In this document: piece by piece, positions 1-64,000 of the stretch
Position numbering within the stretch: the first letter of the stretch is position 1
How the letters are laid out: the number at the start of each line of letters is the position of its first letter
IMG/VR virus record: IMGVR_UViG_3300046787_000390
Span: 1 to 64,000 of that record
From: a virus
Direction: 5' to 3' (one strand)
DNA length: 64,000 nucleotides
Notes under the pieces: model-generated
Database searches by the model: none
Told to the model about the DNA's origin: nothing
The model's input: the letters and a program-made list of their open reading frames with translations, nothing else
Position numbers and translations under genes: made by a program

Positions 1-2360
1 TCAGGCTTGCTGTTTGTTTTTAACACGTTAACAAAATCTTTGATCACTGTGCCAGTTCTGCTATCATATACTTGTTCAGCACCGTAAAAGAAGAAACGGT
101 TTTGCAAGACAGAACCAAAGAAATATTCAAGTGCTCGCGAACTTACAGTGTATGTGCTACCGTCTGTAACAAATTGAACGAGCCAGCTTGCATCCAATCC
201 TGTGCCTGCGGTACTTCCAGCATTTGATAAACTAAAGTCAGCGCCTTGGGCTAAGTTAGTTGACGTAATCAAATACCAAGATCCAGCAGTGCCTGTGATG
301 TCGCCTTGGCTATCATATCCAATGCCAAAATTTCTGTTTAACAAAATTTGGTCAGACATTGATTTTTCAAATTCAACTGCTAAGTCAGTAATAAAAATTG
401 GAATTACATCTGTAGCAATAGCACCAGTGGGCACAAAGTTGTTTAATACTACAGGTCCGACACCACTAGGCAAATTACCTGCGCCGTTGCTGGTTCCATC
501 TAAGTATACACTAGTTGGGCTTGCCCATACTACTAATTTTTCATCAGCGCGAGTCGGAACACCAGCCTTGAGTCTGTTATTGGCGTCAAAGTAATATCCT
601 GCAGGAGGCTCAAATTTAACCAAACTACCAACTATGATATATTTTTTATTATCAGCGGTATACGGACCAACTGGCACAGGGTTGCCAATATTGTTTTTAA
701 AATATCCAGTTGTTGTGTTGGAAATTGTGGTGCTTTGATTCCAAGTTACTATCAACCCAGTTAAACTAGGTCTTGGGAATTCAGCATAGTAAAATTGCTG
801 CATTAAACTTGCACGTAGAATAGGTTGAATTCTGTTACTGATAATGTTTGCAACTTCATTACTGGTTGAGTAAGTGAACTGGAACGCTGGCAATGCATAG
901 TTCTCATACAGCGCACCGTCGCTAGAAAAATTGTTAGTAGATGCATACTTTCCAGTGCCATCCACTAACTCAAGGTATCTACTTGTGCCAATGCTTGCAC
1001 GGTTCAATGCCTTAGATTTAATAATTGAGTTGTAAGCAGTGAACGGAAAGTTGTTGTAGTCTTCGCCGTTAACCATGCGGTTTTGTGTGTAATAACGAGC
1101 AGGGGCACGTTGCTTAATCTCGTCGATTGTTTCACGTGGTTGAGCATTAGATACTGGGTTTGTGATACCGCAAGTAAATGTTATTGTCTCTAATTGTCCT
1201 GTACGACTGATGTAGCTGATTGGAATCACTACACTTTGCATTTCTTCAGGGTTAATGATATACTGTAGTCCGTTGGAAGCACGAACATAGGTTCTGAAAG
1301 TTCCAACAGGGATGGCAGAGAATACACCATCACCAAAGTTTAATGTGATTTGATCGTTAGTTCTGCTTGTGATTGAGAATAGTTTTCTAACACCAGGTTC
1401 AGTTTGTTCAGCGGCAGCGGCATATACACTTTCAACATACTTCCACTCTGATGCAACTGACCCAACATCGTCAAGTTGGTATAACCAATGATCGTCGTTG
1501 TTACATCCTTCGATGTTGATAGGCACAGCTCTGTTGCTAACACGGTCAGCTAAGTTAAAGTCTTGGCTTTGCAAGACACCTTGCTTAAACAAGAAGAAAT
1601 AACCTGTATTTGCTGAATTAAATCCCAGGGCGTCGTTACGGAATAAAATGTTAAATTCACCGTTGGGCTGTGGACTTGGTTCGTATACATATTCCTTGTT
1701 CACCGAAGTAGCATTTACTGCTTCAAACGGCATGCTTACTCCGTCAACTACCGCAGTATAAGGAATAACCGGCAGATATCCTGTTACCAAGTTAACAGTG
1801 TATTCCGATGTGTCAACACCTAAAATTTCAGTTCTGTTGCCCGGACGTCCAATACGTTGGCTGCTTACTAAGCTAGCATTGATAATAGCAGAGAACTGCT
1901 CTTGCCAGTTAAAGTTAGTTGGGTCAGCCCAATCAACCGTAACGTTAGCTAAGTTAATACCATTTACATCTGTAACATTTTCTGTTGTAGTTACAGAAAA
2001 AACTTTAAGGTAGCCAGAAGCAGATGTATTACGCTTAGGTGTATAGCTCACTAGGTTTGCTAATTTCACAACACTGTCACGACGCTCTGCTGTGTCAATG
2101 TAGCTCTCTCTTGCGTTTAAGTCGTTGCGGAAAGCTAACGATTGCCCCATAAACGCAATAACGTCGAGCAATGCGATAAATTCCGAACTTTCGATGTAAT
2201 CGTTAAAAGTTTCTGGGTAGTATAAGCGTAGATAGTCTACAAAACTTTTACGTAACGTTTCAAAGTCGTAGCTCTGGAAGTCAGCTTCACGATAAGTTTG
2301 GTAGATTCTTTTCCAATCCTCTACCCCAAAAATAGCAGTTTGTCTTGTAGTCTTAGCCAT
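1..2360 (-). CDS. 6: Baseplate wedge protein gp6-like (C-terminus cut by window edge)
   Basis: Open reading frame on the minus strand from ATG at 2360 running off the left edge, about 786 codons present. The start reads MAKTTRQTAIFGVEDW, followed by a segment rich in aromatic and charged residues (SFVDYLRLYYPETFNDYIESS) and ALLDVIAFMGQSLAFRNDLNARE, which is the conserved N-terminal block of T4-family gp6. In T4, gp6 dimers link neighbouring wedges into the inner baseplate ring. It is the last visible gene of the minus-strand baseplate operon, beside gp25, its structural partner. A late box lies upstream and an AAGGA ribosome site about 12 bases before the ATG. Family call is firm; the true C-terminus is outside the window. 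Confidence 0.88.
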   Translation of the reverse strand, partial: MAKTTRQTAIFGVEDWKRIYQTYREADFQSYDFETLRKSFVDYLRLYYPETFNDYIESSEFIALLDVIAFMGQSLAFRNDLNARESYIDTAERRDSVVKLANLVSYTPKRNTSASGYLKVFSVTTTENVTDVNGINLANVTVDWADPTNFNWQEQFSAIINASLVSSQRIGRPGNRTEILGVDTSEYTVNLVTGYLPVIPYTAVVDGVSMPFEAVNATSVNKEYVYEPSPQPNGEFNILFRNDALGFNSANTGYFFLFKQGVLQSQDFNLADRVSNRAVPINIEGCNNDDHWLYQLDDVGSVASEWKYVESVYAAAAEQTEPGVRKLFSITSRTNDQITLNFGDGVFSAIPVGTFRTYVRASNGLQYIINPEEMQSVVIPISYISRTGQLETITFTCGITNPVSNAQPRETIDEIKQRAPARYYTQNRMVNGEDYNNFPFTAYNSIIKSKALNRASIGTSRYLELVDGTGKYASTNNFSSDGALYENYALPAFQFTYSTSNEVANIISNRIQPILRASLMQQFYYAEFPRPSLTGLIVTWNQSTTISNTTTGYFKNNIGNPVPVGPYTADNKKYIIVGSLVKFEPPAGYYFDANNRLKAGVPTRADEKLVVWASPTSVYLDGTSNGAGNLPSGVGPVVLNNFVPTGAIATDVIPIFITDLAVEFEKSMSDQILLNRNFGIGYDSQGDITGTAGSWYLITSTNLAQGADFSLSNAGSTAGTGLDASWLVQFVTDGSTYTVSSRALEYFFGSVLQNRFFFYGAEQVYDSRTGTVIKDFVNVLKTNSKP

Positions 2361-2378
2361 AGTAGTCCATTATTCCTT

Positions 2379-2384
2379 TATTTA
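2379..2384 (-). promoter_or_regulatory. Late promoter box for gp6
   Basis: The minus strand reads CATAAATAAAGG, a match to the T4 late -10 element TATAAATA, 18 bases before the gp6 ATG with an AAGGA ribosome site between. This is a conventional leader arrangement. Confidence 0.6.
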
Positions 2385-2405
2385 TGGCTACTAAAAACGG
2401 CTCAG

Positions 2406-2780
2406 TTAAACATAACTTGCGTTTCGTGAATTTTGATCAAAGAAGATTGACAGGCGCTCTGGCTCTGTGCTAGGGACTAAAAGTATTTCAATTTGTATGA
2501 GCATGCCATTTTCCTGCGGGAATACGTCGACCTGGGATATTTGTAATCTTGGATCGCCGCCGGCTACTCGTTGTATTTCGTTGATAATAGATTGTTCTGT
2601 TTCACTTGACTGATTGTCAAACAAACTATCCCACAATATTGTACCAACTTGTGGCCGTCCGGGAACTTGTCCTTGACGTATGTTAAGAGCGTTTAGTAAG
2701 TCACGTTTGATTAACGCCGAGTCTGTCAACGTGAACTTCTTGAATTGTCCTTGTGTATTAAAACCAATAAATGCAGGCAT
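2406..2780 (-). CDS. 25: Baseplate wedge protein gp25
   Basis: A 124-residue protein of the gp25/GPW family, close to T4 gp25 in size (132). Visible family features are the N-terminal block with LIKRDLLNALNIRQGQVPGRPQVGT, the WDSLFD segment, and the EIQRVAGGDPRLQ helix with the following beta strands. gp25 binds gp6 in the inner baseplate and helps initiate sheath assembly. The gene lies between gp5 and gp6. Its ATG has no Shine-Dalgarno sequence; instead TAAATA overlaps the gp5 stop codon and ends 5 bases before the ATG, predicting a leaderless late transcript. Confidence 0.9.
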   Translation of the reverse strand: MPAFIGFNTQGQFKKFTLTDSALIKRDLLNALNIRQGQVPGRPQVGTILWDSLFDNQSSETEQSIINEIQRVAGGDPRLQISQVDVFPQENGMLIQIEILLVPSTEPERLSIFFDQNSRNASYV

Positions 2781-2785
2781 GTGTA

Positions 2786-2791
2786 TATTTA
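2786..2791 (-). promoter_or_regulatory. Late promoter box for gp25, leaderless arrangement
   Basis: Minus strand GTAAATA, 5 bases (TACAC) before the gp25 ATG. The TAA stop codon of gp5 forms the first three bases of the box. With a start site about 6-7 bases past the box, transcription would begin at the AUG. Confidence 0.55.
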
Positions 2792-5206
2792 CCCTTGATT
2801 GTTACCTGGAGCAAAGCGGAATAACCCATCTTCTTCAGTTGTAGTTGGCTTATTAACTTTAATTAATGCACCATCGGCTTGTATAACCGTTTCTGTAGTA
2901 TTAGTAAATTCTGTAGGAGTCTCAGTGTACTGAGGTACTGGTACTTTAGGGTTGTCGATAATCTCGGCCATGTCCTGATCAACAACTTCTCGTTCGGTTG
3001 TTCCCTCTGCAGGCACGTTTACCAGGTCAATCTCCTCACCGTAATACTCAACAAAATCTATTGCAAACTGCCCTTGACGTGCTGCAATTTTTATTTCTGT
3101 TGTTTCTTCTGGCGTTGCGAATCCATCAACCCATTTTACAACATCAGTAACACCATATTCTGTAGCTGGTTGTAACAATGTAGCAACTAGCCTAGGATCT
3201 TCGTTTTCACTTACTGCACCAGAATCAACTAATCCAACAAATGCTGCGGCCATAAGTCCAACTTGCACAATATTTTGTATAGGCTTGCTGCTCAAGTAGT
3301 CTAATATACCACTAATGCCATATTGCCCAGACCAAACAGAATCAGAACTTAGCACTGTTGAAGGTGCCGCGCCACCACTGATTAATTTAAGAGACGACGA
3401 TTTAACAAATCCAGTGGATACCAAACCCTCGACGCTTTGTCCATAAACCCCGACACCCCTGCCGGGTTTGCCCAAGTCAGGGCCAACATATACAGGATTG
3501 TTGTCCTCAGTTAGTTGCCACCCTGGCATTAGATTGCCGTCGTCGTCATATGCAGGAAATTGCGCGGCCTTTGCGTGTGCTGTTTGAGCCGTTAACGCAG
3601 TTACTTGTGCAACCGATAATGGGCCAACCGCCGATACTGCAACTGGTTCAGCTACTAACTTTTCTAATGTCACACCGTTTTGAACTGGCTGTGCATTAAT
3701 TTCTTCGTAGGCTTTTCTAATAATACTATTTGAATCTGGAACATCGACTTTAACTGGATTCATATTAGTAGTAACATCTGCGCCTCGATTATGACCAAAA
3801 TAAGGTTCGTGTGACGGAGCTCTATTACAAACTGTCATCAGTGATGCATCTTTAATTGTCCATCCCTTACCTGTTATATATTCGGTGTCAGGAAGATTAT
3901 ATTCCGGTAACCCAGGGAACGCCGGCACCGGAATACTTTGACCACCGTTGAGATTTATCATTTTGCCAGTGAAATTAAGTTGAGAGTCGCTTCTTGCACT
4001 TACCATTTTTCCTTGCAGAGCAAGAGTTCCGTCACTTCTTAGTCCCAACGTTTGTGACGATGATAATAGTGCAAAGTTTTCTCCTTTCATCAGTAGTTTG
4101 TCATCACTTTCGACAATCATGGTTTGCTTACTTTTGATTCTAAAGTTTCCGCCGGAGAACATGTTTATGCCTTTGTCGCCATGGAAGTTAAGCACACCTT
4201 CGGATCTAAGATTAATAGAATTTGTAGAATAAACATCAACTGTTCCTTGTTTGCCAAGCTCAATCCAGGTCTGGCCGTTGGCATGGGTAATATAGAAGGC
4301 GTCACCGTCGTCACTCATTGTAATCTGATGGCCTTTAGCAGTGCGAATACGAACTAGTGTATCATTGCCATCAATATCTCCGTCGTCCATAACAAATGTA
4401 TGGCCGCCCTGCCGACCGACTACAGCGATGTCTTGTAGTTTAACTTGGCCTTTTTCAAATGCTGCCTTTAACGCCTTGTCTGTGCCACCGCCCTGATAGA
4501 TTGGCTTACCAGGTGTTGAAATGCCGTAACAGTTAGACGGGCTTTCTCGTTGAGCACTACTTTTAATTGGGCCACGGATAGGATCTTTATTTAGACCTTG
4601 CTGATATAAAATTGCTTCTACAGTGCTTTGTACTGGCTTTTCTTTGTCAAAGAATCTTGGATCGTCTGTAAATTTTGGATCAATGTCATTGACTTCTGCA
4701 ACCGGTGCCGCAGTAGTACCAGCAAGAAGTTGTTGTTGTGATGTACTATTTGCGCTGTAGTTAGACACTGCACCGATAGCAGGAATCATTCTGTTAATAC
4801 CGTCTTCTGGTATACACCCGAGATAATAGCCGCCAATTGTTGGGTCGCCGCCTACAAAGAAACATAAGACTCTTGTGCCAAGTTCCGGTGGGGTAAACCA
4901 CATACCATAACTATTTCTGTTTCCTGGATACGACCCTACTCCTGATGACCCAGACTGCTTTGTTGCTCCGTAAAATGGAGAGATGTATCTAACAGTTCTC
5001 CAGGTAGTTGGATCGTCTAAGTTTGGGCTTCCGTCAGCAGACACAGCACCAAATTGCTGAATCCAAACTTGAAGTCTTCCTGACCTTGTGTTGTCAATGT
5101 TGTTCACAACAATGCCTACAAACGGTCCCATTTCAACAGGGTTGCCGCCGCGGTCAAATTTGTATTCTTCGGGACGACCTAAACTTCTCTGTAAATTATC
5201 TGCCAT
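2789..5206 (-). CDS. 5: Baseplate hub/spike protein gp5-like, without lysozyme domain
   Basis: An 805-residue protein. Residues about 20-140 form a gp5/VgrG-type OB-fold (MGPFVGIVVNNIDNTRSGRLQVW, then WFTPPELGTRVLCFFVGGDP and GGYYLGCIPED). Residues about 250-420 are short repeating beta segments (for example LNFHGDKGINMFSGGNFRIKS) typical of the gp5 triple-stranded needle. T4 gp5 carries a lysozyme between these parts; none is visible here. A C-terminal extension of about 350 residues contains a predicted hydrophobic helix (IVQVGLMAAAFVGLV) and an acidic tail. It probably forms the membrane-puncturing spike at the tail tip. The start has no strong ribosome site but the N-terminal alignment supports it. 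Confidence 0.8.
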   Translation of the reverse strand: MADNLQRSLGRPEEYKFDRGGNPVEMGPFVGIVVNNIDNTRSGRLQVWIQQFGAVSADGSPNLDDPTTWRTVRYISPFYGATKQSGSSGVGSYPGNRNSYGMWFTPPELGTRVLCFFVGGDPTIGGYYLGCIPEDGINRMIPAIGAVSNYSANSTSQQQLLAGTTAAPVAEVNDIDPKFTDDPRFFDKEKPVQSTVEAILYQQGLNKDPIRGPIKSSAQRESPSNCYGISTPGKPIYQGGGTDKALKAAFEKGQVKLQDIAVVGRQGGHTFVMDDGDIDGNDTLVRIRTAKGHQITMSDDGDAFYITHANGQTWIELGKQGTVDVYSTNSINLRSEGVLNFHGDKGINMFSGGNFRIKSKQTMIVESDDKLLMKGENFALLSSSQTLGLRSDGTLALQGKMVSARSDSQLNFTGKMINLNGGQSIPVPAFPGLPEYNLPDTEYITGKGWTIKDASLMTVCNRAPSHEPYFGHNRGADVTTNMNPVKVDVPDSNSIIRKAYEEINAQPVQNGVTLEKLVAEPVAVSAVGPLSVAQVTALTAQTAHAKAAQFPAYDDDGNLMPGWQLTEDNNPVYVGPDLGKPGRGVGVYGQSVEGLVSTGFVKSSSLKLISGGAAPSTVLSSDSVWSGQYGISGILDYLSSKPIQNIVQVGLMAAAFVGLVDSGAVSENEDPRLVATLLQPATEYGVTDVVKWVDGFATPEETTEIKIAARQGQFAIDFVEYYGEEIDLVNVPAEGTTEREVVDQDMAEIIDNPKVPVPQYTETPTEFTNTTETVIQADGALIKVNKPTTTEEDGLFRFAPGNNQG

Positions 5207-5219
5207 TGTATACTACCTA

Positions 5220-8024
5220 TTATTGATCTTTAACTATTTTTTGCGGCCCGGTTCTAATACCCGGTGCTGCAAAATTAGCTGCATTGTTAGTTCCAGCAGC
5301 AAACGATGATTTTGCCGCTTCTAGTGCTGCCGCAGGCGTTGCGCCGCCTCTTCGTGCTTGTATATACACTGGACTTGCCTGGAGCTGACTTAAACTTGGA
5401 TTGTCTGCTTGCACAGCCGGTGTCAGGAGTTGCTGTGTTCCTTTGGCCAACGACGACGATGGAGTCGGATCTGTAACAGTTGATCTTGTGTACTGCCATG
5501 GTATAGTCTTGGGATTTTGAGGTACACCCCTATTAGCAGCCGTTCTAATATCTTGAGGCGCTGGGCGACCTTCGCCCTTGCCCGGTGGGTAAAATACCAT
5601 CAACGACCCTTTAATCTCCTGTGTAAACTTACCTTTGTTAAAACTGCTGTTAAGTTCCTTGGCAATGTAAATTCTACTAAATTGTGCGTTCTCTGGCGTT
5701 TGTGTATATTGATTAGATTGTGTTGTAGAGTTTAATTTATCGGCACTGGGCTGAATTAAGCCTGTTGCTAAGTTATAGTCTCTAGGTGCGTTAAAGGCAA
5801 CTTCAAACAAGATTTGCTGACTGTCAAAATTGATTGTGCCATCAGAAAGGAACGCTCTAAAATAATAAGGATCGCCTTTGGGCAAAGATACAAACGCTTC
5901 CCCTTGTTGTAGCCAAGCAGGATCTCCCACAATCGACATATTACATTCTTTTAAGTCACCAGGATTGTACAGTTGATCCGATGCGTTGGCTGCTGGTTCG
6001 TTTGCCCGGCCTTCGGCACCCGATGTTGGCTGTCCGCTAGTAGTGCTTGGTGCGTATTTTAATAATTCGTTGATGTTTTCTGCGCCGCTCACTGAACTAG
6101 TCCCGGTTAGGTTTGTATTAGTCAGAACAAGATAGTACAGGCCATTCAAATTCTCTTCATAGCTCAAAACAGAATTATTTTGCCCAGTAAACCAATATTT
6201 GTAACTTTTATGAACACCATTATAAACTGGAGGTTTAAAATAGGTGCTGTTTAGCTGAGATACTTTGTATGGCGCAATAGTATAGGTTATCTTGTAAGCG
6301 TAGTCATTTCGTTTTTCGTCATACTGATCATATTTTGGTTCTGCCTTGAAACCAATTTTATACCAAGCAGTATTTTTTAAGTTTACACCTGGGCCAGCAG
6401 ATTCCTTGCCGTTGTTGGCATTAATAATAAGAGTTTGCTGGTCTCTAATGTAGCTACTATTTTTAATCTGGTTGTCAATAAACTGAACAATTTGTTGGCC
6501 AGCAGTAGCAGCGATTGTCTGCGAATTAGGATCCATGCTTTGCTTTGATCCAAGTTTCTGATCAGCCGCAGTACCCGGAGTTGACATCGAAGTTGCACTT
6601 TTATTTAGGCCAGGATTTATAATAGTAGCAGATGACATGCTATCAAGGATGAACTCAATATTGTATTCATCTGGATATTGGATTACGCCGTCATTTTTTA
6701 ATTTTTGTTGGTACTCGTTTAATGCTGTGACTAAACTTTGTCTAACTGTTTTTTTGTTAGTAGTAGCAGCGGGTGCGTTAGCAGGTGCAGTACCGTTTGC
6801 AGGTAGCCCCGATCCGCCAAGTACATCTTTAAGAGTTTTGCCGCTAAATTCTACGTTGTAGGGAATAGTACCTCGTTGAGAACTTGCATTAATTTGATAC
6901 GGAGGCGCCTTGGCAACAATTTCGTATTCAACTGCTTTGTTTGCAATTCTAAATCCTACTTTAGAAAAAATCAACGGATACCATTTTTCAACAAATGCGT
7001 TAGGATCGCTAGTACCGTTTTTGGCTGTGCCGCCACGTACTAAATTACCTTGAGCATCGTACCCATAGAATCGTACAACAAACAAATAAATCTGACTGGT
7101 AAAATTTCTTTTTTTGTTTTCTGCACTACCTAAAAATTGTTGCACCGCTGCATCAAGATTTTGTATGAAGCTTATGCCATTTGGTTCAACAATAGTCATT
7201 GAGATTTCTTTGACGTTATGTGACAACCGAACAGCCTTGCCAGCAATAAAACTTTTAATATCAAATCTGTCAATGTAGTAATCTAAATTAAAGAAATCGT
7301 TTCTGCCAGCTCCTTGCGGAGCTCCGCCAGTTTGTACCAATAGTTTTGCATTGGCTAAACTTTTACTACCTGTATTAATAGATTGCTGGTAAGAGTTTTT
7401 ATCCATCAAATACAAACTAGCCTGATAGGTATAGCTTGAATATTGATCGAGCACATTTGGCTGAGGGTTTATTTTATCTTCCCAGTCAATTGCATTCAAC
7501 GCCGACACAATCGGGCTGCTGCTGGCACCGCCGTCATCACCTGCTGCACCTACCCCTGGTCTGCCGCCCGGCTGTGGTGTTGTTGAATTAGCCCTTGTTG
7601 GGCCCGTGCTTGCATTTTGGCCGCCTGATGTTGCCGACGGGCTTTGTGTTTGTATGTAAGGTCGTAACTCAGCATCTGTGCCGAAGTCATTAATTTTAGT
7701 TGGATCAAACTTGATTGCATTTGACCCCGAAGTAGTGTCCGGTGCTGGCTTTATTCTACCGTTGTTAGACGTTAATATTCCGCCGCCAGGGTTAATCTCG
7801 TTGGCTCGGTCAACTTGTGCAGCTTGATCATCACGAACAACAGTCCCTGAGCTTGCAGTAGCCTGCAATGATTCAAGTTGTGTGAGAGTTACTCGTATTT
7901 GAGAATTTAAATCCTTTATCTGTGGTAACAGATCTTTTTCACCAGCTTCATATCGTGCGCCTAGTGCATCTCTCTCAGCAACCAATCGTTGATATTTGAC
8001 TTCTAGTTCGGCTATGCTCGACAT
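5220..8024 (-). CDS. Large baseplate structural protein, candidate gp27-type hub
   Basis: A 934-residue protein between gp5 and gp53. Residues 1-60 form a heptad-rich coiled coil; residues 90-170 are Gly/Ser/Pro/Thr-rich linker. The middle (about 240-400) has beta-rich segments such as VKEISMTIVEPNGISFIQNL and FTSQIYLFVVRFYGYDAQGN, and about 560-650 has KITYTIAPYKVSQLNS. The C-terminal 150 residues are again low complexity. I do not recognise a named T4 homologue by sequence. Position next to gp5 and the domain style suggest the hub component that mounts the spike (the gp27 role), but this is inference from context. Confidence 0.5.
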   Translation of the reverse strand: MSSIAELEVKYQRLVAERDALGARYEAGEKDLLPQIKDLNSQIRVTLTQLESLQATASSGTVVRDDQAAQVDRANEINPGGGILTSNNGRIKPAPDTTSGSNAIKFDPTKINDFGTDAELRPYIQTQSPSATSGGQNASTGPTRANSTTPQPGGRPGVGAAGDDGGASSSPIVSALNAIDWEDKINPQPNVLDQYSSYTYQASLYLMDKNSYQQSINTGSKSLANAKLLVQTGGAPQGAGRNDFFNLDYYIDRFDIKSFIAGKAVRLSHNVKEISMTIVEPNGISFIQNLDAAVQQFLGSAENKKRNFTSQIYLFVVRFYGYDAQGNLVRGGTAKNGTSDPNAFVEKWYPLIFSKVGFRIANKAVEYEIVAKAPPYQINASSQRGTIPYNVEFSGKTLKDVLGGSGLPANGTAPANAPAATTNKKTVRQSLVTALNEYQQKLKNDGVIQYPDEYNIEFILDSMSSATIINPGLNKSATSMSTPGTAADQKLGSKQSMDPNSQTIAATAGQQIVQFIDNQIKNSSYIRDQQTLIINANNGKESAGPGVNLKNTAWYKIGFKAEPKYDQYDEKRNDYAYKITYTIAPYKVSQLNSTYFKPPVYNGVHKSYKYWFTGQNNSVLSYEENLNGLYYLVLTNTNLTGTSSVSGAENINELLKYAPSTTSGQPTSGAEGRANEPAANASDQLYNPGDLKECNMSIVGDPAWLQQGEAFVSLPKGDPYYFRAFLSDGTINFDSQQILFEVAFNAPRDYNLATGLIQPSADKLNSTTQSNQYTQTPENAQFSRIYIAKELNSSFNKGKFTQEIKGSLMVFYPPGKGEGRPAPQDIRTAANRGVPQNPKTIPWQYTRSTVTDPTPSSSLAKGTQQLLTPAVQADNPSLSQLQASPVYIQARRGGATPAAALEAAKSSFAAGTNNAANFAAPGIRTGPQKIVKDQ

Positions 8025-8025
8025 A

Positions 8026-8328
8026 TTAGAATCCTAATGTTTCTTGAAGCGTTGTGATCTTTGGCAAGTATATCAATGTTCCTGTTTTAAAATCCAGTGG
8101 CGGTGCTTGTAATGTATTAGGGTTTCGTTGATAGAATACCCACCATAATGTTGACGTCTGATATAAGTCATATGCCAACAAATCTGGTCTGTATTGATAT
8201 GTTTCTGTAATAACCCAATCCTGGTCGTCTTGAAATTTAGGAATAGGCCTGTTTACCATAACATCAAGATAAAATTGTGTGTATCCTGTATTAAAATACG
8301 GACTTGTTGATTCGTAACTTGTTGCCAT
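8026..8328 (-). CDS. 53: Baseplate wedge protein gp53-like
   Basis: A 100-residue protein resembling the N-terminal part of gp53: PYFNTGYTQFYLDVMVNRPIPKF, YRPDLLAYDLYQTSTLWWVFYQRNPN and a C-terminal GTLIYLPKITTLQE, which looks like the start of the LysM-like fold described for gp53. T4 gp53 is about twice as long, so this is the compact form. In T4 it clamps adjacent wedges during baseplate closure. The start codon overlaps the gp48 stop (TAATG), indicating translational coupling. Confidence 0.72.
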   Translation of the reverse strand: MATSYESTSPYFNTGYTQFYLDVMVNRPIPKFQDDQDWVITETYQYRPDLLAYDLYQTSTLWWVFYQRNPNTLQAPPLDFKTGTLIYLPKITTLQETLGF

Positions 8329-11186
8329 TACCAGTATCCACCTTTTAGTAAATTACCATTTGCAAATTCCTTGACACTGAAGTTATTACTTATTTGTGAA
8401 CGGCTTTGTATTGGTAATAATGTAATTGATATTTCCATCTTAGTCGGCACATAGGTCGGAGTCGAAGATGCTAAATTATTCGCTTGTGACAGAGGTGAAT
8501 TTGTTAATGCGCCTGCTACTAAGCTGCTGTTTAGTAAACGATTCACACTGTATGACAGCGGGTTATTTGAAAGAGGATTTCTTAACCGACTGTTAAGTCT
8601 GTTGGTATTATTCTGAAGGGTGCTTTGACAACGGATGTAATCAACATCCGGCGGCAATGTATAGTTAAATTGACTTACAACGCAAGGATGCTCGGCAAAT
8701 TGATAATCGCCGTAACCATTTAAGTAAACCAAAGGCGGTGGCGATCCACGTTGGGTGTCTTGGCCATAAAACATTTTGGTGCAGCTACGGAAGAAGTGAA
8801 TCACGGCCAACAAGTAATCGCCTTCTTTTGTATCCTGGGCTGTGAATGTTCCGCGGATGTTAACTGCATCAACATAACTGCCTTTGTAAAAGTAACCTCT
8901 GTAGTTTGAGTGTGTTAAATCGTATGGATCATAATTTGCTTTGTACGCTGTTTCGATAGATGGTGTATAAGGAAATATCACACCGTCAGTGAGTTTCAAC
9001 GCTGATAAAATTCCAGGTTGCGGAGCATTATACAAATAATTGCTGTTTGGCGCCAGGCGCAAGCGCACACGCCAATCTGTAGATTGTGCTTTGGTGTTCC
9101 TTAGCTCTCTAATTGTTTGTTGAGCTCTTGCCTGGTTGGTCTGTGCAACTGTAATCGTATTGGTTGTAGATGTTGCATTGGCGCCATCGGGTCCAGTAAA
9201 CAAATTAGTTATACTTGATATTGCATTTGCACCGGCACCCACGATTCCGGATGCAATAGCAGATACTGATGCAGCTACACTAGTCAATGTAATACCGCTA
9301 GAAATATTTAAATTATTTTCAGCCGCGGTAGCTTGTTGCTGTGTTAGCCCTGTTTGTACTGTTTGCCCAGTTCTGCTATCAAAAACAGAAAAAGTTTTGG
9401 TTACTGAATCGTATGCTGTTTTAAATTTGCTAGCGCCTGCATCAAATACCGCAGCAGCCTGCCCTAGTACGCTTGTATCTGTAGATGCAACAACTTTTGC
9501 TGCTGAATCTCTTGCAGCAGTTACCGCTTCAGTAGCAGCATTAGTTTGTTCCAATACCTTTTGTGTTTCAGATAATTTAACGTACTCGCCTTTTAATTGT
9601 TCTTCGAGAATTGCACGTTCTTCTGCGGTGGTATTTGGATTTTCAAGTCGTTGATTAATATTGTAGATATTGTCTGAAGTTTTAACAATATCTGCTGTTG
9701 CTACTTTTCTATCGTTCTCGTACTGTTTTAATGCAGCATTTGTTGAATCAACTGTTGCCTTGGCTTGATTATATGTTTCTGACTTCTCTGGTGTTCCGCT
9801 TACTGCGGCTGGAGAAAAAATTGAACTAGATGCTGTCCCAGCAACAACTTTTGCTGCTGAATCTCTTGCAGTTGTAACTGCCGCGGTTGCAGCATTAGTT
9901 TGTTCCAGTACCTTTTGTGTTTCAGATAATTTAACATACTCACCTTTTAACTGATCTTCGAGTATTGCTCTTTCTTCTGCACTAGTATTTGGATTTTCAA
10001 GTCGTTGATTGATATTGTAGATATTGTCAGACGTCTTGACGATATCTGCTGTTGCTACTTTTCTATCATCATCGTATTGCTTCAGTGCAGCATTTGTCGA
10101 ATCAACAGTTGCCACAGCTTGATTGTATGAATCCGATCTTGTTATCACAACAAGACCAGAGCTATCCACTGTGTAAGGTGCTTTAATTGATTTTAAATCA
10201 GTTGTTGCAACTACCTTTGCAGCCGAATCTCGTGCTGTTGTTACTGCCTCAGCAGCAGCATTAGTTTGTTCCAATGACTTCGACGAAACTGCTAACTTAT
10301 CGTATTCACCTTTTAACTGTTCCTGGGCAACTGCTCTTTCTTCTTCGGAGATATTAGGATCTTCGAGTTTATTCTGAATAGCATAAATGTTGTCTGAGGT
10401 GCGTACAATATCGGCTGTATACGTTGCTTTCTCAGAGTCATATTGTTTAAGTGCTGTGTCAGTAGATTCGACAGTTTTTACAGCTTGGTTATATGTTTCG
10501 GCTTTTTCTGTCGGGCTAGGGCCAAAAAAGTCAGATATAGACGAGCCTGTTTTCCGGGCACTGTCGATGCCACTAGAAACGCCGCCGGCTGCACTGGCTG
10601 CTCCACCAACAACAGAAACTGCGGCTGTCAACGGTTGTATAATCTGATTGATTGGGTTTTGAATTCCCAATGCGTTTGTGGCAGCATTAACAGCCGGTGC
10701 TATTTTTTGATATGATGCCAATACCTTCTGTGCGTCTTTGGCAATTGTCCCTACTTCTTTAGATACAGTGTCGGCTACTGATTTGATTTTATCCAGCGAC
10801 GGCAGTGAATCCTTAACTGCGGTATAACCTGCCGAAATAGAGTCTCCCAATGACTTAGCACCGTCAGTGAATGAACTGAGTGATGGAAAGGAATCTGTTA
10901 TGGAACTAAAACTAAAATCCCCAACGCTAGGAATTGAACTTAAAATAGATCCAGAGTTAAATGTGTCAAACCAATCTGCGCTGCCTGCAAAACTACCGGT
11001 TGCAGACCAGGCGTCAATGCTTGCAAGATCACTAATAGGAACGTCAAACGTTGTGCCAAAATCACCAACTGCTCCAATACTAGATAAGAATTCTGTACCT
11101 GATGTGTCAACAACAGAAGTTACGCTACTAAAGTCAAAGGTGCTACCGAAGTCAATGGAATCAAACGAAATAAAATCAAAGGGCAT
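8328..11186 (-). CDS. 48: Tail-tube cap protein gp48-like with large repeat-bearing N-terminus
   Basis: A 952-residue protein. The last 300 residues match gp48 of T4-like phages: IIFPYTPSI-type segment (VIFPYTPSIETAYKANYDPYDL), HFFRSCTKMFYG, PPPLVYLNGYGDYQF, LPPDVDYIRC, and a closing VKEFANGNLLKGGYW. gp48 caps the baseplate hub and starts the tail tube. T4 gp48 is only 364 residues; here about 600 extra N-terminal residues contain Ser/Phe/Asp-rich sequence, an Ala/Gly-rich stretch and three roughly 100-residue coiled-coil repeats (about residues 229-328, 351-450 and 469-568). The role of the extension is unknown. The C-terminal assignment is firm. Confidence 0.78.
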   Translation of the reverse strand: MPFDFISFDSIDFGSTFDFSSVTSVVDTSGTEFLSSIGAVGDFGTTFDVPISDLASIDAWSATGSFAGSADWFDTFNSGSILSSIPSVGDFSFSSITDSFPSLSSFTDGAKSLGDSISAGYTAVKDSLPSLDKIKSVADTVSKEVGTIAKDAQKVLASYQKIAPAVNAATNALGIQNPINQIIQPLTAAVSVVGGAASAAGGVSSGIDSARKTGSSISDFFGPSPTEKAETYNQAVKTVESTDTALKQYDSEKATYTADIVRTSDNIYAIQNKLEDPNISEEERAVAQEQLKGEYDKLAVSSKSLEQTNAAAEAVTTARDSAAKVVATTDLKSIKAPYTVDSSGLVVITRSDSYNQAVATVDSTNAALKQYDDDRKVATADIVKTSDNIYNINQRLENPNTSAEERAILEDQLKGEYVKLSETQKVLEQTNAATAAVTTARDSAAKVVAGTASSSIFSPAAVSGTPEKSETYNQAKATVDSTNAALKQYENDRKVATADIVKTSDNIYNINQRLENPNTTAEERAILEEQLKGEYVKLSETQKVLEQTNAATEAVTAARDSAAKVVASTDTSVLGQAAAVFDAGASKFKTAYDSVTKTFSVFDSRTGQTVQTGLTQQQATAAENNLNISSGITLTSVAASVSAIASGIVGAGANAISSITNLFTGPDGANATSTTNTITVAQTNQARAQQTIRELRNTKAQSTDWRVRLRLAPNSNYLYNAPQPGILSALKLTDGVIFPYTPSIETAYKANYDPYDLTHSNYRGYFYKGSYVDAVNIRGTFTAQDTKEGDYLLAVIHFFRSCTKMFYGQDTQRGSPPPLVYLNGYGDYQFAEHPCVVSQFNYTLPPDVDYIRCQSTLQNNTNRLNSRLRNPLSNNPLSYSVNRLLNSSLVAGALTNSPLSQANNLASSTPTYVPTKMEISITLLPIQSRSQISNNFSVKEFANGNLLKGGYW
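9483..10502 (-). repeat. Three tandem ~300-bp coding repeats in gp48 N-terminus
   Basis: Three copies of a roughly 100-codon unit (consensus fragments YNQAxxTVxSTxxALKQY, ADIVKTSDNIYNINQ, AEERAILEEQLKGEY, EQTNAA and ARDSAAKVVA). Copies two and three are nearly identical; the first is diverged. Spacers of 18-22 codons separate them. The pattern is helical with heptads, consistent with a coiled-coil stalk. Confidence 0.9.
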
Positions 11187-11192
11187 AAATTA

Positions 11193-11915
11193 TCAATCCT
11201 TTAAAATCACTGTTTGTTCCAGCGACTCAATATCTTTAGCATCTGTAGCATGTATGCAAAACCAAACGCTGTCCTCTAGTGCAAGAATAGTGTGAGTAAT
11301 GTCTTTTTCAATTTCAATCATTGCAGGAGCAATGTACTCTTGAATTACTACACCGACTGCAACTCTAACACGCCCTTGCGCTAATATACTCAGATGATTG
11401 TAAGCATGTTTGTGTGTTGGAACTTTTGTTCCCTTTGGGATTACCATTTTTCTAGCATATACGCCTTCGGTAAAAAAATGTTCTATTTCCGAAGCTTCTT
11501 CATCTAGCGGTACTATCTTTTGATAGTGCTGTCCGATGCCGTAGCAAATAACGTCATCTAGCGTGATAATATCAACTGGCACTCCTTTAGGGAGAATAAA
11601 ATGCGCTGGCGCAACGGCCTTGAAACCTTTACTTGAATCGCCGTCGATTAACACTGCAACTGTTCCTTGACTTACAACAACTACTCGTTCTCTTGTTGCG
11701 GACTTTAGTTGCAATTTTTTACCTTTTGGAATATTCAAAGCATGCACATCCATATCATGCCCTTCGGTTAGTGTTTTTAATACTCGTTGCTCAGGAGGCA
11801 GCTCATTGGATGTCGCAGTGTTATCTGCAACTAATGCAATGTCAACATGATCAGACTCTGATAGTGCAGGGTCGTCATTGAAAGTATCAGTAGGGTTGTA
11901 GGTTTGGTTATGCAT
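11193..11915 (-). CDS. Bicupin-like protein
   Basis: A 240-residue protein from ATG at 11915; a TTG 21 bases upstream is possible but would include the late box. Two beta-barrel-like halves are visible: one around KGKKLQLKSATRERVVVVSQGTVAVLIDG and a second around KGTKVPTHKHAYNHLSILAQGRVRV, where the HxH plus a following H look like a cupin metal site. The first half lacks the histidines. Function unknown; cupins include sugar-modifying enzymes and small-molecule binding proteins. It heads the baseplate operon and its stop (TGA) lies 7 bases before the gp48 ATG. Confidence 0.6.
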   Translation of the reverse strand: MHNQTYNPTDTFNDDPALSESDHVDIALVADNTATSNELPPEQRVLKTLTEGHDMDVHALNIPKGKKLQLKSATRERVVVVSQGTVAVLIDGDSSKGFKAVAPAHFILPKGVPVDIITLDDVICYGIGQHYQKIVPLDEEASEIEHFFTEGVYARKMVIPKGTKVPTHKHAYNHLSILAQGRVRVAVGVVIQEYIAPAMIEIEKDITHTILALEDSVWFCIHATDAKDIESLEQTVILKD

Positions 11916-11920
11916 AGCTT

Positions 11921-11926
11921 TATTTA
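11921..11926 (-). promoter_or_regulatory. Late promoter box for bicupin gene, leaderless arrangement
   Basis: Minus strand GGGTAAATAAAGCT then ATG. The box ends 5 bases before the start codon and there is no Shine-Dalgarno sequence. Likely head promoter of the gp48-gp53-hub-gp5 operon. Confidence 0.55.
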
Positions 11927-11959
11927 CCCAGATCAATATCTGCCCAGTTTATCTAACTG

Positions 11960-11987
11960 TTGACATGTAGTGCTTTTGTGTTATAAT
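11960..11987 (+). promoter_or_regulatory. sigma70-type promoter for the gp55 operon
   Basis: TTGACA at 11960-11965, a 16-base spacer, and TATAAT at 11982-11987. A leader of about 20 bases with an AGGAG ribosome site follows before the GTG start of gp55. Consensus quality suggests recognition by unmodified host polymerase, giving early or middle expression. Confidence 0.8.
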
Positions 11988-12014
11988 AAGTAATCTATTA
12001 GGAGACTTTTCCCT

Positions 12015-12914
12015 GTGTCAACAACATTAACAAGAACGCCTGCCAAGGTAAATTACCTCAACAATCGCGACATTTTAAAAGAAATTCATTTAAGCAAGAA
12101 CACATATTGCTGGTATCAAGATCGTGTAAACGACCACCAATACGACATTATTTTACCTAGCTTGAGCAAGATAAATCAGCGTACAATAGCCGAAGCACGC
12201 CGAAACAGGGTTGATCGAATCAAACGTGAAACCGGTGAAGTACTAAACGAAAAGAAAATCCCGCACAGCGAGTTGGTATTCCGCATTACTTGTTGGGATC
12301 ATGTCCCGGCAGCACCTAAAAAAATTCCAAAAACACAAGCCAAGAAGAAAAAAATTGAAGATATCTTAGAGTTCGAAGAACTAATTGAGAACGAAGATGG
12401 TCTCGACGAAACGCTAGAAGTGCCAGTGCAAGATACTGCCAAGATGCGTCTTAACTTCCCTCCATTTGAGCATTATCGATTAGACGAAGAAAAGGTTCCT
12501 CAGCTGGTAGGTCGTAGTCACTGGAAGGGCGATTTGAAAACCGGCGAGTTCTCAAAGGAGCATGGGAACATGACCAAGAAGCTTGCCCTAATGTTTATGA
12601 AATTGTGTGAACGATATGCTACTCGTTCAAACTGGCGTGGGTATACTTACAATGAGGAAATGCGTGGACAGGCTCTACTACAACTATCTCAAATTGGTCT
12701 ACAGTTTGACGAATCCAAAAGCCAGAATCCCTTTGCATATTACACTGCCGCCATTACTAACAGCTTTACAAGAATTCTCAACATCGAAAAGAAGATGCAA
12801 AATATCAGAGATGACATTTTGGAAATAAACGGTTTGAACCCAAGTTGGACAAGACAAAACTCGGGAACGGGCAACTATGCGTCCGGACCGGTTGTATCTA
12901 CCTACAGTGAGTAG
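12015..12914 (+). CDS. 55: Late transcription sigma factor gp55
   Basis: A 299-residue protein with GTG start, chosen because AGGAG lies about 10 bases upstream. The C-terminal third carries the gp55 core: YNEEMRGQALLQLSQIGLQFD, NPFAYYTAAITNSFTRILN, EKKMQNIRDDILE and GLNPSWTRQ. T4 gp55 is 185 residues, so this one has a longer N-terminal and middle region with an acidic insert (EFEELIENEDGLDETLE). gp55 directs host polymerase to TATAAATA late promoters with gp33 and the clamp gp45, neither of which is in this window. It ends with UAG, the only UAG terminator in the window; after three more codons comes a second UAG and then the gp47 ATG, all in the same frame. Confidence 0.92.
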   Translation: MSTTLTRTPAKVNYLNNRDILKEIHLSKNTYCWYQDRVNDHQYDIILPSLSKINQRTIAEARRNRVDRIKRETGEVLNEKKIPHSELVFRITCWDHVPAAPKKIPKTQAKKKKIEDILEFEELIENEDGLDETLEVPVQDTAKMRLNFPPFEHYRLDEEKVPQLVGRSHWKGDLKTGEFSKEHGNMTKKLALMFMKLCERYATRSNWRGYTYNEEMRGQALLQLSQIGLQFDESKSQNPFAYYTAAITNSFTRILNIEKKMQNIRDDILEINGLNPSWTRQNSGTGNYASGPVVSTYSE

Positions 12915-12926
12915 TATACTGTATAG

Positions 12927-13943
12927 ATGAGTAATCTATTTAAAAAAGCTGCAATCTTCACTGACATCCATTTTGGCTTAAAGTCAAACAGTATTCTCCA
13001 CAACGAGGACTGTTTGTCTTTTGTCAAGTGGGCAACTGCCAAAGCAAAAGAGGAAGGGTGCGAAACTTGTTTGTTCCTCGGCGATTGGCACAACAATCGA
13101 TCGACTATTAACATTGTTACACTCAACTACAGCCTGCAAGCACTGGAACACCTAAATGCTAATTTTCAACGTGTGTATTTTATTCCTGGTAACCACGATT
13201 TATATTATCGCGATAAACGTGACATTCAAAGCGTGGAGTTTGCAAAGCACCTCCCTCGTGTTCAAATCTGCAATGATTGGTTCAGCGATGGTAATGTCAC
13301 TATTGCCCCTTGGCTATGTGGAGATGATCATAAACGCCTGGCCAAACTAAAAGGTGATTACTTGTTTGGGCACTTTGAGCTGCCCGGTTATTTGATGAAC
13401 GCAATGGTGGAGATGCCGGATCATGGGGAATTGCAACGAGATCAGCTTGGGGGCTTCGGTCATGTGTTCACTGGGCACTTCCACAAGCGACAGACTAAAA
13501 AGAACATTACCTACATCGGTAATGCGTTCCCTCACAATTATGCAGATGCTGGCGACGACGAACGAGGCCTCACTATTCTGGAGTGGGGACAAGCGCCTAC
13601 TTTTCATCAATGGCCTGATCAACCGACCTATAGGGTATACGGTCTTGCGAACCTTATCGACAACGCTGAAACACTTCTTAAAGCCAAAATGCACGTTCGT
13701 GTCAATCTAGACATTGAGATCAGTTACGAAGAAGCAGGCTTTATCAAAGACAACTTCATCACAAATTACAACTTGCGGGAAATGTCGTTGATTCCGAACA
13801 AAGCGGTTGGAGTTGATGAGGACATGGCACCCGGAGATGTCAAGTTTGAATCAGTGGATCAAATTGTCACTGATCAGATTACTAATATTGAATCAGAATT
13901 CTACGATAACAAACTTCTACTAAAGATTTACCAAAATCTATGA
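12927..13943 (+). CDS. 47: Recombination nuclease subunit gp47 (SbcD/Mre11-like)
   Basis: A 338-residue metallophosphoesterase. Motifs in order are FTDIHFG (residues 11-17), LGDWHNNRS (about 50), PGNHDLYY (about 88), GHFELPG (about 150) and FTGHFHKR (about 183), the five phosphoesterase metal-binding blocks of Mre11. With gp46 it forms the end-processing nuclease needed for recombination-dependent replication. It begins one codon after an in-frame UAG that follows gp55, and it has no clear Shine-Dalgarno sequence of its own. Its TGA overlaps the next start (ATGA). Confidence 0.93.
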   Translation: MSNLFKKAAIFTDIHFGLKSNSILHNEDCLSFVKWATAKAKEEGCETCLFLGDWHNNRSTINIVTLNYSLQALEHLNANFQRVYFIPGNHDLYYRDKRDIQSVEFAKHLPRVQICNDWFSDGNVTIAPWLCGDDHKRLAKLKGDYLFGHFELPGYLMNAMVEMPDHGELQRDQLGGFGHVFTGHFHKRQTKKNITYIGNAFPHNYADAGDDERGLTILEWGQAPTFHQWPDQPTYRVYGLANLIDNAETLLKAKMHVRVNLDIEISYEEAGFIKDNFITNYNLREMSLIPNKAVGVDEDMAPGDVKFESVDQIVTDQITNIESEFYDNKLLLKIYQNL

Positions 13944-14749
13944 TCTACTGTGTTTGGTATCCCAGCGGAGGGTTTGGGCACTTTGTTAATGCAGTGCTAA
14001 CGTTGCACGGCGACGGATTTGCAAGACCAAAAAACGACGTTAAATTTAGTGCAGTCGGCGATTTACATTATCTTGATTTAGTGTTACCAAAATATCTTCA
14101 CAATTATAATTACAATTATAATTTAGAAACTGTTGACCTAAACAAAAATTATTCTGTACTAATCGATAACGGTATCAACGACGAATCAACACTGTTCCGT
14201 GAAAAATTTAAAAATTCAGAAGTTATCAAAATATGTTATACTGATCGCAGTTGGCCAATAGTTGCAAAAACATCGATTATCAAAGCATTAAAAACTCAGC
14301 TCGATAGCGAGTTGCCACTAGAGAATAACTGGGAGTTGGACAACAACTGGGCGGTTAGAGAAAAGTATTTTCTCTATCTCAAGGATCATCCAAACCGGCA
14401 TGCGTGGAGACCGAGTCCTGCTAGCCACACATTATCAGTTGAATCGTTGCTTGACTACGAGTTGTTTGTAGAATTACTACTGTCATTTGGGATCAACTGC
14501 ACTGATTTTAAAAGTTTACACAGTGAGATGTTGAAGAACAACTGCCAACATTTTTCTGGGTTCCATTCTTCAGATAAAATTATCAATGCAATTAAAACCA
14601 ATGATCATATAAACATCGCCGATGTTACCGATCTGTGGGATCAAGCAGTTGTAAATTATTTTTTATATCTCGAGTTTGGGGTTGAGGTACCAGCAAACAC
14701 GTATGCTAACTGGTTTACCAACACTTCAGAAATTAGTAAAATACTTTAA
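13940..14749 (+). CDS. Unknown protein between gp47 and gp46
   Basis: A 269-residue protein whose ATG overlaps the gp47 stop codon. I do not recognise the family. The N-terminus (YPSGGFGHFVNAVL) has a glycine-rich turn between a beta strand and a helix, loosely like a P-loop or sulfotransferase start, but it lacks the GK(S/T). The middle has an Asn/Tyr-rich strand (NYNYNYN) and a YLKDHPNRHAWRPSPASH segment. No membrane segment or signal peptide is visible. It is co-transcribed with the oxygenase and radical SAM genes. Enzyme identity is not claimed. Confidence 0.75.
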   Translation: MIYCVWYPSGGFGHFVNAVLTLHGDGFARPKNDVKFSAVGDLHYLDLVLPKYLHNYNYNYNLETVDLNKNYSVLIDNGINDESTLFREKFKNSEVIKICYTDRSWPIVAKTSIIKALKTQLDSELPLENNWELDNNWAVREKYFLYLKDHPNRHAWRPSPASHTLSVESLLDYELFVELLLSFGINCTDFKSLHSEMLKNNCQHFSGFHSSDKIINAIKTNDHINIADVTDLWDQAVVNYFLYLEFGVEVPANTYANWFTNTSEISKIL

Positions 14750-14757
14750 CAATTTTT

Positions 14758-15375
14758 ATGTCAATGAATACTATAACACCAAATATACTGTACCGCAATG
14801 ATAAATTTTTATCGTTGAGTGAAGTTACTCACTATCAAAATTTATTGAAAAACAGAAATTGGGGACTCTCTGACACGCCAACCTTAGATACACTGCAATA
14901 TGTTAGTCAAGACTTGTACAACCATTACAAGTGGGACGGAAATTGGGACGATGCTAGATGGCTAGATTCAACGCCAGCAGATTGGGAACATTTATACAAT
15001 AAAATTGCTACTCATTTGCCGCCGCATTATGTACACTGGGTCGACGTTAAACTGACTGGATCTCTTCAAGGCGGAACTCCTATTCACAAAGATGCAGGTC
15101 CCGATCGATCTGGTGGTGACACAACAAAATTTAGCGAGTCGTTAACTGTATTGTGTAACTTAAACACTGGTTGGGACCCTCTGTGGGGCGGAGGATTAGT
15201 AGTTTATCAAACTTCAGTTGATTCTAATAATCATCAAGTAGCCGAAACAATACCGATTGTGCCCGGACAGTTGTTGATTGTTAATAACTGTTATCATTCT
15301 ATCGAATTAATTACTGAACCGTCCAAATGTAGAGTGTCTTTCATACTACATGTGTTAAAATATAAGCAATCATGA
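14758..15375 (+). CDS. 2OG-Fe(II) oxygenase family protein
   Basis: A 205-residue protein with the full facial-triad pattern of prolyl-hydroxylase-like 2-oxoglutarate oxygenases: H110-x-D112 in PIHKDAG, H180 in NNCYHSIELI, and the 2OG-binding arginine R192 in KCRVSFILHV, with the WGGGLVVY strand between. Such enzymes hydroxylate proteins, nucleic acid bases or small molecules; the substrate here is unknown. T4-like phages of aquatic bacteria often carry several. It sits between gp47 and gp46 and its TGA overlaps the gp46 ATG, so it is coupled to gp46. Confidence 0.82.
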   Translation: MSMNTITPNILYRNDKFLSLSEVTHYQNLLKNRNWGLSDTPTLDTLQYVSQDLYNHYKWDGNWDDARWLDSTPADWEHLYNKIATHLPPHYVHWVDVKLTGSLQGGTPIHKDAGPDRSGGDTTKFSESLTVLCNLNTGWDPLWGGGLVVYQTSVDSNNHQVAETIPIVPGQLLIVNNCYHSIELITEPSKCRVSFILHVLKYKQS

Positions 15376-17453
15376 TCAAATTTAAAAATTTAACTGTTAA
15401 AAACTTTATGAGTGTAGGTAACGCTACACAAGGCATCGACTTTGATCGTAAGGATCTTACCCTTGTGCTAGGCGAAAACTTAGACCTAGGCGGCGACGGT
15501 AGCCGCAATGGCACTGGCAAGACTACAATTATCAATGCATTAAGTTATGCCCTGTACGGCAATGCTCTAAGTAATATTCGTAAAGATAATCTTGTGAACA
15601 AAACTAACGGCAAGGCTATGCTGGTTAGTTTAGAGTTCGATGTTAACGGTAAAGAATACAAAATTGAACGTGGTCGTAAGCCCAACGTGCTAAAGTTCTA
15701 CGTTAATCACGAAGAACAAGCAGCAACAGACGAAGCACAGGGCGAAAACAAAGAGACACAAGAAGCAATTGAACGTATCCTAGGCATGAGTCATGACATG
15801 TTCAAACATGTGCTAGCCCTTAACACCTACACCGAACCGTTTCTAAGTTTAAAAGCCAATGAGCAGCGCACTATTATCGAGCAGTTGCTAGGCATTACAT
15901 TACTTTCGGAACGTGCCGACAAGATCAAAGAACTTAACAAGCAGACCAAAGACGGTATTGCACAAGAAGAGTTTCGTGTCCGGGCTGTACAAGAAGCAAA
16001 CAAACGTATTGAAGAACAAATCGAAAGTCTGCGCCGTAGACAAGGGCTATGGCAAAAGAAAGTAGACAGTGACTTAACCTATCTAGCTGCTCAATATACC
16101 GACCTGTCAAAAATTGACATCGAAGCTGAACTGCAAGCACATAAAGATCTAGCAGTATGGTCGGCTAAAAAGTCTCAACAAGATATATACAACTCTCTGG
16201 TTGCAAGAGAAACTGCCTGGCGACAAAAACACACATCTGAAGTTGCTGCTGCTGGGCATGCATACCTAGACAAGAATCGAATCAATATCGAAACTGAGCT
16301 CGAAGCGTGGGTAGCGTTGGCAGCATACAACCAAAAAGCCAAAGACATTGCAGATCTTGAAAAATTAATTGCTCGCTGTGTTTCCGACGAAGCTAAAGAA
16401 CAAAAAATTATCAATAAGTTAAAAGCCGAAGTGGAAGAGCTTAAAGCCCACAAGTGTTATGCGTGTGGGCAAGACTTCCATGACACCAATCACGAAACTG
16501 TGTTAGCTGCAAAAGAAAAAGCGTTGCAAGAAGCTGCGTTGCAAGCATTAGCAACTAACAGTCAATGGTTAGAAAATACAGATGCGTTAACAGCTCTAGG
16601 TGAATTAGGACCAAAGCCGGTAACACACTACAGCACAGAAGCCGAAGCTATTCGCCACTCAAGTGAGTTGAACAGCTTGAAGCAAGTGTTAGATGCCAAG
16701 GAAGCAGAAACAAATCCGTTCTCTGAACAAATTGAAGAATTAGAAGAAGTTGTTGTTCCTCCACAACCCACAACGCACTACGATACTGAAACAGAAGCAG
16801 TTGAGCACCGCAGCCGAGTAAACAACTTGTTAGATCAGATTGCCAAGAAGGGCGAAGAGAAGGATCCGTATACTGAGCAAATTGACGACATGCAGAAACA
16901 AGCTCTACAAAAAGTTGATTACGATAGAATCAACGAGCTTACACGCTTACAAGAACATCAAGACTTCTTGCTCAAGTTGTTAACTAGCAAAGACTCGTTT
17001 GTTCGCAAGAAGATCATCGATCAAAATTTAGCGTACCTAAATCAACGATTAACTCATTACTTAGATCGTATCGGATTGCCGCACACAGTTAAATTTAATA
17101 ACGATCTGTCTGTTAGCATTGAAGAGCTTGGTCGTGAACTTGACTTTGACAACTTGAGTCGAGGAGAGCGCACACGTTTGATTTTGTCAATGTCATGGGC
17201 CTTCCGAGATGTGTGGGAATCACTGTATCACCCGATCAACTTGCTGTTCATCGACGAATTAATTGACAACGGTTTAGACACAGCTGGTGTTGAAAACGCA
17301 CTAGGCCTGCTGAAGAAAATGAGCAGAGAGCGTCACAAGTCAATTTGGTTAGTATCACACAGAGACGAACTAGCCGGACGAGTAGAGAACATTCTCAAAG
17401 TAATTAAAGAGAATGGGTTCACATCATACAACACTGATATAGATGTCGCGTGA
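15372..17453 (+). CDS. 46: Recombination nuclease subunit gp46 (SbcC/Rad50-like ATPase)
   Basis: A 693-residue SMC-type ATPase. Walker A is at about residues 43-51 (GSRNGTGKT), followed by two long coiled-coil arms broken by a zinc hook CYACG at about residue 360. The ABC signature LSRGERTRLILS is at about 594, and Walker B LLFIDELIDNG at about 622. Length is near the usual range for gp46. It pairs with gp47 to resect DNA ends. Unlike T4, where the two genes are near neighbours, two extra genes lie between them here. It overlaps the next gene by 11 bases. Confidence 0.95.
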   Translation: MIKFKNLTVKNFMSVGNATQGIDFDRKDLTLVLGENLDLGGDGSRNGTGKTTIINALSYALYGNALSNIRKDNLVNKTNGKAMLVSLEFDVNGKEYKIERGRKPNVLKFYVNHEEQAATDEAQGENKETQEAIERILGMSHDMFKHVLALNTYTEPFLSLKANEQRTIIEQLLGITLLSERADKIKELNKQTKDGIAQEEFRVRAVQEANKRIEEQIESLRRRQGLWQKKVDSDLTYLAAQYTDLSKIDIEAELQAHKDLAVWSAKKSQQDIYNSLVARETAWRQKHTSEVAAAGHAYLDKNRINIETELEAWVALAAYNQKAKDIADLEKLIARCVSDEAKEQKIINKLKAEVEELKAHKCYACGQDFHDTNHETVLAAKEKALQEAALQALATNSQWLENTDALTALGELGPKPVTHYSTEAEAIRHSSELNSLKQVLDAKEAETNPFSEQIEELEEVVVPPQPTTHYDTETEAVEHRSRVNNLLDQIAKKGEEKDPYTEQIDDMQKQALQKVDYDRINELTRLQEHQDFLLKLLTSKDSFVRKKIIDQNLAYLNQRLTHYLDRIGLPHTVKFNNDLSVSIEELGRELDFDNLSRGERTRLILSMSWAFRDVWESLYHPINLLFIDELIDNGLDTAGVENALGLLKKMSRERHKSIWLVSHRDELAGRVENILKVIKENGFTSYNTDIDVA

Positions 17454-18306
17454 TATAAAGATCTTACACTTAGAAACAACGGATGTGTGCCAAGCAGCAT
17501 GTCCGTTGTGTGCTCGTGAGACTGATCCAGAGTTCAACAAGAGTACAAAGCATCATCTTGACATGAATAAAATCATGCAGGTGTTTGATGCTGCACAAAT
17601 TTCTAAATTAGATAAAATGTTCATGTGTGGTAACTACGGTGATCCAGCTGCGGGCAAACACACGCTAGACATATACCGAGAGTTTCGCAAACTTAACCCC
17701 GACATTGTATTAGGAATGAATACAAATGGTGCATTGCGAACTTCAAAGTGGTGGGGTGAACTTGGAAGTATATTAAATCAAACACAAGACTATGTTGTGT
17801 TTAGTATCGACGGACTAGAAGATACCAATCACATCTATCGCAAAAATGTAAACTGGGATAACTTGATAACAAATGTTAATGCATTTGTTGCTGCTGGCGG
17901 TTCAGCACACTGGGACATGTTGGTGTACCAGCACAACGAACATCAAGTTGACCAATGCCTGCAACTTGCACGTGACTTGGGATTTAAGTGGTTTAGATCC
18001 AAGGTATCGTTGCGTAAGCTAACAGATAATTTAAGTTGGCCAACAGGTTGGTTGCAATCTAAACAAAACAGTAGTACAATACATTGTCATGCATTAGAAG
18101 AGCAAAGTCTTTTCATTGATGCACAAGGTCGGGTAAGTGTTTGTGCCTGGTTAGGGGCAACGCAAGGAGATACCATAAGTGATGTTGAACAAGTTAGGTC
18201 TACCTGGACATCAAGTAAGCCTCATCCTATTTGTTCAAGAATGTGTTCAGTGCAGTCATCTGGTACAAACTTTACCAACCAATGGAAATACGAAATAGAA
18301 CTATGA
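17443..18306 (+). CDS. Radical SAM protein 1 with C-terminal cysteine cluster (SPASM-like)
   Basis: A 287-residue protein. Near the N-terminus DVCQAACPLC gives the CxxxCxxC cluster (C16, C20, C23) that holds the 4Fe-4S cluster for S-adenosylmethionine cleavage. A TIM-barrel-like pattern follows (MCGNYGDPAAG in place of the GGE motif, MNTNGAL, FSIDGLEDTNHIYR). The C-terminus has CHALEE, DAQGRVSVCAW and PICSRMCS, resembling the auxiliary cluster region of SPASM enzymes that modify peptides. Substrate unknown. It overlaps gp46 upstream and the second radical SAM gene downstream (ATGA). Confidence 0.85.
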   Translation: MSRDIKILHLETTDVCQAACPLCARETDPEFNKSTKHHLDMNKIMQVFDAAQISKLDKMFMCGNYGDPAAGKHTLDIYREFRKLNPDIVLGMNTNGALRTSKWWGELGSILNQTQDYVVFSIDGLEDTNHIYRKNVNWDNLITNVNAFVAAGGSAHWDMLVYQHNEHQVDQCLQLARDLGFKWFRSKVSLRKLTDNLSWPTGWLQSKQNSSTIHCHALEEQSLFIDAQGRVSVCAWLGATQGDTISDVEQVRSTWTSSKPHPICSRMCSVQSSGTNFTNQWKYEIEL

Positions 18307-19334
18307 CTGCGAAGATTGTTAAGATTACTCCTACAGAGGACTTGTTCTCTATTACTTGGAGCATGCACAAAAGATGCAACAACGACTGCATGTACTGCGG
18401 CGACTTCTTGCACGACAACACTTCCCCAGTTAGACCACTTGCTGAATTGCAAGAACATTGGTTGCAGGTATTTGAGAAAACAAAGCATCTTGGACTCAAA
18501 TACAAGATCTCAATCACAGGCGGTGAAGCGGTAATCAACAAGGACTTTAGACCGTTTGTTGACTGGCTTACTGACAACTACAGCAGCAATATTCAAGTTA
18601 TCGGGCTAACTAGCAACGGAACTTCTAGTAAAAACTACTATCTAGGTCTACTCGAAAAAGTAACATTTTTAACATTGAGTACCCATACTGAAACAATGGA
18701 TGTAGAAAGATTTGTCGATACAGCTATTGCATGCAACACATATTCACAAAATACACCTGGTAAATTTTTCATGGTTAACATCATGGAAGAGTACTGGGCA
18801 CTCGACACAATTAAGCATCTTATTGATGTTTGCAAAGCCAACCAAATACGATATAGCATTAACAAGATCGATTACTACCGGTCTGGGTCAAAAGAGTATC
18901 CTGTGTTTGTAATTAACAAACAAAACGTTCCTCGCCCAGATTTGCAAAAGTCGCCAGAAGTAATAGAAGCAGCACATCGTGTGATTCAGGATTATGCTAA
19001 CTTGCACACAGTTCCTACTGATTACTATTACAACGTAGAAGTTGGGTACGACGATGATTCGTCTATTAATACGTATGCTACAAGACTCAAGTTTTTGGGT
19101 TTTAGCCAATTCAAGGGCTGGCAATGTTCAGCAGGCTATAAACGGATTTCTATTGCATCAGACACTTCGGTATACAGTGGCGAATGCAATAATCGATTGT
19201 TGGGTAAACTTTCAGATAACAGTTTTCAACTTTTACAGGCACCGGATATATGTTTACAGCGTACATGTACCGGCAACCCAGACGATCTAATGATAAACAA
19301 ACAAATTTTAGGTGACGACCCCCGGCAATCATAA
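18303..19334 (+). CDS. Radical SAM protein 2 with C-terminal cysteine cluster
   Basis: A 343-residue protein; the start is placed at the ATG overlapping the previous TGA rather than at an in-frame start 72 bases upstream. KRCNNDCMYCGDF gives CxxxCxxC (C25, C29, C32), followed by SITGGEAVINKDF (GGE motif), LTSNGT and LSTHTE strands. C-terminal cysteines occur in WQCSAG, YSGECNN and CLQRTCTG, again like a SPASM auxiliary site. It differs in sequence from its neighbour, so it is not a recent duplication. Pairing of two such enzymes suggests a two-step or two-substrate modification; the target is unknown. Confidence 0.85.
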   Translation: MTAKIVKITPTEDLFSITWSMHKRCNNDCMYCGDFLHDNTSPVRPLAELQEHWLQVFEKTKHLGLKYKISITGGEAVINKDFRPFVDWLTDNYSSNIQVIGLTSNGTSSKNYYLGLLEKVTFLTLSTHTETMDVERFVDTAIACNTYSQNTPGKFFMVNIMEEYWALDTIKHLIDVCKANQIRYSINKIDYYRSGSKEYPVFVINKQNVPRPDLQKSPEVIEAAHRVIQDYANLHTVPTDYYYNVEVGYDDDSSINTYATRLKFLGFSQFKGWQCSAGYKRISIASDTSVYSGECNNRLLGKLSDNSFQLLQAPDICLQRTCTGNPDDLMINKQILGDDPRQS

Positions 19335-19343
19335 TTACTGTTA

Positions 19344-19775
19344 ATGTCGTGGCAATATCAAAATCAACTCGTAGAAACTTTACCAGAAGACTGTGTTGGC
19401 TTTGTATATCTAATCACTAACATTACTACTCAACGCAAATACATAGGCAAAAAACTAGCAAAATTTAAGAAAACAACTTACAAAACAGTTAAACTTAAAA
19501 ACGGCACAAAGAAAAAAAAGAAAATTAGAGGAAGCATTGATTCTGACTGGCGAGAGTATTACGGTTCTAGCCCAGAATTAACCAAAGATGTACTAGCATT
19601 AGGCACAGCAAACTTTACTCGTGAAATATTGTTTTACTGCAAATCAAAAGCAGAATGCAGTTATATCGAGGCTAGAGAACAGTTTGCAAGGCGTGTGCTA
19701 GAATCAGCAGATTATTACAACGGGCATATTCAAGTACGTGTACACGGAAGTCACGTAATAGGTAAAATTAAATGA
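19344..19775 (+). CDS. GIY-YIG nuclease domain protein (Seg-like)
   Basis: A 143-residue protein with the GIY-YIG fold signature in variant form: G19-F-V-Y22-L-I and K32-Y-I-G35-K-K. A lysine-rich loop, then DWREYYGSS, FTREILFYCKSKAECSYIEAREQF (catalytic glutamate probably in this helix) and a short C-terminal segment follow. Similar free-standing nucleases in T4-like phages are homing endonucleases or degradative enzymes. There is no separate DNA-binding domain beyond the basic loop. Lies 9 bases after radical SAM 2 and overlaps the next gene (ATGA). Confidence 0.75.
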   Translation: MSWQYQNQLVETLPEDCVGFVYLITNITTQRKYIGKKLAKFKKTTYKTVKLKNGTKKKKKIRGSIDSDWREYYGSSPELTKDVLALGTANFTREILFYCKSKAECSYIEAREQFARRVLESADYYNGHIQVRVHGSHVIGKIK

Positions 19776-20560
19776 CAGTATCTCTATTCGTAGGATGTTC
19801 TTTTACTTCAGGTAAAGGGTTTGATCTTGAAAAAGACGAGCCAGGCCTATGGGTAAATCAAGTACATTCAACTAACAAAGATCTACAAAAAACCGAACTT
19901 GTTAATCACGGCGTCTCCGGAGCTTCAAATTCAGAAATTTTCTACAATGCAGTTAGCGGGTTAGTTAACTTCACTCCTAAGTATATGTTTGTTCAGTGGA
20001 CTCGAAGCCCACGATACAGAGTACAATTAGGTGTTGAATCTTATGTTGCTAGTCAGTACTTTGGTATGGACGGCGAAGTATTTGACCACAACTTGCACAG
20101 TATAAATTACACCGCTGGGTATCTCGAAGATGTAAGAAATAGATTTCTATCGTTACATCATCCGCAAGGCGGAATAGTAGAGATAATTAAGTACACAAAC
20201 ACTCTTATAAATCTTTCAAAAACTACAAACACTAAAGTATTTTTTATCAACGGACTATGTCCGTGGGATGATCAATTTTTTAATAAAATTAACGGCAACA
20301 CTCCAAGCGATTACACCAAATACACACAGTATCTACTAGATTCAGACACTAGAAGCGACCAAGAAGTTTTTACACTTTACAATAAAATACATAACGAATA
20401 CTCACAAGCTGGCAGCATACAAGAGCAGTACTGGATTAATTTATATAATTCTTTCACTGACAACAAAATCGACGTTAACAACGATAATACACACCCAGGC
20501 ATCAAATCCAATCAGCTGTATTTTGACATCGTCAACCAATTCTTAACAAACACAATTTAA
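19772..20560 (+). CDS. SGNH/GDSL hydrolase-like protein
   Basis: A 262-residue protein with SGNH blocks: block I VGCSFTSGKG near the N-terminus (nucleophile Ser10 in GCSF), block II NHGVSGASNSE, and the C-terminal catalytic Asp-His pair in DNTHPG. These are esterases or acetyl-hydrolases acting on carbohydrates and lipids; phage versions could modify surface glycans or act in metabolism. No signal peptide is present, so it should be cytoplasmic. It is the last gene of the gp55 operon; a gene-free gap follows. Confidence 0.72.
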   Translation: MTVSLFVGCSFTSGKGFDLEKDEPGLWVNQVHSTNKDLQKTELVNHGVSGASNSEIFYNAVSGLVNFTPKYMFVQWTRSPRYRVQLGVESYVASQYFGMDGEVFDHNLHSINYTAGYLEDVRNRFLSLHHPQGGIVEIIKYTNTLINLSKTTNTKVFFINGLCPWDDQFFNKINGNTPSDYTKYTQYLLDSDTRSDQEVFTLYNKIHNEYSQAGSIQEQYWINLYNSFTDNKIDVNNDNTHPGIKSNQLYFDIVNQFLTNTI

Positions 20561-20716
20561 GCAGTTACGACTCGCACAGGTCAATATCATGTGCCTAGAG
20601 ACAACTCGATAAAAAGAGGGACGGAAGCCTCGCCGCGCTAGCGAGCACTCAATCACTATCCTTAACAGGACGACGATCGCTTAACACCTGCGGTTTGATT
20701 GTTTGAACAGAATTTT

Positions 20717-20747
20717 AAAAGGGAAAAAGACGTAGCAGTGATGCTAC
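20717..20747 (-). terminator. Intrinsic terminator, minus strand
   Basis: On the minus strand the stem GTAGCA/TGCTAC (loop TCAC) is followed by GTCTTTTTCCCTTTT. It lies 250 bases beyond another minus-strand terminator, so it may end a separate transcript. Confidence 0.6.
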
Positions 20748-20967
20748 ACGATCAGTATATGTGTTAGCGTATGTATATTGACCCGCCGTTGTTATAAAGA
20801 CGCAACTCGAGGTACCGGACAACCGCCTCTGTAATGTTGTAACGCTATGTGGCTGTATGAACTCAGATGAAGTTCCAGTTTTTATCTTTGCCCTGTGCGG
20901 GCAAAGTGTGACCATTGAATCTAGATGAAGCATTAAATCGCTTCGCTCTTGCTTCTTTACTACTTCT

Positions 20968-21003
20968 TAAAAAAACTGTTGTTGAGCGATAGCGATAACA
21001 ACA
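20968..21003 (-). terminator. Intrinsic terminator after the gp26 operon, minus strand
   Basis: Minus-strand stem TGTTGTT/AACAACA followed directly by GTTTTTTTAAG, 35 bases beyond the stop of the gp26 -1 frame. It should end the gp26 transcript. Confidence 0.65.
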
Positions 21004-21037
21004 GATGTCTGTAAGACATCTTCCAGTGTGTTACTAG

Positions 21038-21319
21038 TTAGAAGAAGGGTAATCCTGACTTCTTAGTTGTTTCCATGTTGTCTTTGATGATAGAACTAAT
21101 AATTTTTCTTTCCTCTTGACTTAGGTTGAGTGCGTGGTCGTAGGTAATGCCTCCTCGCATAAACCATGACATTTTCAAAGCCTCCTGTCTTATCGCGTTA
21201 CAATCGGATTCCATTTGGTCAACGATTTGCGAAATTGTGTCTGAGTCGGATGTCAGGAGGCGGGAGCGAAAAAATTGGACATGTCTAATGTAAGCATCTG
21301 TTGGTACTCTTTGGTACAT
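21038..21319 (-). CDS. Downstream (-1) frame of gp26; hub-assembly or chaperone-like
   Basis: A 93-codon frame if started at the ATG at 21319, but that ATG lies inside gp26 and has no ribosome site. The frame is -1 relative to gp26, and both share the slippery heptamer T TTT TTC at 21274-21268. A slip there would yield a fusion of 275 gp26 residues plus 76 residues of this frame (about 351 in all). The C-terminal sequence has MSWFMRGGITYDHALNLSQEER and a closing TTKKSGLPFF. The segment may correspond to a T4 hub-assembly protein such as gp51, but I am unsure. Placement next to the tape-measure gene resembles the lambda G/GT chaperone pair. Confidence 0.6.
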   Translation of the reverse strand: MYQRVPTDAYIRHVQFFRSRLLTSDSDTISQIVDQMESDCNAIRQEALKMSWFMRGGITYDHALNLSQEERKIISSIIKDNMETTKKSGLPFF

Positions 21320-22092
21320 TCGTGACAGGTCATGTTCATTGGTTGTATTTCAGCTTTTGATTTTTCAGAAACAATGTGATCCTTGATTTGATTAAACAAC
21401 GCACGATCGGCATTTTTAAGAAAGTCAACAAGGTACATCGGGTCATTGACTAAGGCATTTGGTGTTTTAATCGCTGCAATACTTTGTGCTAATGCCTCTA
21501 CAGTAACTTCAGTGATCTGCTTTAGTGCTTGAGTAAGCGCATTGATTTTTACATCTTCGTTGCCTTCGGTTAGATCTAAACTTTGCAGCTTGCGTTGTTC
21601 TGCAAACTGCTTTTGATTGTTATCGTTGAGATTCTGATAAGACATTGGCTTGAAGTAAATTTCCATGTCTCTAAATTTGATAATTTTATTGTAGTCTGGA
21701 CTTTTAATAGTGTCAAGGACTGTGCGCAAATCAATGCCATAGGTGGCTTCATTGCCGCAATGCGGGCATCGACTTTCTAGTTCCATTTTATGTCCGTAGC
21801 TGGCGATACGAATACTAACCAAGATGGTATCAACGTCTGTTGCTGGTATTGCCCAGGGATTTCTAATTCCCGGAATACAGCTTTGAATTACACTCGTAGT
21901 AGCACTGCCGTTAAACAGAGCATCTGGTGTGCGATATGTAATCTCGTCAATTGCTGTCATTGGGTATACAGGAACTTCGCCAGTGGGCGGCATATCAAGC
22001 GAACCCTCGGGATAGAACTCACCGCCGCTGGGCAGTTTGATGTGAATAGCAGGTTGTCTAAAATACTGCTGTAGTGGGTTGTTATGGATCAT
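21253..22092 (-). CDS. 26: Baseplate hub protein gp26-like with zinc-ribbon cysteines
   Basis: A 279-residue protein. The start at 22092 is chosen because GAGG lies 7 bases upstream; an in-frame start 78 bases further up would overlap the divergent gene. Family features are the N-terminal LPSGGEFYPEG and the YPMTAIDEITYRTPDALFNG block seen in T4-family gp26. Two cysteine pairs are visible, CPHCG at mid-protein and CHEC near the C-terminus, suggesting a split zinc site. gp26 is a hub-assembly component. Near its end lies a U UUU UUC slippery site, four sense codons before its TGA. Confidence 0.75.
   Translation of the reverse strand: MIHNNPLQQYFRQPAIHIKLPSGGEFYPEGSLDMPPTGEVPVYPMTAIDEITYRTPDALFNGSATTSVIQSCIPGIRNPWAIPATDVDTILVSIRIASYGHKMELESRCPHCGNEATYGIDLRTVLDTIKSPDYNKIIKFRDMEIYFKPMSYQNLNDNNQKQFAEQRKLQSLDLTEGNEDVKINALTQALKQITEVTVEALAQSIAAIKTPNALVNDPMYLVDFLKNADRALFNQIKDHIVSEKSKAEIQPMNMTCHECTKEYQQMLTLDMSNFFAPAS
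21268..21274 (-). promoter_or_regulatory. Candidate -1 programmed frameshift site
   Basis: On the minus strand the gp26 codons read AAT TTT TTC, giving the X XXY YYZ heptamer T TTT TTC in the correct phase. After a -1 slip the ribosome reads TTT TTT CGC and continues 76 codons in the overlapping frame; without slipping it stops at TGA four codons later (GCT CCC GCC TCC TGA). Confidence 0.65.
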
Positions 22093-22105
22093 TTTTTTAC
22101 CTCGG

Positions 22106-22111
22106 TAAATA
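22106..22111 (+). promoter_or_regulatory. Late promoter box for tape-measure gene, leaderless arrangement
   Basis: GGTAAATATAATT then ATG: the box ends 5 bases before the start codon, with no Shine-Dalgarno sequence between. It sits just upstream of the divergent gp26 start. Confidence 0.5.
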
Positions 22112-22116
22112 TAATT

Positions 22117-24228
22117 ATGGCTAACCAATACACCCCCGACGAAATCCAGGCAATCTTTGATCGCTATCACGAAGCAATTAACAAGGGCATACCTGTTACT
22201 AAGGAGCTGGCTGAAGAGCTAGCGGATGCAAAAAAGGGTATTAAAAACTACACTTTTACCCTGAATCAAAGTCTCAAGCAGCTGGGACAAACTACTAAGC
22301 AAACAATTGGGAATATTGCAAACGGAGCCAAGGGCGTTTCTGTATTCAATGACAATCTAAGTGCTGCTGCTGACACTGCATCTGTGGTGGCTGCTAGTTT
22401 TGGTCCTCTAGGCGTAGCAGTTGGGTTAGTTGTAAAAGCTCTAACATTCTTTGCTACTACAGCTAACAAACAAAGTGACAAGTTATTCGAAACCTTTCAA
22501 AATCTAAGTAGATCAGGTTCAGTTGGCGCACAAGGCATGACTGATGTATTCCAGAGCATGAAACGCTTTGGATATACAATTGATGAACTGGACAAAATGA
22601 CCACTGTGCTTGCAGAAAACAGCCGTGATTTTGCAATGTTCAGCGGCACTGCTGCTACAGGTGGCAAGCAATTAAGTCAGTTAGTTGACGGGTTTAAAGA
22701 TGCAAGAGTTAACTTGCAAGCCCTAGGTGTAAGCACTGATGAACAAGTTCGTGGTGCCGCCGGATACTACAAACAACTGGGACGTCTTGGCCGCGCAACT
22801 GAAGCTACTTCATCAGGTGCTCTTGCTTACATTAAAGAAATGGAGACAATGACTAGGCTAACTGGTCTCCAACGAGCTGACTTAGAAGCACAACGTGAAC
22901 AAGCAGAAGCAATTGATGCATTCCAGGCAGCACTAGCAGATGCTGGACCTGCTGCTGCTAAAAACATGGATGAAACATTTAAACGTTTGGCGGCAATCGA
23001 TCCAGAAATTGCACAAGGTTATGCAGAATCTGTAAACGGTATTATTACTGGTAGTGAAGCGCAGATGAAGTATTTGCGTTCTACCAACTTTGAAGGGCTA
23101 GAACTAGCACAACGAACAACATATGACTTGTCAATGACAGCATCCAAGGTTGGCGACTCACTGGCTGATTTGTATAAAGGCAATCAGCAATTACAAAGAG
23201 ACTTTGCTAGAGTCGGAGTTGATTATTTTGGTAAAGGTCGTTCACACACAATCTTAGCAAACAAAGAATTCTCTAAAGCAACTGGTAAAGCAACTGAAGA
23301 AGTAGAAGGCCTGTATGCAGGACTTGATGCAGCAACTAAAGCCCAGGCTGAAGCTAGAGTTTCGCAGATTGATGCGTCAAACAATATGCAGAGCTTTGTA
23401 AACATTGGAGTAGCGCCTGCAACTCGAGCACTGGCATATCTAACTGAAGTTGTTGAAAACTTAACTAGTATTCTACCTGGTGGCAGAAGCAAAGGATACG
23501 GGCAATCTGGAACAGGAACTCAAGGCGGCAGTCTTGCAGCCACAGGTGCAGGCGTAGCAGCCGGTGCCGCAGCCGGTAGTTTTCTTGGGCCATTGGGAAC
23601 AGTTGCAGGTGGCGCAATTGGTGGCCTGGCAGGATTTGCTGGATATCAAATGCACGGCGGAGCAGGCGGTACTACAGCAGGCTTGAGAATAAAAAGTCCC
23701 GAAGCAACTGCTGGTGGAGAAGCAAACGCAAATCTTTATGCGTTAGCACAACGAATTCAAAATCAACTCGGCGGAGATCTACACCATTTTAGTGCGTTTA
23801 ATGACAGTTATCATCAAGGAACCAACAGCGCACATACCCGAGGTACCGCACTTGATTTTACATTAACTGATCCTAGTAAGGCTGCACAAATTGCCGGAGT
23901 CCTCCGTGGCATGCCTGGCGTAGCAAAAGTTCTAGACGAGTATACTAATCCTAGCAGTAGAGCAACTGCCGGGCACATCCATGCTGAAATTAACGGATTT
24001 GCTGGATTCAGAGGATCTTTATCTGGGCCAATGAGTGGATACAGTCCTAACGTTTTAATGCATGGCAACGAAGAATTGTCTATTAGACCAGCTGGTGGTT
24101 CGTCAAATTCAAATTCGGGTGCAAGTGAAGGCACTATGATGAAGCTGATTGAACGAGTGGATGACTTGATTTATTTGAACAAGAGCCAACTCAGCACAGC
24201 CGAGAAAATGTTAAAGTATCAACAGTAA
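22117..24228 (+). CDS. 29: Tape-measure/hub protein with C-terminal M15-type peptidase domain
   Basis: A 703-residue protein from the ATG at 22117 (an in-frame ATG at 22084 is an alternative). The N-terminal two thirds are helical and Ala/Gln-rich with an early hydrophobic region (VVAASFGPLGVAVGLVVKALTFF), typical of tape-measure proteins. A glycine/alanine-rich hydrophobic segment lies near residues 465-510. The C-terminal domain carries H573-x6-D580 in NSAHTRGTALDF and H620-x-H622 in GHIHAEI, the zinc-binding pattern of D-Ala-D-Ala (VanY/M15-type) peptidases. It probably measures tail length and cuts peptidoglycan during DNA entry, filling the role of the lysozyme missing from gp5. Equivalence to T4 gp29 is inferred. 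Confidence 0.72.
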   Translation: MANQYTPDEIQAIFDRYHEAINKGIPVTKELAEELADAKKGIKNYTFTLNQSLKQLGQTTKQTIGNIANGAKGVSVFNDNLSAAADTASVVAASFGPLGVAVGLVVKALTFFATTANKQSDKLFETFQNLSRSGSVGAQGMTDVFQSMKRFGYTIDELDKMTTVLAENSRDFAMFSGTAATGGKQLSQLVDGFKDARVNLQALGVSTDEQVRGAAGYYKQLGRLGRATEATSSGALAYIKEMETMTRLTGLQRADLEAQREQAEAIDAFQAALADAGPAAAKNMDETFKRLAAIDPEIAQGYAESVNGIITGSEAQMKYLRSTNFEGLELAQRTTYDLSMTASKVGDSLADLYKGNQQLQRDFARVGVDYFGKGRSHTILANKEFSKATGKATEEVEGLYAGLDAATKAQAEARVSQIDASNNMQSFVNIGVAPATRALAYLTEVVENLTSILPGGRSKGYGQSGTGTQGGSLAATGAGVAAGAAAGSFLGPLGTVAGGAIGGLAGFAGYQMHGGAGGTTAGLRIKSPEATAGGEANANLYALAQRIQNQLGGDLHHFSAFNDSYHQGTNSAHTRGTALDFTLTDPSKAAQIAGVLRGMPGVAKVLDEYTNPSSRATAGHIHAEINGFAGFRGSLSGPMSGYSPNVLMHGNEELSIRPAGGSSNSNSGASEGTMMKLIERVDDLIYLNKSQLSTAEKMLKYQQ

Positions 24229-24235
24229 CCGACGG

Positions 24236-24241
24236 TAAATA
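24236..24241 (+). promoter_or_regulatory. Late promoter box for gp20, leaderless arrangement
   Basis: GGTAAATACTATCT then ATG. TAAATACTAT matches T4 late promoters well past the core. The box ends 6 bases before the ATG, which would place the transcript start at the AUG. Confidence 0.6.
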
Positions 24242-24247
24242 CTATCT

Positions 24248-26032
24248 ATGACATGGCGTAAATATTTCAAAGTTGCAAACCCTAACGGGGACATGAGTCC
24301 GATATCGGGCACGAACCAATTTGGTTTGCCTGGCTACGGCAAAACTGGTAATGCAGGTGGTGCAAACGGCGGGCTTTATACAGCCAACGACTTTGCATAT
24401 CGCAACTATGCCAGCAGACTACCAGAAGTTTATTCTGGACATCCGAACCGTGTTGAACGTTATAACCAATATGAAAATATGGATTGCGATTCAGAGATCA
24501 ATGCATGTTTAGATATTATTGCAGAGTTCTCCACTCAAACAAACCAAAACAACGACACACCGTTTGATATCAAGTTTACTGATACTCCAACTGATCACGA
24601 AGTTGAATTAATTAAAAAGCAACTCCAACAATGGACTAAGCTCAACAAGCTAGACCAGCGCATGTTCAAGTTGTTCCGTAATTCGATCAAGTACGGTGAC
24701 CAGATTTTTGTACGTGACCCAGAAACATTTGAAATGATGTGGGTCGATATGACCAAACTTAGTCGTATTATTGTTAACGAATCAGAAGGCAAGCGCCCAG
24801 AGCAATACGTTATCCGCGACCTGAATCCTAACTTTGAAAACATGACAGTAGCTGCTAAAACAGCACAGGACTTTGCAGTTAACCCTAGTGTCGGTGGCAG
24901 TATCACTAATCAAGGTAACTATACATCACCGTCAGGTGGCGGCGGTTTGTCTGGTAATAGCCGCTTTGCTAGAACAGTTAACGAAGCTACACTAGATGCA
25001 AAGCATGTGATTCACATCAGTTTATCAGAAGGCTTAGACGTATTTTGGCCTTTTGGTAAAAGCATTTTAGAGAACATTTTCAAGGTTTACAAGCAAAAAG
25101 AACTGCTAGAAGACGCTGTTCTTATCTATCGCGTGAGCCGAGCGCCAGAACGACGCATCTTTAAAATTGACGTTGGTAACATGCCATCACACATGGCCAT
25201 GGCGTTTGTTGAGCGTGTTAAAAACGAAATGCACCAACGTAGAATCCCTACTATGAGCGGTGGTGGACAAAACACAATGGATGCTACATATAATCCACTT
25301 AGCATCAACGAAGATTACTTCTTCCCACAAACAGCAGACGGTCGAGGCAGCTCAGTTGACACACTACAAGGTGGTCAAAACCTTGGCGAAATTGATGACT
25401 TGAAGTACTTCAATAACAAAATGGCCCGTGGTTTGCGTGTGCCTAGTTCATACTTGCCAACAGGCCCAGATGAAAGCTCACAAGCAGTTAACGATGGTAG
25501 AGTCGGGACAGCATTGATTCAAGAATACCGTTTTAACCAATATTGCGAACGTTTACAAAAGCTGGTTATTCAAAAGTTAGATGACGAATTCAAGATGTTC
25601 TTGCGCTGGAGAGGTTTTAACATTGATGCAGGATTGTTTAACCTAAGTTTCTGTGCTCCTCAGAACTTTGCAGCCTACCGTGAAATTGAATTAGACACAA
25701 GCCGTGTAAACACATTTACTGCACTTGAACAAGTTGCTTATTTGAGCAAGCGTTTTATGCTTAAACGCTACTTGGGCCTAAGCGAAGAAGAGATTGTAGA
25801 AAACGAAAAAATGTGGCGTGAAGAACGTGACCAACCTGAGTTGCAAACTACTCAAGGACAAGACTTACGTTCGATTGGCATTACCCCAGCTGGTCTTGAA
25901 ACTGATATATCAACAGGCGAAGACTTGTCGGGGCTTGCTCCAATGGGTGCAGAAGCTGGCGTAACAGGTGGCGCTCCTGGTGCTGCCCCTGCTCCTGGTG
26001 CTGCTCCTGTGGCACCTCCCCCTGCAGGATAA
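24248..26032 (+). CDS. 20: Portal vertex protein gp20
   Basis: A 594-residue protein (T4 gp20 is 524). Recognised from YNQYENMDCDSEINACLDIIAEFSTQ, LRLFRNSIKYGD-type segment (MFKLFRNSIKYGDQIFVRDP), the stem region FWPFGKSILENIFKVYKQKELLEDAVLIYRVSRAPERR and FNNKMARGLRVPSSYLP-type sequence. It forms the dodecameric portal through which DNA enters the head. A low-complexity Ala/Pro/Gly tail ends the protein. First gene of the head-assembly block; its stop codon is part of the next late promoter box. Confidence 0.95.
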   Translation: MTWRKYFKVANPNGDMSPISGTNQFGLPGYGKTGNAGGANGGLYTANDFAYRNYASRLPEVYSGHPNRVERYNQYENMDCDSEINACLDIIAEFSTQTNQNNDTPFDIKFTDTPTDHEVELIKKQLQQWTKLNKLDQRMFKLFRNSIKYGDQIFVRDPETFEMMWVDMTKLSRIIVNESEGKRPEQYVIRDLNPNFENMTVAAKTAQDFAVNPSVGGSITNQGNYTSPSGGGGLSGNSRFARTVNEATLDAKHVIHISLSEGLDVFWPFGKSILENIFKVYKQKELLEDAVLIYRVSRAPERRIFKIDVGNMPSHMAMAFVERVKNEMHQRRIPTMSGGGQNTMDATYNPLSINEDYFFPQTADGRGSSVDTLQGGQNLGEIDDLKYFNNKMARGLRVPSSYLPTGPDESSQAVNDGRVGTALIQEYRFNQYCERLQKLVIQKLDDEFKMFLRWRGFNIDAGLFNLSFCAPQNFAAYREIELDTSRVNTFTALEQVAYLSKRFMLKRYLGLSEEEIVENEKMWREERDQPELQTTQGQDLRSIGITPAGLETDISTGEDLSGLAPMGAEAGVTGGAPGAAPAPGAAPVAPPPAG

Positions 26033-26035
26033 ATA
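26030..26035 (+). promoter_or_regulatory. Late promoter box overlapping the gp20 stop codon
   Basis: GATAAATAAAAGT then ATG; the TAA of gp20 forms part of the box, which ends 5 bases before the next start codon. Confidence 0.5.
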
Positions 26036-26040
26036 AAAGT

Positions 26041-26262
26041 ATGATCTTAAACGAACTTTACCAACGTCAACCTGAGGGATTGCAAGACCTGAGTCAAGAT
26101 AACTCACAGCCTCAGATTGGCGATTTGCGTAAAACTCATTTGACGTTGCGCCAGCTTCGTAAATTAAGAATGATGAACGACGTTAGAACTTACGAGTATA
26201 AAGAAAAACTTGCATTGATTCGAAAACAGTATGCACCGCCACCTGCACCACCAGGATTGTAA
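26041..26262 (+). CDS. Small basic protein downstream of portal (unknown, head-assembly context)
   Basis: A 73-residue protein with a helical, basic centre (LRKTHLTLRQLRKLRMMNDVRTYEYKEKL) and a proline-rich tail. Small conserved proteins occupy this slot between gp20 and the prohead core genes in many T4-like phages of aquatic bacteria. I do not assign a T4 name. Its mRNA is predicted to be leaderless and a terminator follows immediately. Confidence 0.75.
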   Translation: MILNELYQRQPEGLQDLSQDNSQPQIGDLRKTHLTLRQLRKLRMMNDVRTYEYKEKLALIRKQYAPPPAPPGL

Positions 26263-26272
26263 AAAATTTAAA

Positions 26273-26297
26273 GAAACTGCCTTTTTAGGCAGTTTTC
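26273..26297 (+). terminator. Intrinsic terminator after the portal unit
   Basis: Stem AAACTGCCT/AGGCAGTTT with a short T loop followed by a weak T-run, 11 bases past the stop of the 73-residue gene. Confidence 0.6.
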
Positions 26298-26330
26298 TGC
26301 ATGTAAACACCCAATATTTTAAATTATATG

Positions 26331-26336
26331 TAAATA
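26331..26336 (+). promoter_or_regulatory. Late promoter box for prohead core operon
   Basis: TGTAAATAAAATTACG, about 30 bases before the gp67-like ATG, with a strong ACGGAGG ribosome site between. Likely drives the gp67-gp21-gp22-gp23 unit. Confidence 0.6.
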
Positions 26337-26367
26337 AAATTACGAGCCATACTTTACGGAGGATATT

Positions 26368-27168
26368 ATGACATCGAAATTTGAACAGTTGATCGAATAT
26401 GTGATCAATGATGAAGAGGCGAAAGCCAAAGAACTTTTCCACGACATCGTGGTTGAAAAGTCACGTGAAATCTACGAAAACCTCATGCAAGAGGAAGCAG
26501 ATGATATCGAAGAATCTGCAGACGAAGACTTAGACGAAGGTCTTGAAAACGTTGATGAATTTGGTGGCGATGCTGCACAAGAATTCATGGACGAAGTTGA
26601 AGTTGAAGAAGAAGGCATGATGGAAGGCGACGACGAAATTGAAATCGACGGCGAAATCACAGGCGACGACATGGGCGATGCCGGCGAAGCTGACGAAGGC
26701 AATCTTGAAGACCGCGTTGTTGACTTAGAAGACAAGCTAGACGAACTCATGGCCGAATTCGAAGACCTAATGGGCAGCGAAGGCAACAGCGACATGGGCG
26801 TTGATGGTGGTGACGAACTAGAAATGGACGACACTGAAGAATTCAGCGACGAAGAAGGTGAAGAAGAATTTGAACTTGCTGAAGGTATTGACCTTAAAGC
26901 AGCTCCAAAGCCAACAACTTCTGAAGAAGGTTCTGTAAACAAGAAGTCTACTGTAAAAGCTAACTCAGGCGCAGCCGGTGCAATGGCTCAACCAGTTAGA
27001 GCTACAGGTACAGAAGCTAAAGGCCGTCCAGCTCCATCTGTTGGTAACTTGTCTGGTGCAACACCAACACAAGATGCAGGCAGCAAAGCATTTAAAACCG
27101 CAGCACCTAAACCAGTTACTACACAAGCAGCTGGTGTAAATGCTCGCACACCTTTCCCTAAAGGTTAA
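26368..27168 (+). CDS. 67: Prohead core protein, gp67-like with long extension
   Basis: A 266-residue protein. The N-terminal 40 residues (FEQLIEYVINDEEAKAKELFHDIVVEKSREIYE) match the helical start of T4 gp67 (EGLIEAIKSNDLVAARKLF pattern). A very acidic stretch of about 130 residues follows, as in gp67, but longer. The last 90 residues are Ala/Thr/Pro-rich and basic. gp67 is part of the internal scaffold that shapes the head and is cut by gp21. The first gene of the capsid operon with a strong GGAGG site. Assignment rests on the N-terminus, acidity and position. Confidence 0.75.
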   Translation: MTSKFEQLIEYVINDEEAKAKELFHDIVVEKSREIYENLMQEEADDIEESADEDLDEGLENVDEFGGDAAQEFMDEVEVEEEGMMEGDDEIEIDGEITGDDMGDAGEADEGNLEDRVVDLEDKLDELMAEFEDLMGSEGNSDMGVDGGDELEMDDTEEFSDEEGEEEFELAEGIDLKAAPKPTTSEEGSVNKKSTVKANSGAAGAMAQPVRATGTEAKGRPAPSVGNLSGATPTQDAGSKAFKTAAPKPVTTQAAGVNARTPFPKG

Positions 27169-27177
27169 ACGTAAGAT

Positions 27178-27819
27178 ATGGCTCAGTATCTAAAAGAACA
27201 TCTCAGCTTCACTCAAGCACACTGTCAATTGGTGCTTGAGGATGCTGCGGATGGTTCTGGTAAAAAGCTCTGCGGCATGCAAGGAATCTTCATTGAAGGT
27301 GACAAGCGTAATGCCAATGAGCGCATTTACCCCGGCCATGAAATACGCCGTGCAGTTGATGCTATCAACTCACAAATTACCGAAGGTCATTCTGTACTAG
27401 GTGAAGTAGATCACCCAGATGATTTAAAAATTAACTTGGACCGAGTAAGTCACATGATTGAAAAAATGTGGTATGAAGGTTCAACCGGATACGGTAAACT
27501 CAAGTTATTGCCAACACCAATGGGTCAGCTCGTAATGACCATGTTGGATGCAGGTGTAAAACTTGGAGTTTCAAGTCGTGGATCAGGAAACGTCGACGAC
27601 AGAACAGGACATGTCAGTGACTTTGAAATAGTTACTGTTGATGTAGTTGCCCAACCTAGCGCACCTAATGCTTATCCTAAAGCAATTTATGAAGGTCTTC
27701 TTAACATGAAGAACGGACATAGATTACTTGAGATGGCAAAAGATGCACAGTCGGACAACAAGGTACAGAGATATTTGAAGAGCGAAGTTGTCAAGCTCAT
27801 CAAAGATCTCAAGATCTAA
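27178..27819 (+). CDS. 21: Prohead core protease gp21
   Basis: A 213-residue serine protease, same size as T4 gp21 (212). Key blocks are NERIYPGHEIRRAV, GEVDHPDD (catalytic His) and GVSSRGSG (catalytic Ser), followed by DFEIVTVDVVAQPSAPNAYP. It degrades the scaffold and trims the capsid protein after (L/I)-x-E during head maturation. Lies between the gp67-like gene and gp22, the canonical order. Confidence 0.95.
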   Translation: MAQYLKEHLSFTQAHCQLVLEDAADGSGKKLCGMQGIFIEGDKRNANERIYPGHEIRRAVDAINSQITEGHSVLGEVDHPDDLKINLDRVSHMIEKMWYEGSTGYGKLKLLPTPMGQLVMTMLDAGVKLGVSSRGSGNVDDRTGHVSDFEIVTVDVVAQPSAPNAYPKAIYEGLLNMKNGHRLLEMAKDAQSDNKVQRYLKSEVVKLIKDLKI

Positions 27820-27829
27820 GGAGATATTG

Positions 27830-28930
27830 ATGCTAGATGCAATCAAACCATTACTAGATAGCGACTTGATCAACGAGGACACTCGTCAAGAGATCAATGA
27901 AGCTTGGGAAGCCAAGTTGAATGAAGCTCGAGAACAAGCTCGTGCAGAACTCCGCGAGGAATTTGCACACCGCTACGAACACGACAAACAAGTGATGGTG
28001 GAAGCCCTTGATCGTATGGTAACAGAAGGTCTACAAGCAGAAATCCAGCAAGTTGCAGTTGAAAAAGCTCAACTTACTGAAGACCGCGTTAAGTTCCAAA
28101 AGAAGATGACTGAGTCAGCTACAAAGTTTAACAGCTTTTTAGTTACTAAGTTAGCTGAGGAACTAGGCGAACTGCGTAAAGATCGCAAAGCACACAATGA
28201 AGGCCTCGAAAAACTCGAAGGATTCGTTGTTCACGCTCTTGCACGTGAGATTCGTGAATTTGCACAAGATAAACAAGACTTGGTTAACACCAAAGTCAAA
28301 CTTGTGGCCGAAGCTCGTGGAAAATTGGAAAGTCTAAAAGCACGTTTCGTTAAGGAAAGTGCTGACAAGATGACCAAGGCTGTTAGCAAGCATTTAAAGG
28401 CTGAACTTAGTCAGTTACACGAAGACATCCAAATTGCTCGAGAGAACAATTTTGGTCGTCGTATTTTCGAAGCGTATGCAAGTGAATTTGGTGCTACTCA
28501 TCTCAATGAGAAAGCAGAAGTTCGCAAGTTGCACAATACTATTGCTGAGAAAAATCGTAAACTTGGCGAAGCCATCCAACTATCAACTCGTGCAAAAGCA
28601 CTTGTTGAAAGCAAAGAACGTGAATTACGTATTATCAAAGAATCCAATGAGCGTGAAAACACTCTTGGTGAATTGCTCCGTCCTTTAAACAAGGAAAAGC
28701 AAGATGTGATGCGCAATTTACTTGAAAGCGTACAAACTACCCGTTTGAAAAACGCATTCGAAAAGTATCTACCAGCTGTACTAGCAGAGAACAAATCAGT
28801 AAGAGCCAATAAAGTAATTACTGAAAGTATTTCTGAAGTCACTGGCGATAAAACTGCCGCAAGAGTAGAAGAAAGCACTGCTGATGAACACAGCAACGTT
28901 TTTGCGCTCAAGCGCCTGGCAGGTATTTAA
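27830..28930 (+). CDS. 22: Prohead scaffold protein gp22
   Basis: A 366-residue protein from the ATG at 27830, which has AAGGAG 7 bases upstream; an earlier in-frame start would overlap gp21. The sequence is almost wholly helical and charged (coiled coil), with MLDAIKPLLDSDLINEDTRQEINEAWEAKL as the family-like N-terminus and a LRPLNKEKQDVMRNLLESVQT segment near the C-terminus. It is the main internal scaffold and is removed by gp21. Position directly before gp23 is diagnostic. Confidence 0.9.
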   Translation: MLDAIKPLLDSDLINEDTRQEINEAWEAKLNEAREQARAELREEFAHRYEHDKQVMVEALDRMVTEGLQAEIQQVAVEKAQLTEDRVKFQKKMTESATKFNSFLVTKLAEELGELRKDRKAHNEGLEKLEGFVVHALAREIREFAQDKQDLVNTKVKLVAEARGKLESLKARFVKESADKMTKAVSKHLKAELSQLHEDIQIARENNFGRRIFEAYASEFGATHLNEKAEVRKLHNTIAEKNRKLGEAIQLSTRAKALVESKERELRIIKESNERENTLGELLRPLNKEKQDVMRNLLESVQTTRLKNAFEKYLPAVLAENKSVRANKVITESISEVTGDKTAARVEESTADEHSNVFALKRLAGI

Positions 28931-28952
28931 AAAGAAAGAAAAGGAGACTTAA

Positions 28953-30149
28953 ATGTCACAAGAACTACTTGAAAGCCGCTGGGGCGAGACCAAAGAAGCC
29001 TTAATGGAAGGCCTTAACGGTACCAAGCGCAATAGCATGGGTGTTATCTTAGAAAACACTCGTAAGTATTTGAAAGAGAACGCAAGTTCTGGTTCAACTG
29101 CTGCTGGTAACATTGCAACACTTAACCGTGTTATTTTGCCAGTTATCCGTCGTGTAATGCCGACAGTTATCGCTAACGAATTGGTCGGCGTTCAGCCAAT
29201 GACCGGTCCAGTTGGACAAATCCACACTCTGCGTGTTCGTTATGCTCAGTCTTTAACAGACAGCAGCGCCGCAGCAACTAGCGTTACAGCTGGTCAAGAA
29301 GCTTTGAGCCCTTTCACAATCGCTCAAGCATATTCTACAGTGCCTAAAGACACTACTACAGCTACTAGCTATACTGGCGGTTCTACTGCTAGCATGGAAG
29401 GTAACGGCGGTAAGCAAATTAGCATTCAAATCTTGAAGCAAGCTGTTGAAGCTAAGACTCGTAAGTTACAAGCACGTTGGACTTTTGAATCTGCTCAAGA
29501 CGCACAAGCTATGCATGGTATCGACGTAGAAGCCGAAATCATGGCAGCTTTGGCTCAAGAAATTACAGCTGAAATTGACCAAGAGATTCTATTGTCTCTA
29601 CGTACATTGGCTGCTACTGAGTTCACATACAACCAAGCTACCGTATCTGGTACTGCTACATTCGTTGGTGACGAACACGCTGCTTTGGCAGTGTTGATCA
29701 ACCGCGTTAGCAACTTGATCGCTCAGCGTACACGTCGTGGCGCTGGTAACTGGGCTGTTGTTAGCTCTGCTGCATTGACAGTATTGCAATCTGCAACAAC
29801 TTCTGCTTTTGCTCGCACTACAGAAGGTACATTCGAAGCTCCTACAAACACTAAGTTTGTTGGTACATTGAACGGCGCAATGCGTGTGTTCGTTGACAGC
29901 TATGCTGCTGACACTACACCTGTATTGGTTGGTTACAAAGGTTCGTCAGAAGCTGATGCTGCTGCGTTCTATTGCCCATACATTCCGTTGATGAGCTCTG
30001 GTGTTGTTCTTGATCCAACAACATTCGAACCAGTCGTGTCATTTATGACACGTTATGGTTACATCGAATTGACCAACACAGCTAGCAGCTTCGGTAACGC
30101 AGCTGACTACTTGGGCGAGATCGCTGTATCTAACTTGTCTTTCAGCTAA
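28953..30149 (+). CDS. 23: Major capsid protein gp23
   Basis: A 398-residue protein with AAAGGAGA ribosome site. The N-terminal scaffold-binding part is followed by LKEN at residues 40-43, a good gp21 cleavage site (L-x-E, cut after E42). Then the conserved RVILPVIRRVMPTVIANELVGVQPMTGPVGQIH block identifies it firmly. The C-terminal YCPYIPLMSSGVVLDPTTFEPVVSFMTRYG is also characteristic. It forms the hexamers of the head. Shorter than T4 gp23 (521) because the insertion domain is reduced. Followed by a strong terminator. Confidence 0.97.
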   Translation: MSQELLESRWGETKEALMEGLNGTKRNSMGVILENTRKYLKENASSGSTAAGNIATLNRVILPVIRRVMPTVIANELVGVQPMTGPVGQIHTLRVRYAQSLTDSSAAATSVTAGQEALSPFTIAQAYSTVPKDTTTATSYTGGSTASMEGNGGKQISIQILKQAVEAKTRKLQARWTFESAQDAQAMHGIDVEAEIMAALAQEITAEIDQEILLSLRTLAATEFTYNQATVSGTATFVGDEHAALAVLINRVSNLIAQRTRRGAGNWAVVSSAALTVLQSATTSAFARTTEGTFEAPTNTKFVGTLNGAMRVFVDSYAADTTPVLVGYKGSSEADAAAFYCPYIPLMSSGVVLDPTTFEPVVSFMTRYGYIELTNTASSFGNAADYLGEIAVSNLSFS

Positions 30150-30184
30150 TCACTGCAAGACTTACCCAGGGATGGGAAGGTACG

Positions 30185-30209
30185 AAAAAGCCCCGCAAGG
30201 GGCTTTTTC
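30185..30209. terminator. Bidirectional intrinsic terminator after gp23
   Basis: AAAAAGCCCC-GCAA-GGGGCTTTTT, a perfect stem flanked by A-run and T-run. It can end gp23 transcripts on the plus strand and transcripts of the amber-interrupted gene on the minus strand. Confidence 0.9.
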
Positions 30210-30215
30210 TTTGGC

Positions 30216-30812
30216 TCAACTATACTCGTAACCAGTGTCTGGATCTAAGTAATCAACATCAATATACTTGCCCTTGACATTATCGTAAGCTCGGTAGTAA
30301 CCTTCGTTAGGTGCAAGTATTCTAAACTGTCCGGCATACTTTAATCCAAAGAATGTCATGTCTTCTTTGTTTAAGATATCACAAATTACAAATGTTGTAG
30401 AGCAAGCGCCTGAAATAGTTTTAAACGGCGAATGTTTAACTTCGTTGCTTTGCAGAGCTCTGTGAATATTAGTCCCAGGCTCAAACATGATTCTAGTGAT
30501 ACCTAACTTCTGATTACGAAGTCTAAACTTGTCGTAGATGTTTAACTCGCGAAGAGTTGCACAGTTATTCTCGTCAATTGTGAGAAGAACTTCTTTGAAC
30601 TTGATACTACCTTTGGTATGGGGATTGTCGGATGTTTCCTTGGTGCTCCAAGGCATGTTGGCATCAACATGATTGACATAGAAAGTTTCACCATGTGTTT
30701 TTAAGACCCACATTGGTATGGTCTCGTCTTCTAAGTGCTTTTTGTTAAAGTGGAAGACTACATCTTTACAAGCATATTCAATCTAGATAGCGATAGGGTT
30801 TAAATCGGTCAT
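30216..30812 (-). CDS. Conserved phage protein with in-frame UAG at codon 10 (predicted readthrough)
   Basis: The frame runs from ATG at 30812 (AAGGA 8 bases upstream, late box TATAAATA before it) through nine codons, a TAG at 30785-30783, and then 188 open codons to TGA. Codons between the TAG and the next ATG (IEYACKDVVFHFNKKHLEDETIP) look coding and read smoothly into MWVLKTHGETFYVNHVDANMPWSTKET, a sequence style conserved among T4-like phages of aquatic bacteria. Function is unknown. A tRNA with CUA anticodon lies directly upstream, so readthrough is plausible. Otherwise translation would have to start at codon 34 (30713), which has no ribosome site, and would give 165 residues. A sequencing error or decaying gene is the alternative. 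Confidence 0.7.
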
Positions 30813-30831
30813 TTTATTTTCCTTAAAAAAG

Positions 30832-30839
30832 TATTTATA
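30832..30839 (-). promoter_or_regulatory. Late promoter box (full TATAAATA) for the amber-interrupted gene
   Basis: On the minus strand TATAAATA begins directly after the CCA end of the tRNA gene. An AAGGA ribosome site and ATG follow within 19 bases. Confidence 0.7.
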
Positions 30840-30916
30840 TGGTGCGCTATGCGGGAATCGAACCCGCTTCCTACTGGTTTAGAATCAGTTGCCCGGACCA
30901 TCTGGGCACATAGCGC
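30840..30916 (-). tRNA. tRNA with CUA anticodon (amber-decoding, suppressor type)
   Basis: A 77-base cloverleaf with encoded CCA. Acceptor GCGCTAT/ATAGCGC is perfect; D stem GCCC/GGGC; T arm GCGGG-TTCGATT-CCCGC is canonical; discriminator A73. The anticodon arm is ACTGA-TTCTAAA-CCAGT, with four pairs plus an A31-C39 mismatch; loop geometry puts C34-T35-A36 as anticodon, preceded by U33 and followed by A37-A38 as usual for tRNAs reading UNN codons. A UCU (Arg) reading would need misaligned stems and is rejected. Positions 8-9 are G-T rather than the usual T8. The charged amino acid cannot be read from sequence; the short variable loop argues against Ser, Leu and bacterial Tyr types. Confidence 0.85.
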
Positions 30917-30924
30917 ATGTGTTT

Positions 30925-30952
30925 ATTATATATTAAATTACTTCGGGTGCAA
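30925..30952 (-). promoter_or_regulatory. sigma70-type promoter for the tRNA gene
   Basis: On the minus strand TTGCAC (30952-30947), 16-base spacer, TATAAT (30930-30925); the tRNA begins 8 bases past the -10 box. This predicts early transcription with little or no 5' trailer. Confidence 0.65.
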
Positions 30953-30971
30953 CATATTTTGGACAACCTGC

Positions 30972-30977
30972 TAAATA
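30972..30977 (+). promoter_or_regulatory. Late promoter box for the decoration-like gene
   Basis: GCTAAATACTATG, followed by an 84-base leader ending in AAGGAG. TAAATACTAT is an extended match to T4 late promoters. Confidence 0.65.
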
Positions 30978-30981
30978 CTAT

Positions 30982-31050
30982 GCCCGCAATAATGCGGCTT
31001 ATGCAGTTAGCCACTGCGTAGCGGCTAGAACCCGCATTGGGCTTCTATAA
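30982..31050 (+). other. Structured 5' leader of the decoration-like mRNA
   Basis: GCCC and AATGCGG near 30982-30997 can pair with CCGCATTGGGC near 31034-31044, leaving a small bulge, and GCAGT-TAGCC-ACTGC forms an inner hairpin. The AAGGAG ribosome site lies just past the structure. Possible mRNA-stabilising or translation-enhancing leader. Confidence 0.4.
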
Positions 31051-31061
31051 GGAGAAATCAA

Positions 31062-31880
31062 ATGGGACGAGCTCTAAAAATTCAAAAATACGGTACCGCA
31101 CAAGGTATTACATACAATGCAAACGGAACAGCAAATACACCTGCTGCTGCTGTTGCAGTCGATCAAGGTTATCCAAACTTTGGTAGTTTAACTGACCCAG
31201 TTTACAACTCTGCAAACACTCTAAGTGCCAGTGACTTCTTGGGTGCTGTAGGTGGCTTGAGCACAAGTGCTACCAGTGCTACATATCCAATCATTTTACC
31301 GCAAGTTAACATCAGTACTGCTGACGGTAGTTCTACTGGCGCAGGCAATGGCCGCATTATCCGCCAAAAAGGCGCACACAAGTTCTTGGTAGCTTATGTT
31401 GCTAGCGCCACAGCTGACGAGAGTTTCATTGTTGGCCAAGCCTACAGTGTTGCTGTGGTAGGCACAACAGATTGGGCCGCAGTTGGTGCAGGATCAAATG
31501 TGGCTGTTGGCGACATTTTCACTGCTACTGCTGTGGGCGCAGGAACTGGCACTGCTTACCCAGTTGGTCAATGCGTTTTAGCAAATACAGGAACTCCTGC
31601 TGCTGGCGAGATGAGCATCGAATTCTCGGTAGGCGACAGTGCTGCTGTTTATGCTAGTTACATCACTAACAAGTGGATTCGTGACTGGAACGGTATGACC
31701 GTTGGTAACTACTCTAACGACAACACTGGCGTTAACGTTCAATCTGGTGAGAACTTCTATCCAGTTAACTTCTTCACAGACGAAGGTACAGTTACATGGT
31801 CTGGCGCAGAAGTTATTGGCGGCGCAACATCACAAAACGGTTCTCTACAACTTGCTCAAGTTGTTAAATCGACAAGTTAA
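31062..31880 (+). CDS. Virion structural protein, probable head decoration protein
   Basis: A 272-residue beta-rich protein with AAGGAG ribosome site. It starts MGRALKIQKYGTAQG, a start seen on structural proteins that follow gp23 in T4-like phages of aquatic bacteria. Residues about 125-175 form a Gly/Val/Ala/Thr-rich insert (GQAYSVAVVGTTDWAAVGAG and GDIFTATAVGAGTGTA) of a kind reused in many phage surface proteins. Composition and placement suggest an abundant outer capsid protein; the assignment is inference. A terminator follows. Confidence 0.6.
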   Translation: MGRALKIQKYGTAQGITYNANGTANTPAAAVAVDQGYPNFGSLTDPVYNSANTLSASDFLGAVGGLSTSATSATYPIILPQVNISTADGSSTGAGNGRIIRQKGAHKFLVAYVASATADESFIVGQAYSVAVVGTTDWAAVGAGSNVAVGDIFTATAVGAGTGTAYPVGQCVLANTGTPAAGEMSIEFSVGDSAAVYASYITNKWIRDWNGMTVGNYSNDNTGVNVQSGENFYPVNFFTDEGTVTWSGAEVIGGATSQNGSLQLAQVVKSTS

Positions 31881-31896
31881 TTTGATTTAACTACTG

Positions 31897-31930
31897 AATC
31901 CCCTTAGATAATTACTAAGGGGATTTTTTT
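31897..31930 (+). terminator. Intrinsic terminator abutting the next start codon
   Basis: Stem AATCCCCTTAG/CTAAGGGGATT (11 bp, 7-base loop) followed by T7 and directly by ATG at 31931. The 3' arm contains AAGGGGA, the only Shine-Dalgarno-like sequence for the next gene. Confidence 0.8.
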
Positions 31931-32518
31931 ATGGACGTAGCATTTGTATTAGGTAATGGCATCAGTCGCCGAGGTCTTCCTCTGCACGATATGAGTACGC
32001 ACGGTCACATTTATGGGTGTAACGCATTGTTTAGAGACTTTGTACCTCACGTGTTAGTGGCAACAGATAAGCCAATTGCGTTACATATCGAAGGTACTGG
32101 ATATCCAACAACTAACAAGTTCTACACACGAAGACCTACCGCAAGATCCGGTGCATTAGAAATACCAAAACCTTATTATGGGTTTAGCTCGGGACCTGTT
32201 GCAACTGCGTTGGCTGCACTTGAGCAGTATCCTAGAATTTATATGATTGGATTTGACCTAGGCCCAACTGATGATAAAAAATTCAATAACTTGTATGCAA
32301 GCACTGAATTTTATAAGGATTCAAGTGCAGTGCCAACCTATACTGGTAATTGGGTCAAACAAATAACACAGATTTGTAAAGATTTCCCAAAGACAAAGTT
32401 TATAAGAGTATGCGGCAGCACTACATCAAGATTGCAAGAACTTGACGGGATTAAAAACATGGAACATCTGCCGCTAGCTCGTTTTATAGAGCGGCTAAAT
32501 AAGCTGAAGGATTTCTAA
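31931..32518 (+). CDS. Rossmann-like protein (DUF115/glycan-related style), copy 1
   Basis: A 195-residue protein. It begins with a strand-loop VAFVLGNGISRRGLPL, then GHIYGCNALFRDFVPHVLVATD and, near the C-terminus, RIYMIGFDL, NWVKQITQICKDFPKTKFIRV and ARFIERL. The pattern resembles Rossmann-like proteins associated with glycan or nucleotide-sugar chemistry, but no catalytic residues can be named. It lies at the head of the fibre cluster and shares its C-terminal layout with the gene at 42853, which closes that cluster. It may act on fibre or surface glycans. The start codon follows the T-run of a terminator. Confidence 0.55.
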   Translation: MDVAFVLGNGISRRGLPLHDMSTHGHIYGCNALFRDFVPHVLVATDKPIALHIEGTGYPTTNKFYTRRPTARSGALEIPKPYYGFSSGPVATALAALEQYPRIYMIGFDLGPTDDKKFNNLYASTEFYKDSSAVPTYTGNWVKQITQICKDFPKTKFIRVCGSTTSRLQELDGIKNMEHLPLARFIERLNKLKDF

Positions 32519-33145
32519 ATGTCAACATTTAAAACTACCAGCGGCGATTATACAGTAAATCTTGGTCCTTACGACTCAGGAAATGCAAAGTGGGCTGGCA
32601 CAATGAACGTAAACGGTAACTTGAATGTTGCTGGCAACATTACCTACGTTACTGATATTGCTGTTAACGATGCATTTATTATTGTTGCTGCTAACAATAC
32701 TGGTACAGTCACTGACATGGGCTTAATTGCTACCAAGGGACCGGCTAGTTATGCAGGTCTAAGATTTGATGTTGCATCCAATGTCTGGCAAGTAAGTTCT
32801 AGCGTGGCTGCTGATGGGTCTCCGGTTGCTGCTTATGCAAACATAAACACAGGCGGCGGAGCAGCATTTGTTGGCGGAACAAACACTCAAGTTCAATTTA
32901 ATGACGGCGGCACATTTGGTGCTACTGCTAACCTAACATTTAATAAAGTTACAAACGTTTTAACATTAAACGGCCCCGAAGTATTGGGTAATATAGGTTC
33001 TACACCCAGCTCTGTTTCTAACTCAGTAGTAATGTATAACAAAGCAATGGGCAGCGGAGATACTGGATTGTATGTTGTATCAAGCACAGCCGATGACGAG
33101 TTAGTTGCCTACAAAAAAGCCAAGCTGCTCAGTATTATATTTTAA
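32519..33145 (+). CDS. Tail fibre/appendage protein, short
   Basis: A 208-residue protein, starting at the base after the previous stop. It has an N-terminal MNVNGNLNVAGNITYVTDI repeat-like segment and NTQVQFNDGGTFGATANLTFNK, also found in the 1528-residue fibre downstream. The C-terminus is short and polar. It probably forms a trimeric beta-rich adapter or small fibre. Part of the fibre operon. Confidence 0.6.
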   Translation: MSTFKTTSGDYTVNLGPYDSGNAKWAGTMNVNGNLNVAGNITYVTDIAVNDAFIIVAANNTGTVTDMGLIATKGPASYAGLRFDVASNVWQVSSSVAADGSPVAAYANINTGGGAAFVGGTNTQVQFNDGGTFGATANLTFNKVTNVLTLNGPEVLGNIGSTPSSVSNSVVMYNKAMGSGDTGLYVVSSTADDELVAYKKAKLLSIIF

Positions 33146-33154
33146 GGATTATTC

Positions 33155-33469
33155 ATGTCTATTCAAACCTCCAATGTCACTACTAGTATTGCTAACGTCT
33201 ATGTTAGCTCAGGAGAGACTGCTGTTACATTTTTAAGTTTAACAAACTACAGCGCATCTAATGTCACAGCCAATGTTTATGTTGTGCCAAGTGGCAACGC
33301 TGCCGGTAACTTAAATGTTGCAGTAGCAAACATTCAAATTACAACCGAAGATACATATCAATTTTATGCAGGCAATGAGAAATTGGTATTAGCCACTGGC
33401 GATTCAATCCAAGTTAACACCAGCGCAAACAATTCTATTGCAGCAGTAGTAAGCTATACATCAGTGTAA
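33155..33469 (+). CDS. Small beta-rich virion protein
   Basis: A 104-residue protein with alternating strands (SIANVYVSSGETAVTFLSLTNY, NVAVANIQITTEDTYQFYAGNEKLVLATGDSIQVNT), an all-beta sandwich pattern. AAGGA lies before the ATG. Similar in style to the 98-residue protein at 60488. Likely a minor fibre or surface protein; no named family. Confidence 0.6.
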   Translation: MSIQTSNVTTSIANVYVSSGETAVTFLSLTNYSASNVTANVYVVPSGNAAGNLNVAVANIQITTEDTYQFYAGNEKLVLATGDSIQVNTSANNSIAAVVSYTSV

Positions 33470-33867
33470 TGGGTACATTCCTAAAAAATAGAAGATTTCA
33501 GAGTGGCAGTTCAGGTATGGTAATTCCTACTGGATCTAGTGCCACGCGACCTGACGCTCCTGTTTTTGGGTTGATACGATATAATACAGACATTGCATCC
33601 ATTGAATTTTTTAATGGAATTACTTTTCAAGCAGTTGCTACTTCGGGTGGCATTACATATACAGTTGATAGTTTTACAGGTGACGGTAGTCAAACAGTGT
33701 TCACTATGTCTGAGGCCGAAAGCAACGCAGAAGAGATTATTGTGTTTGTTGGTAGCTTGTATCAAATACCCAACACTAACTATACAGTCGATGGCGGCTT
33801 AGATATCACATTCGAGTCTGCTCCACCAGATGGCGTCCCGATTAACGTAATTCACAGCAACAGCTAA
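33469..33867 (+). CDS. Small fibre-associated protein
   Basis: A 132-residue protein overlapping the previous stop (TAATG). The first half has MVIPTGSSATRPDAPVFGLIRYNTD, a block repeated in the next two genes as RPVSPDEGTLRFNNEYDRLEYYDG and RPGTGVMGMLRFNSTLDAVEVYD. The second half (FTGDGSQTVFTM to VPINVIHSNS) matches the beta domain at the end of the next gene. These reused modules suggest duplication within the fibre cluster. Confidence 0.6.
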   Translation: MGTFLKNRRFQSGSSGMVIPTGSSATRPDAPVFGLIRYNTDIASIEFFNGITFQAVATSGGITYTVDSFTGDGSQTVFTMSEAESNAEEIIVFVGSLYQIPNTNYTVDGGLDITFESAPPDGVPINVIHSNS

Positions 33868-33872
33868 ACAAT

Positions 33873-34547
33873 ATGGCATCAATAAGTTATCTTTCAGGTC
33901 AAATGCTAAACTCAAATCTCAATAGAGATGGAGTCGATCTGACTATCAGTAATGCTAACGTAACTATTGGCAGTGTAACTTTTGCTAATGTAGGCAATGT
34001 AAGTGCTGGAAATGTGAATATTAATAATTTGTCAGACCCAGTGGCTAACACAGATGCAGCTACTAAGGGTTATGTATTAAGTCAGATTTCGGGCAACGTA
34101 ACTACTATTGGCAATCTAGTTGTTAACGACACAACTATTACTACAGCAACTGCGAATGCTAATATCAACATTGATCCTAACGGTACAGGAACGTTCCACA
34201 TTGTGGGAACCAATGGGTTTGTTATGCCTGCAGGAAATGTAGCACAACGCCCGGTGTCTCCAGACGAAGGTACACTGCGTTTTAACAACGAGTATGATCG
34301 CCTTGAGTATTACGATGGCACAGAATGGGATATAGTATCTGGCGGTGTTACTAACCAAACTATTACTACAGCAGACGGTATTACTACGATTTTTATCCTT
34401 GACCGAGAGTCAACTACCGCTGCAACTTTGGTGATGCTTAACGGTATTGTGCAGTTACCAACGGTTTCTTACAGTATTTCGGGCAATACCTTAACCTTTG
34501 TGCAAGCACCTGAAACAAACGACACGATTGACATCCGCTTTATATAA
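33873..34547 (+). CDS. Fibre-associated structural protein
   Basis: A 224-residue protein made of an N-terminal Asn/Val-rich fibre-like segment, a TKGYVLSQIS segment typical of phage fibre proteins, then the RPxxPxxGxLRFN module and the C-terminal beta domain (TTIFILDRESTTAATLVMLNGIVQLPTVSYS). The last two modules recur in the 1528-residue fibre. Probably a tail-fibre component or an ancestor-like short copy. Confidence 0.6.
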   Translation: MASISYLSGQMLNSNLNRDGVDLTISNANVTIGSVTFANVGNVSAGNVNINNLSDPVANTDAATKGYVLSQISGNVTTIGNLVVNDTTITTATANANINIDPNGTGTFHIVGTNGFVMPAGNVAQRPVSPDEGTLRFNNEYDRLEYYDGTEWDIVSGGVTNQTITTADGITTIFILDRESTTAATLVMLNGIVQLPTVSYSISGNTLTFVQAPETNDTIDIRFI

Positions 34548-34568
34548 AAACAATACGCTATCATTTTT

Positions 34569-34617
34569 AAAATCCAAAACCCATAAATAAGTCATATAAT
34601 GGAGATTGGATTTTTTT
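34569..34617 (+). terminator. Terminator-like hairpin enclosing a late promoter box
   Basis: AAAATCCAA (34569-34577) pairs with TTGGATTTT (34606-34614) and is followed by T-run and the fibre ATG. The late box CATAAATA (34583-34589) lies in the loop, so only read-through transcripts can form the full hairpin. Confidence 0.5.
34584..34589 (+). promoter_or_regulatory. Late promoter box for the long tail fibre gene
   Basis: CCATAAATAAG, 28 bases before the ATG at 34618, with GGAG between. Located in the loop of the hairpin described at 34569-34617. Confidence 0.55.
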
Positions 34618-37600
34618 ATGGCTGTAACACGTATTAACAACAACCAGATTTCGGATGCAAGTGCAGGTAATGCCTATGTGGGTATTAACGCTGCAACTAA
34701 ACTTCAGCCGTATAGTATCACTGCTACAAAGTTAGCTAATAATTTAACTTATGGATCGGATTTTACAGTCACTGGTAACCTAACAGTCCAAGGCAATACA
34801 ACAGCAATTGATACGACTTACACAACAGTCGAAGATCCAATTCTATTATTGGCATCAAATCAAACAGGTGCTCCGTCAGTTGATATTGGTTTTGTTGGGC
34901 AACGAGGAACGTCGGATAACATTGCATTTGTTTGGGACGAAAGTGCAGACGAATTCGTTACTGTGTTTACTACAACTGGTGAATCGAACACTGTTGTTTC
35001 TATTTCCAACTACGCCAATCTCCACACAGGCAATTTAACAGTTACAGGGTCAATAACACATTCAGGTAACGTTATTGGTAATTTAAACGTATCGGGCAAC
35101 ATTGCAGGCGGAAATTTATTAACACCTGGTTTAGTTAGTGCAGCTGGCAACATAAACGGCGCAGGCGCAGCATTTACAGGTAATGTTACAGCTCTGAACT
35201 TCATTGGTAATATTATTGGTAATATTACTGGTAATGTTGACGCTGGCGGCGCAAACACTCAAGTGCAATTTAACGATAATGATATTTTAAATGGCACAGC
35301 TGGATTTACATTTAACAAAACGTCTAACGCCGCTACTATTACAGGTAACGTAACAGGTGGTAACTTATTAACAGCTGGTCTAATTTCTGCGTCTGGTAAT
35401 GTGTATACACCAAGAGTGCTCAATGGCAGCACTGGAATGTATATGGATGCAGGCTTTCCGGGCTATATCCAATTCTTTAATAGTTACGGTATTACAGTTA
35501 CAATCGGCGACGATGGCAACGTAAATTCGATTGCTAATATTACCGGTGCTAATATTCTAACAGGTGGTGTTGTAACTGCAACTGGAAACATTACATCAAG
35601 TGCTAACGTATCAGGTGCTAATGTAATTGCTACAGCTAACTTGGTATCAGTGGGTGCTGTAGTATCGGGTAACATTACAGGTGGTAACTTATTAACTGCT
35701 GGCCAACTATCTGCAACTGGCAACGTAACTGGCGGAAACTTATTAACTGCTGGATTAGTATCAGCAACTGGCAATATTACATCAAGTGCAAACGTTGCAG
35801 GTGCAAACTTAGTTGCAAGTGCTAACTTAGTATCAGTAGGTGCTGCGGTATCGGGTAACGTAACAGGTGGCAATTTATTAACTGCTGGGCAAGTAGTTGC
35901 AACCGGAAACGTATCCGGTGGTAATGTCAACGCTACTGCTAACTTAGTATCTGTTGGAGCGGTAGTAAGTGGTAACGTCACTGGTGGTAACTTATTAACA
36001 GCAGGTAGAGTCATTGCCACAGGTAACATTCAGTCCAGTGCTAACGTCACTGGTGCTAACTTAGTTGCAAGTGCGAACTTGGTATCAGTTGGTGCAGTCG
36101 TAAGTGGCAACATTACAGGTGGTAACTTATTAACAGCTGGATTAATAGCCGCAACTGGTAACATTACATCGGCAGCAAATATTGCAGGCGGTAACTTAAC
36201 AATTACTTCTGCTATTAACACAGGAACATTAAACACAACAGGCAACGCAGTTATTGCTGGTAACTTGTTTGTGTTAGGTAACATTACATACAATAACGTT
36301 AATGACTTGCGAATTGAAGATCCGGTTATTATCTTAGGAACTGGACCAAACGGTGCTCCACTAACAAGCCCTGACAGTTATGACCGCGGCACGTTTATGG
36401 AGTATTACACTTCGGCTCGTGGTAATGCCTGGATGGGTTGGCAAAATAGTTCCGGTAATATGATTGCCGCGGCAAACGTATCGTTCTCGGGCAACGACAT
36501 TGTGTCAGTTAATGCCTACGGTACATTCCAAGCAGGCAATATCTATGCTCAAAGTGCTGTTACAACAGGTAACGTCACTGGTGGTAACTTATTAACTGCT
36601 GGCTTAGTATCTGCAACTGGAAACGTAACTGGAGGCAACTTATCAGCAGGCTCGGGCATTATCACAACTACTGGTAACATTAACGGTGGAAACTTAAATG
36701 CAACAACTGGTATTCGAGCAGCAACTGGTTATTTTACAGGTAACGTTGATGTTCTTGGTAACTTAAATGCGTCTATTGGTATTGTATATGCTAACTCTGG
36801 TATTTTCTACGGTAACTCAGTTACAGGTAATGCTGCAATTTATGCTGGTATTCCCGGCTACACAATTCTAGGCTCCAACGTTGTAGCTCAATTTGCTGGT
36901 AACGCTAACAGCTATAGTCAAATAAATTTTGAAAATACCAGCAACGGAACATCTGCATCAACAGACTACATTGCTACTGCTGACAATGGGACAGACAGCA
37001 CTTATTACCTTGACATGGGTATTAACTCGAGTAACTTTAACGATCAGATAAACTATCCAGGATTTGGGCCAAACGATTCATATGTTCACAACCATGGTGG
37101 TAACTTGATCCTTAATCCAGAAAGTGCTGGCAAAGTTATCAAGTTTATGGTAGGCGGCACAGCTAATACTAACGTCACTGCTAACGTAACTTCTACCGGT
37201 GTTAACGTAACCGGTACAGTTGTGACCACAGGTAACATCACCGGCGGTAACTTATTAACAGCTGGATTAGTATCTGCAACTGGCAACATTACATCAAGTG
37301 CAAACGTAGCCGGGGCTAACATTATTGCAAGTGCTAACATTGTTGCTGTAGGTGCTGCTGTTTCGGGTAACATCACTGGCGGTAACTTATTAACAGCTGG
37401 ATTAGTATCTGCAACAGGTAATGTAACAGGCGGTAACGTAATTGCTACTGCTAACTTAGTATCAGTTGGTGCTGTTGTATCAGGTAACGTCACAGGCGGT
37501 AACATATTAACAGCAGGTAGAGTCATTGCTACAGGTAACGTGCAGTCAAGTGCTAACGTTACTGGAGCCAATTTAGTAGCAAGCGCAAACGTTGTTTCTG

Positions 37601-39204
37601 TAGGTGCTGCTGTAAGTGGTAACATCACAGGTGGTAACTTATTAACAGCGGGATTGATATCTGCAACTGGTAATATTACTGGTGGTAATCTTATAACTCC
37701 AAACTTGGTATCTGCTGCTACAATAATAGCAACAGGCAATATCACTGGTGCAAACATCAGCACCAGTAGCTTAACACTTAATGGTAGCAACATCAATTCA
37801 AATGCTGCTAGAATTACAATTAATCAAATTGATGCCGATGTCGACTTTGCAGTTGATGGCGATACTGTTGCTAACGTATTCTATGTTGATGCAGGAACTG
37901 GTACTGTAAGCATCGGTAACTCAACACAAACCACTAATGCAATCCTGTCATTGAATGCTACTAACTCGTTCTTGATGCCAGTAGGTAACACTGCACAACG
38001 ACCAGGCACTGGTGTAATGGGCATGTTGCGATTTAACTCAACACTAGATGCAGTTGAAGTTTATGATGCTGATGGATGGGCAACAGTTGGTACACCAAGT
38101 TTTACAATTATTTCAGACGAGCAGTTTAACGGTGATAGTGTAACAGTTGCATTTACGTTATCGGCTGCAACAACAACAAATTCAACTATTGTGAGTATCA
38201 ACGGTATTGTTCAAATACCAACTATTGCTTACTCAGTTGGCGGTGTAGGCAGCGATACGTTAACATTTACAGAAGCTCCTGAGACTGGTGATATTATTGA
38301 TGTTAGAATACTAACTACTACCACTCAGGTTACTACAATTAGTAACTCTCCAGGCAATGCAGTAGTTGCAGTTAATCCAACTATTAACGAAGTGAACATT
38401 ACTGGCAACTTAGTTCCTGTTAGTAATGCTGTTCAAAGTTTAGGATCTCCAACTGCACAGTGGAAAGACGTTTATGTTGCTGGCAACACAATTTATCTTG
38501 GCGGCTTACAATTAGAAGCAAGCGGAAATACATTTGTAGTTTATACTTCAGACGGTGTGACACAAGCTAATATTGATGTTGGTAACGTCGATGTGAGTGC
38601 AATCAATAGTGGTACAAGCATTATTGGTATTTCTGCACCAAACGGCAATGCTTACATTACTGTTGGCGGCACATCTAACGTGATAGTAGCAAGCACAACA
38701 GGTGCAAATATTACAGGTATTCTTTCTGTATCGGGCAACATTGTGTCAACTGGGTCAAACGGAGTTGCTAACATCGGTAGTGCGACTACTTACTTTAACA
38801 CAGTTCATGCCAAAGCAACGTCGGCGCAATACGCTGACTTAGCAGAAGTTTATTCAGCAGATACTGGATACGAACCAGGAACTGTATTAAGTTTTGGTGG
38901 AACGCAAGAAGTTACAATTTCTACCATAACAGGCGATGCTAGAATTGCTGGTGTTGTGTCTACTAACCCAAGTTATGTAATGAATGCAACTCTGAATAGT
39001 GAGCATGTTGCAGTAGTTGCTCTAACAGGCCGTGTTCCGACCAAAGTATCTGGTGAAGTTTCTAAAGGTGATATGATGGTATCAGGTGGAAATGGACGAG
39101 CAGTAGCTTGTGCTACGCCATCAATGGGAACAGTCATTGGTAAAGCACTTGAAAATCATGCAGGTGGTGATGGTGTAATCGAAGTTGTAGTTGGTAGACT
39201 ATAA
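34618..39204 (+). CDS. Long tail fibre protein with repeats and Peptidase_G2-like C-terminus
   Basis: A 1528-residue protein from ATG at 34618 (an upstream TTG frame start is ignored because GGAG precedes the ATG). The N-terminus (AVTRINNNQISDASAGNAYVGINAATKLQPYSIT) is a usual fibre attachment start. About 14 copies of a module around GGNLLTAGLVSATGN cover much of residues 150-1050. Then come the RPGTGVMGMLRFN module and a beta domain, and a C-terminal domain (QYADLAEVYSADTGYEPGTVLSFGG, AGVVSTNPSYVMN, ALTGRVPTKV) like the autoproteolytic Peptidase_G2 chaperone of phage appendages. Likely the main receptor-binding fibre shaft. Confidence 0.8.
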   Translation: MAVTRINNNQISDASAGNAYVGINAATKLQPYSITATKLANNLTYGSDFTVTGNLTVQGNTTAIDTTYTTVEDPILLLASNQTGAPSVDIGFVGQRGTSDNIAFVWDESADEFVTVFTTTGESNTVVSISNYANLHTGNLTVTGSITHSGNVIGNLNVSGNIAGGNLLTPGLVSAAGNINGAGAAFTGNVTALNFIGNIIGNITGNVDAGGANTQVQFNDNDILNGTAGFTFNKTSNAATITGNVTGGNLLTAGLISASGNVYTPRVLNGSTGMYMDAGFPGYIQFFNSYGITVTIGDDGNVNSIANITGANILTGGVVTATGNITSSANVSGANVIATANLVSVGAVVSGNITGGNLLTAGQLSATGNVTGGNLLTAGLVSATGNITSSANVAGANLVASANLVSVGAAVSGNVTGGNLLTAGQVVATGNVSGGNVNATANLVSVGAVVSGNVTGGNLLTAGRVIATGNIQSSANVTGANLVASANLVSVGAVVSGNITGGNLLTAGLIAATGNITSAANIAGGNLTITSAINTGTLNTTGNAVIAGNLFVLGNITYNNVNDLRIEDPVIILGTGPNGAPLTSPDSYDRGTFMEYYTSARGNAWMGWQNSSGNMIAAANVSFSGNDIVSVNAYGTFQAGNIYAQSAVTTGNVTGGNLLTAGLVSATGNVTGGNLSAGSGIITTTGNINGGNLNATTGIRAATGYFTGNVDVLGNLNASIGIVYANSGIFYGNSVTGNAAIYAGIPGYTILGSNVVAQFAGNANSYSQINFENTSNGTSASTDYIATADNGTDSTYYLDMGINSSNFNDQINYPGFGPNDSYVHNHGGNLILNPESAGKVIKFMVGGTANTNVTANVTSTGVNVTGTVVTTGNITGGNLLTAGLVSATGNITSSANVAGANIIASANIVAVGAAVSGNITGGNLLTAGLVSATGNVTGGNVIATANLVSVGAVVSGNVTGGNILTAGRVIATGNVQSSANVTGANLVASANVVSVGAAVSGNITGGNLLTAGLISATGNITGGNLITPNLVSAATIIATGNITGANISTSSLTLNGSNINSNAARITINQIDADVDFAVDGDTVANVFYVDAGTGTVSIGNSTQTTNAILSLNATNSFLMPVGNTAQRPGTGVMGMLRFNSTLDAVEVYDADGWATVGTPSFTIISDEQFNGDSVTVAFTLSAATTTNSTIVSINGIVQIPTIAYSVGGVGSDTLTFTEAPETGDIIDVRILTTTTQVTTISNSPGNAVVAVNPTINEVNITGNLVPVSNAVQSLGSPTAQWKDVYVAGNTIYLGGLQLEASGNTFVVYTSDGVTQANIDVGNVDVSAINSGTSIIGISAPNGNAYITVGGTSNVIVASTTGANITGILSVSGNIVSTGSNGVANIGSATTYFNTVHAKATSAQYADLAEVYSADTGYEPGTVLSFGGTQEVTISTITGDARIAGVVSTNPSYVMNATLNSEHVAVVALTGRVPTKVSGEVSKGDMMVSGGNGRAVACATPSMGTVIGKALENHAGGDGVIEVVVGRL
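35340..37760 (+). repeat. Repeat array in the long tail fibre gene
   Basis: A degenerate in-frame repeat, about 60-140 bases per unit, coding for GNxTGGNLLTAGLxSATGN alternating with SSANVxGANLVASANLVSVGAxVSG. Two blocks (about 35340-36210 and 37200-37760) flank a non-repetitive insert. Copies are similar enough at DNA level for recombination. Confidence 0.85.
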
Positions 39205-39218
39205 TTAGCAACGCATGT

Positions 39219-39246
39219 AATAGGGCTTTCGGGCCCTATTATTTTA
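39219..39246 (+). terminator. Intrinsic terminator after the long tail fibre gene
   Basis: AATAGGGC-TTTCGG-GCCCTATT followed by ATTTT, 15 bases past the fibre stop codon. Confidence 0.75.
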
Positions 39247-39248
39247 AC

Positions 39249-39254
39249 TAAATA
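39249..39254 (+). promoter_or_regulatory. Late promoter box for the second fibre gene
   Basis: ACTAAATATTC, 20 bases before the ATG at 39274, with AGGA between. Directly follows the terminator. Confidence 0.6.
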
Positions 39255-39273
39255 TTCAGTATTAGGAAAACAA

Positions 39274-41859
39274 ATGGCGTTAACCAGACCACGGGCATAT
39301 CAGATTTATGACATAGACTACAAGCAAGCAGTGCGTGTGGTTGCAATAACAAACGTTACACTTTCTGGCGGAGCACCAAATTCAGTTGACGGAGTCAGTC
39401 TAAGCCTTAATGATCGTGTGCTTGTCACCGGACAAAGTAGTGCAGTTCAAAATGGTATTTACTATGTAACTACTGTGGGCTCGGGAGCCAATGGCACGTG
39501 GGCACGAAGCACTGACACAAACACCACTGGGGAATTGTTATCTGGGACTATTGTTATGGTTACAGAAGGTTCTACCTATGCTGACACTCAATGGAAACTA
39601 ACAACCAATGATCCAATTACAATAGGATCAACTGCATTAACATTTGTTCAAAACTATTTGGCAAACTCGATTAGCTTTGGGCAGACTAGTTTTGCAATTG
39701 GATCATCGAATGCTAACGCTACTGTAAGTGTAGCTGGCGTTTCTAATGTTGCGGTATTCACTACACAAGGCGCAAACATTACTGGTAACGTAATCTCAAG
39801 TGGTAATATATCGGGCACATATCTATTGGGCAACGTTTATTATGCCACTGGATTTTCTGCTAGCAAGATTTATAATGGTACCTCGGAAATAAACATTGGT
39901 ACCTCGGGTGGCGCAGCAAACATCAGTATTGGTGGAACAAGTAATGTGGCTGTATTTTCGTCAACTGGTGTAGCAATTACTGGAGATTTGAGTGTTAGCG
40001 GTAATGCAACTCTAAGTGGTAATATTTTAGGTGATAGGCTACAAAACGGAACCACAAGTATTGATATTCAAACTGCTAGTGGCAATGCAAATATATCAGT
40101 TGCCGGCACAAGTAATGTTGTAGTGTTTAGCAGCTCTGGACAAAACGTTACTGGTTATCTAACTGCAAGTGGAAACGTTACATCAAGTGGAAACGTAGTA
40201 GGCACATACCTATTAGGTAACGTTTATTACGCCACTGGATTCTCAGCAAGTAAAATTTACAACGGGACGTCGGAAGTAAACATTGGTACCTCAGGCGGCG
40301 CAGCAAATATCAGCATTGGGGGAACGTCAAATGTAGTTGTAGTTTCGTCAACTGGTGCAAACATTACTGGCACTTTGGGAGTGTCGGGAAACACTACAGT
40401 TGGAAATATTACAGCTACGATTGGTACATTTACAACCTTTACCTCGGCGCAAGGTGGTAACGTAACAGGCACCTTGATTGCAACGTCTGCTAATGCACAA
40501 TTTATTAACCAAACAAACCCAGCAGGCTATCTAACCGCAGCGGGATATGCAACTGTCACAGGTAATATAACTGGCGGAAACTTATTAACTGCTGGACTAA
40601 TATCTGCAACTGGCAACATTACCTCAAGTGCAAACGTCGCAGGCGTAAACATTCTAGGTAATGGTCGCAATTTAACTGGCATTAACACATTCTCAAGTCT
40701 TGCTGTTACTGGTAGCGACACTATTACAGCCAACAGTATTGCCACAGGACTAACATTTACTGGTGATACTAGTATTGTTGTAACAGCAAATGCCGCAACA
40801 AACACTGTTAGTTTTGCATTTGGTGGTGCAGGCGACAGTATATTTTCTACTGGTGGCACAATGGGGCTTGTTGACGAAGCTCCGTTAACTGAAGAAGATC
40901 TTGGGTTGGTAACTGATGCAGTTACTGAAGAATATGACTTGGGTGGATTCTTCTTAGATGGACTAGTTGGCAACGATAACTTCTTAGTAAACTCAATCAA
41001 CGGTAACATACTAGCAGCTAATGCAGTAATCACTACAACTGGTAATATTACAGCCGGTAACTTAATCGCAACAGCAAACTTAGTATCAGTCGGTGCTGTT
41101 GTGTCAGGTAACGTAACAAGCGGCAATTTATTAACTTCTGGACAAGTGGTATCAACTGGCGCTGTTTATTCTAATTTCAATACCAATACTGCCAACACTG
41201 CATCGTTTAATGCCACAGGTGGCAATACCAAAGGCGGCACAGGATACTTGGATTTCTTAGTAGCACAAAACACCAGCGGTGGAGCAACTAATCCATTTAA
41301 ATGGTTCCGAACAAACATCACCGGTGGCCTGGAAATTATCAACAGTGCATACAATAATCTATTATTGAGTCTGACAGATGCCGGTGCATTAAGTGTCGCA
41401 GGCTCAATATCTGTAGCTGGTAAAAAAGCAGTTAACGGTCCTGCGTTTAGAGCCAGTATAGCTGTGGGCCAAACAATAACATCGGGTACACAGCAAAAAG
41501 TAACATTTGGCACAGAAACATTTGATACTGACGGCAACTTTGCTTCAAGCCGCTTTACACCCACAACAGAAGGATATTATCAACTCAACAGCACAGTTCG
41601 TATTGCTGGTGGGTCAAGCACTGGTGAGTATATGCTTGTTATTTGGAAAAACGGCAGCGAATATAGCCGAGGTAGCAACGGTTCGGGTACTGAGATTGGC
41701 GCCAGTTTCTATTCGTTACAGGTATCCGACATCGCCTACGCCAACGGCACTACAGACTATTTTGAGATTTACATACAGCAAACTAGTGGCGCCAGCAAAG
41801 ATACCACAGCCGGGCCACAGATCTCATACTTCAGCGGTGTGATGGTGCGCGGCGCATAA
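39274..41859 (+). CDS. Tail fibre protein with C1q-like C-terminal head
   Basis: An 861-residue protein. Residues 1-125 are a widespread phage fibre N-terminal module (VRVVAITNVTLSGGAP, GVSLSLNDRVLVTGQ, NGIYYVTT, WARSTDTN). The middle repeats a unit with TYLLGNVYYATGFSASKIYNGTSE, INIGTSGGAANISIGGTSNV, plus two GGNLLTAG-type units. The last 135 residues (FRASIAVGQTITSGTQQKVTFG, GNFASSRFTPTTEGYYQLNSTVRI, YMLVIWKNGSEYSRG) look like a C1q/TNF-type jelly roll, a likely binding head. It is probably a side or short fibre. Confidence 0.75.
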   Translation: MALTRPRAYQIYDIDYKQAVRVVAITNVTLSGGAPNSVDGVSLSLNDRVLVTGQSSAVQNGIYYVTTVGSGANGTWARSTDTNTTGELLSGTIVMVTEGSTYADTQWKLTTNDPITIGSTALTFVQNYLANSISFGQTSFAIGSSNANATVSVAGVSNVAVFTTQGANITGNVISSGNISGTYLLGNVYYATGFSASKIYNGTSEINIGTSGGAANISIGGTSNVAVFSSTGVAITGDLSVSGNATLSGNILGDRLQNGTTSIDIQTASGNANISVAGTSNVVVFSSSGQNVTGYLTASGNVTSSGNVVGTYLLGNVYYATGFSASKIYNGTSEVNIGTSGGAANISIGGTSNVVVVSSTGANITGTLGVSGNTTVGNITATIGTFTTFTSAQGGNVTGTLIATSANAQFINQTNPAGYLTAAGYATVTGNITGGNLLTAGLISATGNITSSANVAGVNILGNGRNLTGINTFSSLAVTGSDTITANSIATGLTFTGDTSIVVTANAATNTVSFAFGGAGDSIFSTGGTMGLVDEAPLTEEDLGLVTDAVTEEYDLGGFFLDGLVGNDNFLVNSINGNILAANAVITTTGNITAGNLIATANLVSVGAVVSGNVTSGNLLTSGQVVSTGAVYSNFNTNTANTASFNATGGNTKGGTGYLDFLVAQNTSGGATNPFKWFRTNITGGLEIINSAYNNLLLSLTDAGALSVAGSISVAGKKAVNGPAFRASIAVGQTITSGTQQKVTFGTETFDTDGNFASSRFTPTTEGYYQLNSTVRIAGGSSTGEYMLVIWKNGSEYSRGSNGSGTEIGASFYSLQVSDIAYANGTTDYFEIYIQQTSGASKDTTAGPQISYFSGVMVRGA

Positions 41860-41870
41860 AGTTAACTAGA

Positions 41871-41876
41871 TAAATA
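41871..41876 (+). promoter_or_regulatory. Late promoter box for the third fibre gene
   Basis: GATAAATATCAAC, 17 bases before the ATG at 41894, with AAGGAA between. Confidence 0.55.
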
Positions 41877-41893
41877 TCAACAAGGAATAAAAG

Positions 41894-42856
41894 ATGAGTA
41901 CACAAGTTCAATACCGCCGAGGCACAGCAACACAAAACAATTCGTTTACAGGTGCCCTGGCCGAAATTACCGTGGATACAACTAACTGGACATTACGTGT
42001 TCATGATGGTGTAAGTGCAGGCGGCGGTGGCAACATTGCTACTGTGGCGTATGTAACAGCTCAATTAGCTGCATTAAGCGCCAACGCTATTACTTTTGGC
42101 ACGTCAAATGTTCAAATTCCTAGCTCGGGTAGTAATGTTCGTGTTAACGTAGGCGGAACTTCAAACGTGGCAGTTTTTACTACCACTGGAGTAGAGATCA
42201 CAGGCGATCTAAGCGTCAGCGGCAATGCTACTCTAAGCGGTAACATTTTAGGCGATAGAGTACAAAACGGAACTACGAGTATTGATATTCAAACTCCAAG
42301 TGGTAATGCAAATATATCAATTGGCGGAACGTCAAACGTTGCAGTGTTTAGCACCGCTGGAATGACTATTAATGGTGGTATTACTAATGGTGGTGCAAAC
42401 GGTGTTGGTAATATCGGTAGCTCAACCACTTACTTTAACACTGTGTTTGCCAAAGCAACTTCAGCACAATATGCTGACTTGGCAGAAATGTATCAAGGCG
42501 ATGAATCTTACATGCCTGGTACAGTAGTTGAGTTTGGTGGAACACACGAAGTAACAATAACAACAACAGAGTCGAGCACTCGAATCGCAGGTGTTGTTTC
42601 TACTAACCCAAGTTATCTCATGAATAGTGGACTTGATAATTTAAATGCAGTACCAGTGGCACTAACAGGAAGAGTTCCGTGTCAGGTTCTCGGCCCTGTT
42701 AAAAAAGGCGACAGGCTGGTGAGTAGTGTGTTTCCTGGAGTTGCACAGGCTCTAGACAACAGCACATATCAACCAGGCTGCATGATTGGAAAATCATTAG
42801 AAGATTGGTCGGATGCATCTGTTAAGCTGATAGAAGTTGTAGTAGGAAGATTATGA
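41894..42856 (+). CDS. Short tail fibre with Peptidase_G2-like C-terminus
   Basis: A 320-residue protein. The N-terminus (VQYRRGTATQNNSFTGALAEITVDT, TLRVHDGVSAGG) is a common fibre module. A middle unit (ANISIGGTSNVAVF, SIDIQTPSGN) is shared with the gene before. The last 140 residues (QYADLAEMYQGDESYMPGTVVEFGG, AGVVSTNPSYLMN, ALTGRVPCQV) repeat the C-terminal domain of the 1528-residue fibre, so the two probably share a trimerisation or processing module. Its TGA overlaps the next ATG. Confidence 0.75.
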   Translation: MSTQVQYRRGTATQNNSFTGALAEITVDTTNWTLRVHDGVSAGGGGNIATVAYVTAQLAALSANAITFGTSNVQIPSSGSNVRVNVGGTSNVAVFTTTGVEITGDLSVSGNATLSGNILGDRVQNGTTSIDIQTPSGNANISIGGTSNVAVFSTAGMTINGGITNGGANGVGNIGSSTTYFNTVFAKATSAQYADLAEMYQGDESYMPGTVVEFGGTHEVTITTTESSTRIAGVVSTNPSYLMNSGLDNLNAVPVALTGRVPCQVLGPVKKGDRLVSSVFPGVAQALDNSTYQPGCMIGKSLEDWSDASVKLIEVVVGRL

Positions 42857-43518
42857 TCTCTGAACGATATCGCAAAGACTACACTGGCGAATTTATTATC
42901 CTGAATACATCTTGGTCAGGTGGGAAAAAACGTACCCAACGTGAGTGGATGCCAAACCCTTTGCAAAATCATCACATCTCTGGTAGAGCAGCATGCATTG
43001 GCAGCACTGTTGATCGAGTTAAATTTGATTTCACAATGTTGCAAAATCACAAAGGTGGTCTGCTTGGTAGTAAAAAATTGCAAACTTATGGTGTAGGTGA
43101 AGTTGCAAAAACAATGCGTCTTGATTTTGCTATTGAAAAAGACGACGCTATCTTACACGAGTTGTTTGACTCTGGGTACTATAAAAATAATACCATTTAC
43201 ACTACCCCAAAAAATTGTATTAAACACCCTGGAGTGTTTTATATTGTGCCTTACAATCCGCCAATGGTTACTGAAGTTTTGTTAGCATATATTGCAGCAT
43301 TTGATGGGCACAAGGAAGTATTTTTGTTAGGCTACCACGAAGGTGCAAATATTGGGCAAAGCAATTGGGTAAATCAAATGAGCCAGGTGATAGAAAAATA
43401 TCCATCGACTCATTTTTATCATGTGTCACATGCTCCACAAACACCCAACGAATGGAAAAATTACAGCAATTTTTCTCAGTTAACTCATCGAGAGTTTATA
43501 CATCACGCTGATGTATAA
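42853..43518 (+). CDS. Rossmann-like protein, copy 2 (related to 31931 gene)
   Basis: A 221-residue protein overlapping the fibre stop (ATGA). The C-terminal half parallels the gene at 31931: EVFLLGYHE versus RIYMIGFDL, NWVNQMSQVIEKYPSTHFYHV versus NWVKQITQICKDFPKTKFIRV, then LTHREFI versus LARFIERL. The N-terminal half is diverged (FIILNTSWSGGKKRTQREWMPNP). Function unknown; two related proteins bracketing the fibre cluster suggests a role in fibre modification or assembly. It overlaps the convergent NUDIX gene by 16 bases. Confidence 0.55.
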   Translation: MISERYRKDYTGEFIILNTSWSGGKKRTQREWMPNPLQNHHISGRAACIGSTVDRVKFDFTMLQNHKGGLLGSKKLQTYGVGEVAKTMRLDFAIEKDDAILHELFDSGYYKNNTIYTTPKNCIKHPGVFYIVPYNPPMVTEVLLAYIAAFDGHKEVFLLGYHEGANIGQSNWVNQMSQVIEKYPSTHFYHVSHAPQTPNEWKNYSNFSQLTHREFIHHADV

Positions 43519-43940
43519 ATCTTCTTTAACGAATTAACTTTTTCCTGAACCACATCAAAGTTTATTGTAGACCAAAGTCCTGGATGCAATGGCTTTGGCC
43601 AACTGCCTGCACTAATCCACGCCCATCCACTGTGCTCGTCATTTAATGTTGGAATAAACTCATTTGCAATTGTGCAAAAGAATGTGTGGTATACAAATTT
43701 ACCGTCTGCAGAAGTAAACTTTTCTAACGGAATTAGTTTTTCGTAAACAGGGACCAATCCCATTTCTTCGACACATTCTCTTTTGATTGCATCTATTAGT
43801 GTTTCGTTGCCGTCGACTTTGCCACCAGGTAACCCCCAAGTATTTGGGTGTCGCGGATCGTTCCTAAGTAGATACAAATATCTGTCAGTTGATGTAGAAT
43901 AAAACCAAACGCCCACTGCGTTTATAATACCAGACTCCAT
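43503..43940 (-). CDS. NUDIX hydrolase
   Basis: A 145-residue protein; the start at 43940 has GGAGG closely upstream, so an earlier in-frame start inside gp15 is less likely. The Nudix box is complete: G40-x5-E46-x7-R54-E55-x2-E58-E59-x-G61. These enzymes cleave nucleoside diphosphates linked to another moiety, such as oxidised dNTPs, NADH, nucleotide sugars or capped RNA. T4 also encodes one (NudE). It ends the gp14-gp15 transcript, overlapping gp15 by 19 bases. Confidence 0.85.
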   Translation of the reverse strand: MESGIINAVGVWFYSTSTDRYLYLLRNDPRHPNTWGLPGGKVDGNETLIDAIKRECVEEMGLVPVYEKLIPLEKFTSADGKFVYHTFFCTIANEFIPTLNDEHSGWAWISAGSWPKPLHPGLWSTINFDVVQEKVNSLKKIYTSA

Positions 43941-45316
43941 GTGCCTCCGGGGTAAAGTCCCTGATAACTCTTGACCCAACTACTACCATTCCATTCGTAC
44001 TGCAATTCAGTAGTTAAGTTTGTTACATATTGTTTATTCAAATCGCTGTTCGTGCTGTTAAAAACAACAACCCATCTTGCACCGTCGTATTCGACAATAT
44101 CATTTGATTTTGCAATTAATATTTGCCCTAATGTGCCGGCCCAAGCGTCGGCGTAACTGTTGTCGCTGCCAGTGGACTCAGTTAACAAGTAACGCTGACC
44201 AGTAGATGCCGCTGGTATTCCAATACCAGGGCCATTGAGTAATGGGTTGATTACTGCATTAACTGGGCTTAGTGTGTTTGATGGTACAGTATCGGCGTCT
44301 ACAGAAAACAACAAGAATCTATCATCGGTTGGATCGTATGCAACAGTACCAATAACTTCAGACCCGTCTTCCTGTTCGAGTTTTACAGTACTGATACCTT
44401 CTCTAAGCACGCCTAAATCCCCAATCACAGCATGCCACAATAGATTACTGTCAGGAGAGTCTGCTGGAGCTAGACTGGAATTAGATTGATCAACAACTTG
44501 TTGATTTCTTAGAGCTTGCAGTTTGTTATTGATTAACAAGACTTGATAGTTGAACGGAGTAAACACCTGTCTAGTGCCCATTAACAAATCATTGTCAGTA
44601 ATTGCAACTGATGCATCGCCGTTAGCATCAAACACAGAAGCAACAATACGTTCGACCACTCCGAGTTTCTTGACTTTGGCAGGTGATGTAATCCAGATTG
44701 GAATTTTAAAAGTTAGTGTAGCAACATCAATAGGATCTTCGGTGCCCACTGGGATAGTCCTGCTACTCCACTTTGACGATTCTAATTCAACTACAGACAA
44801 CGAAGTCCAGTCAATAAAGTTATCAGTTGATTGAATTTCCAATGCTGGATTAAACAGTGGAATAATTTGTTCAAGCAGTTGAAACTTTTGGTTTGTGTTT
44901 GATGTCCAAATGTCTAAGTTAATTGTTAAACTGTAAGGAACAGGCATTAGACGCTCAATGGTAAACGCATTGCCTTGCGTAGTTTCATAAGTGTCTGTGG
45001 TAGTGTCGTAATAGCGTTGACGAACATTCATTTTACTCACATGGTACGGCTCTTGCATACGAGGACGATCGTAGTCCAGTGATGTAATGTAAAATGTCAT
45101 TAACGGAGTTGACGGCATTGCGTTAGGCGAGTTATTTTGAATAACTGTTTGAGCTTGTCTACTTGAATCACCGTAACGAACAGGCACACGCATTAGTGTA
45201 TGCTCTGTGCCTTCTTCATTGCGCCCATACTCGACATTGAAGTTAGAAAATATTCTAGCAAATTGTAGTAAGAATCGACGAATTTGTTCGTCGTAGAAAA
45301 ATAGTGGACCTGCCAT
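43922..45316 (-). CDS. 15: Tail sheath stabiliser gp15-like, with C-terminal extension
   Basis: A 464-residue protein (T4 gp15 is 272). Family features in the first half are LLQFARIFSNFNVEYG, LMRVPVRYGDSSRQAQ, FYITSLDYDRPRMQEPY, FTIERLMPVPYSLTINLDIWTSNTNQKFQLLEQI and IDWTSLSVVELE. The second half is a beta-rich extension not in T4, ending in tryptophan/glycine-rich segments (LQYEWNGSSWVKSYQGLYPGGTWSL). gp15 caps the tail and joins it to the neck. GGAGG precedes the ATG. Confidence 0.82.
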   Translation of the reverse strand: MAGPLFFYDEQIRRFLLQFARIFSNFNVEYGRNEEGTEHTLMRVPVRYGDSSRQAQTVIQNNSPNAMPSTPLMTFYITSLDYDRPRMQEPYHVSKMNVRQRYYDTTTDTYETTQGNAFTIERLMPVPYSLTINLDIWTSNTNQKFQLLEQIIPLFNPALEIQSTDNFIDWTSLSVVELESSKWSSRTIPVGTEDPIDVATLTFKIPIWITSPAKVKKLGVVERIVASVFDANGDASVAITDNDLLMGTRQVFTPFNYQVLLINNKLQALRNQQVVDQSNSSLAPADSPDSNLLWHAVIGDLGVLREGISTVKLEQEDGSEVIGTVAYDPTDDRFLLFSVDADTVPSNTLSPVNAVINPLLNGPGIGIPAASTGQRYLLTESTGSDNSYADAWAGTLGQILIAKSNDIVEYDGARWVVVFNSTNSDLNKQYVTNLTTELQYEWNGSSWVKSYQGLYPGGTWSLVL

Positions 45317-45319
45317 TGG

Positions 45320-46621
45320 TTAGCCTCCGTTATCGGCGTTGGGTTTAAGAATTTGTGACAAACTTTGTCGACTTGGTATTGTACCTCGGTCATTAGTTTG
45401 TACAGTATCTGTGTTGTTAACAAAGCTGGCACGAAGAGTTTTTGCATTTTCTGCAAAGTCGAGACCTGTGCGAACGTTGTCTTCAATTTTAGACCAACTA
45501 GCACCGTTAAATCTAAAAAGTCTATTTGGGAAGTAATCTAATCGTAAACAGTAGTCGCCGGAAACAGGGTTAGTCGGGAAGCTAACACCTGGAGTAACTG
45601 GCAGTCCGTTTGGAGCAATGCCGTCTCCTGTTAAGTAACTTAATGTATACCCGTCACCTCTTGGAGTAGTTCCTTCGCCGCCTAGCGTGTCATCGACTGA
45701 CACATACGAATCATCAGTAGTTAATCCAGTTTGCGCAGGTTGCCCATCTTCTGTTGTGGGCAAAATATAAAACTTCACAGTGTCATATCCACTTAGTGGA
45801 AGCTCTACTTCGGCTTGAATTAGTATAGCATCGTTAATTTGTAAATCTTTTAGTCTGGTTGATGCTTGGTCAGAAATAGTTGTAGGATTCGTCTTCTCAC
45901 TCCAGTATGTGGTATCAGTAATAGGAGTTCCTGGCGGAACATTTCTAATTGCTGTGTAATATGTATCACCGTCGAGTACAGTAGATCCTGTTGGGTAGAA
46001 ATTGCCATTGTCCCAAATGTTATCGGGTTCAAACGGCTTGTCTAGAATGTCATTGTATTCTTGTGCATTAACCAGCGGAGTCGCTTTGACACGCCAAATA
46101 TGCGGTAACCAAGTTTGTGAAAAGCCTTCGCTACCAAAGTTAGCTTCTTGGATTACATAGTAGCGAGGCAACGCTTTGTTAAGAGTTGTGTTTAACGGAT
46201 GATAGTCTATTAAGTTCGGCAACTCGAGTACATCACCGCTCATTAGCTTGCGGCCAAAAGCGTCGATCATGTTGTTGTAATGGAAGCTAATAAACAGTGT
46301 GTCGTTGTTTAAAAACAATCCAAACTGACTCAAGTTAAAATCGATGTCTTGTTGTCTGTATACGCCGCGCATGATGTACACATCTTGATCGTATTTGCGA
46401 TCACGGTTTTCGAGCAGCAACAAGTCTTCGATAAACAACGGGTTTGACTGATCGTAGACTGGTAGCGTTGCGTCAGCATCGCCTGCATCACCGGTTGCTG
46501 GCCCCATGTATTTGTGAACATACATGTCCATTCCGCCAACAGTGAACATCTCACTGATGGTACGATCAAAAAATTGATAATCGTTTGTGCGATTAGGTCT
46601 GTATAAACTTAGGCGTGGCAT
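45320..46621 (-). CDS. 14: Neck protein gp14-like
   Basis: A 433-residue protein; T4 gp14 is 256. The N-terminal half carries the family pattern: DRTISEMFTVGGMDMYVHKYMGP, IEDLLLLENRDRKYDQDVYIMRGVYRQQDIDFNLSQFG, and LMSGDVLELPNLIDYHPLN (compare EGDLIYFPMDNSLFEI in T4). The C-terminal half is a beta-rich addition. gp13 and gp14 form the neck that receives the tail. The gene has no Shine-Dalgarno site; a late box ends 6 bases before the ATG. Confidence 0.8.
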   Translation of the reverse strand: MPRLSLYRPNRTNDYQFFDRTISEMFTVGGMDMYVHKYMGPATGDAGDADATLPVYDQSNPLFIEDLLLLENRDRKYDQDVYIMRGVYRQQDIDFNLSQFGLFLNNDTLFISFHYNNMIDAFGRKLMSGDVLELPNLIDYHPLNTTLNKALPRYYVIQEANFGSEGFSQTWLPHIWRVKATPLVNAQEYNDILDKPFEPDNIWDNGNFYPTGSTVLDGDTYYTAIRNVPPGTPITDTTYWSEKTNPTTISDQASTRLKDLQINDAILIQAEVELPLSGYDTVKFYILPTTEDGQPAQTGLTTDDSYVSVDDTLGGEGTTPRGDGYTLSYLTGDGIAPNGLPVTPGVSFPTNPVSGDYCLRLDYFPNRLFRFNGASWSKIEDNVRTGLDFAENAKTLRASFVNNTDTVQTNDRGTIPSRQSLSQILKPNADNGG

Positions 46622-46627
46622 AACTGT

Positions 46628-46633
46628 TATTTA
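46628..46633 (-). promoter_or_regulatory. Late promoter box for gp14, leaderless arrangement
   Basis: Minus strand CATAAATAACAGTT then ATG. The box ends 6 bases before the start codon. It overlaps no gene and lies back to back with an early promoter on the plus strand. Confidence 0.55.
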
Positions 46634-46641
46634 TGGGTTAA

Positions 46642-46670
46642 TTGACAAGGAAAGTTTTCCGTCATAAAAT
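46642..46670 (+). promoter_or_regulatory. sigma70-type promoter, leaderless arrangement
   Basis: TTGACA, 17-base spacer, TAAAAT, then ACAGC and ATG: five bases separate the -10 box from the start codon of the 84-residue gene. Confidence 0.7.
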
Positions 46671-46675
46671 ACAGC

Positions 46676-46930
46676 ATGGATGAACTATACCAACGAGCTA
46701 CAGATTGCGCAGAACAAATCAAAGACATAACTAATCGCATGGCTCGCCGTGATCTATTGCGTATGTTAAAAGCAGTGGACTCTGCCCTAAATCACTTGGA
46801 CTCAGAAAGCGTAGAATGTCGCAGGTTAAACAAAAGTACTAGTCGCTACGAAACGCTGAAAAAACAAGCAGAAGAGCAAGTACTAAACCTGGAAAAGCAC
46901 TTGACACTAGCACGACTAATGTACACTTGA
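46676..46930 (+). CDS. Small helical protein, early type
   Basis: An 84-residue, wholly helical charged protein (YQRATDCAEQIKDITNRMARRDLLRMLKAVD, a heptad-like LKKQAEEQVLNLEKHLTLARL tail). I do not recognise a family. It is driven by its own sigma70-type promoter with no room for a leader. Divergent from gp14. Its TGA lies within the -35 box of the next promoter. Confidence 0.7.
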   Translation: MDELYQRATDCAEQIKDITNRMARRDLLRMLKAVDSALNHLDSESVECRRLNKSTSRYETLKKQAEEQVLNLEKHLTLARLMYT

Positions 46931-46955
46931 CCAATAATTCCCATTCTGCTATAAT
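46927..46955 (+). promoter_or_regulatory. sigma70-type promoter, leaderless arrangement
   Basis: TTGACC, 17-base spacer, TATAAT, then TTGGTT and ATG at 46962: six bases from -10 box to start codon, so +1 should be the A of AUG. Confidence 0.75.
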
Positions 46956-46961
46956 TTGGTT

Positions 46962-47237
46962 ATGAAAATAGTTAAGTTAAATCGTCGCTTCAAACAGTTC
47001 AAAGAAAACGGGCACACAGTGGCCTTGCGATTCGAATCCTATCAACCCAAGAAAATTTCTGCTTACGAAAAAGTTTGTCGGGAACGCCTAAAGGGCCACG
47101 GTTATACCCGCGAAGGGGATTGGTCCGGCTATTTTGGACATGCCCCGAACAGTAATTGTTATCGCCCATACTGGATTACATTCCGCAACGAAGCAGATCT
47201 TACTTTAGTATTACTTTCTGTTGACTTGACCAATTAA
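46962..47237 (+). CDS. Small protein of unknown function, early type
   Basis: A 91-residue basic protein. The ATG at 46962 is chosen because the promoter -10 ends six bases upstream; a TTG two codons earlier overlaps the presumed start site. The sequence includes KKISAYEKVCRERLKGHGYTREGDWSGYFGH and a YRPYWITFRNEADL strand. No family recognised. The next gene starts 23 bases after the stop under its own promoter. Confidence 0.7.
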   Translation: MKIVKLNRRFKQFKENGHTVALRFESYQPKKISAYEKVCRERLKGHGYTREGDWSGYFGHAPNSNCYRPYWITFRNEADLTLVLLSVDLTN

Positions 47238-47254
47238 CCAAAATCAGCTATAAT
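47226..47254 (+). promoter_or_regulatory. sigma70-type promoter, leaderless arrangement
   Basis: TTGACC, 17-base spacer, TATAAT, then ACTCAT and ATG at 47261: again exactly six bases to the start codon. Confidence 0.75.
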
Positions 47255-47260
47255 ACTCAT

Positions 47261-47494
47261 ATGTATAAATTAATAAACAAAGCAGGCGCAGAACTAGACG
47301 GGTTTGAAACCCTGGATTCTGCTATGCAGGCCGCAAAGGCGGTAGGATTCTTTGTAACAATCAAAGGGCCCGACTTTGAAGTTTGCGGTTGTTTTGGAGT
47401 TGACAGCGTCAAAGACGGCAAGTGCCCAGATGGCGTTGCATATGACTGGAACAAAGCGAGCCGCATTGGCCGCGTTAAAAAGGAGCGTGTATGA
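47261..47494 (+). CDS. Small protein of unknown function, early type
   Basis: A 77-residue protein with two cysteines in a CGC motif (FEVCGCFGVDSVKDGKCPDGVAYDW) and a helical N-terminal half (ETLDSAMQAAKAVGFFVTI). Could be a small regulatory or inhibitory protein; no family recognised. Its TGA overlaps the ATG of the next, larger gene (ATGA), so the two are translated as a pair. Confidence 0.7.
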   Translation: MYKLINKAGAELDGFETLDSAMQAAKAVGFFVTIKGPDFEVCGCFGVDSVKDGKCPDGVAYDWNKASRIGRVKKERV

Positions 47495-48618
47495 AAGTTT
47501 CCCTCAAGCCATTGAATCCTCGAAGCCCGGATACCAAGTATGTGGGTCTGGAACCCACCTGGGCTATTCAGCCCACTGAGGAACGTTTTACCGCCATGAC
47601 TCGTGCATTTAGCTGGTACAACTATTTCTACGGCAAGAAGGAAGCCAAGGAATTTGTTTGCGTTTACTTAGATGCACATGACCGCACCAAGGACGCAAAA
47701 AAGATTCGCGCCCTTAATGATAGCCAAGTGCGCCTAACAACAGGTTGGTTGGCCCGTATGAGCCTCATGGGGTTGCAACTTACAGACACAGAGCAAATCA
47801 AGCTCGACAACTTGGTTAAAGAACTGCTAGAGCTTAAAGAGCAAGCAGTAGCTGAAGTAGTTGAGGATGACGGCATTCCTAAAGTTACTATTCAAGATCG
47901 TTTGCGTGAAAAAGTAAGCGAGTGTCTCGGCGAGATGGACGGCTTGTTTGACGAATTTATTGTTTCAGGTGCCAAGCTCAATGCAGACTACAAACCTGTG
48001 GTTCTAATGCGCTCACTGAACATTGCACCGCAAATGGTATCTGTTATCAAAGACACATGGACTAAAAAACTTGCTGAGTTTGAAGAAGCAGTAGAGGGCA
48101 AGGACCCTGATCTAGTTAAAGCATACGACTTCCTGACCAAAACACAGCTCAAGGCATGTGTAAAGTTCTGTGAGCTGGTGCTAAGTGACTGTGGATCCTA
48201 CGTACAAATCAAGAAAGTTGAACGTAAACCACGCAAGGTCAAAGCAGTGCCGCCTGAAAAGAAAGCAGCCAAGTTTAAGATTCAAGCAGAGTTCCCTGAA
48301 CTCAAACTCAAATCATTGCCGGCTGCACAGCTAGTGGACAAGTCAGAAGCATGGTTGTACGACAGCAAAAAGCGCAAGCTGATTCACCTTGTTGCAGATG
48401 AATATGCCAAAGTGTTTACAGTTAAGAACAATACTATTATTGGATTCTCAACTGTAGAAACAGTGCAAAAGACTCTGCGTAAGCCCGCAGAACAGCTCAA
48501 AGCTATTACAGGTGTTGGCAAGCCAGCAGCTCGTAAAACGTTTAAAGATATCAAAGCTACGGAAGTAGCATGGAATCCACGTGGTAGCGAAAACCTGATC
48601 GTCCTTCGCGTTTGGTAA
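47491..48618 (+). CDS. Conserved protein of unknown function, basic C-terminus
   Basis: A 375-residue protein with AAGGAG ribosome site. N-terminus LKPLNPRSPDTKYVGLEPTWAIQP and SWYNYFYGKKEAKEFV are conserved-looking blocks; a long charged helix follows, then a lysine-rich linker (KKVERKPRKVKAVPPEKKAAKFK) and a compact beta domain (AWLYDSKKRKLIHLVADEYAKVFTVKNNTIIGFSTVET). Basic charge suggests nucleic-acid binding, but this is inference. Co-transcribed with the early-type small gene upstream. Confidence 0.75.
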   Translation: MKVSLKPLNPRSPDTKYVGLEPTWAIQPTEERFTAMTRAFSWYNYFYGKKEAKEFVCVYLDAHDRTKDAKKIRALNDSQVRLTTGWLARMSLMGLQLTDTEQIKLDNLVKELLELKEQAVAEVVEDDGIPKVTIQDRLREKVSECLGEMDGLFDEFIVSGAKLNADYKPVVLMRSLNIAPQMVSVIKDTWTKKLAEFEEAVEGKDPDLVKAYDFLTKTQLKACVKFCELVLSDCGSYVQIKKVERKPRKVKAVPPEKKAAKFKIQAEFPELKLKSLPAAQLVDKSEAWLYDSKKRKLIHLVADEYAKVFTVKNNTIIGFSTVETVQKTLRKPAEQLKAITGVGKPAARKTFKDIKATEVAWNPRGSENLIVLRVW

Positions 48619-48620
48619 GC

Positions 48621-48626
48621 TAAATA
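48621..48626 (+). promoter_or_regulatory. Late promoter box for gp13
   Basis: GCTAAATATAGG, 18 bases before the gp13 ATG. The stretch TATAGGAAC-GGA-GTTCCTATA (48625-48645 region) is a perfect inverted repeat with the GGAG ribosome site at its loop. Confidence 0.55.
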
Positions 48627-48644
48627 TAGGAACGGAGTTCCTAT

Positions 48645-49409
48645 ATGGCTGAGCAAAATACACTACAAGTTCTTAAACAAAATCTTATAAATTATGTGCA
48701 ACTGCAACTGGGCAGTGGCATGATTGACGTTGAACTTGATCCGGCGCACTATGAGGCAGCATATCAAAAAACTATTGGCACTTATCGCCAACGTGCGCAA
48801 AATGCGTATGAAGAAAGCTACAGCTTTTTAGAATTAGTCACTGACGTTGACACTTATACACTTCCGCAAGAAGTTATTAATGTACGCCAGGTGTTCCGTA
48901 GAACATTTGGAAATTCTCAAGGCCCGTATGCTTCAAACTTTGATCCATTTACTCAGGCATCGATGAACGTTTATCTGATGAACTTCAACGTTGCAGGCGG
49001 TCTTGCTACTTACGATTTCTATTCTCAATACGTTGAACTAGCAGGACGTATGTTTGGCCAATATGTTGTATATACTTGGAATCCAGTTACAAAGAAAATC
49101 CAGATGATGCGTGATTGGCGCGGCACAGGCGAAAACGTTCTGCTTTGGACAGACAACCTAAAGCCCGAAATCAACTTGCTCTCAGACTTCCAAATTAGTC
49201 AATGGATCCGTGACTACATGGTTGCTAACTGTAAGCTAATGATCGGCGAAGCTCGTGAGAAGTTTGGAACTATTGCAGGACCACAAGGTGGCGGCACACT
49301 TAACGGTGGTGCAATGAAAGCTGAAGCACAAACTCAAATGGATGCGCTAATCCTACAGCTAACAAACTACGTAGATGGCTCACAACCTTTAACTTGGGTC
49401 ATTGGCTAA
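48645..49409 (+). CDS. 13: Neck protein gp13
   Basis: A 254-residue protein (T4 gp13 is 309). Recognised from VELDPAHYEAAYQKTIGTYRQRAQNAYEESYSFLEL, the DVDTYTLPQEVINVRQVFRRTFG block, and WNPVTKKIQMMRDWRGTGENVLLWTDNLKPE. It builds the head-tail joining neck with gp14. In T4 the order is 13-14 on one strand; here gp13 is on the opposite strand from gp14, a rearrangement. Confidence 0.85.
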   Translation: MAEQNTLQVLKQNLINYVQLQLGSGMIDVELDPAHYEAAYQKTIGTYRQRAQNAYEESYSFLELVTDVDTYTLPQEVINVRQVFRRTFGNSQGPYASNFDPFTQASMNVYLMNFNVAGGLATYDFYSQYVELAGRMFGQYVVYTWNPVTKKIQMMRDWRGTGENVLLWTDNLKPEINLLSDFQISQWIRDYMVANCKLMIGEAREKFGTIAGPQGGGTLNGGAMKAEAQTQMDALILQLTNYVDGSQPLTWVIG

Positions 49410-49438
49410 TTGACATCATAGTGTAATGCTGTTATAAT
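49410..49438 (+). promoter_or_regulatory. Consensus sigma70-type promoter, leaderless arrangement
   Basis: TTGACA, 17-base spacer, TATAAT: a perfect consensus. AGCAGT and ATG at 49445 follow, six bases after the -10 box, with no ribosome site. Confidence 0.8.
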
Positions 49439-49444
49439 AGCAGT

Positions 49445-49969
49445 ATGGCACACTTAATGATCGACTTAGAGGGGCTAGCAACTGGCCCAAACACATGTAT
49501 TCTCACTATTGCTGCTCAGTCCTTTGATCCGTTTGGCTCGGGACACTATGATCAGCATTACTATGCACGAGTAACATTGGAAAGTCAGCCTGATCGTGAT
49601 ATCGATGACGGCACAATTGAATGGTGGGCAACTCAGCCTGCGCATGCTCGAGAAGAAGCGTTCAATGAAGAAGGTAGAATTCCTCTAGATCAAGCACTAG
49701 ACGAATTAGGCAAACTAATATGGCATAGTAAACTGATCTGGGCGCAAGGTCCCACATACGACATGAATATCCTTGAGCATGCTTACAAAAGCTATCGCAA
49801 ACCACTGCCTTGGAAATACTACATGGTGCGAGACAGCCGCACAGTATTTTCATTGTGGCCTGATCAACCTATCCCTCCTACTAGCCACCATGCGTTAGAG
49901 GACTGCCGCAGACAAATTAGCATGCTACAAAATACACTTAAATACCTTAACGTTAAGGAACTCAAATGA
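49445..49969 (+). CDS. DEDDh 3'-5' exonuclease (DexA/RNase T-like)
   Basis: A 174-residue protein with the DEDDh catalytic set: D7 and E9 in MIDLEG, D106 in QGPTYDMN, and H149/D153 in HHALEDC. Such exonucleases degrade single-stranded DNA or RNA; T4 DexA is a relative, and this short form resembles the Rv2179c-type exoribonucleases. Expressed from a perfect early promoter, leaderless, so it may act in host nucleic acid turnover. Overlaps the dNMP kinase start (ATGA). Confidence 0.85.
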   Translation: MAHLMIDLEGLATGPNTCILTIAAQSFDPFGSGHYDQHYYARVTLESQPDRDIDDGTIEWWATQPAHAREEAFNEEGRIPLDQALDELGKLIWHSKLIWAQGPTYDMNILEHAYKSYRKPLPWKYYMVRDSRTVFSLWPDQPIPPTSHHALEDCRRQISMLQNTLKYLNVKELK

Positions 49970-50631
49970 TTATTGGAATCTGTGGACTCATTGGCTCTGG
50001 TAAAGATACCGCAGCCGATTACCTGGTTAATTTACATCACTTTCGTAGAGAAAGTTTTGCTAACACCCTTAAAGATGCTGTTGCTCAAGTGTTTGGTTGG
50101 GACAGAACCATGCTAGAAGGGCGCACTAAACATTCAAGAGAGTGGCGCGAACAAGTAGATCCTTGGTGGGCAGAACGCTTAAAAATGCCCGAGCTAACAC
50201 CACGTTGGGTGTTACAGCAATGGGGTACAAACGTTCTTAGAACAGGATTTCATGACGATATCTGGATTGCTAGTTTAGAAAACAAACTGCGTAATACCAC
50301 AGATGATGTTGTTATTACAGACTGCCGTTTCCCTAACGAAATCAAAGCAATCAAAGCAGCTGGCGGCATTGTAGTGCGCATTAGACGAGGTGATGAACCT
50401 GAGTGGTATAGCGCCGCAGTAGCATACAATCGTGGTCCTAATGGCAATAGCCAATGGGCTGTCAGCAAAAAGAAACTGGATACTCTAGGAGTCCATGCCA
50501 GCGAATACAGTTGGATTGGGACAGACTTTGATCAGATTTTAGATAACAACGGAACTCTAGATCATTTGTATACTCAAGTTATGCATCTGGCTCGAGATCA
50601 CCTGCCTTCCACGGTGAATCAGAACGTTTAA
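49966..50631 (+). CDS. 1: Deoxynucleoside monophosphate kinase gp1
   Basis: A 221-residue protein with P-loop GLIGSGKDT at residues 7-15 and the gp1 blocks FRRESFANTLKDAVAQVFGWDR, LEGRTKHSREWREQVDPWWAERL, TPRWVLQQWGTNVLR and VITDCRFPNE. It phosphorylates dNMPs to supply dNTPs for phage DNA synthesis. Coupled to the exonuclease by ATGA overlap, which suggests a nucleotide-recycling pair. The 3' end overlaps the convergent HNH-like gene by 53 bases. Confidence 0.93.
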   Translation: MIIGICGLIGSGKDTAADYLVNLHHFRRESFANTLKDAVAQVFGWDRTMLEGRTKHSREWREQVDPWWAERLKMPELTPRWVLQQWGTNVLRTGFHDDIWIASLENKLRNTTDDVVITDCRFPNEIKAIKAAGGIVVRIRRGDEPEWYSAAVAYNRGPNGNSQWAVSKKKLDTLGVHASEYSWIGTDFDQILDNNGTLDHLYTQVMHLARDHLPSTVNQNV

Positions 50632-50926
50632 CTTCTTCCACACAATTTAGACAAATTGTTTTTAGATTGCGCACATCAGTATTATGTAAGTTTCCGTCTA
50701 CACAGAACACAAGTAACTGAGCTGAATATCTAGCCCTGAACCCGCATCGATCACATGCGGGTTTTTTCTTGTACCCGGCACTTTGCCAACGCGGCACAGG
50801 AGGTTTTACTTTTTTGTTTTTCTTGGCGCAGGTTTCGCATCGACTTCGATAGTGCGGCACTCCGTTTTTGTGATAGTTTACTGCACAAACACGTTGCTGA
50901 CAAGCAGGGCATATAGGTCTTTTCAT
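50579..50926 (-). CDS. HNH-like nuclease, zinc-ribbon protein
   Basis: A 115-residue cysteine-rich protein: CPACQQRVC, CETCAKK, CDRCGF and CLNCVEE, with VFCVDGNLHNTDVRNLKTICLNC resembling the core of HNH/endonuclease VII-type nucleases (H-N-D-x-x-N-L and C-x-x-C). Likely a homing or repair nuclease. The catalytic first His is not certain. Late box only four bases before the ATG, predicting a leaderless transcript. Its end overlaps the gp1 gene. Confidence 0.65.
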   Translation of the reverse strand: MKRPICPACQQRVCAVNYHKNGVPHYRSRCETCAKKNKKVKPPVPRWQSAGYKKKPACDRCGFRARYSAQLLVFCVDGNLHNTDVRNLKTICLNCVEEVKRSDSPWKAGDLEPDA

Positions 50927-50930
50927 GATT

Positions 50931-50936
50931 TATTTA
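50931..50936 (-). promoter_or_regulatory. Late promoter box for HNH-like gene, leaderless arrangement
   Basis: Minus strand GTAAATAAATC then ATG; four bases between box and start codon. Confidence 0.45.
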
Positions 50937-50988
50937 CACAAAACCTTTGGCAAAGGGCACTGCAATGGGTTCTTTTTTGGTTAACCGA

Positions 50989-50994
50989 TAAATA
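50989..50994 (+). promoter_or_regulatory. Late promoter box for gp18
   Basis: CGATAAATATC, 26 bases before the gp18 ATG, with AAAAAAGGA between. Confidence 0.6.
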
Positions 50995-51020
50995 TCATTA
51001 GCTAGAAAAAAGGATTTATT

Positions 51021-54000
51021 ATGGCACTAATTTCACCAGGCGTAGAAGTATCAGTAATTGACGAGAGTCAGTACATTCCTGCTGCTACCAACTCGGTACC
51101 CTATGTATTGATTGCAACAGCACAAAATAAAGTTTCAGGAACTGGAACTGGCGTTGCTGCTGGCACATTGCAAGCAAACGCAAACATCCCTTACTTGATT
51201 ACAAGTCAGCGAGATTTGTCCGCAACATTTGGCGTACCATTCTTTTACAAAACCACAGCCGGCACACCGATTAACGGTTACGAACTCAACGAATATGGTT
51301 TGCTTGCTGCATACTCTGCCCTAGGCGTTACAAACCGTTGTTATGTTCAACGTGCAGATGTTGACTTAACTGAACTTACCGCTACATTGGTTCGCCCAAC
51401 TGGCGACCCAACCAATAACGATTATTGGTTTGACACCGCCGAAACTAACTGGGGTTTGTTCCAATGGAACCAAACAACATCGGCGTTTGCAAATTACATT
51501 CCGACTGTTATCACTAATACTGACGAAGTTGTTGATTATGCAGGTGGCGACTATACTCCGTTGCAGACCATTGGGTCAATTGGTGGGTATGCTGTTAGCG
51601 CAGTATACATTCACAACCCAATTTATTACAAGCGTGGCGGCCCAAGCACAAGCACATACAGTGCAACAGTTACATATACAACAGTTGGTAGCCCGTTGCT
51701 TAGTTTGTATAACACTTGGGTATTGCTAGGCGGCGACGACTGGAAAACTGCTTGGCCAGCGATCCAAGGCACAAATGCAAGTCCAACATTAACAGTTGGT
51801 AATAGTATTGTAATTAACGGAACTACAGTTAGTATTACTACTACTGCGGTTAAAGACCTATGCGACGAGATTAACGACGCAGCTATTACTGGTATCTATG
51901 CTGGTGTTGACCAAGGTAAGTTAGTGATTTATGCAGATTCTACTGCAACTGCTGACGGTTCTACAGGCAACGAAGGCGCAGTTATCATTGAAAACGGTAC
52001 TGGTACTCCATTGACTGCATTGGGTATTACTGCTAACCCATCTGGTTCGAACATTTCTCCGTACTATGCTCCGGCATTCTACGTTGGCGCAAGCTACAGC
52101 ATTCCACGCTGGAGATCAACTGATACAGCTCCTGAGCCAACTGGTTCTGTGTGGCAAAAATCAAACAACGTTAACCTTGGTGCTAACTTAGTATTGAAGA
52201 AATATAATTCTACTCTTGGTGTGTGGGTACAACAAAGTGTTCCAATTTATCTCAACGGATTAGAATACATTTATGCTGCCGATCCGTCGGGCGGCGGGGT
52301 GAATATTCCAGCTGGCGCAACCTGGGGTAGATATAACCCTAGTTTCGATAATCCAGACACAGCTGGTATTGAAATTCTAGAAAAAGTAACAGCTGGCCCT
52401 ACTATTGTAACTGGCGATGACACATCTCCAGGTCCGTTTATAACTAGTAATGCATTTTTAATGCAAGCATCTCAGCCAGGCACTGCTACTGCAACATCTG
52501 CTACTGTTACCTTGCAAGGAACTACAGCGTCAGCATTTATTGCAGCGGTTAGCGCAGCAAACATTCCATATGTATCTGCATCTATTGATAGCGACGGCGC
52601 AATTGTGTTTACACACTCATTGGGCGGTACTATTACATTAACTAACACTGTTGGCACTCCAGTTACTACTGCTGGGTTTAATACAAGCGTTCAAGGAGTA
52701 ACACCTGGTCCAAATAATTCGTTGATCATAACACCGTTTTTATCAGCACCATGGTTTACATACACAGCAAGTGATACTACACCAAACCAGGATCCTGCAG
52801 ATGGACGTTTGTGGTTCTATAGTGCTACTACACAAGCGGACATTATGATCCAGGACAACGGAACATGGCAAGGTTATCAGAACGTGGATAACGATGTCCG
52901 TGGTTATAACTTAACTGAAACTAATGCAAGTGGCCCTATCTTTGCAACTACTGCACCAGCAACTCAAAATGATTCTGCTGAAACTCCGTTGGCATATGGT
53001 GATTTATGGATTGACACTAGCGACCTAGAAAACTATCCAGTGATTTATCGTTGGGAATTAGTCGATGCTGTTGCTCAATGGGTTCAAATTGTAAATACTG
53101 ACCAGACTACAGAAAATGGTATTTTGTTTGCAGACGCTCGCTGGGCGCCAAATGGCACTACTGATCCAATTGCAGACCCGATCCCAACTATTGCAAGTTT
53201 GCTAACAAGCGATTATCTTGACTTAGATGCTCCAGATCCTTCACTATATCCACAAGGTATGTTGTTGTTTAACACACGACGTTCTGGGTATAATGTAAAG
53301 AGTTTCCAAGTTGATTATTTCAATGGCCAAAGTTTCCCTGATGATATATTACCTTCGGTAACAAACGCTTGGGTTACACAAAGCGGAAACAAAGCTGATG
53401 GAAGCCCATACATGGGTCGCCAAGCACAACGAGCAATTATTGTTGCTGCATTAAAATCAGGTATTGATGCTTCTACTGATATCAGAGAAGAACAACGTCA
53501 ATTTAACTTGATTGCATGCCCTCAGTACCCTGAGTTGATTCCTAACATGGTTGAGTTGAATAACGATCGCAATAACACTGCATTCGTAATTGGTGACACA
53601 CCTTTGAGACTTGGCCCAGATGCTACTACAATTACATCGTGGGCAACTGACAATTCTGGAAACGGATTCCCAACAGGTGATGGTTTAACAACCAGCGATG
53701 TCTATCTTGGTGTATTCTATCCAAGTTGCCAAACTACTGACCTAAGTGGTAGCTCAGTTGTACAGCCTCCAAGTCACATGATGTTGCGCACAGTTCTTCG
53801 CTCAGACGAAGTTGCATACCCATGGTTAGCTCCAGCTGGTACACGTCGCGGTGTAATTGACAACGCACTACGTATCGGATATGTAAATTCTACCACTGGC
53901 GAATTTGCTCCTCTTGGTGTAAATCAAGGGCTACGTGACGTTCTATATGAACTTGATATTAACCCGATTACGTTTGTTCCTGGTGTTGGTATTACTAACT

Positions 54001-54380
54001 TTGGTAATAAGACATTTACTTCAGCAACATCTGCAATGGATCGAATTAACGTATCGCGTTTAATTGCGTATATCCGTAACAGATTGCAAGGTATTGGTAA
54101 AACATTCTTGTTTGAACCAAACGATCAAATTACAAGAAATGAATTTAGCAGTGCTATTAATTCATTGATGATCGACTTGGTTAACAAACGTGGTATCTAC
54201 GACTACCTTGTTGTTTGTGACTTAACTAACAACACACCAGCACGTATCGATCGCAATGAATTGTGGGTTGATATTGCAATTGAGCCAGTTAAAGCAGTTG
54301 AATTCATCTACATTCCACTACGCTTGAAGAACACTGGCGAAATTGCAAGTGGTGTAAGCACAGTATCTTCAGCAGGTTAA
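51021..54380 (+). CDS. 18: Tail sheath protein gp18
   Basis: A 1119-residue protein, much longer than T4 gp18 (659). The N-terminus (LISPGVEVSVIDESQYIPAATNSVPYVLI) and the C-terminal third (TSDVYLGVFYPSCQTTDLSGSSVVQPPSHMMLRTVLRSDEVAYPWLAPAG, NRLQGIGKTFLFEPND, INSLMIDLVNKRGIYDYLVVCD) are the sheath core conserved in contractile tails. The extra roughly 450 residues in the middle are beta-rich, Thr/Gly-rich insertions that would lie on the sheath surface. It polymerises around the tube and contracts at infection. Followed by a terminator. Confidence 0.95.
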   Translation: MALISPGVEVSVIDESQYIPAATNSVPYVLIATAQNKVSGTGTGVAAGTLQANANIPYLITSQRDLSATFGVPFFYKTTAGTPINGYELNEYGLLAAYSALGVTNRCYVQRADVDLTELTATLVRPTGDPTNNDYWFDTAETNWGLFQWNQTTSAFANYIPTVITNTDEVVDYAGGDYTPLQTIGSIGGYAVSAVYIHNPIYYKRGGPSTSTYSATVTYTTVGSPLLSLYNTWVLLGGDDWKTAWPAIQGTNASPTLTVGNSIVINGTTVSITTTAVKDLCDEINDAAITGIYAGVDQGKLVIYADSTATADGSTGNEGAVIIENGTGTPLTALGITANPSGSNISPYYAPAFYVGASYSIPRWRSTDTAPEPTGSVWQKSNNVNLGANLVLKKYNSTLGVWVQQSVPIYLNGLEYIYAADPSGGGVNIPAGATWGRYNPSFDNPDTAGIEILEKVTAGPTIVTGDDTSPGPFITSNAFLMQASQPGTATATSATVTLQGTTASAFIAAVSAANIPYVSASIDSDGAIVFTHSLGGTITLTNTVGTPVTTAGFNTSVQGVTPGPNNSLIITPFLSAPWFTYTASDTTPNQDPADGRLWFYSATTQADIMIQDNGTWQGYQNVDNDVRGYNLTETNASGPIFATTAPATQNDSAETPLAYGDLWIDTSDLENYPVIYRWELVDAVAQWVQIVNTDQTTENGILFADARWAPNGTTDPIADPIPTIASLLTSDYLDLDAPDPSLYPQGMLLFNTRRSGYNVKSFQVDYFNGQSFPDDILPSVTNAWVTQSGNKADGSPYMGRQAQRAIIVAALKSGIDASTDIREEQRQFNLIACPQYPELIPNMVELNNDRNNTAFVIGDTPLRLGPDATTITSWATDNSGNGFPTGDGLTTSDVYLGVFYPSCQTTDLSGSSVVQPPSHMMLRTVLRSDEVAYPWLAPAGTRRGVIDNALRIGYVNSTTGEFAPLGVNQGLRDVLYELDINPITFVPGVGITNFGNKTFTSATSAMDRINVSRLIAYIRNRLQGIGKTFLFEPNDQITRNEFSSAINSLMIDLVNKRGIYDYLVVCDLTNNTPARIDRNELWVDIAIEPVKAVEFIYIPLRLKNTGEIASGVSTVSSAG

Positions 54381-54401
54381 TGCTTCAAGTTACTTCAAAT
54401 A

Positions 54402-54429
54402 AAATAGGGTCCAATGGGCCCTATTTTTT
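54402..54429 (+). terminator. Intrinsic terminator after gp18
   Basis: AAATAGGGtCC-AAT-GGgCCCTATTTTTT, a stem of about 10 pairs and T-run, between the gp18 stop and the gp19 promoter. Confidence 0.8.
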
Positions 54430-54443
54430 CTTGACTAAAATAG

Positions 54444-54451
54444 TATAAATA
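54444..54451 (+). promoter_or_regulatory. Late promoter box (full TATAAATA) for gp19
   Basis: TATAAATAAAGAC followed by AGGAGAT and the gp19 ATG 21 bases later. Directly downstream of the gp18 terminator, giving gp19 independent control. Confidence 0.75.
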
Positions 54452-54472
54452 AAGACATACAGGAGATATAAT

Positions 54473-55129
54473 ATGGCAGTAGCATCATTAACAAAACTGA
54501 CAGTGCCCTTAGCGAGTGATCAGAGTCAATCAACTCAGGGCTTGTTGATGCCTAAACTCAAATACAGATTTAGAGTTACATTTGATGGATTCGGCACTTC
54601 GAACAGTGCTTCACCAACAACAGAAATGACCAAGCAAGTAATGGATTTTGCTCGTCCTACTGTTTCGTTTGAAGAAATCTCAATTCCAATCTATAACTCA
54701 ACAATTAAATTAGCTGGTAAACACAGCTGGAACGATGTTACATGTACATTGCGCGATGATGCAACTGGACAGGTTACACGTTTAGTTGGCGAACAACTAC
54801 AGAAGCAATTGGACTTTGCTGAACAAGCAAGTGCAGCAGCTGGCATTGATTATAAATTTACTACAACGTTGCAAATCTTAGATGGTGGTAATGGCACTAG
54901 CCAACCAGTTGTTCTTGAACAGTGGGAACTGTATGGTTGCTACTTGAAAGAAGTTAACTATGGCGATGTAAATTACGGTTCTAGTGAGCCAGTAACAGTT
55001 GCAATGACACTATCATATGATAACGCTATGCAAATTAACTCTGTAAGCGGTCAACCTGATGGTGTTGGTTCGAGCATCGGCACACGATCACTTGGATCAG
55101 TAGCTACAGGACCTAGTAACGTAGTCTAA
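54473..55129 (+). CDS. 19: Tail tube protein gp19
   Basis: A 218-residue protein (T4 gp19 is 163). LMPKLKYRFRVTFDGFG, VMDFARPTVSFEEISIPIYNSTIKLAGKHSWNDVTCTLRDD and WELYGCYLKEVNYGDVNYGSSEPVTVAMTLSYDNAMQ are the tube-family blocks. It polymerises into the rigid inner tube that DNA passes through. AGGAG precedes the ATG. Confidence 0.94.
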   Translation: MAVASLTKLTVPLASDQSQSTQGLLMPKLKYRFRVTFDGFGTSNSASPTTEMTKQVMDFARPTVSFEEISIPIYNSTIKLAGKHSWNDVTCTLRDDATGQVTRLVGEQLQKQLDFAEQASAAAGIDYKFTTTLQILDGGNGTSQPVVLEQWELYGCYLKEVNYGDVNYGSSEPVTVAMTLSYDNAMQINSVSGQPDGVGSSIGTRSLGSVATGPSNVV

Positions 55130-55142
55130 TAGGATCTATTAG

Positions 55143-56384
55143 ATGGCGTTTGGTCAAAGCTATATCTTAAAAGGTTTTACCGGCGATGAAGGCGTAAAAG
55201 ATTACGCACACGCCTCTAAAACCTTTTTAACCAACGGATACGAATTTGCGCCACGCCACAAATATCAATTCCACGTTTACTTTACAATAAACACAACATT
55301 TGTCCCGGCACTAAGAACAGCGTTTGGAAATAATCAAGAAATTGCAACCATTGGCCTTATGGTCAAGAATGTCCAACTGCCTAATTACAATATTTCTGTT
55401 GAACAAATGAATCAATACAATCGTAAGCGATTGGTCCAAACTAAAATTGATTATCAGCCAGTGCAATTTGAATTCCACGATGATGGCGGCGACTTAGTTC
55501 GAGATTTTTGGTATAGTTATTATTCATATTACTATAAAGACCCCAGTCAAAAATACGATAACCTATCACCGACTAACGGTAGCTTAGGACCTCTAACTGG
55601 CACACCTAACGGTTTTAGTTACAGTGCTAGAGACATTTACGATAACACCAGATCTGTGAACGACTGGGGATATATCGGCGAAAGTTATTCAGACGGCGCT
55701 GATACATACGGTGTTGGTCAGAATGGTAAACAGCCATTTTTTAAAGACATTAGAATTTATGGATTTAACCAACACAAGTGGGCAAGCTATGTATTGATCA
55801 ATCCTTTGATTACTGAATGGCAGCACGACACTTATGATTACGCTCAAAGCGGCGGAACAATGAGTAACAGGATGACTATTCGTTACGAAACTGTAAAGTA
55901 TGGTACCGGCGCTATTGGCGATGTTAGACCAGATACTAATGTTGTTGGATTTGCTGATCCAGCATACTATGATACTGAAATTAGCGGTATTACTAGACCA
56001 GGCTCTAACGCAACTGTGCTCGGACAAGGTGGCTTAATTGATACAGGCATTGGTATCGCTGAAGATTTAGCAAGCGGTGGTGTAGCCGGCTATCTTGGAG
56101 CGATACAAAAAGCATCGTCTGCATACAATACATACAAAGACAAAGATTTGGCGAGTATTGCCAACAGAGAAGTTAGAGATAGCGCAAAAACTATTGCCAA
56201 GGGTGCGTTACCGGCAGTGCAAAGAGCAGTGCTTGGTACAGCTGGCGTTCCTGGTGTGCCGGGTTCGGGTCAGCGTGGTGTGTTAGACGGCATCTTCTTC
56301 CCAACACCTCCTAAAGGTAACAGCCCGACACAAATCGCAAGCACTGCGTTTGATCAACTTAGAAACCAAGCTCGAGGGCGATAA
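55143..56384 (+). CDS. 54: Tail-tube-like protein, candidate baseplate-tube initiator gp54
   Basis: A 413-residue protein. Residues about 30-150 resemble a tube fold (FAPRHKYQFHVYFTIN, VKNVQLPNYNISVEQMNQYNRKRLVQTKIDYQPVQFEFHDD, LVRDFWYSYYSYYYKD) and about 200-260 has FKDIRIYGFNQHKWASYVLINPLITEWQHDTYDY, again tube-family style. The C-terminal 130 residues are Gly/Ala-rich and unstructured. Adjacent to gp19. It may start tube assembly on the baseplate (the gp54 role), but could equally be a second tube or terminator protein. Confidence 0.6.
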   Translation: MAFGQSYILKGFTGDEGVKDYAHASKTFLTNGYEFAPRHKYQFHVYFTINTTFVPALRTAFGNNQEIATIGLMVKNVQLPNYNISVEQMNQYNRKRLVQTKIDYQPVQFEFHDDGGDLVRDFWYSYYSYYYKDPSQKYDNLSPTNGSLGPLTGTPNGFSYSARDIYDNTRSVNDWGYIGESYSDGADTYGVGQNGKQPFFKDIRIYGFNQHKWASYVLINPLITEWQHDTYDYAQSGGTMSNRMTIRYETVKYGTGAIGDVRPDTNVVGFADPAYYDTEISGITRPGSNATVLGQGGLIDTGIGIAEDLASGGVAGYLGAIQKASSAYNTYKDKDLASIANREVRDSAKTIAKGALPAVQRAVLGTAGVPGVPGSGQRGVLDGIFFPTPPKGNSPTQIASTAFDQLRNQARGR

Positions 56385-56387
56385 GCA

Positions 56388-56747
56388 ATGGGAACCATTA
56401 ACGCAATCAATCCTAAGATTGATCAAACAGTTCGTATATACGACGAGTTTTACAACTACGCCGAAAATGTACCAGCTGCGGAATACGACATTGTAAACAG
56501 CTATTTTCAAAGCGTGTTTAATACCGCTGAACAAGCACAAAACTTTACCGTGGCAATCTTTAGAGCAGCACAAGAAAGTGGTGTAGATGCACTAACAATT
56601 TTAAGTGAAATTGAAGGCACTACTGGGCCGCAATTGACTGCAAATTTGTGCTACTATTTAAATAGTGCCAGAAGTAATGCAACATTGCTTGGAGTTCTTG
56701 CACCAGCAACACCCAATTATTGGACTGCTAGAAACGTGAGGCAGTAA
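56388..56747 (+). CDS. Small virion or assembly protein, unknown
   Basis: A 119-residue mainly helical protein (VRIYDEFYNYAENVPAAEYDIVNSYFQSVFNTAEQAQNFTVAIFRAAQ). I recognise the type from the gp19-gp4 interval of T4-like phages of aquatic bacteria, but no function. The stop overlaps the gp4 start (TAATG), so it is coupled to gp4. GC content and codons are like its neighbours. Confidence 0.7.
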   Translation: MGTINAINPKIDQTVRIYDEFYNYAENVPAAEYDIVNSYFQSVFNTAEQAQNFTVAIFRAAQESGVDALTILSEIEGTTGPQLTANLCYYLNSARSNATLLGVLAPATPNYWTARNVRQ

Positions 56748-57178
56748 TGGCCAAATGGGCACAAGGCGCTTATAAGATTACTAACCCTGCAAAGTATGTG
56801 GGCAAAGGCGATCCTAGATATCGTTCTGGTTGGGAATTTGCGTTTATGCGCTTTTGTGATACTAACGAACATGTGTTACAATGGGCAAGTGAAAGTATCA
56901 ACGTTCCTTACAGACACCCGCTAACTGGTAAACAAACAATCTATGTTCCGGATTTTCTAGTTGTTTACAGAACCAAAAACAACATGGTAAAAGCCGAAGT
57001 AATCGAAATTAAACCTTCGGGGCAAAGCGTAATTACTGAAAAACAGAAGCCACAAGAACGTGCAGTAGTAGCAGTTAATCATGCAAAATGGGCAGCAGCA
57101 ACAGCTTGGTGCCAGCGCCAAGGCCTGACTTTTCGAGTAATTACAGAGAAGGAAATGTTTCACAACGGTCGTCCATAA
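56747..57178 (+). CDS. 4: Head completion protein gp4
   Basis: A 143-residue protein, close to T4 gp4 (150). Diagnostic blocks are YRSGWEFAFMRFCDTNEHVLQWASESINVPYRHPLTGK and YVPDFLVVY. A PD-(D/E)xK nuclease-like site is visible: E30, D69, E87 and K89 (VIEIK). gp4 completes DNA-filled heads before tail joining and may trim DNA at the portal. Confidence 0.92.
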   Translation: MAKWAQGAYKITNPAKYVGKGDPRYRSGWEFAFMRFCDTNEHVLQWASESINVPYRHPLTGKQTIYVPDFLVVYRTKNNMVKAEVIEIKPSGQSVITEKQKPQERAVVAVNHAKWAAATAWCQRQGLTFRVITEKEMFHNGRP

Positions 57179-57183
57179 GCCCA

Positions 57184-57189
57184 TAAATA
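57184..57189 (+). promoter_or_regulatory. Late promoter box for gp16, leaderless arrangement
   Basis: CCATAAATATGGC then ATG at 57194; four bases between the box and the start codon, no ribosome site. Confidence 0.5.
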
Positions 57190-57193
57190 TGGC

Positions 57194-57688
57194 ATGACTA
57201 AGAAACTTGAAGAGTTGTTCGACTTACCGACTAGTGAATCTATTAGTGATCACTTGATCGACACTAGCCACCTAACAATCGAAGACACACAAACAATTAT
57301 CAGTAATGTAGATACTACTATTGATAAAATTGATGCTGCATTAGCAGAAGTGTCTGATGTTGACCGTTCTGATTCAGAACTAGACGAAATTGCAGACCTT
57401 GCGAAAAAGAGCTTTAATGATCTGTCTGATCTCGGCATGAATGTAGACTCAAGATTTGCAGCAGAAATCTTTGGTGTTGCTGGCACTATGCTAGGACATG
57501 CACTCAGTGCTAAAACAGCCAAGATGAACAAAAAGCTCAAGATGATCGATCTTCAAATGAAGAAATTAAAACTGGACCGAGACATGCAAAGTGAAGACGG
57601 CCCATCAGAAACTGCTCAAGGCCAAGTATTAAATCGAAATGATATACTGGAACGACTGTTAGCCAGTAGAGATCAAAAATCTAAATAA
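57194..57688 (+). CDS. 16: Terminase small subunit gp16
   Basis: A 164-residue protein, exactly the T4 gp16 length. The C-terminal helical block AAEIFGVAGTMLGHALSAKTAKMNKKLKMIDLQMKKLKLD is diagnostic; the N-terminus is acidic. gp16 stimulates the large terminase gp17, which is not in this window. Lies next to gp4. Confidence 0.9.
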   Translation: MTKKLEELFDLPTSESISDHLIDTSHLTIEDTQTIISNVDTTIDKIDAALAEVSDVDRSDSELDEIADLAKKSFNDLSDLGMNVDSRFAAEIFGVAGTMLGHALSAKTAKMNKKLKMIDLQMKKLKLDRDMQSEDGPSETAQGQVLNRNDILERLLASRDQKSK

Positions 57689-57691
57689 GCA

Positions 57692-57697
57692 TAAATA
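57692..57697 (+). promoter_or_regulatory. Late promoter box downstream of gp16
   Basis: GCATAAATATC, 17 bases before the ATG at 57715, with TAGGAAA between. Confidence 0.55.
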
Positions 57698-57714
57698 TCA
57701 TATAGGAAACTGAC

Positions 57715-58323
57715 ATGAAACACTTTAGAGACTATCTAATCGAAAGCGAAAGAACCTACTCTTATCGCATCAAATTCGCCGGCGACTTGCCCGGTGACTT
57801 CTTGAAAGCATTCAAAGCAAAGCTGGATCAATTTGATCCTGCTAAAATTGGAGACTTAAAGACCACTCCAATCCAAGCTAGAACACCGGACTTTCCTGCA
57901 TTTAACAATGAGCGTACAAGCACTCTTGATGTAGAATTCCGTTACCCTGCAATTGATGCACAGATTCGTCAAATTGCACAGTTGCTAGGCTTTGATCCTA
58001 ACCGTGTGTTAATGCAAACTCCTAACTACTCAGACAACAATCAAGAAGAACGTGTTGATATTGAAGAACAAAACAAGGAATTGTTAGACGATACTGATTA
58101 TCCTGCTCCGGACGCTAAACAAAAAGCCCTAAGCAAAGATTATGCAACCGGCCCTTACGATCATGCAGTTCTTAAAAACGCATATCGTTCAGATTTTACA
58201 ATTGCTGGTGAGAAAACAAAGCCTGCAGAAACTACAAATGACTTGCCACAGGGTAAAAACAGCCCGATGAGCAACGTCAAGCGTCCACCAAAGCCAGCAA
58301 CTGGCCGTAACCCACGAGGATAA
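57715..58323 (+). CDS. Virion protein with capsid-targeting-like N-terminus
   Basis: A 202-residue protein. MKHFRDYLIESERTYSYRIKFAGDLPGDFLKAFK: the start resembles the capsid-targeting sequence of T4 internal proteins (MKTYQEFIAEA), and L-I-E at residues 8-10 fits the gp21 cut rule (L/I)-x-E. The middle has an EFRYPAIDAQIRQIAQLLGFDPNRVLMQTPNY ordered domain; the tail is disordered and basic. Likely packed inside the head. No enzymatic motif seen. Confidence 0.6.
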   Translation: MKHFRDYLIESERTYSYRIKFAGDLPGDFLKAFKAKLDQFDPAKIGDLKTTPIQARTPDFPAFNNERTSTLDVEFRYPAIDAQIRQIAQLLGFDPNRVLMQTPNYSDNNQEERVDIEEQNKELLDDTDYPAPDAKQKALSKDYATGPYDHAVLKNAYRSDFTIAGEKTKPAETTNDLPQGKNSPMSNVKRPPKPATGRNPRG

Positions 58324-58328
58324 TTCAA

Positions 58329-60485
58329 ATGACATTTTTTTACAACTTAAACAAAACTCTCGACGCAATTCGTGAGAAGCCAGAAACCACACACGGTCAA
58401 TTGAATGAACGTGATATGGGCAAGCACAACAATGCAGTTACAGGTTTCAAAGCTGTAGCAGACAAAGCTGCTAAAGAATACGGCAGTAAGGCTGCTGGCG
58501 AGCGTGTGGCTGGTGCCCAATTTCAGAAAATGAAAAAGGCTGGTAAGCTAGAAGAAAATGCAGCAGCTGGATATAGCCCAGAGATGCAGGCAAGAATTAA
58601 AACAGCCACTCCTCAACAACTAGCACAAATGGCACAAGAATTAGCCGGTGGCCCTGCTCAGTATCAATCTGAATTCACTATGCTCCAGGCAGCACAGAAA
58701 GAATTGCAAGGTGTCCAGGAAGGCTTTGTTGATGCAGTTAAGTCTGGAGCTCAAGCAGCTCTTGGCGCAATTGGTAGCACAATGGGACATGGTTCAGACG
58801 AAGACATGATCCGTGACTTGCAAAAGAAAGCCGGCTTGCCACAAACTGGTAAGGTTCCTCCACAACAACCAGGTCAACAGCCTGCACAACCAGGCCAACA
58901 ACCCATAGCAGAAGGTGAAGCCGAAGATCGACTGTTAGCAGCTAAGATTCGTAAAATGCTTCCAGCTTATCACAAACGTATGGAACCCGAAGATGCTTAC
59001 CAAGAAGTAGCAGATGCTCTTGGCATTTCTGTAGAACGCCTGTATGATGTTCTTGAGCTCGATGAAGGTGTTGACAAACAAGCATTTGGTGCACTTGCAC
59101 CTCCAAAAAACAAAATCACTTTTGCTGACAAAATTGCAGGCGCAAAGAAAGAAGTTGACGAAATGCTAGGTGACGTTGCTGCTGAAGCAATGAAGAACGC
59201 ACTAAGTGGCGGTCAAAAGAAACTAGACAAGAACATGAACGGCAAACTAGATAGTCAAGACTTTGCTATGCTACGTAAAGGTGGCAAGAAGCAAGTTGCA
59301 GACGAAGGTTTCCCAACAGTAGCAGGTGCTCGTGCAGAATTAAACAAGCGTAAAGTTGGTGACGTTACACACGGTGCCAAGCATGACACACAAGAAGTTC
59401 CAGGTGGTCGTAGAGTTACTCGCCGTCTTGATCCCAATACAGGTTACTCAGTTGGGTCAGACACAGATGACGAAGGCAATGCTAAGTCAACTGAAAAGAA
59501 AGGCCGCGGACGTCCTAAGAAAACAGACAAAGCTCCTGAGCGTGTGACTGCTAAAGCATACAAGCACAAAGGTGGACGCAAGGAAAAAGTTGAAGAAGGC
59601 CCAGACGAAGGCAACGATTTAGTTAAGTTGAGTAAAGTTATTGCATCATGCAAAACTCACGAACAATTACTAGCTGCACAAAATATGGCCAACAACTTCC
59701 TGAAGAAGCACCTACAACGTGGCATCTCTAATATTGGTAAAAACGTTAGCCGCCAGTCTGATGTCAACGATACACTACAACAAAAGAACAAAGATCTCGG
59801 TGGAGTTGAAGAAGGTAGTCACTATGGTAACGAAAAATTAGCAAATGCTAAAGCAAGTCGTAGCGGTACAACCACAGTTCGTGACCAAGACGGCAAGGGT
59901 GGTGTAAAAACTACAACTACAAAAACTCCTGCTAAGAAGAAAGAAAAAACTGACGAAACTACAGTAGCAGGTTCAGTTGCTCCGGCAGCAGGCGGCAAAA
60001 GCAAAGCAGGCTCAATGGTAGGTAAAGGCATTTACGACAGCTTGAATCGTGACTTGGAATCTATGATTTCTGAATCAATGAATGTTTCGGTTAACGTATC
60101 ACAAGATGAGCACGGCGAGCCACGCAAGAGCATTACTATCAATGCCGAAGGCGAAGCAGCAGAACAACTAGCACAATTGTTGAACCTGGCAGGTATGCAA
60201 GGTCAAAGCGGTGAAGAATCGTGTGGCACATGTGGCGAAGCTGCATGCCACTGTGATGAAGAAATGGTAGATGAAAACTCACCAGACTGGCCTACTGACC
60301 AAGAAACTATCGGCAATGACGATCCGCTGATGCGTCGTTATGCAGGCGGCGTAAACGGTCCTAAGTCAACTGGCCAAACAACTGGCTCGCCATACAACCG
60401 CCAAGACTCACGTCAGGGCATGATGGGCGAGAACAAAGACCTTGGTATGAAGTTGTATGCTGAACTAAAATCATTTAAGGGCTAA
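58329..60485 (+). CDS. Large disordered virion protein with AT-hook, EF-hand-like loop and Cys motif
   Basis: A 718-residue hydrophilic, low-complexity protein. Visible elements: a Gln/Pro repeat at about 178-196 (QQPGQQPAQPGQQP), a helical segment AKIRKMLPAYHKRMEPEDAYQEVADALGISVERLYDVLEL, an EF-hand-like loop LDKNMNGKLDSQDF at about 300, the AT-hook KGRGRPKKTDK at about 395, and a CGTCG/CHC cysteine cluster near 640. Several V-E-E-G, L-E-E-N and Q-E-G segments could be gp21 sites. It is probably an internal, DNA-associated head protein. Function beyond that is unknown. Confidence 0.6.
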   Translation: MTFFYNLNKTLDAIREKPETTHGQLNERDMGKHNNAVTGFKAVADKAAKEYGSKAAGERVAGAQFQKMKKAGKLEENAAAGYSPEMQARIKTATPQQLAQMAQELAGGPAQYQSEFTMLQAAQKELQGVQEGFVDAVKSGAQAALGAIGSTMGHGSDEDMIRDLQKKAGLPQTGKVPPQQPGQQPAQPGQQPIAEGEAEDRLLAAKIRKMLPAYHKRMEPEDAYQEVADALGISVERLYDVLELDEGVDKQAFGALAPPKNKITFADKIAGAKKEVDEMLGDVAAEAMKNALSGGQKKLDKNMNGKLDSQDFAMLRKGGKKQVADEGFPTVAGARAELNKRKVGDVTHGAKHDTQEVPGGRRVTRRLDPNTGYSVGSDTDDEGNAKSTEKKGRGRPKKTDKAPERVTAKAYKHKGGRKEKVEEGPDEGNDLVKLSKVIASCKTHEQLLAAQNMANNFLKKHLQRGISNIGKNVSRQSDVNDTLQQKNKDLGGVEEGSHYGNEKLANAKASRSGTTTVRDQDGKGGVKTTTTKTPAKKKEKTDETTVAGSVAPAAGGKSKAGSMVGKGIYDSLNRDLESMISESMNVSVNVSQDEHGEPRKSITINAEGEAAEQLAQLLNLAGMQGQSGEESCGTCGEAACHCDEEMVDENSPDWPTDQETIGNDDPLMRRYAGGVNGPKSTGQTTGSPYNRQDSRQGMMGENKDLGMKLYAELKSFKG

Positions 60486-60487
60486 TC

Positions 60488-60784
60488 ATGTCAAGTCAAT
60501 CAAATGTATACACCGCAGTGGCCAACGTAGTTTGGGCCACTGATAAAGTGGAAATCTCTACAGGTAACACAGCAGTTACATATCAAGTTTGGCTTGCTCC
60601 TGACTTCTCTAGCAGCATTTACTCTAATGCTGTTAGTGTACCTGCTTACAAGACAGAATACAAGTATGTTGGGGTAGGTAACTACCTTACTATCACTGGT
60701 TCTAACTTTACCGCAGCAGAATCTGGCACAGCTAGTTCTGGCACAGCTGGTGTACAAGGTGGCGGAAGCTACGTAGGCGAGTAA
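60488..60784 (+). CDS. Small beta-rich virion protein
   Basis: A 98-residue protein with strands VYTAVANVVWATDKVEISTGNTAVTYQVWLAPDF and KTEYKYVGVGNYLTITGSNF and a Gly/Ser tail. The all-beta pattern resembles the 104-residue protein at 33155. Starts 3 bases past the previous stop. Unknown role, probably in the particle. Confidence 0.6.
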   Translation: MSSQSNVYTAVANVVWATDKVEISTGNTAVTYQVWLAPDFSSSIYSNAVSVPAYKTEYKYVGVGNYLTITGSNFTAAESGTASSGTAGVQGGGSYVGE

Positions 60785-60785
60785 T

Positions 60786-61160
60786 ATGAGAGCACGTGAG
60801 TTTATTATTGAAGAAAAAATTGGAAAGATCAGCGATCAACAGCAATCTAGCACTCGCGGACTTAACAAATTTCGAGATCGTCAGTTTTCGGATCGTATAT
60901 ATGAACTCAATCGTGTTATGATGGCAGCAGCATGCAATGACGGCGAAGATTTTGCAGAACCAGTAGATGCTGAATCCTGGGCAGGCAGAAATAACATTGC
61001 AGCTCCTTACACTGAAGTTGAACAACGTATGCTGGAAAAAGCCTACAAGGCAATAGGGTCAAAGTCTTGGGATTTAAATCACGGCAACATGAACTCCGAA
61101 GAATTGCCAGATACATCAACAACTAGTCCTATCAAAGCATTTAAAGGATACCCAAGATGA
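60786..61160 (+). CDS. Conserved phage protein with capsid-targeting-like N-terminus
   Basis: A 124-residue protein. MRAREFIIEEKIGKIS has the short basic/aromatic start followed by I-I-E, similar to T4 internal-protein targeting sequences and a possible gp21 cut. The rest (YELNRVMMAAACNDGEDF, DAESWAGRNNIAAPYTEVEQRMLEKAYKAIGSKSWDLNHG) is a conserved helical block of T4-like phages of aquatic bacteria. Overlaps the next start (ATGA). Confidence 0.65.
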   Translation: MRAREFIIEEKIGKISDQQQSSTRGLNKFRDRQFSDRIYELNRVMMAAACNDGEDFAEPVDAESWAGRNNIAAPYTEVEQRMLEKAYKAIGSKSWDLNHGNMNSEELPDTSTTSPIKAFKGYPR

Positions 61161-61534
61161 AAATGAACGAAACAGATTTTATGAGAAAGTTAGCTGACTT
61201 GATCAGTCAACATCGCGATGACCAAGGCGTTGAGGCACCAGTTAGTGACTGCGATACACCAATGTACGACGAAGACGGTACTGAGCTTGTTAAACAGCCC
61301 GATGACAAAATGGTCCCCCCACTGCAACTCAAACTCGAATTGTTAAAACGAGCAGTGGATGTAGAAAACATCTACAGCGAAAACAATGGCGATCAAGATC
61401 CTCTAGCAAGCAACTATAAAACAACTCCGATGTCAGAAGAAGAAACTTCTGCATTGGAAAGCATGAAAAAAGCAGCAGGTGTGAACGCTCTTATCCGCAA
61501 TGAAATGAGTGACGACGAGCCATTAGATAGTTAA
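61157..61534 (+). CDS. Small acidic protein, unknown
   Basis: A 125-residue acidic protein with ATGA overlap to the preceding gene. MVPPLQLKLELLKRAVDVENIY is a helix likely used in an assembly contact; the ends are acidic and disordered. No family recognised. GAGGAGA-type ribosome site for the next gene lies just after its stop. Confidence 0.65.
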   Translation: MKMNETDFMRKLADLISQHRDDQGVEAPVSDCDTPMYDEDGTELVKQPDDKMVPPLQLKLELLKRAVDVENIYSENNGDQDPLASNYKTTPMSEEETSALESMKKAAGVNALIRNEMSDDEPLDS

Positions 61535-61545
61535 GGAGAACTGCC

Positions 61546-63507
61546 ATGGCAGAAACAATGGAGCTATGGGCAAGTCGTATCAAAAACGCTGACCCTGCCA
61601 CGCATGTTGGCGAAGTAAACAGAATATTCTATTACCCAGACTCGGGAACGCTGAGAATCAGTGATGGTGTTACACCTGGCGGATTGCCAATCAACTTAAC
61701 AGGCAACCTAGCCAACATTGCAATTGCTAATTTTGTGTTTAACGGCACAACAATTACAACATCAGTTCCTAACGCTGCTATAGCTATACAAAGTAATGGA
61801 TCTGGTGGCAACATTGATCTTCTTCCTGGCGAGCAAATTAACATCGGCGGAGCATTGCATGTTCATGCTTCGGGAAATTTAAATGCTGCACCGTCATTTG
61901 ATGTAGCAAGCACAGGTGATGTTACTATTTTGGCACCAACTTCTGGGTATACTAGTGGTGTTAATATTATTGGTAGCAGCACTGGTACCGAACTTGTTCC
62001 TCAAAATACTGGTGTAATGCTGCATATCACCGGACAGGATGCAGATCCTAGCAGAATTTATAACGACGGCAATAGTGCCTATGCAACATACATTGGGCGC
62101 AGATTTAACGGAACAGTAGCTAGTCCAACTCAAGTCCTTGATAGTGAAGTAATTTCTAGAATTGGCTCTACGCCTTATACTAACACAGGTTGGCCGTTAA
62201 GCAGTACTGCAAGAATTAATTTTGTAGCTCACGGCGACCAAAGCTCGTCGAATTACGGAGCTAACATAGAATTCTGGACCACTCCGTTAAATTCGACTAC
62301 ACTTACTCGTGCTGCATATATTAACGGTGATACTTTATATTCTAATAATCTAACTACTTTAGGTAATGTAACTATTAAGTCTACTGGCAATGTATCAAAT
62401 ATTGGTGTTTTACAAGTTACTAACAATAGTAATGGCAATGTTCGGTATCCTGTGTTAGCAAATGTTTTGGCACAATTTACTGGTAAAGACAACACAACTC
62501 CATATATTGTGTTTGATGGATACGGCAATGTAAATTCATCAGCTACTAGCGGACAATTTGTATTTCGCAGCGGACGTGGCAATCTTGCTACGCCGGCAGC
62601 AGTTCAAAATAATGATTCACTGGGAGCAATTGGCGCTGCTGGGTGGGGAGACACTGGCTACGGCGGCGTGTATGCATCTAGCATTGAATTTAAAGCAGCA
62701 GGCACCTTTACTGATTCTAGCCGCCCTGGCAAAATAGTATTATCAGCAGTGCCGGCGTTATCAGCCTCGCCTAGCACAATAGTTACATTTACACCTAATC
62801 AAACAACATTTGCTGATAACCATTTGGTAGCCAATGCCTGGATTAACGTTCCTGCAGGCACAACCGCCCAGGCACCACTGCAATTTGCTCCGGGCGTGTT
62901 GCCCACAGTATCAACCCCGGGTGCGTTGGATTACAACGGCACAGCATTTTATGGTGTGCCAACTGGTTTACAAATTGGCGTTATTCCAACACAACAACAG
63001 TTTGTTCTTAATGGGACCCACAATCTCACACAAGGTTCTACTGCCTTGCAAAGCGTGTTTGGTAAGAGTGTAGGTATTAGTGCTGATACAAGATACTACT
63101 ATAAAATCACATTAAAGATTGCCAAACAAGGCCCTCAAGCTAGTGTAATTTATTATGCTCTGGGTCTAAGCAACGGGTTAACGCTAACTAATCACAGGTA
63201 TCGTGTGGATAGTTCCGTGACTAACGCTGATACTGGAGTTAGCGCAACTTACAGCACTAGCCAATACAAAACAACTAACTTTAGCGTAGCCGCGGCTGTT
63301 ACTCCGGCGATGACTACTAGTAATCCTGACTATGCTATGGTTACAATCGAAGGCTATATCGGCACAGGAGTTGCAGGAACGCTAACACCTCAAATTTCGT
63401 TTGATCCAGCACCTGTAACTAGCATATCTATTCAGCCACTAAGTAGTATGTGGATTTACCCAGTTGCTAGTGCAACTGGGAACGTATCAATTGGAACATG
63501 GGCCTAA
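61546..63507 (+). CDS. Fibre-like or appendage structural protein
   Basis: A 653-residue beta-rich protein. The N-terminus (METLWASRI-like MELWASRIKNADPATHVGEVNRIFYYPDSGTLRISDGVTPGG) is the baseplate/fibre attachment module seen in aquatic phage fibres. The middle is Thr/Asn/Gly-rich beta repeat, and the last 200 residues form a denser beta domain (YYYKITLKIAKQGPQASVIYYALGLSNG, YAMVTIEGYIGTG). Probably an appendage or fibre; not similar to the 31-43 kb fibres beyond the general style. Confidence 0.6.
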   Translation: MAETMELWASRIKNADPATHVGEVNRIFYYPDSGTLRISDGVTPGGLPINLTGNLANIAIANFVFNGTTITTSVPNAAIAIQSNGSGGNIDLLPGEQINIGGALHVHASGNLNAAPSFDVASTGDVTILAPTSGYTSGVNIIGSSTGTELVPQNTGVMLHITGQDADPSRIYNDGNSAYATYIGRRFNGTVASPTQVLDSEVISRIGSTPYTNTGWPLSSTARINFVAHGDQSSSNYGANIEFWTTPLNSTTLTRAAYINGDTLYSNNLTTLGNVTIKSTGNVSNIGVLQVTNNSNGNVRYPVLANVLAQFTGKDNTTPYIVFDGYGNVNSSATSGQFVFRSGRGNLATPAAVQNNDSLGAIGAAGWGDTGYGGVYASSIEFKAAGTFTDSSRPGKIVLSAVPALSASPSTIVTFTPNQTTFADNHLVANAWINVPAGTTAQAPLQFAPGVLPTVSTPGALDYNGTAFYGVPTGLQIGVIPTQQQFVLNGTHNLTQGSTALQSVFGKSVGISADTRYYYKITLKIAKQGPQASVIYYALGLSNGLTLTNHRYRVDSSVTNADTGVSATYSTSQYKTTNFSVAAAVTPAMTTSNPDYAMVTIEGYIGTGVAGTLTPQISFDPAPVTSISIQPLSSMWIYPVASATGNVSIGTWA

Positions 63508-63508
63508 T

Positions 63509-64000
63509 ATGAAAAAACTAATCTTACTCTTATTGATCGCACCAACATTTGCACTTGCGCAGATTGCACAACTGTGTCCGCAATTCTTGCCTAACGGTCC
63601 GGTAGCATATCAAGCTCAACCGGGCGACCAGGAACTGTGTAAAACAAACTATGCAGTGATTCATCGTTGTTCAGTTAAGGCACCTGTTGCTGTGTTTGAA
63701 CACCTAACTCGTGAATCAATGACTGGTCCTGCAAAACGCAAAGACAACTTTAGACCAGACCCACAAGTATTCCAACAGTGTCAGGCCACACTGCAAGACT
63801 ATGCTACAGTTGGCAGAACACATGATCGTGGACACATGGCACCTGCAGGCAACAACACAACTAACGATCAAATCATGTCAGAAAGTTTTTTCTTGAGCAA
63901 CATGGTAGCCCAAGTTGCAAACAACAATCGTGGCATCTGGAAGCAGTTAGAGACATGGGAAAGAGACTGGGCTTCCAAAGGTGGGGACTTTTATATTTTT
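63509..64000 (+). CDS. Secreted DNA/RNA non-specific endonuclease (EndoG/NUC family), cut by window edge
   Basis: An open frame of 164 codons running off the right edge, starting 2 bases past the previous stop. MKKLILLLLIAPTFALAQ is a clear signal peptide (cleavage after ALA). The DRGH catalytic motif is present in HDRGHMAPAGNN, and cysteines C22, C44, C54 suggest disulphides, fitting a periplasmic protein. These nucleases use the DRGH His and a downstream Asn/Glu with Mg2+. It may degrade extracellular or periplasmic DNA, or host DNA after lysis. Confidence 0.85.
   Translation, partial: MKKLILLLLIAPTFALAQIAQLCPQFLPNGPVAYQAQPGDQELCKTNYAVIHRCSVKAPVAVFEHLTRESMTGPAKRKDNFRPDPQVFQQCQATLQDYATVGRTHDRGHMAPAGNNTTNDQIMSESFFLSNMVAQVANNNRGIWKQLETWERDWASKGGDFYIF

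Follow-up and report, generated by a model that had tools for sequence, protein, structure and literature searches.

Exchangeable enzyme cargo at a fixed gp46/gp47 backbone in T4-like lake phages

The locus examined here raises the question of whether a run of putative modification enzymes, found in and around the genes for gp46 and gp47, forms one functional unit or has some other reason to lie there. We analyzed a window of 64,000 nucleotides (positions 1 to 64,000 of the virus record IMGVR_UViG_3300046787_000390) and compared the locus with related loci. The reading that we favor, with a probability of about 0.55, is that the locus is a hypervariable cargo site on a fixed backbone, exchanged by recombination and holding tailoring enzymes for a glycan or a small metabolite.

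All genes of the cassette are on the plus strand, at the coordinates originally given. On the left, also on the plus strand, are two backbone genes, one for a late sigma factor (T4 gp55-like; 12015..12914; phrog_12791, 4e-76) and gp47, encoding an SbcD-like recombination nuclease subunit (12927..13943; phrog_100, 5e-58). As had been predicted, gp47 is separated from the backbone gene gp46 (SbcC-like; 15372..17453; phrog_77, 2e-108) by a gene for a 269-residue protein with no known family (UNK1; 13940..14749) and a gene for a 2OG-Fe(II) oxygenase (14758..15375), the first and second cargo genes of slot A. Downstream of gp46 are two radical SAM genes, RS1 (17443..18306; PF04055, 5e-10) and RS2 (18303..19334; PF04055, 1.6e-5; the true start is the ATG at 18303), which are the first and second cargo genes of slot B. 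They are followed by a GIY-YIG endonuclease gene (19344..19775; PF19835, 6.6e-32) and, in slot C, a gene for an SGNH-hydrolase-like protein (19772..20560). This part of the prediction also held, with the SGNH assignment based on motifs only. The genes are tightly packed, and ATGA overlaps, first described for nearly all junctions, are present at four of the seven; one other junction has an 11-nt overlap and two have gaps of 8-9 nt. The arrangement is not due to chance, because a second record (L002) has a copy that is 90-100% identical and members of the cassette families recur at these positions in dozens of further records.

The order sigma factor, gp47, gp46, GIY-YIG was unchanged in all 236 viral loci compared (236/236). 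The sigma factor gene preceded gp47 in 191 of the 191 loci where both were found, and GIY-YIG followed gp46 in every locus with both genes. By its match to PF19835 (110.8 bits versus a cut-off of 25), the endonuclease is of the SegE type. It had been counted as part of the inserted cassette, but we rejected it as cargo since it is an invariant backbone gene in these loci, forming the fixed right border of slot B. In several cultured relatives, GIY-YIG is located by or near ribonucleotide reductase genes. Nor does RS1 always accompany gp46: it looked universal in a bait-biased sample, but gp47-based sampling placed it directly after gp46 in only 18 of 64 loci, and we rejected an obligatory partnership.

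Cargo was found at four junctions: between the sigma factor gene and gp47, between gp47 and gp46, between gp46 and GIY-YIG, and after GIY-YIG. Among non-redundant loci, the first three were filled in 45/129, 101/143 and 120/143, respectively; part of the loci had been collected with RS1 and UNK1 as baits, so that frequencies beyond the gp47-sampled subset (57 loci) carry a bias. Some relatives have empty slots, and the cultured relative PA5oct has an empty junction. A hotspot is characterized by accessory genes that vary while the core genes around them stay syntenic, and by empty sites in relatives, and comparison of gene order across the loci shows this architecture: a fixed backbone with slots that are interchangeable or empty. 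The cargo is arranged in short modules, in which start and stop codons often overlap, and includes radical SAM/twitch enzymes, B12-radical SAM enzymes, SDR proteins, 2OG oxygenases, SGNH proteins and acyl-AMP ligases. No glycosyltransferase was recognized among the slot cargo. The phage examined here also encodes a glycosyltransferase-like island.

The distribution of cargo was compared with a tree of gp47. The numbers of parsimony changes were near those for shuffled labels (RS1, 42 versus 48.0; UNK1, 38 versus 43.5; r1, 41 versus 43.3; 2OG oxygenase, 7 versus 8.9), with the caveat that gp47 itself may recombine. Congruence of sequence identity with gp47 was lower for RS1 (rho 0.25) and UNK1 (0.35) than for GIY-YIG (0.60). 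On the gp47 tree, cargo presence is nearly random, and cargo comes and goes almost independently of backbone phylogeny, a pattern that fits homologous recombination in the conserved flanking genes as the route of exchange.

Turnover of this kind bears on the possibility that the cargo serves auxiliary host metabolism, boosting or redirecting the turnover of cofactors, aromatic acids or polyols rather than decorating a surface. Some cargo sets do look catabolic: one locus (L026) has a TctC receptor, Rieske-like proteins and an acyl-AMP ligase, resembling catabolism more than tailoring, and TctC with AMP-binding cargo was confirmed in two others (L133/L096). Lake Baikal viruses that carry radical SAM genes have been linked to PQQ supply (PMC7678222), which also counts in favor. 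However, close relatives differ in cargo, an unusual pattern if a single host metabolism set the common need; none of the pathways is complete, and no PQQ genes were recognized in the cassette. We regard a role in host metabolism as possible but doubtful.

Some cargo genes are firmly linked and others are together no more often than expected. The 2OG oxygenase gene was directly after UNK1 in nine of nine non-redundant loci, and this adjacency recurs in a distant lineage (L167/L168). Other modules are UNK1-SGNH5 (18/18), B12-radical SAM-bs6 (15/16) and radical SAM r2-SDR (26/27, some fused). The r1 and r2 types are alternatives, being together in 1 locus versus 10.0 expected (p = 3e-5). RS1 and RS2 were together in 3 loci versus 3.1 expected. 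UNK1, to the left of gp46, and RS1, to its right, were together in 21 versus 28.3 expected, and tree-controlled pairs also gave no positive link. Cargo on either side of gp46 is not positively linked.

These counts bear on the proposal that UNK1 through SGNH act on one substrate in a single pathway. Tight packing, the constant UNK1-2OG pairing and the retention of the same gene set in L002 argue for it, as does the finding that the two radical SAM types adjoin in some bacterial operons (RS2-type next to r2/RS1-type), with r2, RS2 and RS1 contiguous in L277. Against it are the chance-level co-occurrence of RS1 and RS2, the lack of a positive link between UNK1 and RS1, the presence of SGNH family relatives in all four slots, and the backbone status of GIY-YIG. 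We consider a single pathway unlikely. The idea of one cassette with one function is only partly right, because RS1 and RS2 are at chance level and there is no positive link across gp46: shared function is plausible for the UNK1-2OG module and is not supported for the whole run. Most of the genes do occur apart in relatives, the outcome that was to count against the original prediction, and the UNK1-2OG pair stays together.

Another possibility is that the cassette hypermodifies DNA bases, protecting phage DNA against host restriction or against the gp46/gp47 nuclease encoded alongside. The T4 alpha-glucosyltransferase gene is close to gp47, with only 47.1 between them, and both 2OG and radical SAM enzymes are able to act on bases. 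But 30 of the 32 records, this one among them, lack a thymidylate-synthase-family protein (the T4 hydroxymethylase type), near relatives differ in cargo, and no base-modification family was recognized in the cassette. Base hypermodification seems improbable.

UNK1 has an N-terminal YPSGGFGHF motif and no match in Pfam, PHROG, NCBIfam or PDB. In an HMM-based cargo table its homologues (54 in 143 loci) were all in the slot between gp47 and gp46, and from its glycine-rich N-terminus we suspect a sulfotransferase-like fold. The oxygenase match to PF13640 is weak (5e-5, scoring just below gathering), and its HxD, distal His and Arg (HxD..H..R) are invariant in nine family members, as in 2OG-Fe(II) enzymes. 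SGNH hydrolases have the blocks GDS..G..N..DxxH; the SGNH-like protein has GCSF at residue 8 and DNTH at residue 238, with no family-profile match. Look-ups of solved structures for RS1, RS2 and UNK1 gave nothing useful.

RS1 and RS2 both belong to the radical SAM superfamily, with CX3CX2C in the barrel and matches to PF04055. In RS1 this motif is at residues 16-23 (C16/C20/C23) and is followed by CX13GX4C..CX3C at 215-268; the cysteines, including C215, C234, C264 and C268, are invariant in 26 homologues. RS2 has CX3CX2C at 25-32 (C25/C29/C32), C-terminal cysteines C275, C295, C317 and C322, and MoaA/viperin-like NCBIfam matches below cut-offs. A SPASM domain has a seven-Cys motif, CX9-15GX4C-gap-CX2CX5CX3C-gap-C (PMC6231123). 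We rejected a full SPASM domain, and with it the earlier SPASM-like label, since each protein has only four C-terminal cysteines and RS1 has only the first half, CX13GX4C. From the cysteine pattern, which is exact in RS1 and fits less exactly in RS2, both are twitch-type, with one predicted auxiliary Fe-S cluster. They share CX3CX2C and the four-Cys C-terminal pattern (as in BtrN) with BtrN, MoaA and SkfB, but they resemble these enzymes only weakly in sequence, chiefly in the barrel, and scores do not indicate family membership.

Radical SAM pairs are common in RiPP clusters, and peptides had been named among their frequent substrates, with a virion protein, a host protein or a nucleotide as possible targets here. 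By family profile, the closest solved relative is SkfB, a twitch sactisynthase (7e-7). CX3CX2C begins at residue 16 (RS1) or 25 (RS2), too close to the N-terminus for an RRE to precede it. Intergenic gaps within the cassette are at most 9 nt long, so that it contains no precursor peptide gene, as had been noted; nor was a convincing small gene seen just downstream. With neither RRE nor precursor gene, the two features of a RiPP maturase system, and no match above any RiPP maturase cut-off, crosslinking or epimerization of a peptide or virion protein by RS1 and RS2 is very unlikely, and a peptide substrate has lost support.

Radical SAM genes are abundant in this lineage. Each of 31 related records has 3-21, and an A-type Fe-S carrier is present in nine of nine records of at least 230 kb; eight cultured T4-superfamily phages have 0-1 radical SAM genes each and no carrier (0/8). 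Carrying as many as 21 radical SAM genes alongside Fe-S carriers implies a heavy demand for iron and SAM during infection. A strict pattern search found no cellular RS1 orthologues, and a broader profile found cellular relatives at 36-42% identity. In Bdellovibrio-type bacteria, homologues are in multi-radical-SAM operons with SDR genes, several of which also contain glycosyltransferase family 2 genes. Where bacteria have a single RS1 relative, its neighbors follow no consistent pattern.

T4-like cyanophages have hyperplastic or hypervariable regions and mobile gene cassettes (Sullivan 2010, PMC3037559; Millard 2009 as cited there). As here, variable accessory genes lie between core genes, including a gp46-gp25 hot spot, and there are endonuclease-flanked cassettes (PMC3037559). 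In contrast, the slots described here are junctions within the sigma-gp47-gp46-GIY block itself, and they hold mainly radical SAM and other tailoring enzymes rather than photosynthesis and carbon genes. TARA_ERS488813_N000010, which has an Fe-S carrier alongside its 12 radical SAM genes (Nishimura 2017, PMC5332604), and pelagimyophages, with radical SAM cassettes (PMC7029224), resemble this lineage in their many radical SAM genes with an A-type carrier and in cassettes in variable regions. They are marine, whereas this lineage is from lakes and reaches 21 radical SAM genes in one record. An island in Pelagibacter phage Mosig EXVC030M has several MoaA-type annotations with aminotransferase, dioxygenase, carbamoyltransferase and methyltransferase genes, which overlap, but similarity to RS1 is only 21% identity over 62% of its length, and only one PF04055 match was found. 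The cultured Aeromonas jumbo phage 332-Vera is also radical SAM-rich, with eight such genes in one cluster that its authors call "highly unusual" (PMC12390700); it belongs to the Chimallinviridae (phiKZ-like), and its cluster is not a gp46/gp47 slot. As far as we found, the fixed slot architecture that the lineage studied here has beside gp46/gp47 has not been described before.

The cargo enzymes probably tailor glycans or small metabolites. Under the hypervariable-site reading, their target would be a glycan or small metabolite belonging to the host surface, the virion or a phage-made glycoconjugate, and diversifying selection would drive phages to swap cargo, for instance to counter surface-directed defense or superinfection. 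The phage-encoded A-type carriers may help load the many Fe-S enzymes. UNK1 and the 2OG oxygenase would form one functional module in this genome, and for RS1 and RS2, action at one step or at adjoining steps would be expected only if their bacterial pairing reflects joint function. More tentatively, this lineage of T4-like lake phages of about 300 kb might practice a combinatorial chemistry, in which each phage draws its own set of radical SAM and other tailoring enzymes from a common pool; the enzymes, supported by phage Fe-S carriers, would be swapped through the slots to make ever-changing modified glycans or small molecules.

The locus provides a fixed genomic address for the exchange of enzyme modules, where natural empty sites and alternative fillings serve as controls. 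It is also a source of new enzymology, including UNK1, which has no known relatives, together with radical SAM pairs that Bdellovibrio-type bacteria also have. Our findings suggest that these phages trade modules of chemistry rather than carry one fixed pathway.

All eight genes named in the original prediction, which read 13940-20560 as one tightly coupled modification-enzyme cassette around gp46/gp47, were found intact and collinear, in a virus record (G000) of 133,497 bases: SbcD-like gp47, the unknown protein UNK1 (13940-14749), a 2OG oxygenase (14758-15375), SbcC-like gp46 (15372-17453), the radical SAM enzymes RS1 (17443-18306) and RS2 (18303-19334), a SegE-type GIY-YIG endonuclease (19344-19775) and an SGNH-hydrolase-like protein. 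ATGA overlaps (-4) join gp47/UNK1, 2OG/gp46, RS1/RS2 and GIY-YIG/SGNH; the other junctions are +8 (UNK1/2OG), -11 (gp46/RS1) and +9 (RS2/GIY-YIG). The overlaps are thus real, at four of seven junctions instead of nearly all. There was no room between genes for a hidden precursor peptide gene, in agreement with the absence noted earlier. A near-copy of the locus (90-100% protein identity) is present in IMGVR_UViG_3300012347_000312.

We gathered viral relatives with six baits (RS1, gp47, RS2, 2OG, UNK1 and SGNH). The order sigma (a gp55-like late sigma factor)–gp47–gp46–GIY-YIG was kept wherever these genes were present (236 loci and the window). Of these, 143 non-redundant loci were complete from gp47 to GIY-YIG. 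The slot between sigma and gp47 was occupied in 45 of 129 loci, gp47|gp46 (slot A) in 101 of 143 and gp46|GIY-YIG (slot B) in 120 of 143, frequencies that come from fragmentary metagenomic records and carry bait bias outside the gp47-sampled subset. The gp47 stop lies in an ATGA in 36 of the 42 loci where slot A is empty and in 85 of the 101 where it is filled. Because the order is constant and the filling variable, RS1, RS2, UNK1, 2OG and SGNH are cargo and the GIY-YIG gene, previously counted as a cassette member, belongs to the backbone. Many phage records, and PHROG 447, label its homologues 'NAD synthetase', apparently an annotation error that has been copied onward. gp46 and its relatives fell into two classes by aligned length, one of about 1.76 kb and one of about 2.08 kb, which did not sort by cargo. 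In cultured PA5oct, sigma, gp47 and gp46 follow in this order and slot A is empty; in T4, small genes lie between 46 and 47, and alpha-glucosyltransferase immediately past 47.1.

Cargo was assigned by family HMMs, and co-occurrence was counted across loci. UNK1 was in slot A in all 54 of its loci. Both 2OG (9/9 loci) and the family SGNH5 (18/18) were always with UNK1, and never both beside the same UNK1. We infer that the UNK1-2OG pair is old, because a distant lineage (L167/L168) keeps the order gp47-UNK1-2OG-gp46 at identities of 58% (gp47), 25% (UNK1), 45% (2OG) and 50% (gp46). Other modules were the radical SAM family r2 with SDR (26/27 loci; at times one fused protein, L055) and B12-radical SAM with the small protein bs6 (15/16). 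The families r1 and r2 were mutually alternative (1 joint case observed, 10.0 expected, p=3e-5). RS1 and RS2 co-occurred at chance (3 observed versus 3.1 expected), and UNK1 with RS1, which would tie slots A and B, in 21 loci versus 28.3 expected; with tree control the latter link was not significant (17 independent pairs, about 1.9 same, 5.5 opposite). The window's gene set is a sample of modules in a hotspot, and the one-cassette reading is only partly right: it is supported for UNK1-2OG and not for RS1-RS2 or UNK1-RS1. Some slots hold TctC-type receptors and an acyl-AMP ligase (L026:1930-6204; slot A of L133 and L088), with Rieske-like oxygenase genes also in L026; this cargo looks catabolic, which is unexpected in phage.

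Changes in cargo presence on a gp47 tree (FastTree) were nearly as frequent as with shuffled labels: RS1, 42 (shuffled 48.0); UNK1, 38 (43.5); r1, 41 (43.3); r2, 23 (25.3); cSAM, 24 (23.8); 2OG, 7 (8.9). Pairwise identity tracked that of gp47 well for GIY-YIG (rho 0.60); the correlation was weak for RS1 (0.25) and UNK1 (0.35). Cargo would be swapped most simply by recombination through the core genes on either side, and the GIY-YIG enzyme might have a role in the exchange.

Both RS1 and RS2 show the radical SAM motif, and each has four Cys in its C-terminal part; no NCBIfam model scored above its own cut-off for either. The C-terminal pattern of RS1 is exactly CX13GX4C..CX3C, which corresponds to the SPASM motif (PMC6231123) cut to its first half. 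RS1 is therefore predicted to carry a twitch domain, its four Cys being arranged as in BtrN (PMC9012708). The expected pair of radical SAM enzymes stands; the SPASM-like label suits neither of them. RS1 is highly conserved, and its catalytic and auxiliary Cys are invariant in 26 diverse homologues. The 2OG enzyme retains HxD, the distal His and Arg; UNK1 matched no known family in Pfam, PHROG, NCBIfam or PDB.

A broader alignment, used to search for cellular relatives, gave 78 bacterial loci. Several Bdellovibrionia/Oligoflexia genomes hold the phage families together, with an RS2-type gene (similarity low, 22-29%) directly upstream of an r2-type gene in L258, L259, L265, L283, L305 and L310, and contiguous r2-RS2-RS1 plus SDR and r1 in L277. 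Family 2 glycosyltransferases lie close by in L277, L269 and L265. These contexts favor glycan-related chemistry without proving it. Where RS1 relatives stand alone, as in cyanobacteria and others, they had no gene context in common. We put glycan or small-molecule tailoring first among readings of the predicted chemistry. L272 (NZHE01000012.1, 47 kb, assigned to a Rickettsiales bin) has eleven near-tandem radical-SAM-type genes; its downstream ORFs look phage-like, so the contig may come from a phage and have been binned wrongly.

Elsewhere in G000, a second cargo island (95998-99182; L083:11998-15182), a minus-strand f23+f17+STa-like triple, adjoins the third radical SAM gene of the record and lies beside a DnaB-type helicase. 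The f23+f17+STa module that it resembles occupies gp47|gp46 in L018, L027 and L158; modules of this type may not be confined to a single genomic address. By eye, 67977-82657 (L082:3977-18657) is an island of glycosyltransferase-like ORFs, with cytidylyltransferase-type, SGNH-like and methyltransferase-like genes. A ribosomal protein S21 gene (131537-131692; PF01165, 8.7e-19) is likewise found in other large aquatic phages.

Radical SAM matches numbered 3-21 in each of 31 related records, including those reached only with gp47 (288 in about 5.1 Mb), and an Fe-S A-type carrier was present in 9/9 records of at least 230 kb versus 1/22 shorter ones. G000 itself contributes three radical SAM genes and a single carrier, which lies outside the window (105485-105808; L084:1485-1808; PF01521, 8e-21) and is overlapped by an acetyltransferase-like ORF. 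Eight cultured T4-superfamily phages had 0-1 radical SAM genes and no carrier. A marine T4-like genome has 12 radical SAM genes and a carrier (PMC5332604), pelagimyophages carry radical SAM cassettes (PMC7029224), and phage 332-Vera, unrelated to this lineage and alike in its many radical SAM genes, has eight (PMC12390700). Sites of this kind are known already; the variant seen here is new in its address, modular grammar and radical SAM load.

Follow-up and report, generated by a model that had tools for sequence, protein, structure and literature searches.

The gp26-like gene and its overlapping frame

The window analyzed here is a stretch of 64,000 nt, positions 1 to 64,000 of the IMG/VR virus record IMGVR_UViG_3300046787_000390. 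It carries a gene for a protein of family PF12322, to which gp26 and gp51 of phage T4 belong. The Pfam profile search gave 64.1 bits against a curated cut-off of 24.5, and the PHROG match is PHROG 150 (baseplate hub). We refer to this gene as "gp26-like" (Table 1). Its 3' end reads AAT TTT TTC GCT CCC GCC TCC TGA, i.e., four sense codons lie between a U UUU UUC slippery heptamer and the stop codon. A first-pass annotation of the same DNA had reported a heptamer in the phase of gp26 at this distance from the stop, and the sequence agrees. It had also described 76 further codons in the −1 frame and a fusion of about 351 residues; recomputing gave the same values, with a predicted fusion of 351 aa. 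The word TTTTTTC is uninformative by itself, since it occurs 18 times in the window against an expectation of 21.3; place and phase are what count.

Two ATG codons lie in the −1 frame. For the upstream one, the claim of the first-pass annotation that it has no ribosome site holds, as no Shine-Dalgarno (SD) sequence is found there. The internal one, with a strong AGGAGG 8 nt upstream, had been overlooked, as had a potential stem downstream of the heptamer.

Table 1. Positions of the features discussed in the text, numbered from the first letter of the window
Feature	Position	Strand	Evidence or remark
gp26-like gene (PF12322); predicted short isoform (TAC-N like), 279 aa	22092 (ATG)–21253 (TGA)	minus	translation, Pfam, PHROG
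Slippery heptamer U UUU UUC (TTTTTTC)	21274–21268	minus	sequence; in phase with gp26
−1 frame after the predicted slip: FF + 76 codons, TAA at 21038	21274–21038	minus	predicted C-terminal extension, long isoform
Upstream ATG of the overlapping frame	21319–21317	minus	no SD sequence
Internal ATG of the −1 frame; 44-aa product MSWFMRGG...	21172–21170	minus	AGGAGG at 21186–21181; possible extra initiation
Putative stem, 5' arm GCCTCCTG	21261–21254	minus	6 nt past the heptamer
Putative stem, 3' arm CAGGAGGC	21187–21180	minus	pairs with the 5' arm; AGGAGG (21186–21181) inside
ORF of the divergent neighbor, likely tape-measure protein	22117–24228	plus	identity inferred

The divergent neighbor of the gp26-like gene has no PHROG or Pfam match, and its identification as a tape-measure gene in the first-pass annotation is thus without family support. 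In phage RaK2, the annotation of the equivalently placed neighbor notes similarity to a tape-measure protein. We regard the adjacency of the gp26-like gene to a tape-measure gene as likely.

Several other features of the window were recorded. Its only tRNA (30840–30916, minus strand) has a CTA anticodon and is called tRNA-Pyl by ARAGORN; it is possibly a phage amber-suppressor tRNA, and TAG might be read through in some genes. A Polynucleobacter-1 RNA (Rfam RF01718; 91 bits, E 1e-19) lies at 20569–20704 on the plus strand, in the gap downstream of the ORF at 19772–20560. Lastly, two adjacent, overlapping radical SAM-like genes (PF04055; 17443–18306 and 18231–19334, plus strand; the second just under the cut-off) adjoin a probable recombination endonuclease gene.

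Conservation of the slippery heptamer

A tblastn search with gp26 gave matches in 65 phage records, mostly of jumbo phages. The downstream frame is present in Atu_ph07, Phosso, and the Serratia BF/Erwinia group, and a scan of viral contigs with this frame yielded 80 loci. All 88 loci with a match to the downstream frame (69 distinct sequences) have an in-phase TTTTTTC close to the gp26 stop codon; the heptamer played no part in selecting them, and, because the relatives counted share ancestry, these and the following counts are non-independent trials. Among annotated phage records, 13 of 16 have the in-phase heptamer, and two more (XacN1 and RAS14) have TTTTTTT. Most of the isolated jumbo phages that were sampled carry it. 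Carriers picked by gp26 alone include PA5oct, MIJ3, PBECO4, RaK2, GAP32, and CBB, as well as XbC2, XaC1, PHA46, Hallingskeid, Salicola phage SCTP-2, and Vibrio phage 2.275. A scan with S-SSM7 gp26 only found T TTT TTC in 76 of 76 distinct complete cyanophage-like loci, the next base being G in 73. The heptamer is also found in KVP40-like phages and Delftia phage PhiW-14, and Rhizobium phage RHph_N34 has TTTTTTG.

In all 59 distinct freshwater relatives, T is the last base of the codon that precedes the run (AAT, AGT, ACT, or CGT); elsewhere in the gene, the same residues have T-ending codons in 28–53% of cases. Conservation of heptamer and overlap in related gp26 genes, which had been suggested as a check, is seen in these loci. 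An in-phase heptamer followed by an overlapping −1 ORF, both conserved in relatives, is the arrangement of the lambda G/GT type. Nearly all relatives checked retain the slip site, and the frameshift is therefore very probably real.

Variant junctions are seen in a few genomes. In Microcystis phage Mel-JY01 (L096, 2234–2470), the extension-like ORF is in the +1/−2 frame, rather than the −1 frame, relative to the gp26-like gene that it overlaps; the junction reads TTTTTTT, which could permit a −2 or +1 shift. The extension-like ORF of LR756508 (L103, 2219–2506) is likewise in the +1/−2 frame. Stenotrophomonas phage IME-SM1 (L223, ~1740) has a run of five Ts where relatives have T TTT TTC. As a consequence, the deposited frame differs, and the deposited gp26 reads 281 codons into another frame; this is possibly a homopolymer sequencing error or a lineage with a changed signal. 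LR756511, a 595-kb uncultured phage (L098, 2195–2430), has GGG TTT TTT C near the end of its gp26-like gene and an extension-like −1 ORF of ~75 codons, and is, by its sequence, a distant member.

Start codons and coding constraint in the −1 frame

If the downstream frame were instead a separate small gene, expressed from a start of its own (ATG 21319 or 21172) by re-initiation or internal initiation, the heptamer would be incidental. The start codons of the relatives bear directly on this explanation. A −1-frame start codon of any kind is present upstream of the heptamer in 17 of the 59 freshwater relatives and in none of the remaining 42, and in several relatives a −1-frame stop codon lies 0–9 nt before the heptamer. 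In 14 of the 59, the first start comes no earlier than 20 codons past the slip site, and four cyanophage-like loci have none within the first 15 codons. The best case for a separate gene is the internal ATG of the window with its well-placed AGGAGG: the corresponding Met is present in 40 of the 59 relatives, 29 of which have an SD-like sequence. Similarly, an ATG is often found just past the gp26 stop in cyanophages, and databases annotate separate genes. However, the internal Met is missing from 19 of the 59, and the internal ATG is thus at most an extra start. Moreover, the codons that precede it are conserved and constrained. The first codons after the slip are conserved, and the median dN/dS of the −1 frame is ~0.15 for codons 8–33, before the internal start site, and ~0.07 for codons 34–78, after it. 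The −1 frame is under purifying selection. A separate gene would also leave unexplained both the invariance of the heptamer and the in-frame fusion found in T4 gp51 (see below). We consider this explanation very unlikely, and note that the upstream in-frame ATG of the window and its internal ATG with a good SD sequence are points against frameshifting.

In public records, the extension is listed as separate small hypothetical genes (L002 gp687, L003 gp247, and L005 gp526). The cyanophage extension is annotated "gp51" (S-SSM7 gp51), and several annotated extension genes begin at internal start codons.

A putative stimulatory RNA stem

The two arms of the putative stem in the window (Table 1) have counterparts in other clades: CGCCTCCT, AGGCTTTTG, or AGGCTCTTG serves as the 5' arm there, and the position of its complement varies. 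Arms paired with their own partner gave −16.3 kcal/mol versus −13.1 kcal/mol when partners were swapped (0 of 20000 permutations), and the same comparison with control arms from the same sequences was not significant. In one clade, 5 of 13 sequences have a double change from U-A to C-G. Within the window's own stem clade, the arms hardly vary and there is little covariation. Whole-segment RNA folding of the window segment was no better than that of shuffles (z 0.13), and a test of the stem by shuffling synonymous codons was weak (mean z −1.3; window p 0.40), perhaps because the permuted codons retain AGGAGG words. We regard a stem ~6 nt after the heptamer, covarying between clades, as likely, not proven.

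The position of AGGAGG within the 3' arm raises the possibility that both routes operate, with frameshifting producing the long isoform and internal initiation producing a free 44-aa C-terminal segment, whose SD sequence the stem would hide. The SD sequence does lie inside the 3' arm in the window's clade. However, the conserved Gln-Glu-Ala codons themselves dictate an SD-like sequence, the Met is not conserved, and the position of the stem varies between clades; we consider the production of both unlikely. There is also a slim chance that the stem is a conserved regulatory element that stimulates the slip and, in the window's clade, additionally hides the ribosome-binding site of the C-terminal segment, such that the one gene would yield three products in set ratios.

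A run of six Ts can in principle permit polymerase slippage, and the long product could then result from slippage during transcription of the U6 run, not from ribosomal slipping. Against this, an exact T TTT TTC in a conserved phase, with a stem 6 nt further on, is a signature of ribosomal −1 frameshifting, and only XacN1 and RAS14, among the phages checked, have runs longer than six Ts. Transcriptional slippage is therefore an extremely improbable source of the long product.

Relationship to T4 gp26 and gp51

Both gp26 (208 aa) and gp51 (249 aa) of T4 match PF12322. T4 gp26 ends in GLKEFFELL, with GAG TTC TTT GAG at the site of interest: the two Phe residues are kept, and neither the heptamer nor a −1 frame is present. 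The alignment of the cyanophage fusion with T4 gp51 continues across the junction (DFFRL in the fusion, DVFKL in gp51) and the extension, with a probability of 99% and an E-value of 1e-18. The freshwater fusion, in turn, aligns with the cyanophage fusion along its length (E 6e-19). A direct HMM comparison of the extension of the window's clade with the C-terminus of T4 gp51 gave a weak match (probability 27%), and the freshwater extension is therefore tied to gp51 via the cyanophages. By this route, the long form corresponds to the short form plus a C-terminal extension and is colinear with gp51. PHROG 634 (baseplate hub assembly catalyst) is a match for the cyanophage extension as well as for the C-terminal region of gp51.

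There is one PF12322 copy in the frameshift genomes that match the family and two in T4; Salicola phage SCTP-2 and Mel-JY01 fell below the threshold of this search. The 133-kb record to which the window belongs, which is possibly incomplete, has one copy, i.e., a frameshift in place of the two-gene arrangement of T4. The gp26 and gp51 proteins of the T4 group form one clade (SH-aLRT 96), which fits a single duplication. Judged by the alignments, T4 gp26 is the counterpart of the predicted unshifted product and T4 gp51 that of the fusion.

The first-pass annotation had named relatives that lack the heptamer and have the downstream frame as a separate gene as the observation that would speak against frameshifting. 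Such relatives did not turn up in that form: in the main heptamer-less lineage (T4, 44RR, and Krischvirus), the extension is in frame on the paralogue gp51.

A model for two chaperone isoforms

Tail assembly chaperones of the lambda gpG/gpGT type, reportedly the subject of work by Xu, Hendrix, and Duda in 2004, offer a close comparison. The window resembles that system in having a short ORF with an overlapping −1 frame, a slippery heptamer in phase, and a probable tape-measure neighbor. It differs in the heptamer itself, which is U UUU UUC, and in that the gene is divergent from its neighbor rather than directly upstream on the same strand. The window gene has no sequence match among the Pfam tail assembly chaperone families, and a sequence search of solved structures gave nothing meaningful. 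Vandenendeviridae/Andersonviridae (phage Adele, PMC12846349) likewise have a −1 shift at a conserved poly-T that ends the short chaperone gene, with a downstream ORF otherwise annotated as hypothetical, as here. That system belongs to other phage families and has the motif GTTTTT.

We are highly confident, from the sequence evidence, that the gp26-like gene would give rise to two tail assembly chaperone isoforms by −1 frameshifting on U UUU UUC; the slipping, its rate, and the chaperone roles are what we infer. Most ribosomes would end at the TGA, giving a short gp26-like protein of 279 aa. A minority would slip by −1, aided by the stem ~6 nt downstream, giving a protein of 351 aa with a second small C-terminal domain. 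If the analogy to lambda gpG/gpGT holds, coating of the tape-measure protein would fall to the short form, and recruitment of the tube protein to the extension of the long form. Phages of the T4 group would encode each form in a gene of its own: gp26 the short one, and gp51 the short one with the extension fused in frame. The suggestion of the first-pass annotation that this is the T4-like version of the lambda G/GT frameshift is thus strongly supported, by heptamer conservation, by the lack of an alternative start in most relatives, by purifying selection, and by colinearity with gp51.

Relation to earlier work and implications

Vladimirov, Gautam, and Davidson reportedly described in 2022 (Virology) several T4-like groups in which frameshifting persists, with T4 relying on genes 26 and 51. 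Passages of two later papers cite Vladimirov et al. 2022: one mentions that in some T4-like phages a short and a fused copy of the chaperone gene take the place of frameshifting (PMC10885494), and the other that the short chaperone gene of T4-like phages contains poly-T slippery sequences (PMC12846349). From these passages, the first-pass annotation appears to have been wrong in stating that no frameshift had been described for gp26, and the case in the window is not new in kind, since a T4-like chaperone frameshift has been published. Gp26 and gp51 have been listed as hub assembly chaperones, and gp51 as an essential protein that is missing from the particle and whose function is unknown (PMC3004832). 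The T4-like proteins share with the window a single protein family, a short and a C-terminally extended form and, in T4-like phages, a poly-T slippery site near the end of the short gene; T4 itself has two genes and no heptamer, whereas the phage in the window has one gene and a predicted frameshift. A search of the open literature, with Vladimirov et al. 2022 outside it, turned up no publication that describes gp26 frameshifting in jumbo phages. Vladimirov et al. 2022 aside, we found no description of this freshwater clade and its RNA stem, which are possibly new.

The heptamer and stem are testable signals, and they open no new kind of system. A gp26 frameshift would be widespread in the T4-like world, spanning cyanophages, KVP40-like phages, jumbo phages, and uncultured freshwater phages. 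Many small genes annotated as "hypothetical" or "gp51" would be explained as the C-terminal part of one protein, and their annotation corrected. The same reading would give an origin for the two genes with which T4 makes what most of its relatives would make from one.

Follow-up and report, generated by a model that had tools for sequence, protein, structure and literature searches.

A gene interrupted near its start by an in-frame UAG and the CUA-anticodon tRNA gene beside it appear to form a translational gate in a phage genome: from comparative evidence, we consider it roughly 80% probable that this early UAG is read through by the phage's own suppressor tRNA. The gated protein would then probably be made only once that tRNA works. 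The window is the whole 64,000-nucleotide stretch of viral DNA that contains the pair, and the full virus record from which it comes (133,497 bp; G000) was analysed beyond the window.

The UAG-split gene and its tRNA

Both Rfam (RF00005, 53 bits) and ARAGORN (anticodon CTA) placed a tRNA at 30840-30916 on the minus strand, in agreement with the initial annotation; the ARAGORN label 'tRNA-Pyl' means a CUA anticodon only. The 3' (CCA) end of this tRNA lies 27 nt from the ATG (30812-30810) of a gene on the same strand, in which the UAG at codon 10 is followed by 188 sense codons and a TGA stop (30218-30216), and the arrangement first described was thereby confirmed in its coordinates. The locus comprises the following features.

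30840..30916, minus strand: amber-reading tRNA gene, anticodon CUA, CCA encoded (ARAGORN, Rfam, alignment with 36 homologous suppressor tRNAs)
30832..30839, minus strand: TATAAATA, T4-type late promoter box (sequence; TAAATA enrichment in relatives)
30820..30824, minus strand: Shine-Dalgarno (SD) AAGGA, 7 nt 5' of the ATG (sequence; SD conservation in relatives)
30216..30812, minus strand: putative UAG-gated gene, 198 codons plus stop, product P0001 if the UAG is a residue
30783..30785, minus strand: in-frame UAG, codon 10, with A (AUU) next (sequence; UAG in 82/82 loci)
30543..30782, minus strand: conserved N-terminal all-beta core ('FHFNK' domain), residues 11-90 (alignments, AlphaFold2)
30279..30539, minus strand: C-terminal alpha/beta domain, residues 92-178, long clade only (AlphaFold2 model)
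30185..30208, minus strand: terminator-like hairpin AAAAAGCCCC-TTG-CGGGGCTTTTT, 3' of the gene (read by eye)

The major-capsid gene and the next structural gene flank the tRNA and the gated gene, which are on the minus strand. The gated gene is antisense to the capsid and portal genes and therefore lies outside the virion operon. Accordingly, the earlier proposal of a matched pair within a T4-like virion operon held for the amber tRNA and its target in a T4-like phage of otherwise standard code and failed for the operon. The tRNA is the sole tRNA of G000, and the gene is its sole start-proximal stop-split ORF of comparable length; other split-ORF candidates were short and carried TGA or TAA. 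That the whole record holds one tRNA and one such ORF argues against a chance pairing. TAG terminates 6 of the 164 called ORFs in G000 and is thus still a terminator, which indicates a code that is otherwise standard. Two hallmarks of code-15 phages gave opposite results in this genome: a phage-encoded CUA tRNA was present, but the use of UAG as a sense codon in many genes was not seen. Two further RNA matches were obtained from Rfam, a Polynucleobacter-1 RNA (91 bits, window 20569-20704, plus strand) and a freshwater-2 cis-regulatory RNA (74 bits, 30982-31064, plus strand) directly upstream of the plus-strand gene at 31062; together they suggest a freshwater Burkholderiales-type host for the window virus.

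The AlphaFold2 model of P0001 had a pLDDT of 94.9 for the all-beta core and a mean pLDDT of 80 for the C-terminal domain. The N-terminal tail that holds the UAG position was poorly conserved, variable in length and modelled with low confidence. P0001 gave no Pfam hit above cutoff, and sequence searches of Pfam, PHROGs, NCBIfam and the PDB returned no convincing match; Foldseek searches of the PDB with the full model and with the core returned nothing at E <= 0.001. In BFVD, the model was best matched by a homologue of 160 residues (51% identity) that has no known function. A WW-domain identity was rejected, the matches being weak and not significant, and so was a reading of the C-terminal domain as a degenerate peptidyl-tRNA hydrolase 2 (PTH2; hhalign probability 1.3%). 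P0001 matched no Pfam family and showed no profile similarity that would place it in the PTH2 family (PF01981).

Conservation of the early UAG and of the CUA tRNA

A viral-contig scan yielded 234 relatives of the gated gene, and wider scans gave 410 and 62. The 82 loci examined first, of which 61 are unique, all had an in-frame UAG at codons 2-10. The stop was always UAG, never UAA or UGA; it preceded the conserved IEYACKDVVFHFNKK segment in all 82, with an ATG a few codons 5' of it. After the wider scans, 122 unique loci carried an early UAG. The base directly 3' of it was A in 112 of these and G in 9, i.e. a purine in 121; a purine at this place favours suppression. Genomic contexts were many, often with tRNA arrays. 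The UAG occupies other internal sites of the gene in L120, L098 and L127, and three Paenibacillus prophage copies (L089, L091, L112) and L111 were ungated, with no CUA tRNA seen for these four. In the ungated Paenibacillus homologues the frame runs from an upstream ATG through the region of the stop. One genome-collection scan found an ungated Paenibacillus prophage copy as its sole family member.

The segment from the UAG to the next ATG had a pooled pN/pS of 0.23 in frame as compared with 1.16 and 2.32 in the other frames (117 unique relatives); by this measure it is coding and under purifying selection, as the initial annotation had supposed. The start upstream of the UAG, for which the TATAAATA box and the AAGGA had been cited, also gained support, with an SD at the ATG preceding the UAG in 102 of 121 unique loci and at the first ATG past it in none. 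This is contrary to the possibility, raised at the outset, that homologues all start at codon 34. TAAATA occurred within 80 nt upstream of the gated ORF in 54 of 122 loci as compared with 8 in an upstream control window, consistent with the late expression that the box had suggested. Because of this enrichment, the switch probably joins late transcription with tRNA availability.

A CUA tRNA lay within the fetched flank of 84 unique gated loci, often 21-40 nt upstream of the gene, and flanking CUA tRNAs shared the strand of the gene in 82 of 82 cases. By hand tally, ∼112 of the 122 gated loci had a CUA tRNA in the same record, ∼28 of these detected by a whole-record covariance model or pattern, since ARAGORN misses some odd suppressor tRNAs. 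Searches by ARAGORN, covariance model and pattern found none in about 10 loci, on contigs of <30 kb (L020, L028, L040, L080, L172, L196) or of 100-300 kb (L191, L173, L115, L132). Many phages have a CUA tRNA and no gate on the family gene. An anticodon complementary to a linked in-frame stop, as expected of a functional nonsense suppressor pair, was therefore found as UAG/CUA in these ∼112 loci and as UGA/UCA in Agrobacterium phage Atu_ph07.

Suppressor tRNA bodies were very diverse, whereas the acceptor end (GCG...CGC-A73; G1-C72, C2-G71, usually G3-C70, and A73) was constant in most. The window tRNA has G1-C72, C2-G71, G3-C70 and A73. The constant acceptor end suggests that one kind of synthetase serves these tRNAs. 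The canonical TTCGA T loop and a variable loop of 5-6 nt set them apart from the tRNA-Pyl architecture. At the top of the anticodon stem, positions 31 and 39 are mismatched in many of the aligned tRNAs (C-A, A-C or C-C).

Several other features of the gated loci were recorded. A phage tmRNA gene lies a few kb or less from the gated gene in 16 of the 122 unique loci, the tmRNA-bearing loci including Rhizobium phage RHph_I1_18 (L480-L488), L018, L022, L031 and L064. In L092 and L093 the family ORF ends in two tandem UAG codons despite a nearby CUA tRNA; L096 has UAA there. In L200 (3118, plus strand), a homing-endonuclease-like ORF is preceded by ATG-x-TAG-ATT-GAA-TAT, as if it had been inserted into, or copied onto, the 5' end of a gated gene.

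PTH2 and the movement of the stop codon

In most family members without an early UAG, the gene just upstream encodes PTH2 (PF01981). A PF01981 match at E <= 0.01 was obtained for 16 of 18 aligned phage neighbours (best 1e-20; L107 reached 31.9 bits, the cutoff being 23). No PTH2 was found in a search of the 133,497-bp record G000. The early UAG in PTH2 is typically codon 3 or 4 (MT*INNQKLRVV). The gate states of the two genes were scored for 172 unique loci.

UAG in family gene, PTH2 not seen: 103 loci of 172
No stop in family gene, UAG in PTH2: 39 loci of 172
UAG in both genes: 15 loci of 172
No stop in family gene, UGA in PTH2: 1 locus of 172
UAG in family gene, none in PTH2: 2 loci of 172
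No stop in either gene: 2 loci of 172
No stop in family gene, PTH2 not seen: 10 loci of 172

Among the loci scored as lacking UAG in the family gene (about 54), PTH2 thus has UAG in 39 and UGA in 1. On re-reading, four of the ten loci with no stop and no PTH2 seen proved to be gated (L173, L146, L143, L125), two have UAG at another internal site (L120, L127) and the rest (L089, L091, L112, L111) are ungated. L162 and L199 fall inside the UAG-gated clade of the family gene in the core-domain tree yet carry the gate in PTH2, and the gate state changes ∼15 times on this poorly resolved tree. When the search was started from PTH2, an early UAG was found in 69 of 79 unique viral loci, 57 of the 69 having a CUA tRNA within 4 kb, and phage PTH2 genes are, as far as these comparisons predict, gated as a class. 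An SD was recognisable at the gate ATG of PTH2 in only 25 of 70 gated loci.

The gate is also present in cultured genomes (RHph_I1_18, Atu_ph07, Phosso, XacN1 and RAS14) and is therefore not a metagenome assembly error; with the UAG in 82 of 82 loci, this excludes the assembly artefact against which the initial annotation had cautioned. A UCA suppressor was reported for Atu_ph07, with no specific target named (PMC6102473). PTH2 of this phage has UGA at codon 7 (MIGEHF*INYEELG), and its genome has 30 ARAGORN tRNAs, one with UCA and none with CUA. In its relative Phosso, the corresponding PTH2 stop is UAG (MKY*VEEKL), and the genome carries two CUA tRNAs and no UCA tRNA; other Atu_ph07 relatives have UAG at the same place (MLTNSFL*EAIARY). 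Stop identity thus tracks the tRNA anticodon, both partners having changed, in a comparison that includes one UGA/UCA phage only. General avoidance of TAG terminators was considered and rejected, these being rare in G000 and not in Phosso (44/463).

In RHph_I1_18, codon 6 of an ORF that is not annotated is UAG, a tRNA-CUA lies just downstream, and the code looks standard. For Xanthomonas phage XacN1, the authors did not identify targets of its CUA tRNAs (PMC5852040), of which there are two in each terminal repeat. In ORF364 of XacN1, where a C-terminal PTH2 is fused to a longer N-terminal part, codon 3 is UAG (AGAGGA...ATG AAG TAG ACC); ATG-AAG-TAG lies upstream of the annotated start (L490 1925-2800; XacN1 about 243735-244595). 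ORF364 is a candidate for the target that the published orphan CUA tRNAs lacked. The main PTH2 of XacN1 (ORF295) was rejected as the gated gene, because it is ungated and the second, fused PTH2 has the gate. Stenotrophomonas phage RAS14 shares the MK*T start of ORF364 and has a CUA tRNA; it also has an ARAGORN tRNA with the ochre-reading anticodon UUA (L493 2252-2326).

In mycobacteriophages Cane17, NoodleTree, Myrna, Phabba and ScoobyDoobyDoo (Bixzunavirus and Myrnavirus; L489, L492, L495, L496, L497), PTH2 begins with ATG-TAG-GTG or GTG-TAG-GTG directly 3' of promoter-like TTGAC and -10-like boxes, and a CUA tRNA follows shortly past PTH2. The UAG could possibly be a codon 2 gate if the mRNAs are leaderless. 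The annotated start is the GTG past the TAG, which an SD-like GGAGG fits in some; for this reason these loci were kept out of the gated counts.

Readings of the early stop codon and their meaning

The data are best explained by the following model. The phage would make a UAG-reading tRNA, and an in-frame UAG lies among the first ten codons of the neighbouring gene, so that synthesis of the full protein would require the charged phage tRNA to win the competition with release factor 1. This would amount to an AND switch that requires (late) transcription of the gene together with transcription, processing and aminoacylation of the phage tRNA. The adjacent PTH2 would be gated likewise in related phages, instead of or besides the family gene. 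From this synteny alone, we infer that the gated unit is a peptidyl-tRNA recycling module, the expression of which would be coupled to phage tRNA function. Peptidyl-tRNA drop-off and ribosome stalling should become more frequent under suppression or tRNA stress, and the enzyme would recycle the products; the module may therefore counter such drop-off or ribosome stress. The tmRNA genes in 16 of the 122 gated loci fit a translation-maintenance purpose of this kind. The gate would be regulatory in role, and readthrough is much better supported than this proposed purpose.

It could be argued that the UAG ends a leader minigene and that the real start is downstream (the AUU at the UAG, an internal GTG or the ATG at codon 34), with regulation by reinitiation or drop-off. 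AUU is a rare start codon, and AUG-x-UAG resembles drop-off minigenes. AUU directly follows the UAG in 87 of 122 loci, and GTG is the first start codon of any kind past it in 68 of 121, an SD-like motif being present at the first start in about 30 of 121. However, the codon past the UAG varies (ATC, ATA, GTA, ACT, AAA, AAC and others), the first ATG past it never has an SD, and a start at ATG34, where no GTG or TTG intervenes, would remove the first conserved strand. The UAGs at other internal places, the ungated Paenibacillus homologues that read through the region and the paired switch between Atu_ph07 and Phosso, for which a leader stop needs no anticodon match, also make this explanation improbable. 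A genome-wide alternative code (code 15), in which the window UAG would be one recoded codon, is less probable still: it would account for the suppressor tRNA, and some distant relatives are recoded megaphages (LR756501, with several UAG in PTH2), but G000 has no second comparable split gene, TAG still ends genes there, the UAG occurs only in the first codons of a single gene family, and RHph_I1_18 likewise looks standard-code. Decoding as a special, pyrrolysine-like residue needed at that position would fit a dedicated tRNA and a conserved stop, but is very unlikely given the poorly conserved, low-confidence and length-variable tail, a stop that moves between genes and sites, and T and variable loops unlike those of tRNA-Pyl. 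A pseudogene or sequencing error, to which the broken frame might point, can be given almost no weight in view of 122 unique loci, purifying selection and cultured isolates.

A variant of the readthrough reading, compatible with it rather than exclusive, is that the suppressor tRNA has its main job elsewhere, at host or phage UAG terminators, and that the gated genes are feedback sensors or counter-measures that make recycling enzymes according to the level of suppression. This variant is tentatively entertained as a possibility. That the gated enzyme is a peptidyl-tRNA hydrolase, that tmRNA genes accompany some gated loci and the parallel with autoregulatory RF2 frameshifting are in its favour, but no extended proteins of phage or host have come to light, and for the one tRNA of G000 a single target is visible. 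Sequence data do not separate a timing version from a feedback version.

RF2 (prfB) is the subject of an autoregulatory frameshift at an early in-frame UGA. Like the present genes, it is a translation-factor gene with an early stop, its expression set by competition between termination and decoding, although it acts by frameshift and release-factor level rather than by a suppressor tRNA. Decoding of pyrrolysine and selenocysteine similarly uses a dedicated tRNA to read a stop in few genes, but the residue position here is neither conserved nor functional-looking, and we know of no dedicated synthetase or insertion element for the gated system. Recoding was reportedly put forward as a lytic switch by Borges et al. 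(2022). Phages with suppressor tRNAs have been described in which stop codons are recoded (code 15), and this has been proposed to control late expression (PMC9523058, PMC11210395, PMC10879173). Those phages, like the present ones, infect standard-code hosts and encode a CUA suppressor tRNA that reads, or here would read, UAG codons of their own genes; here, by contrast, the rest of the genome is standard, and only the first codons of one or two small genes include the UAG, which is kept there across very diverse phages. In E. coli, a synthetic feed-forward 'leak dampener' built on a suppressor tRNA has been made to work (PMC7969014). It likewise combines an amber-codon target with a suppressor tRNA for tight AND-type control, but it is engineered and often has several ambers, whereas the proposed gate is natural and has a single early stop. 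Summit has a CUA tRNA with no identified target (PMC9022506). The suppressor tRNAs of Atu_ph07 and XacN1 were also published without a target, for which a PTH2 gene with a matching early stop is now a candidate. A literature search over a limited set of published papers retrieved genome-wide recoding, targetless suppressor tRNAs and the synthetic circuit, but not the pairing.

Taken together, these comparisons make it likely, at about three-quarters confidence, that standard-code phages harbour a previously unrecognised and widespread class of natural gene control. In it, a dedicated nonsense-suppressor tRNA would act in trans as the translational key to a single operon, that of PTH2 and its companion, with a stop that moves between genes and switches with the anticodon. 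The class may extend to the Bixzunavirus and Myrnavirus mycobacteriophages, through leaderless AUG-UAG-GUG or GUG-UAG-GUG starts. The putative gate was found in hundreds of diverse phages and is not a one-off. It would give a concrete answer to the role of lone suppressor tRNAs in standard-code phages, open for XacN1, Atu_ph07 and Summit, with testable targets named in cultured phages, and would be a natural precedent for engineered suppressor-tRNA AND-gates. For many phage PTH2 genes the annotated start would then be a false internal one, and the annotation of RHph_I1_18 would have missed the companion gene entirely. Phage tRNA arrays, tmRNA and peptidyl-tRNA hydrolase would thereby be linked into one regulated translation-maintenance module.
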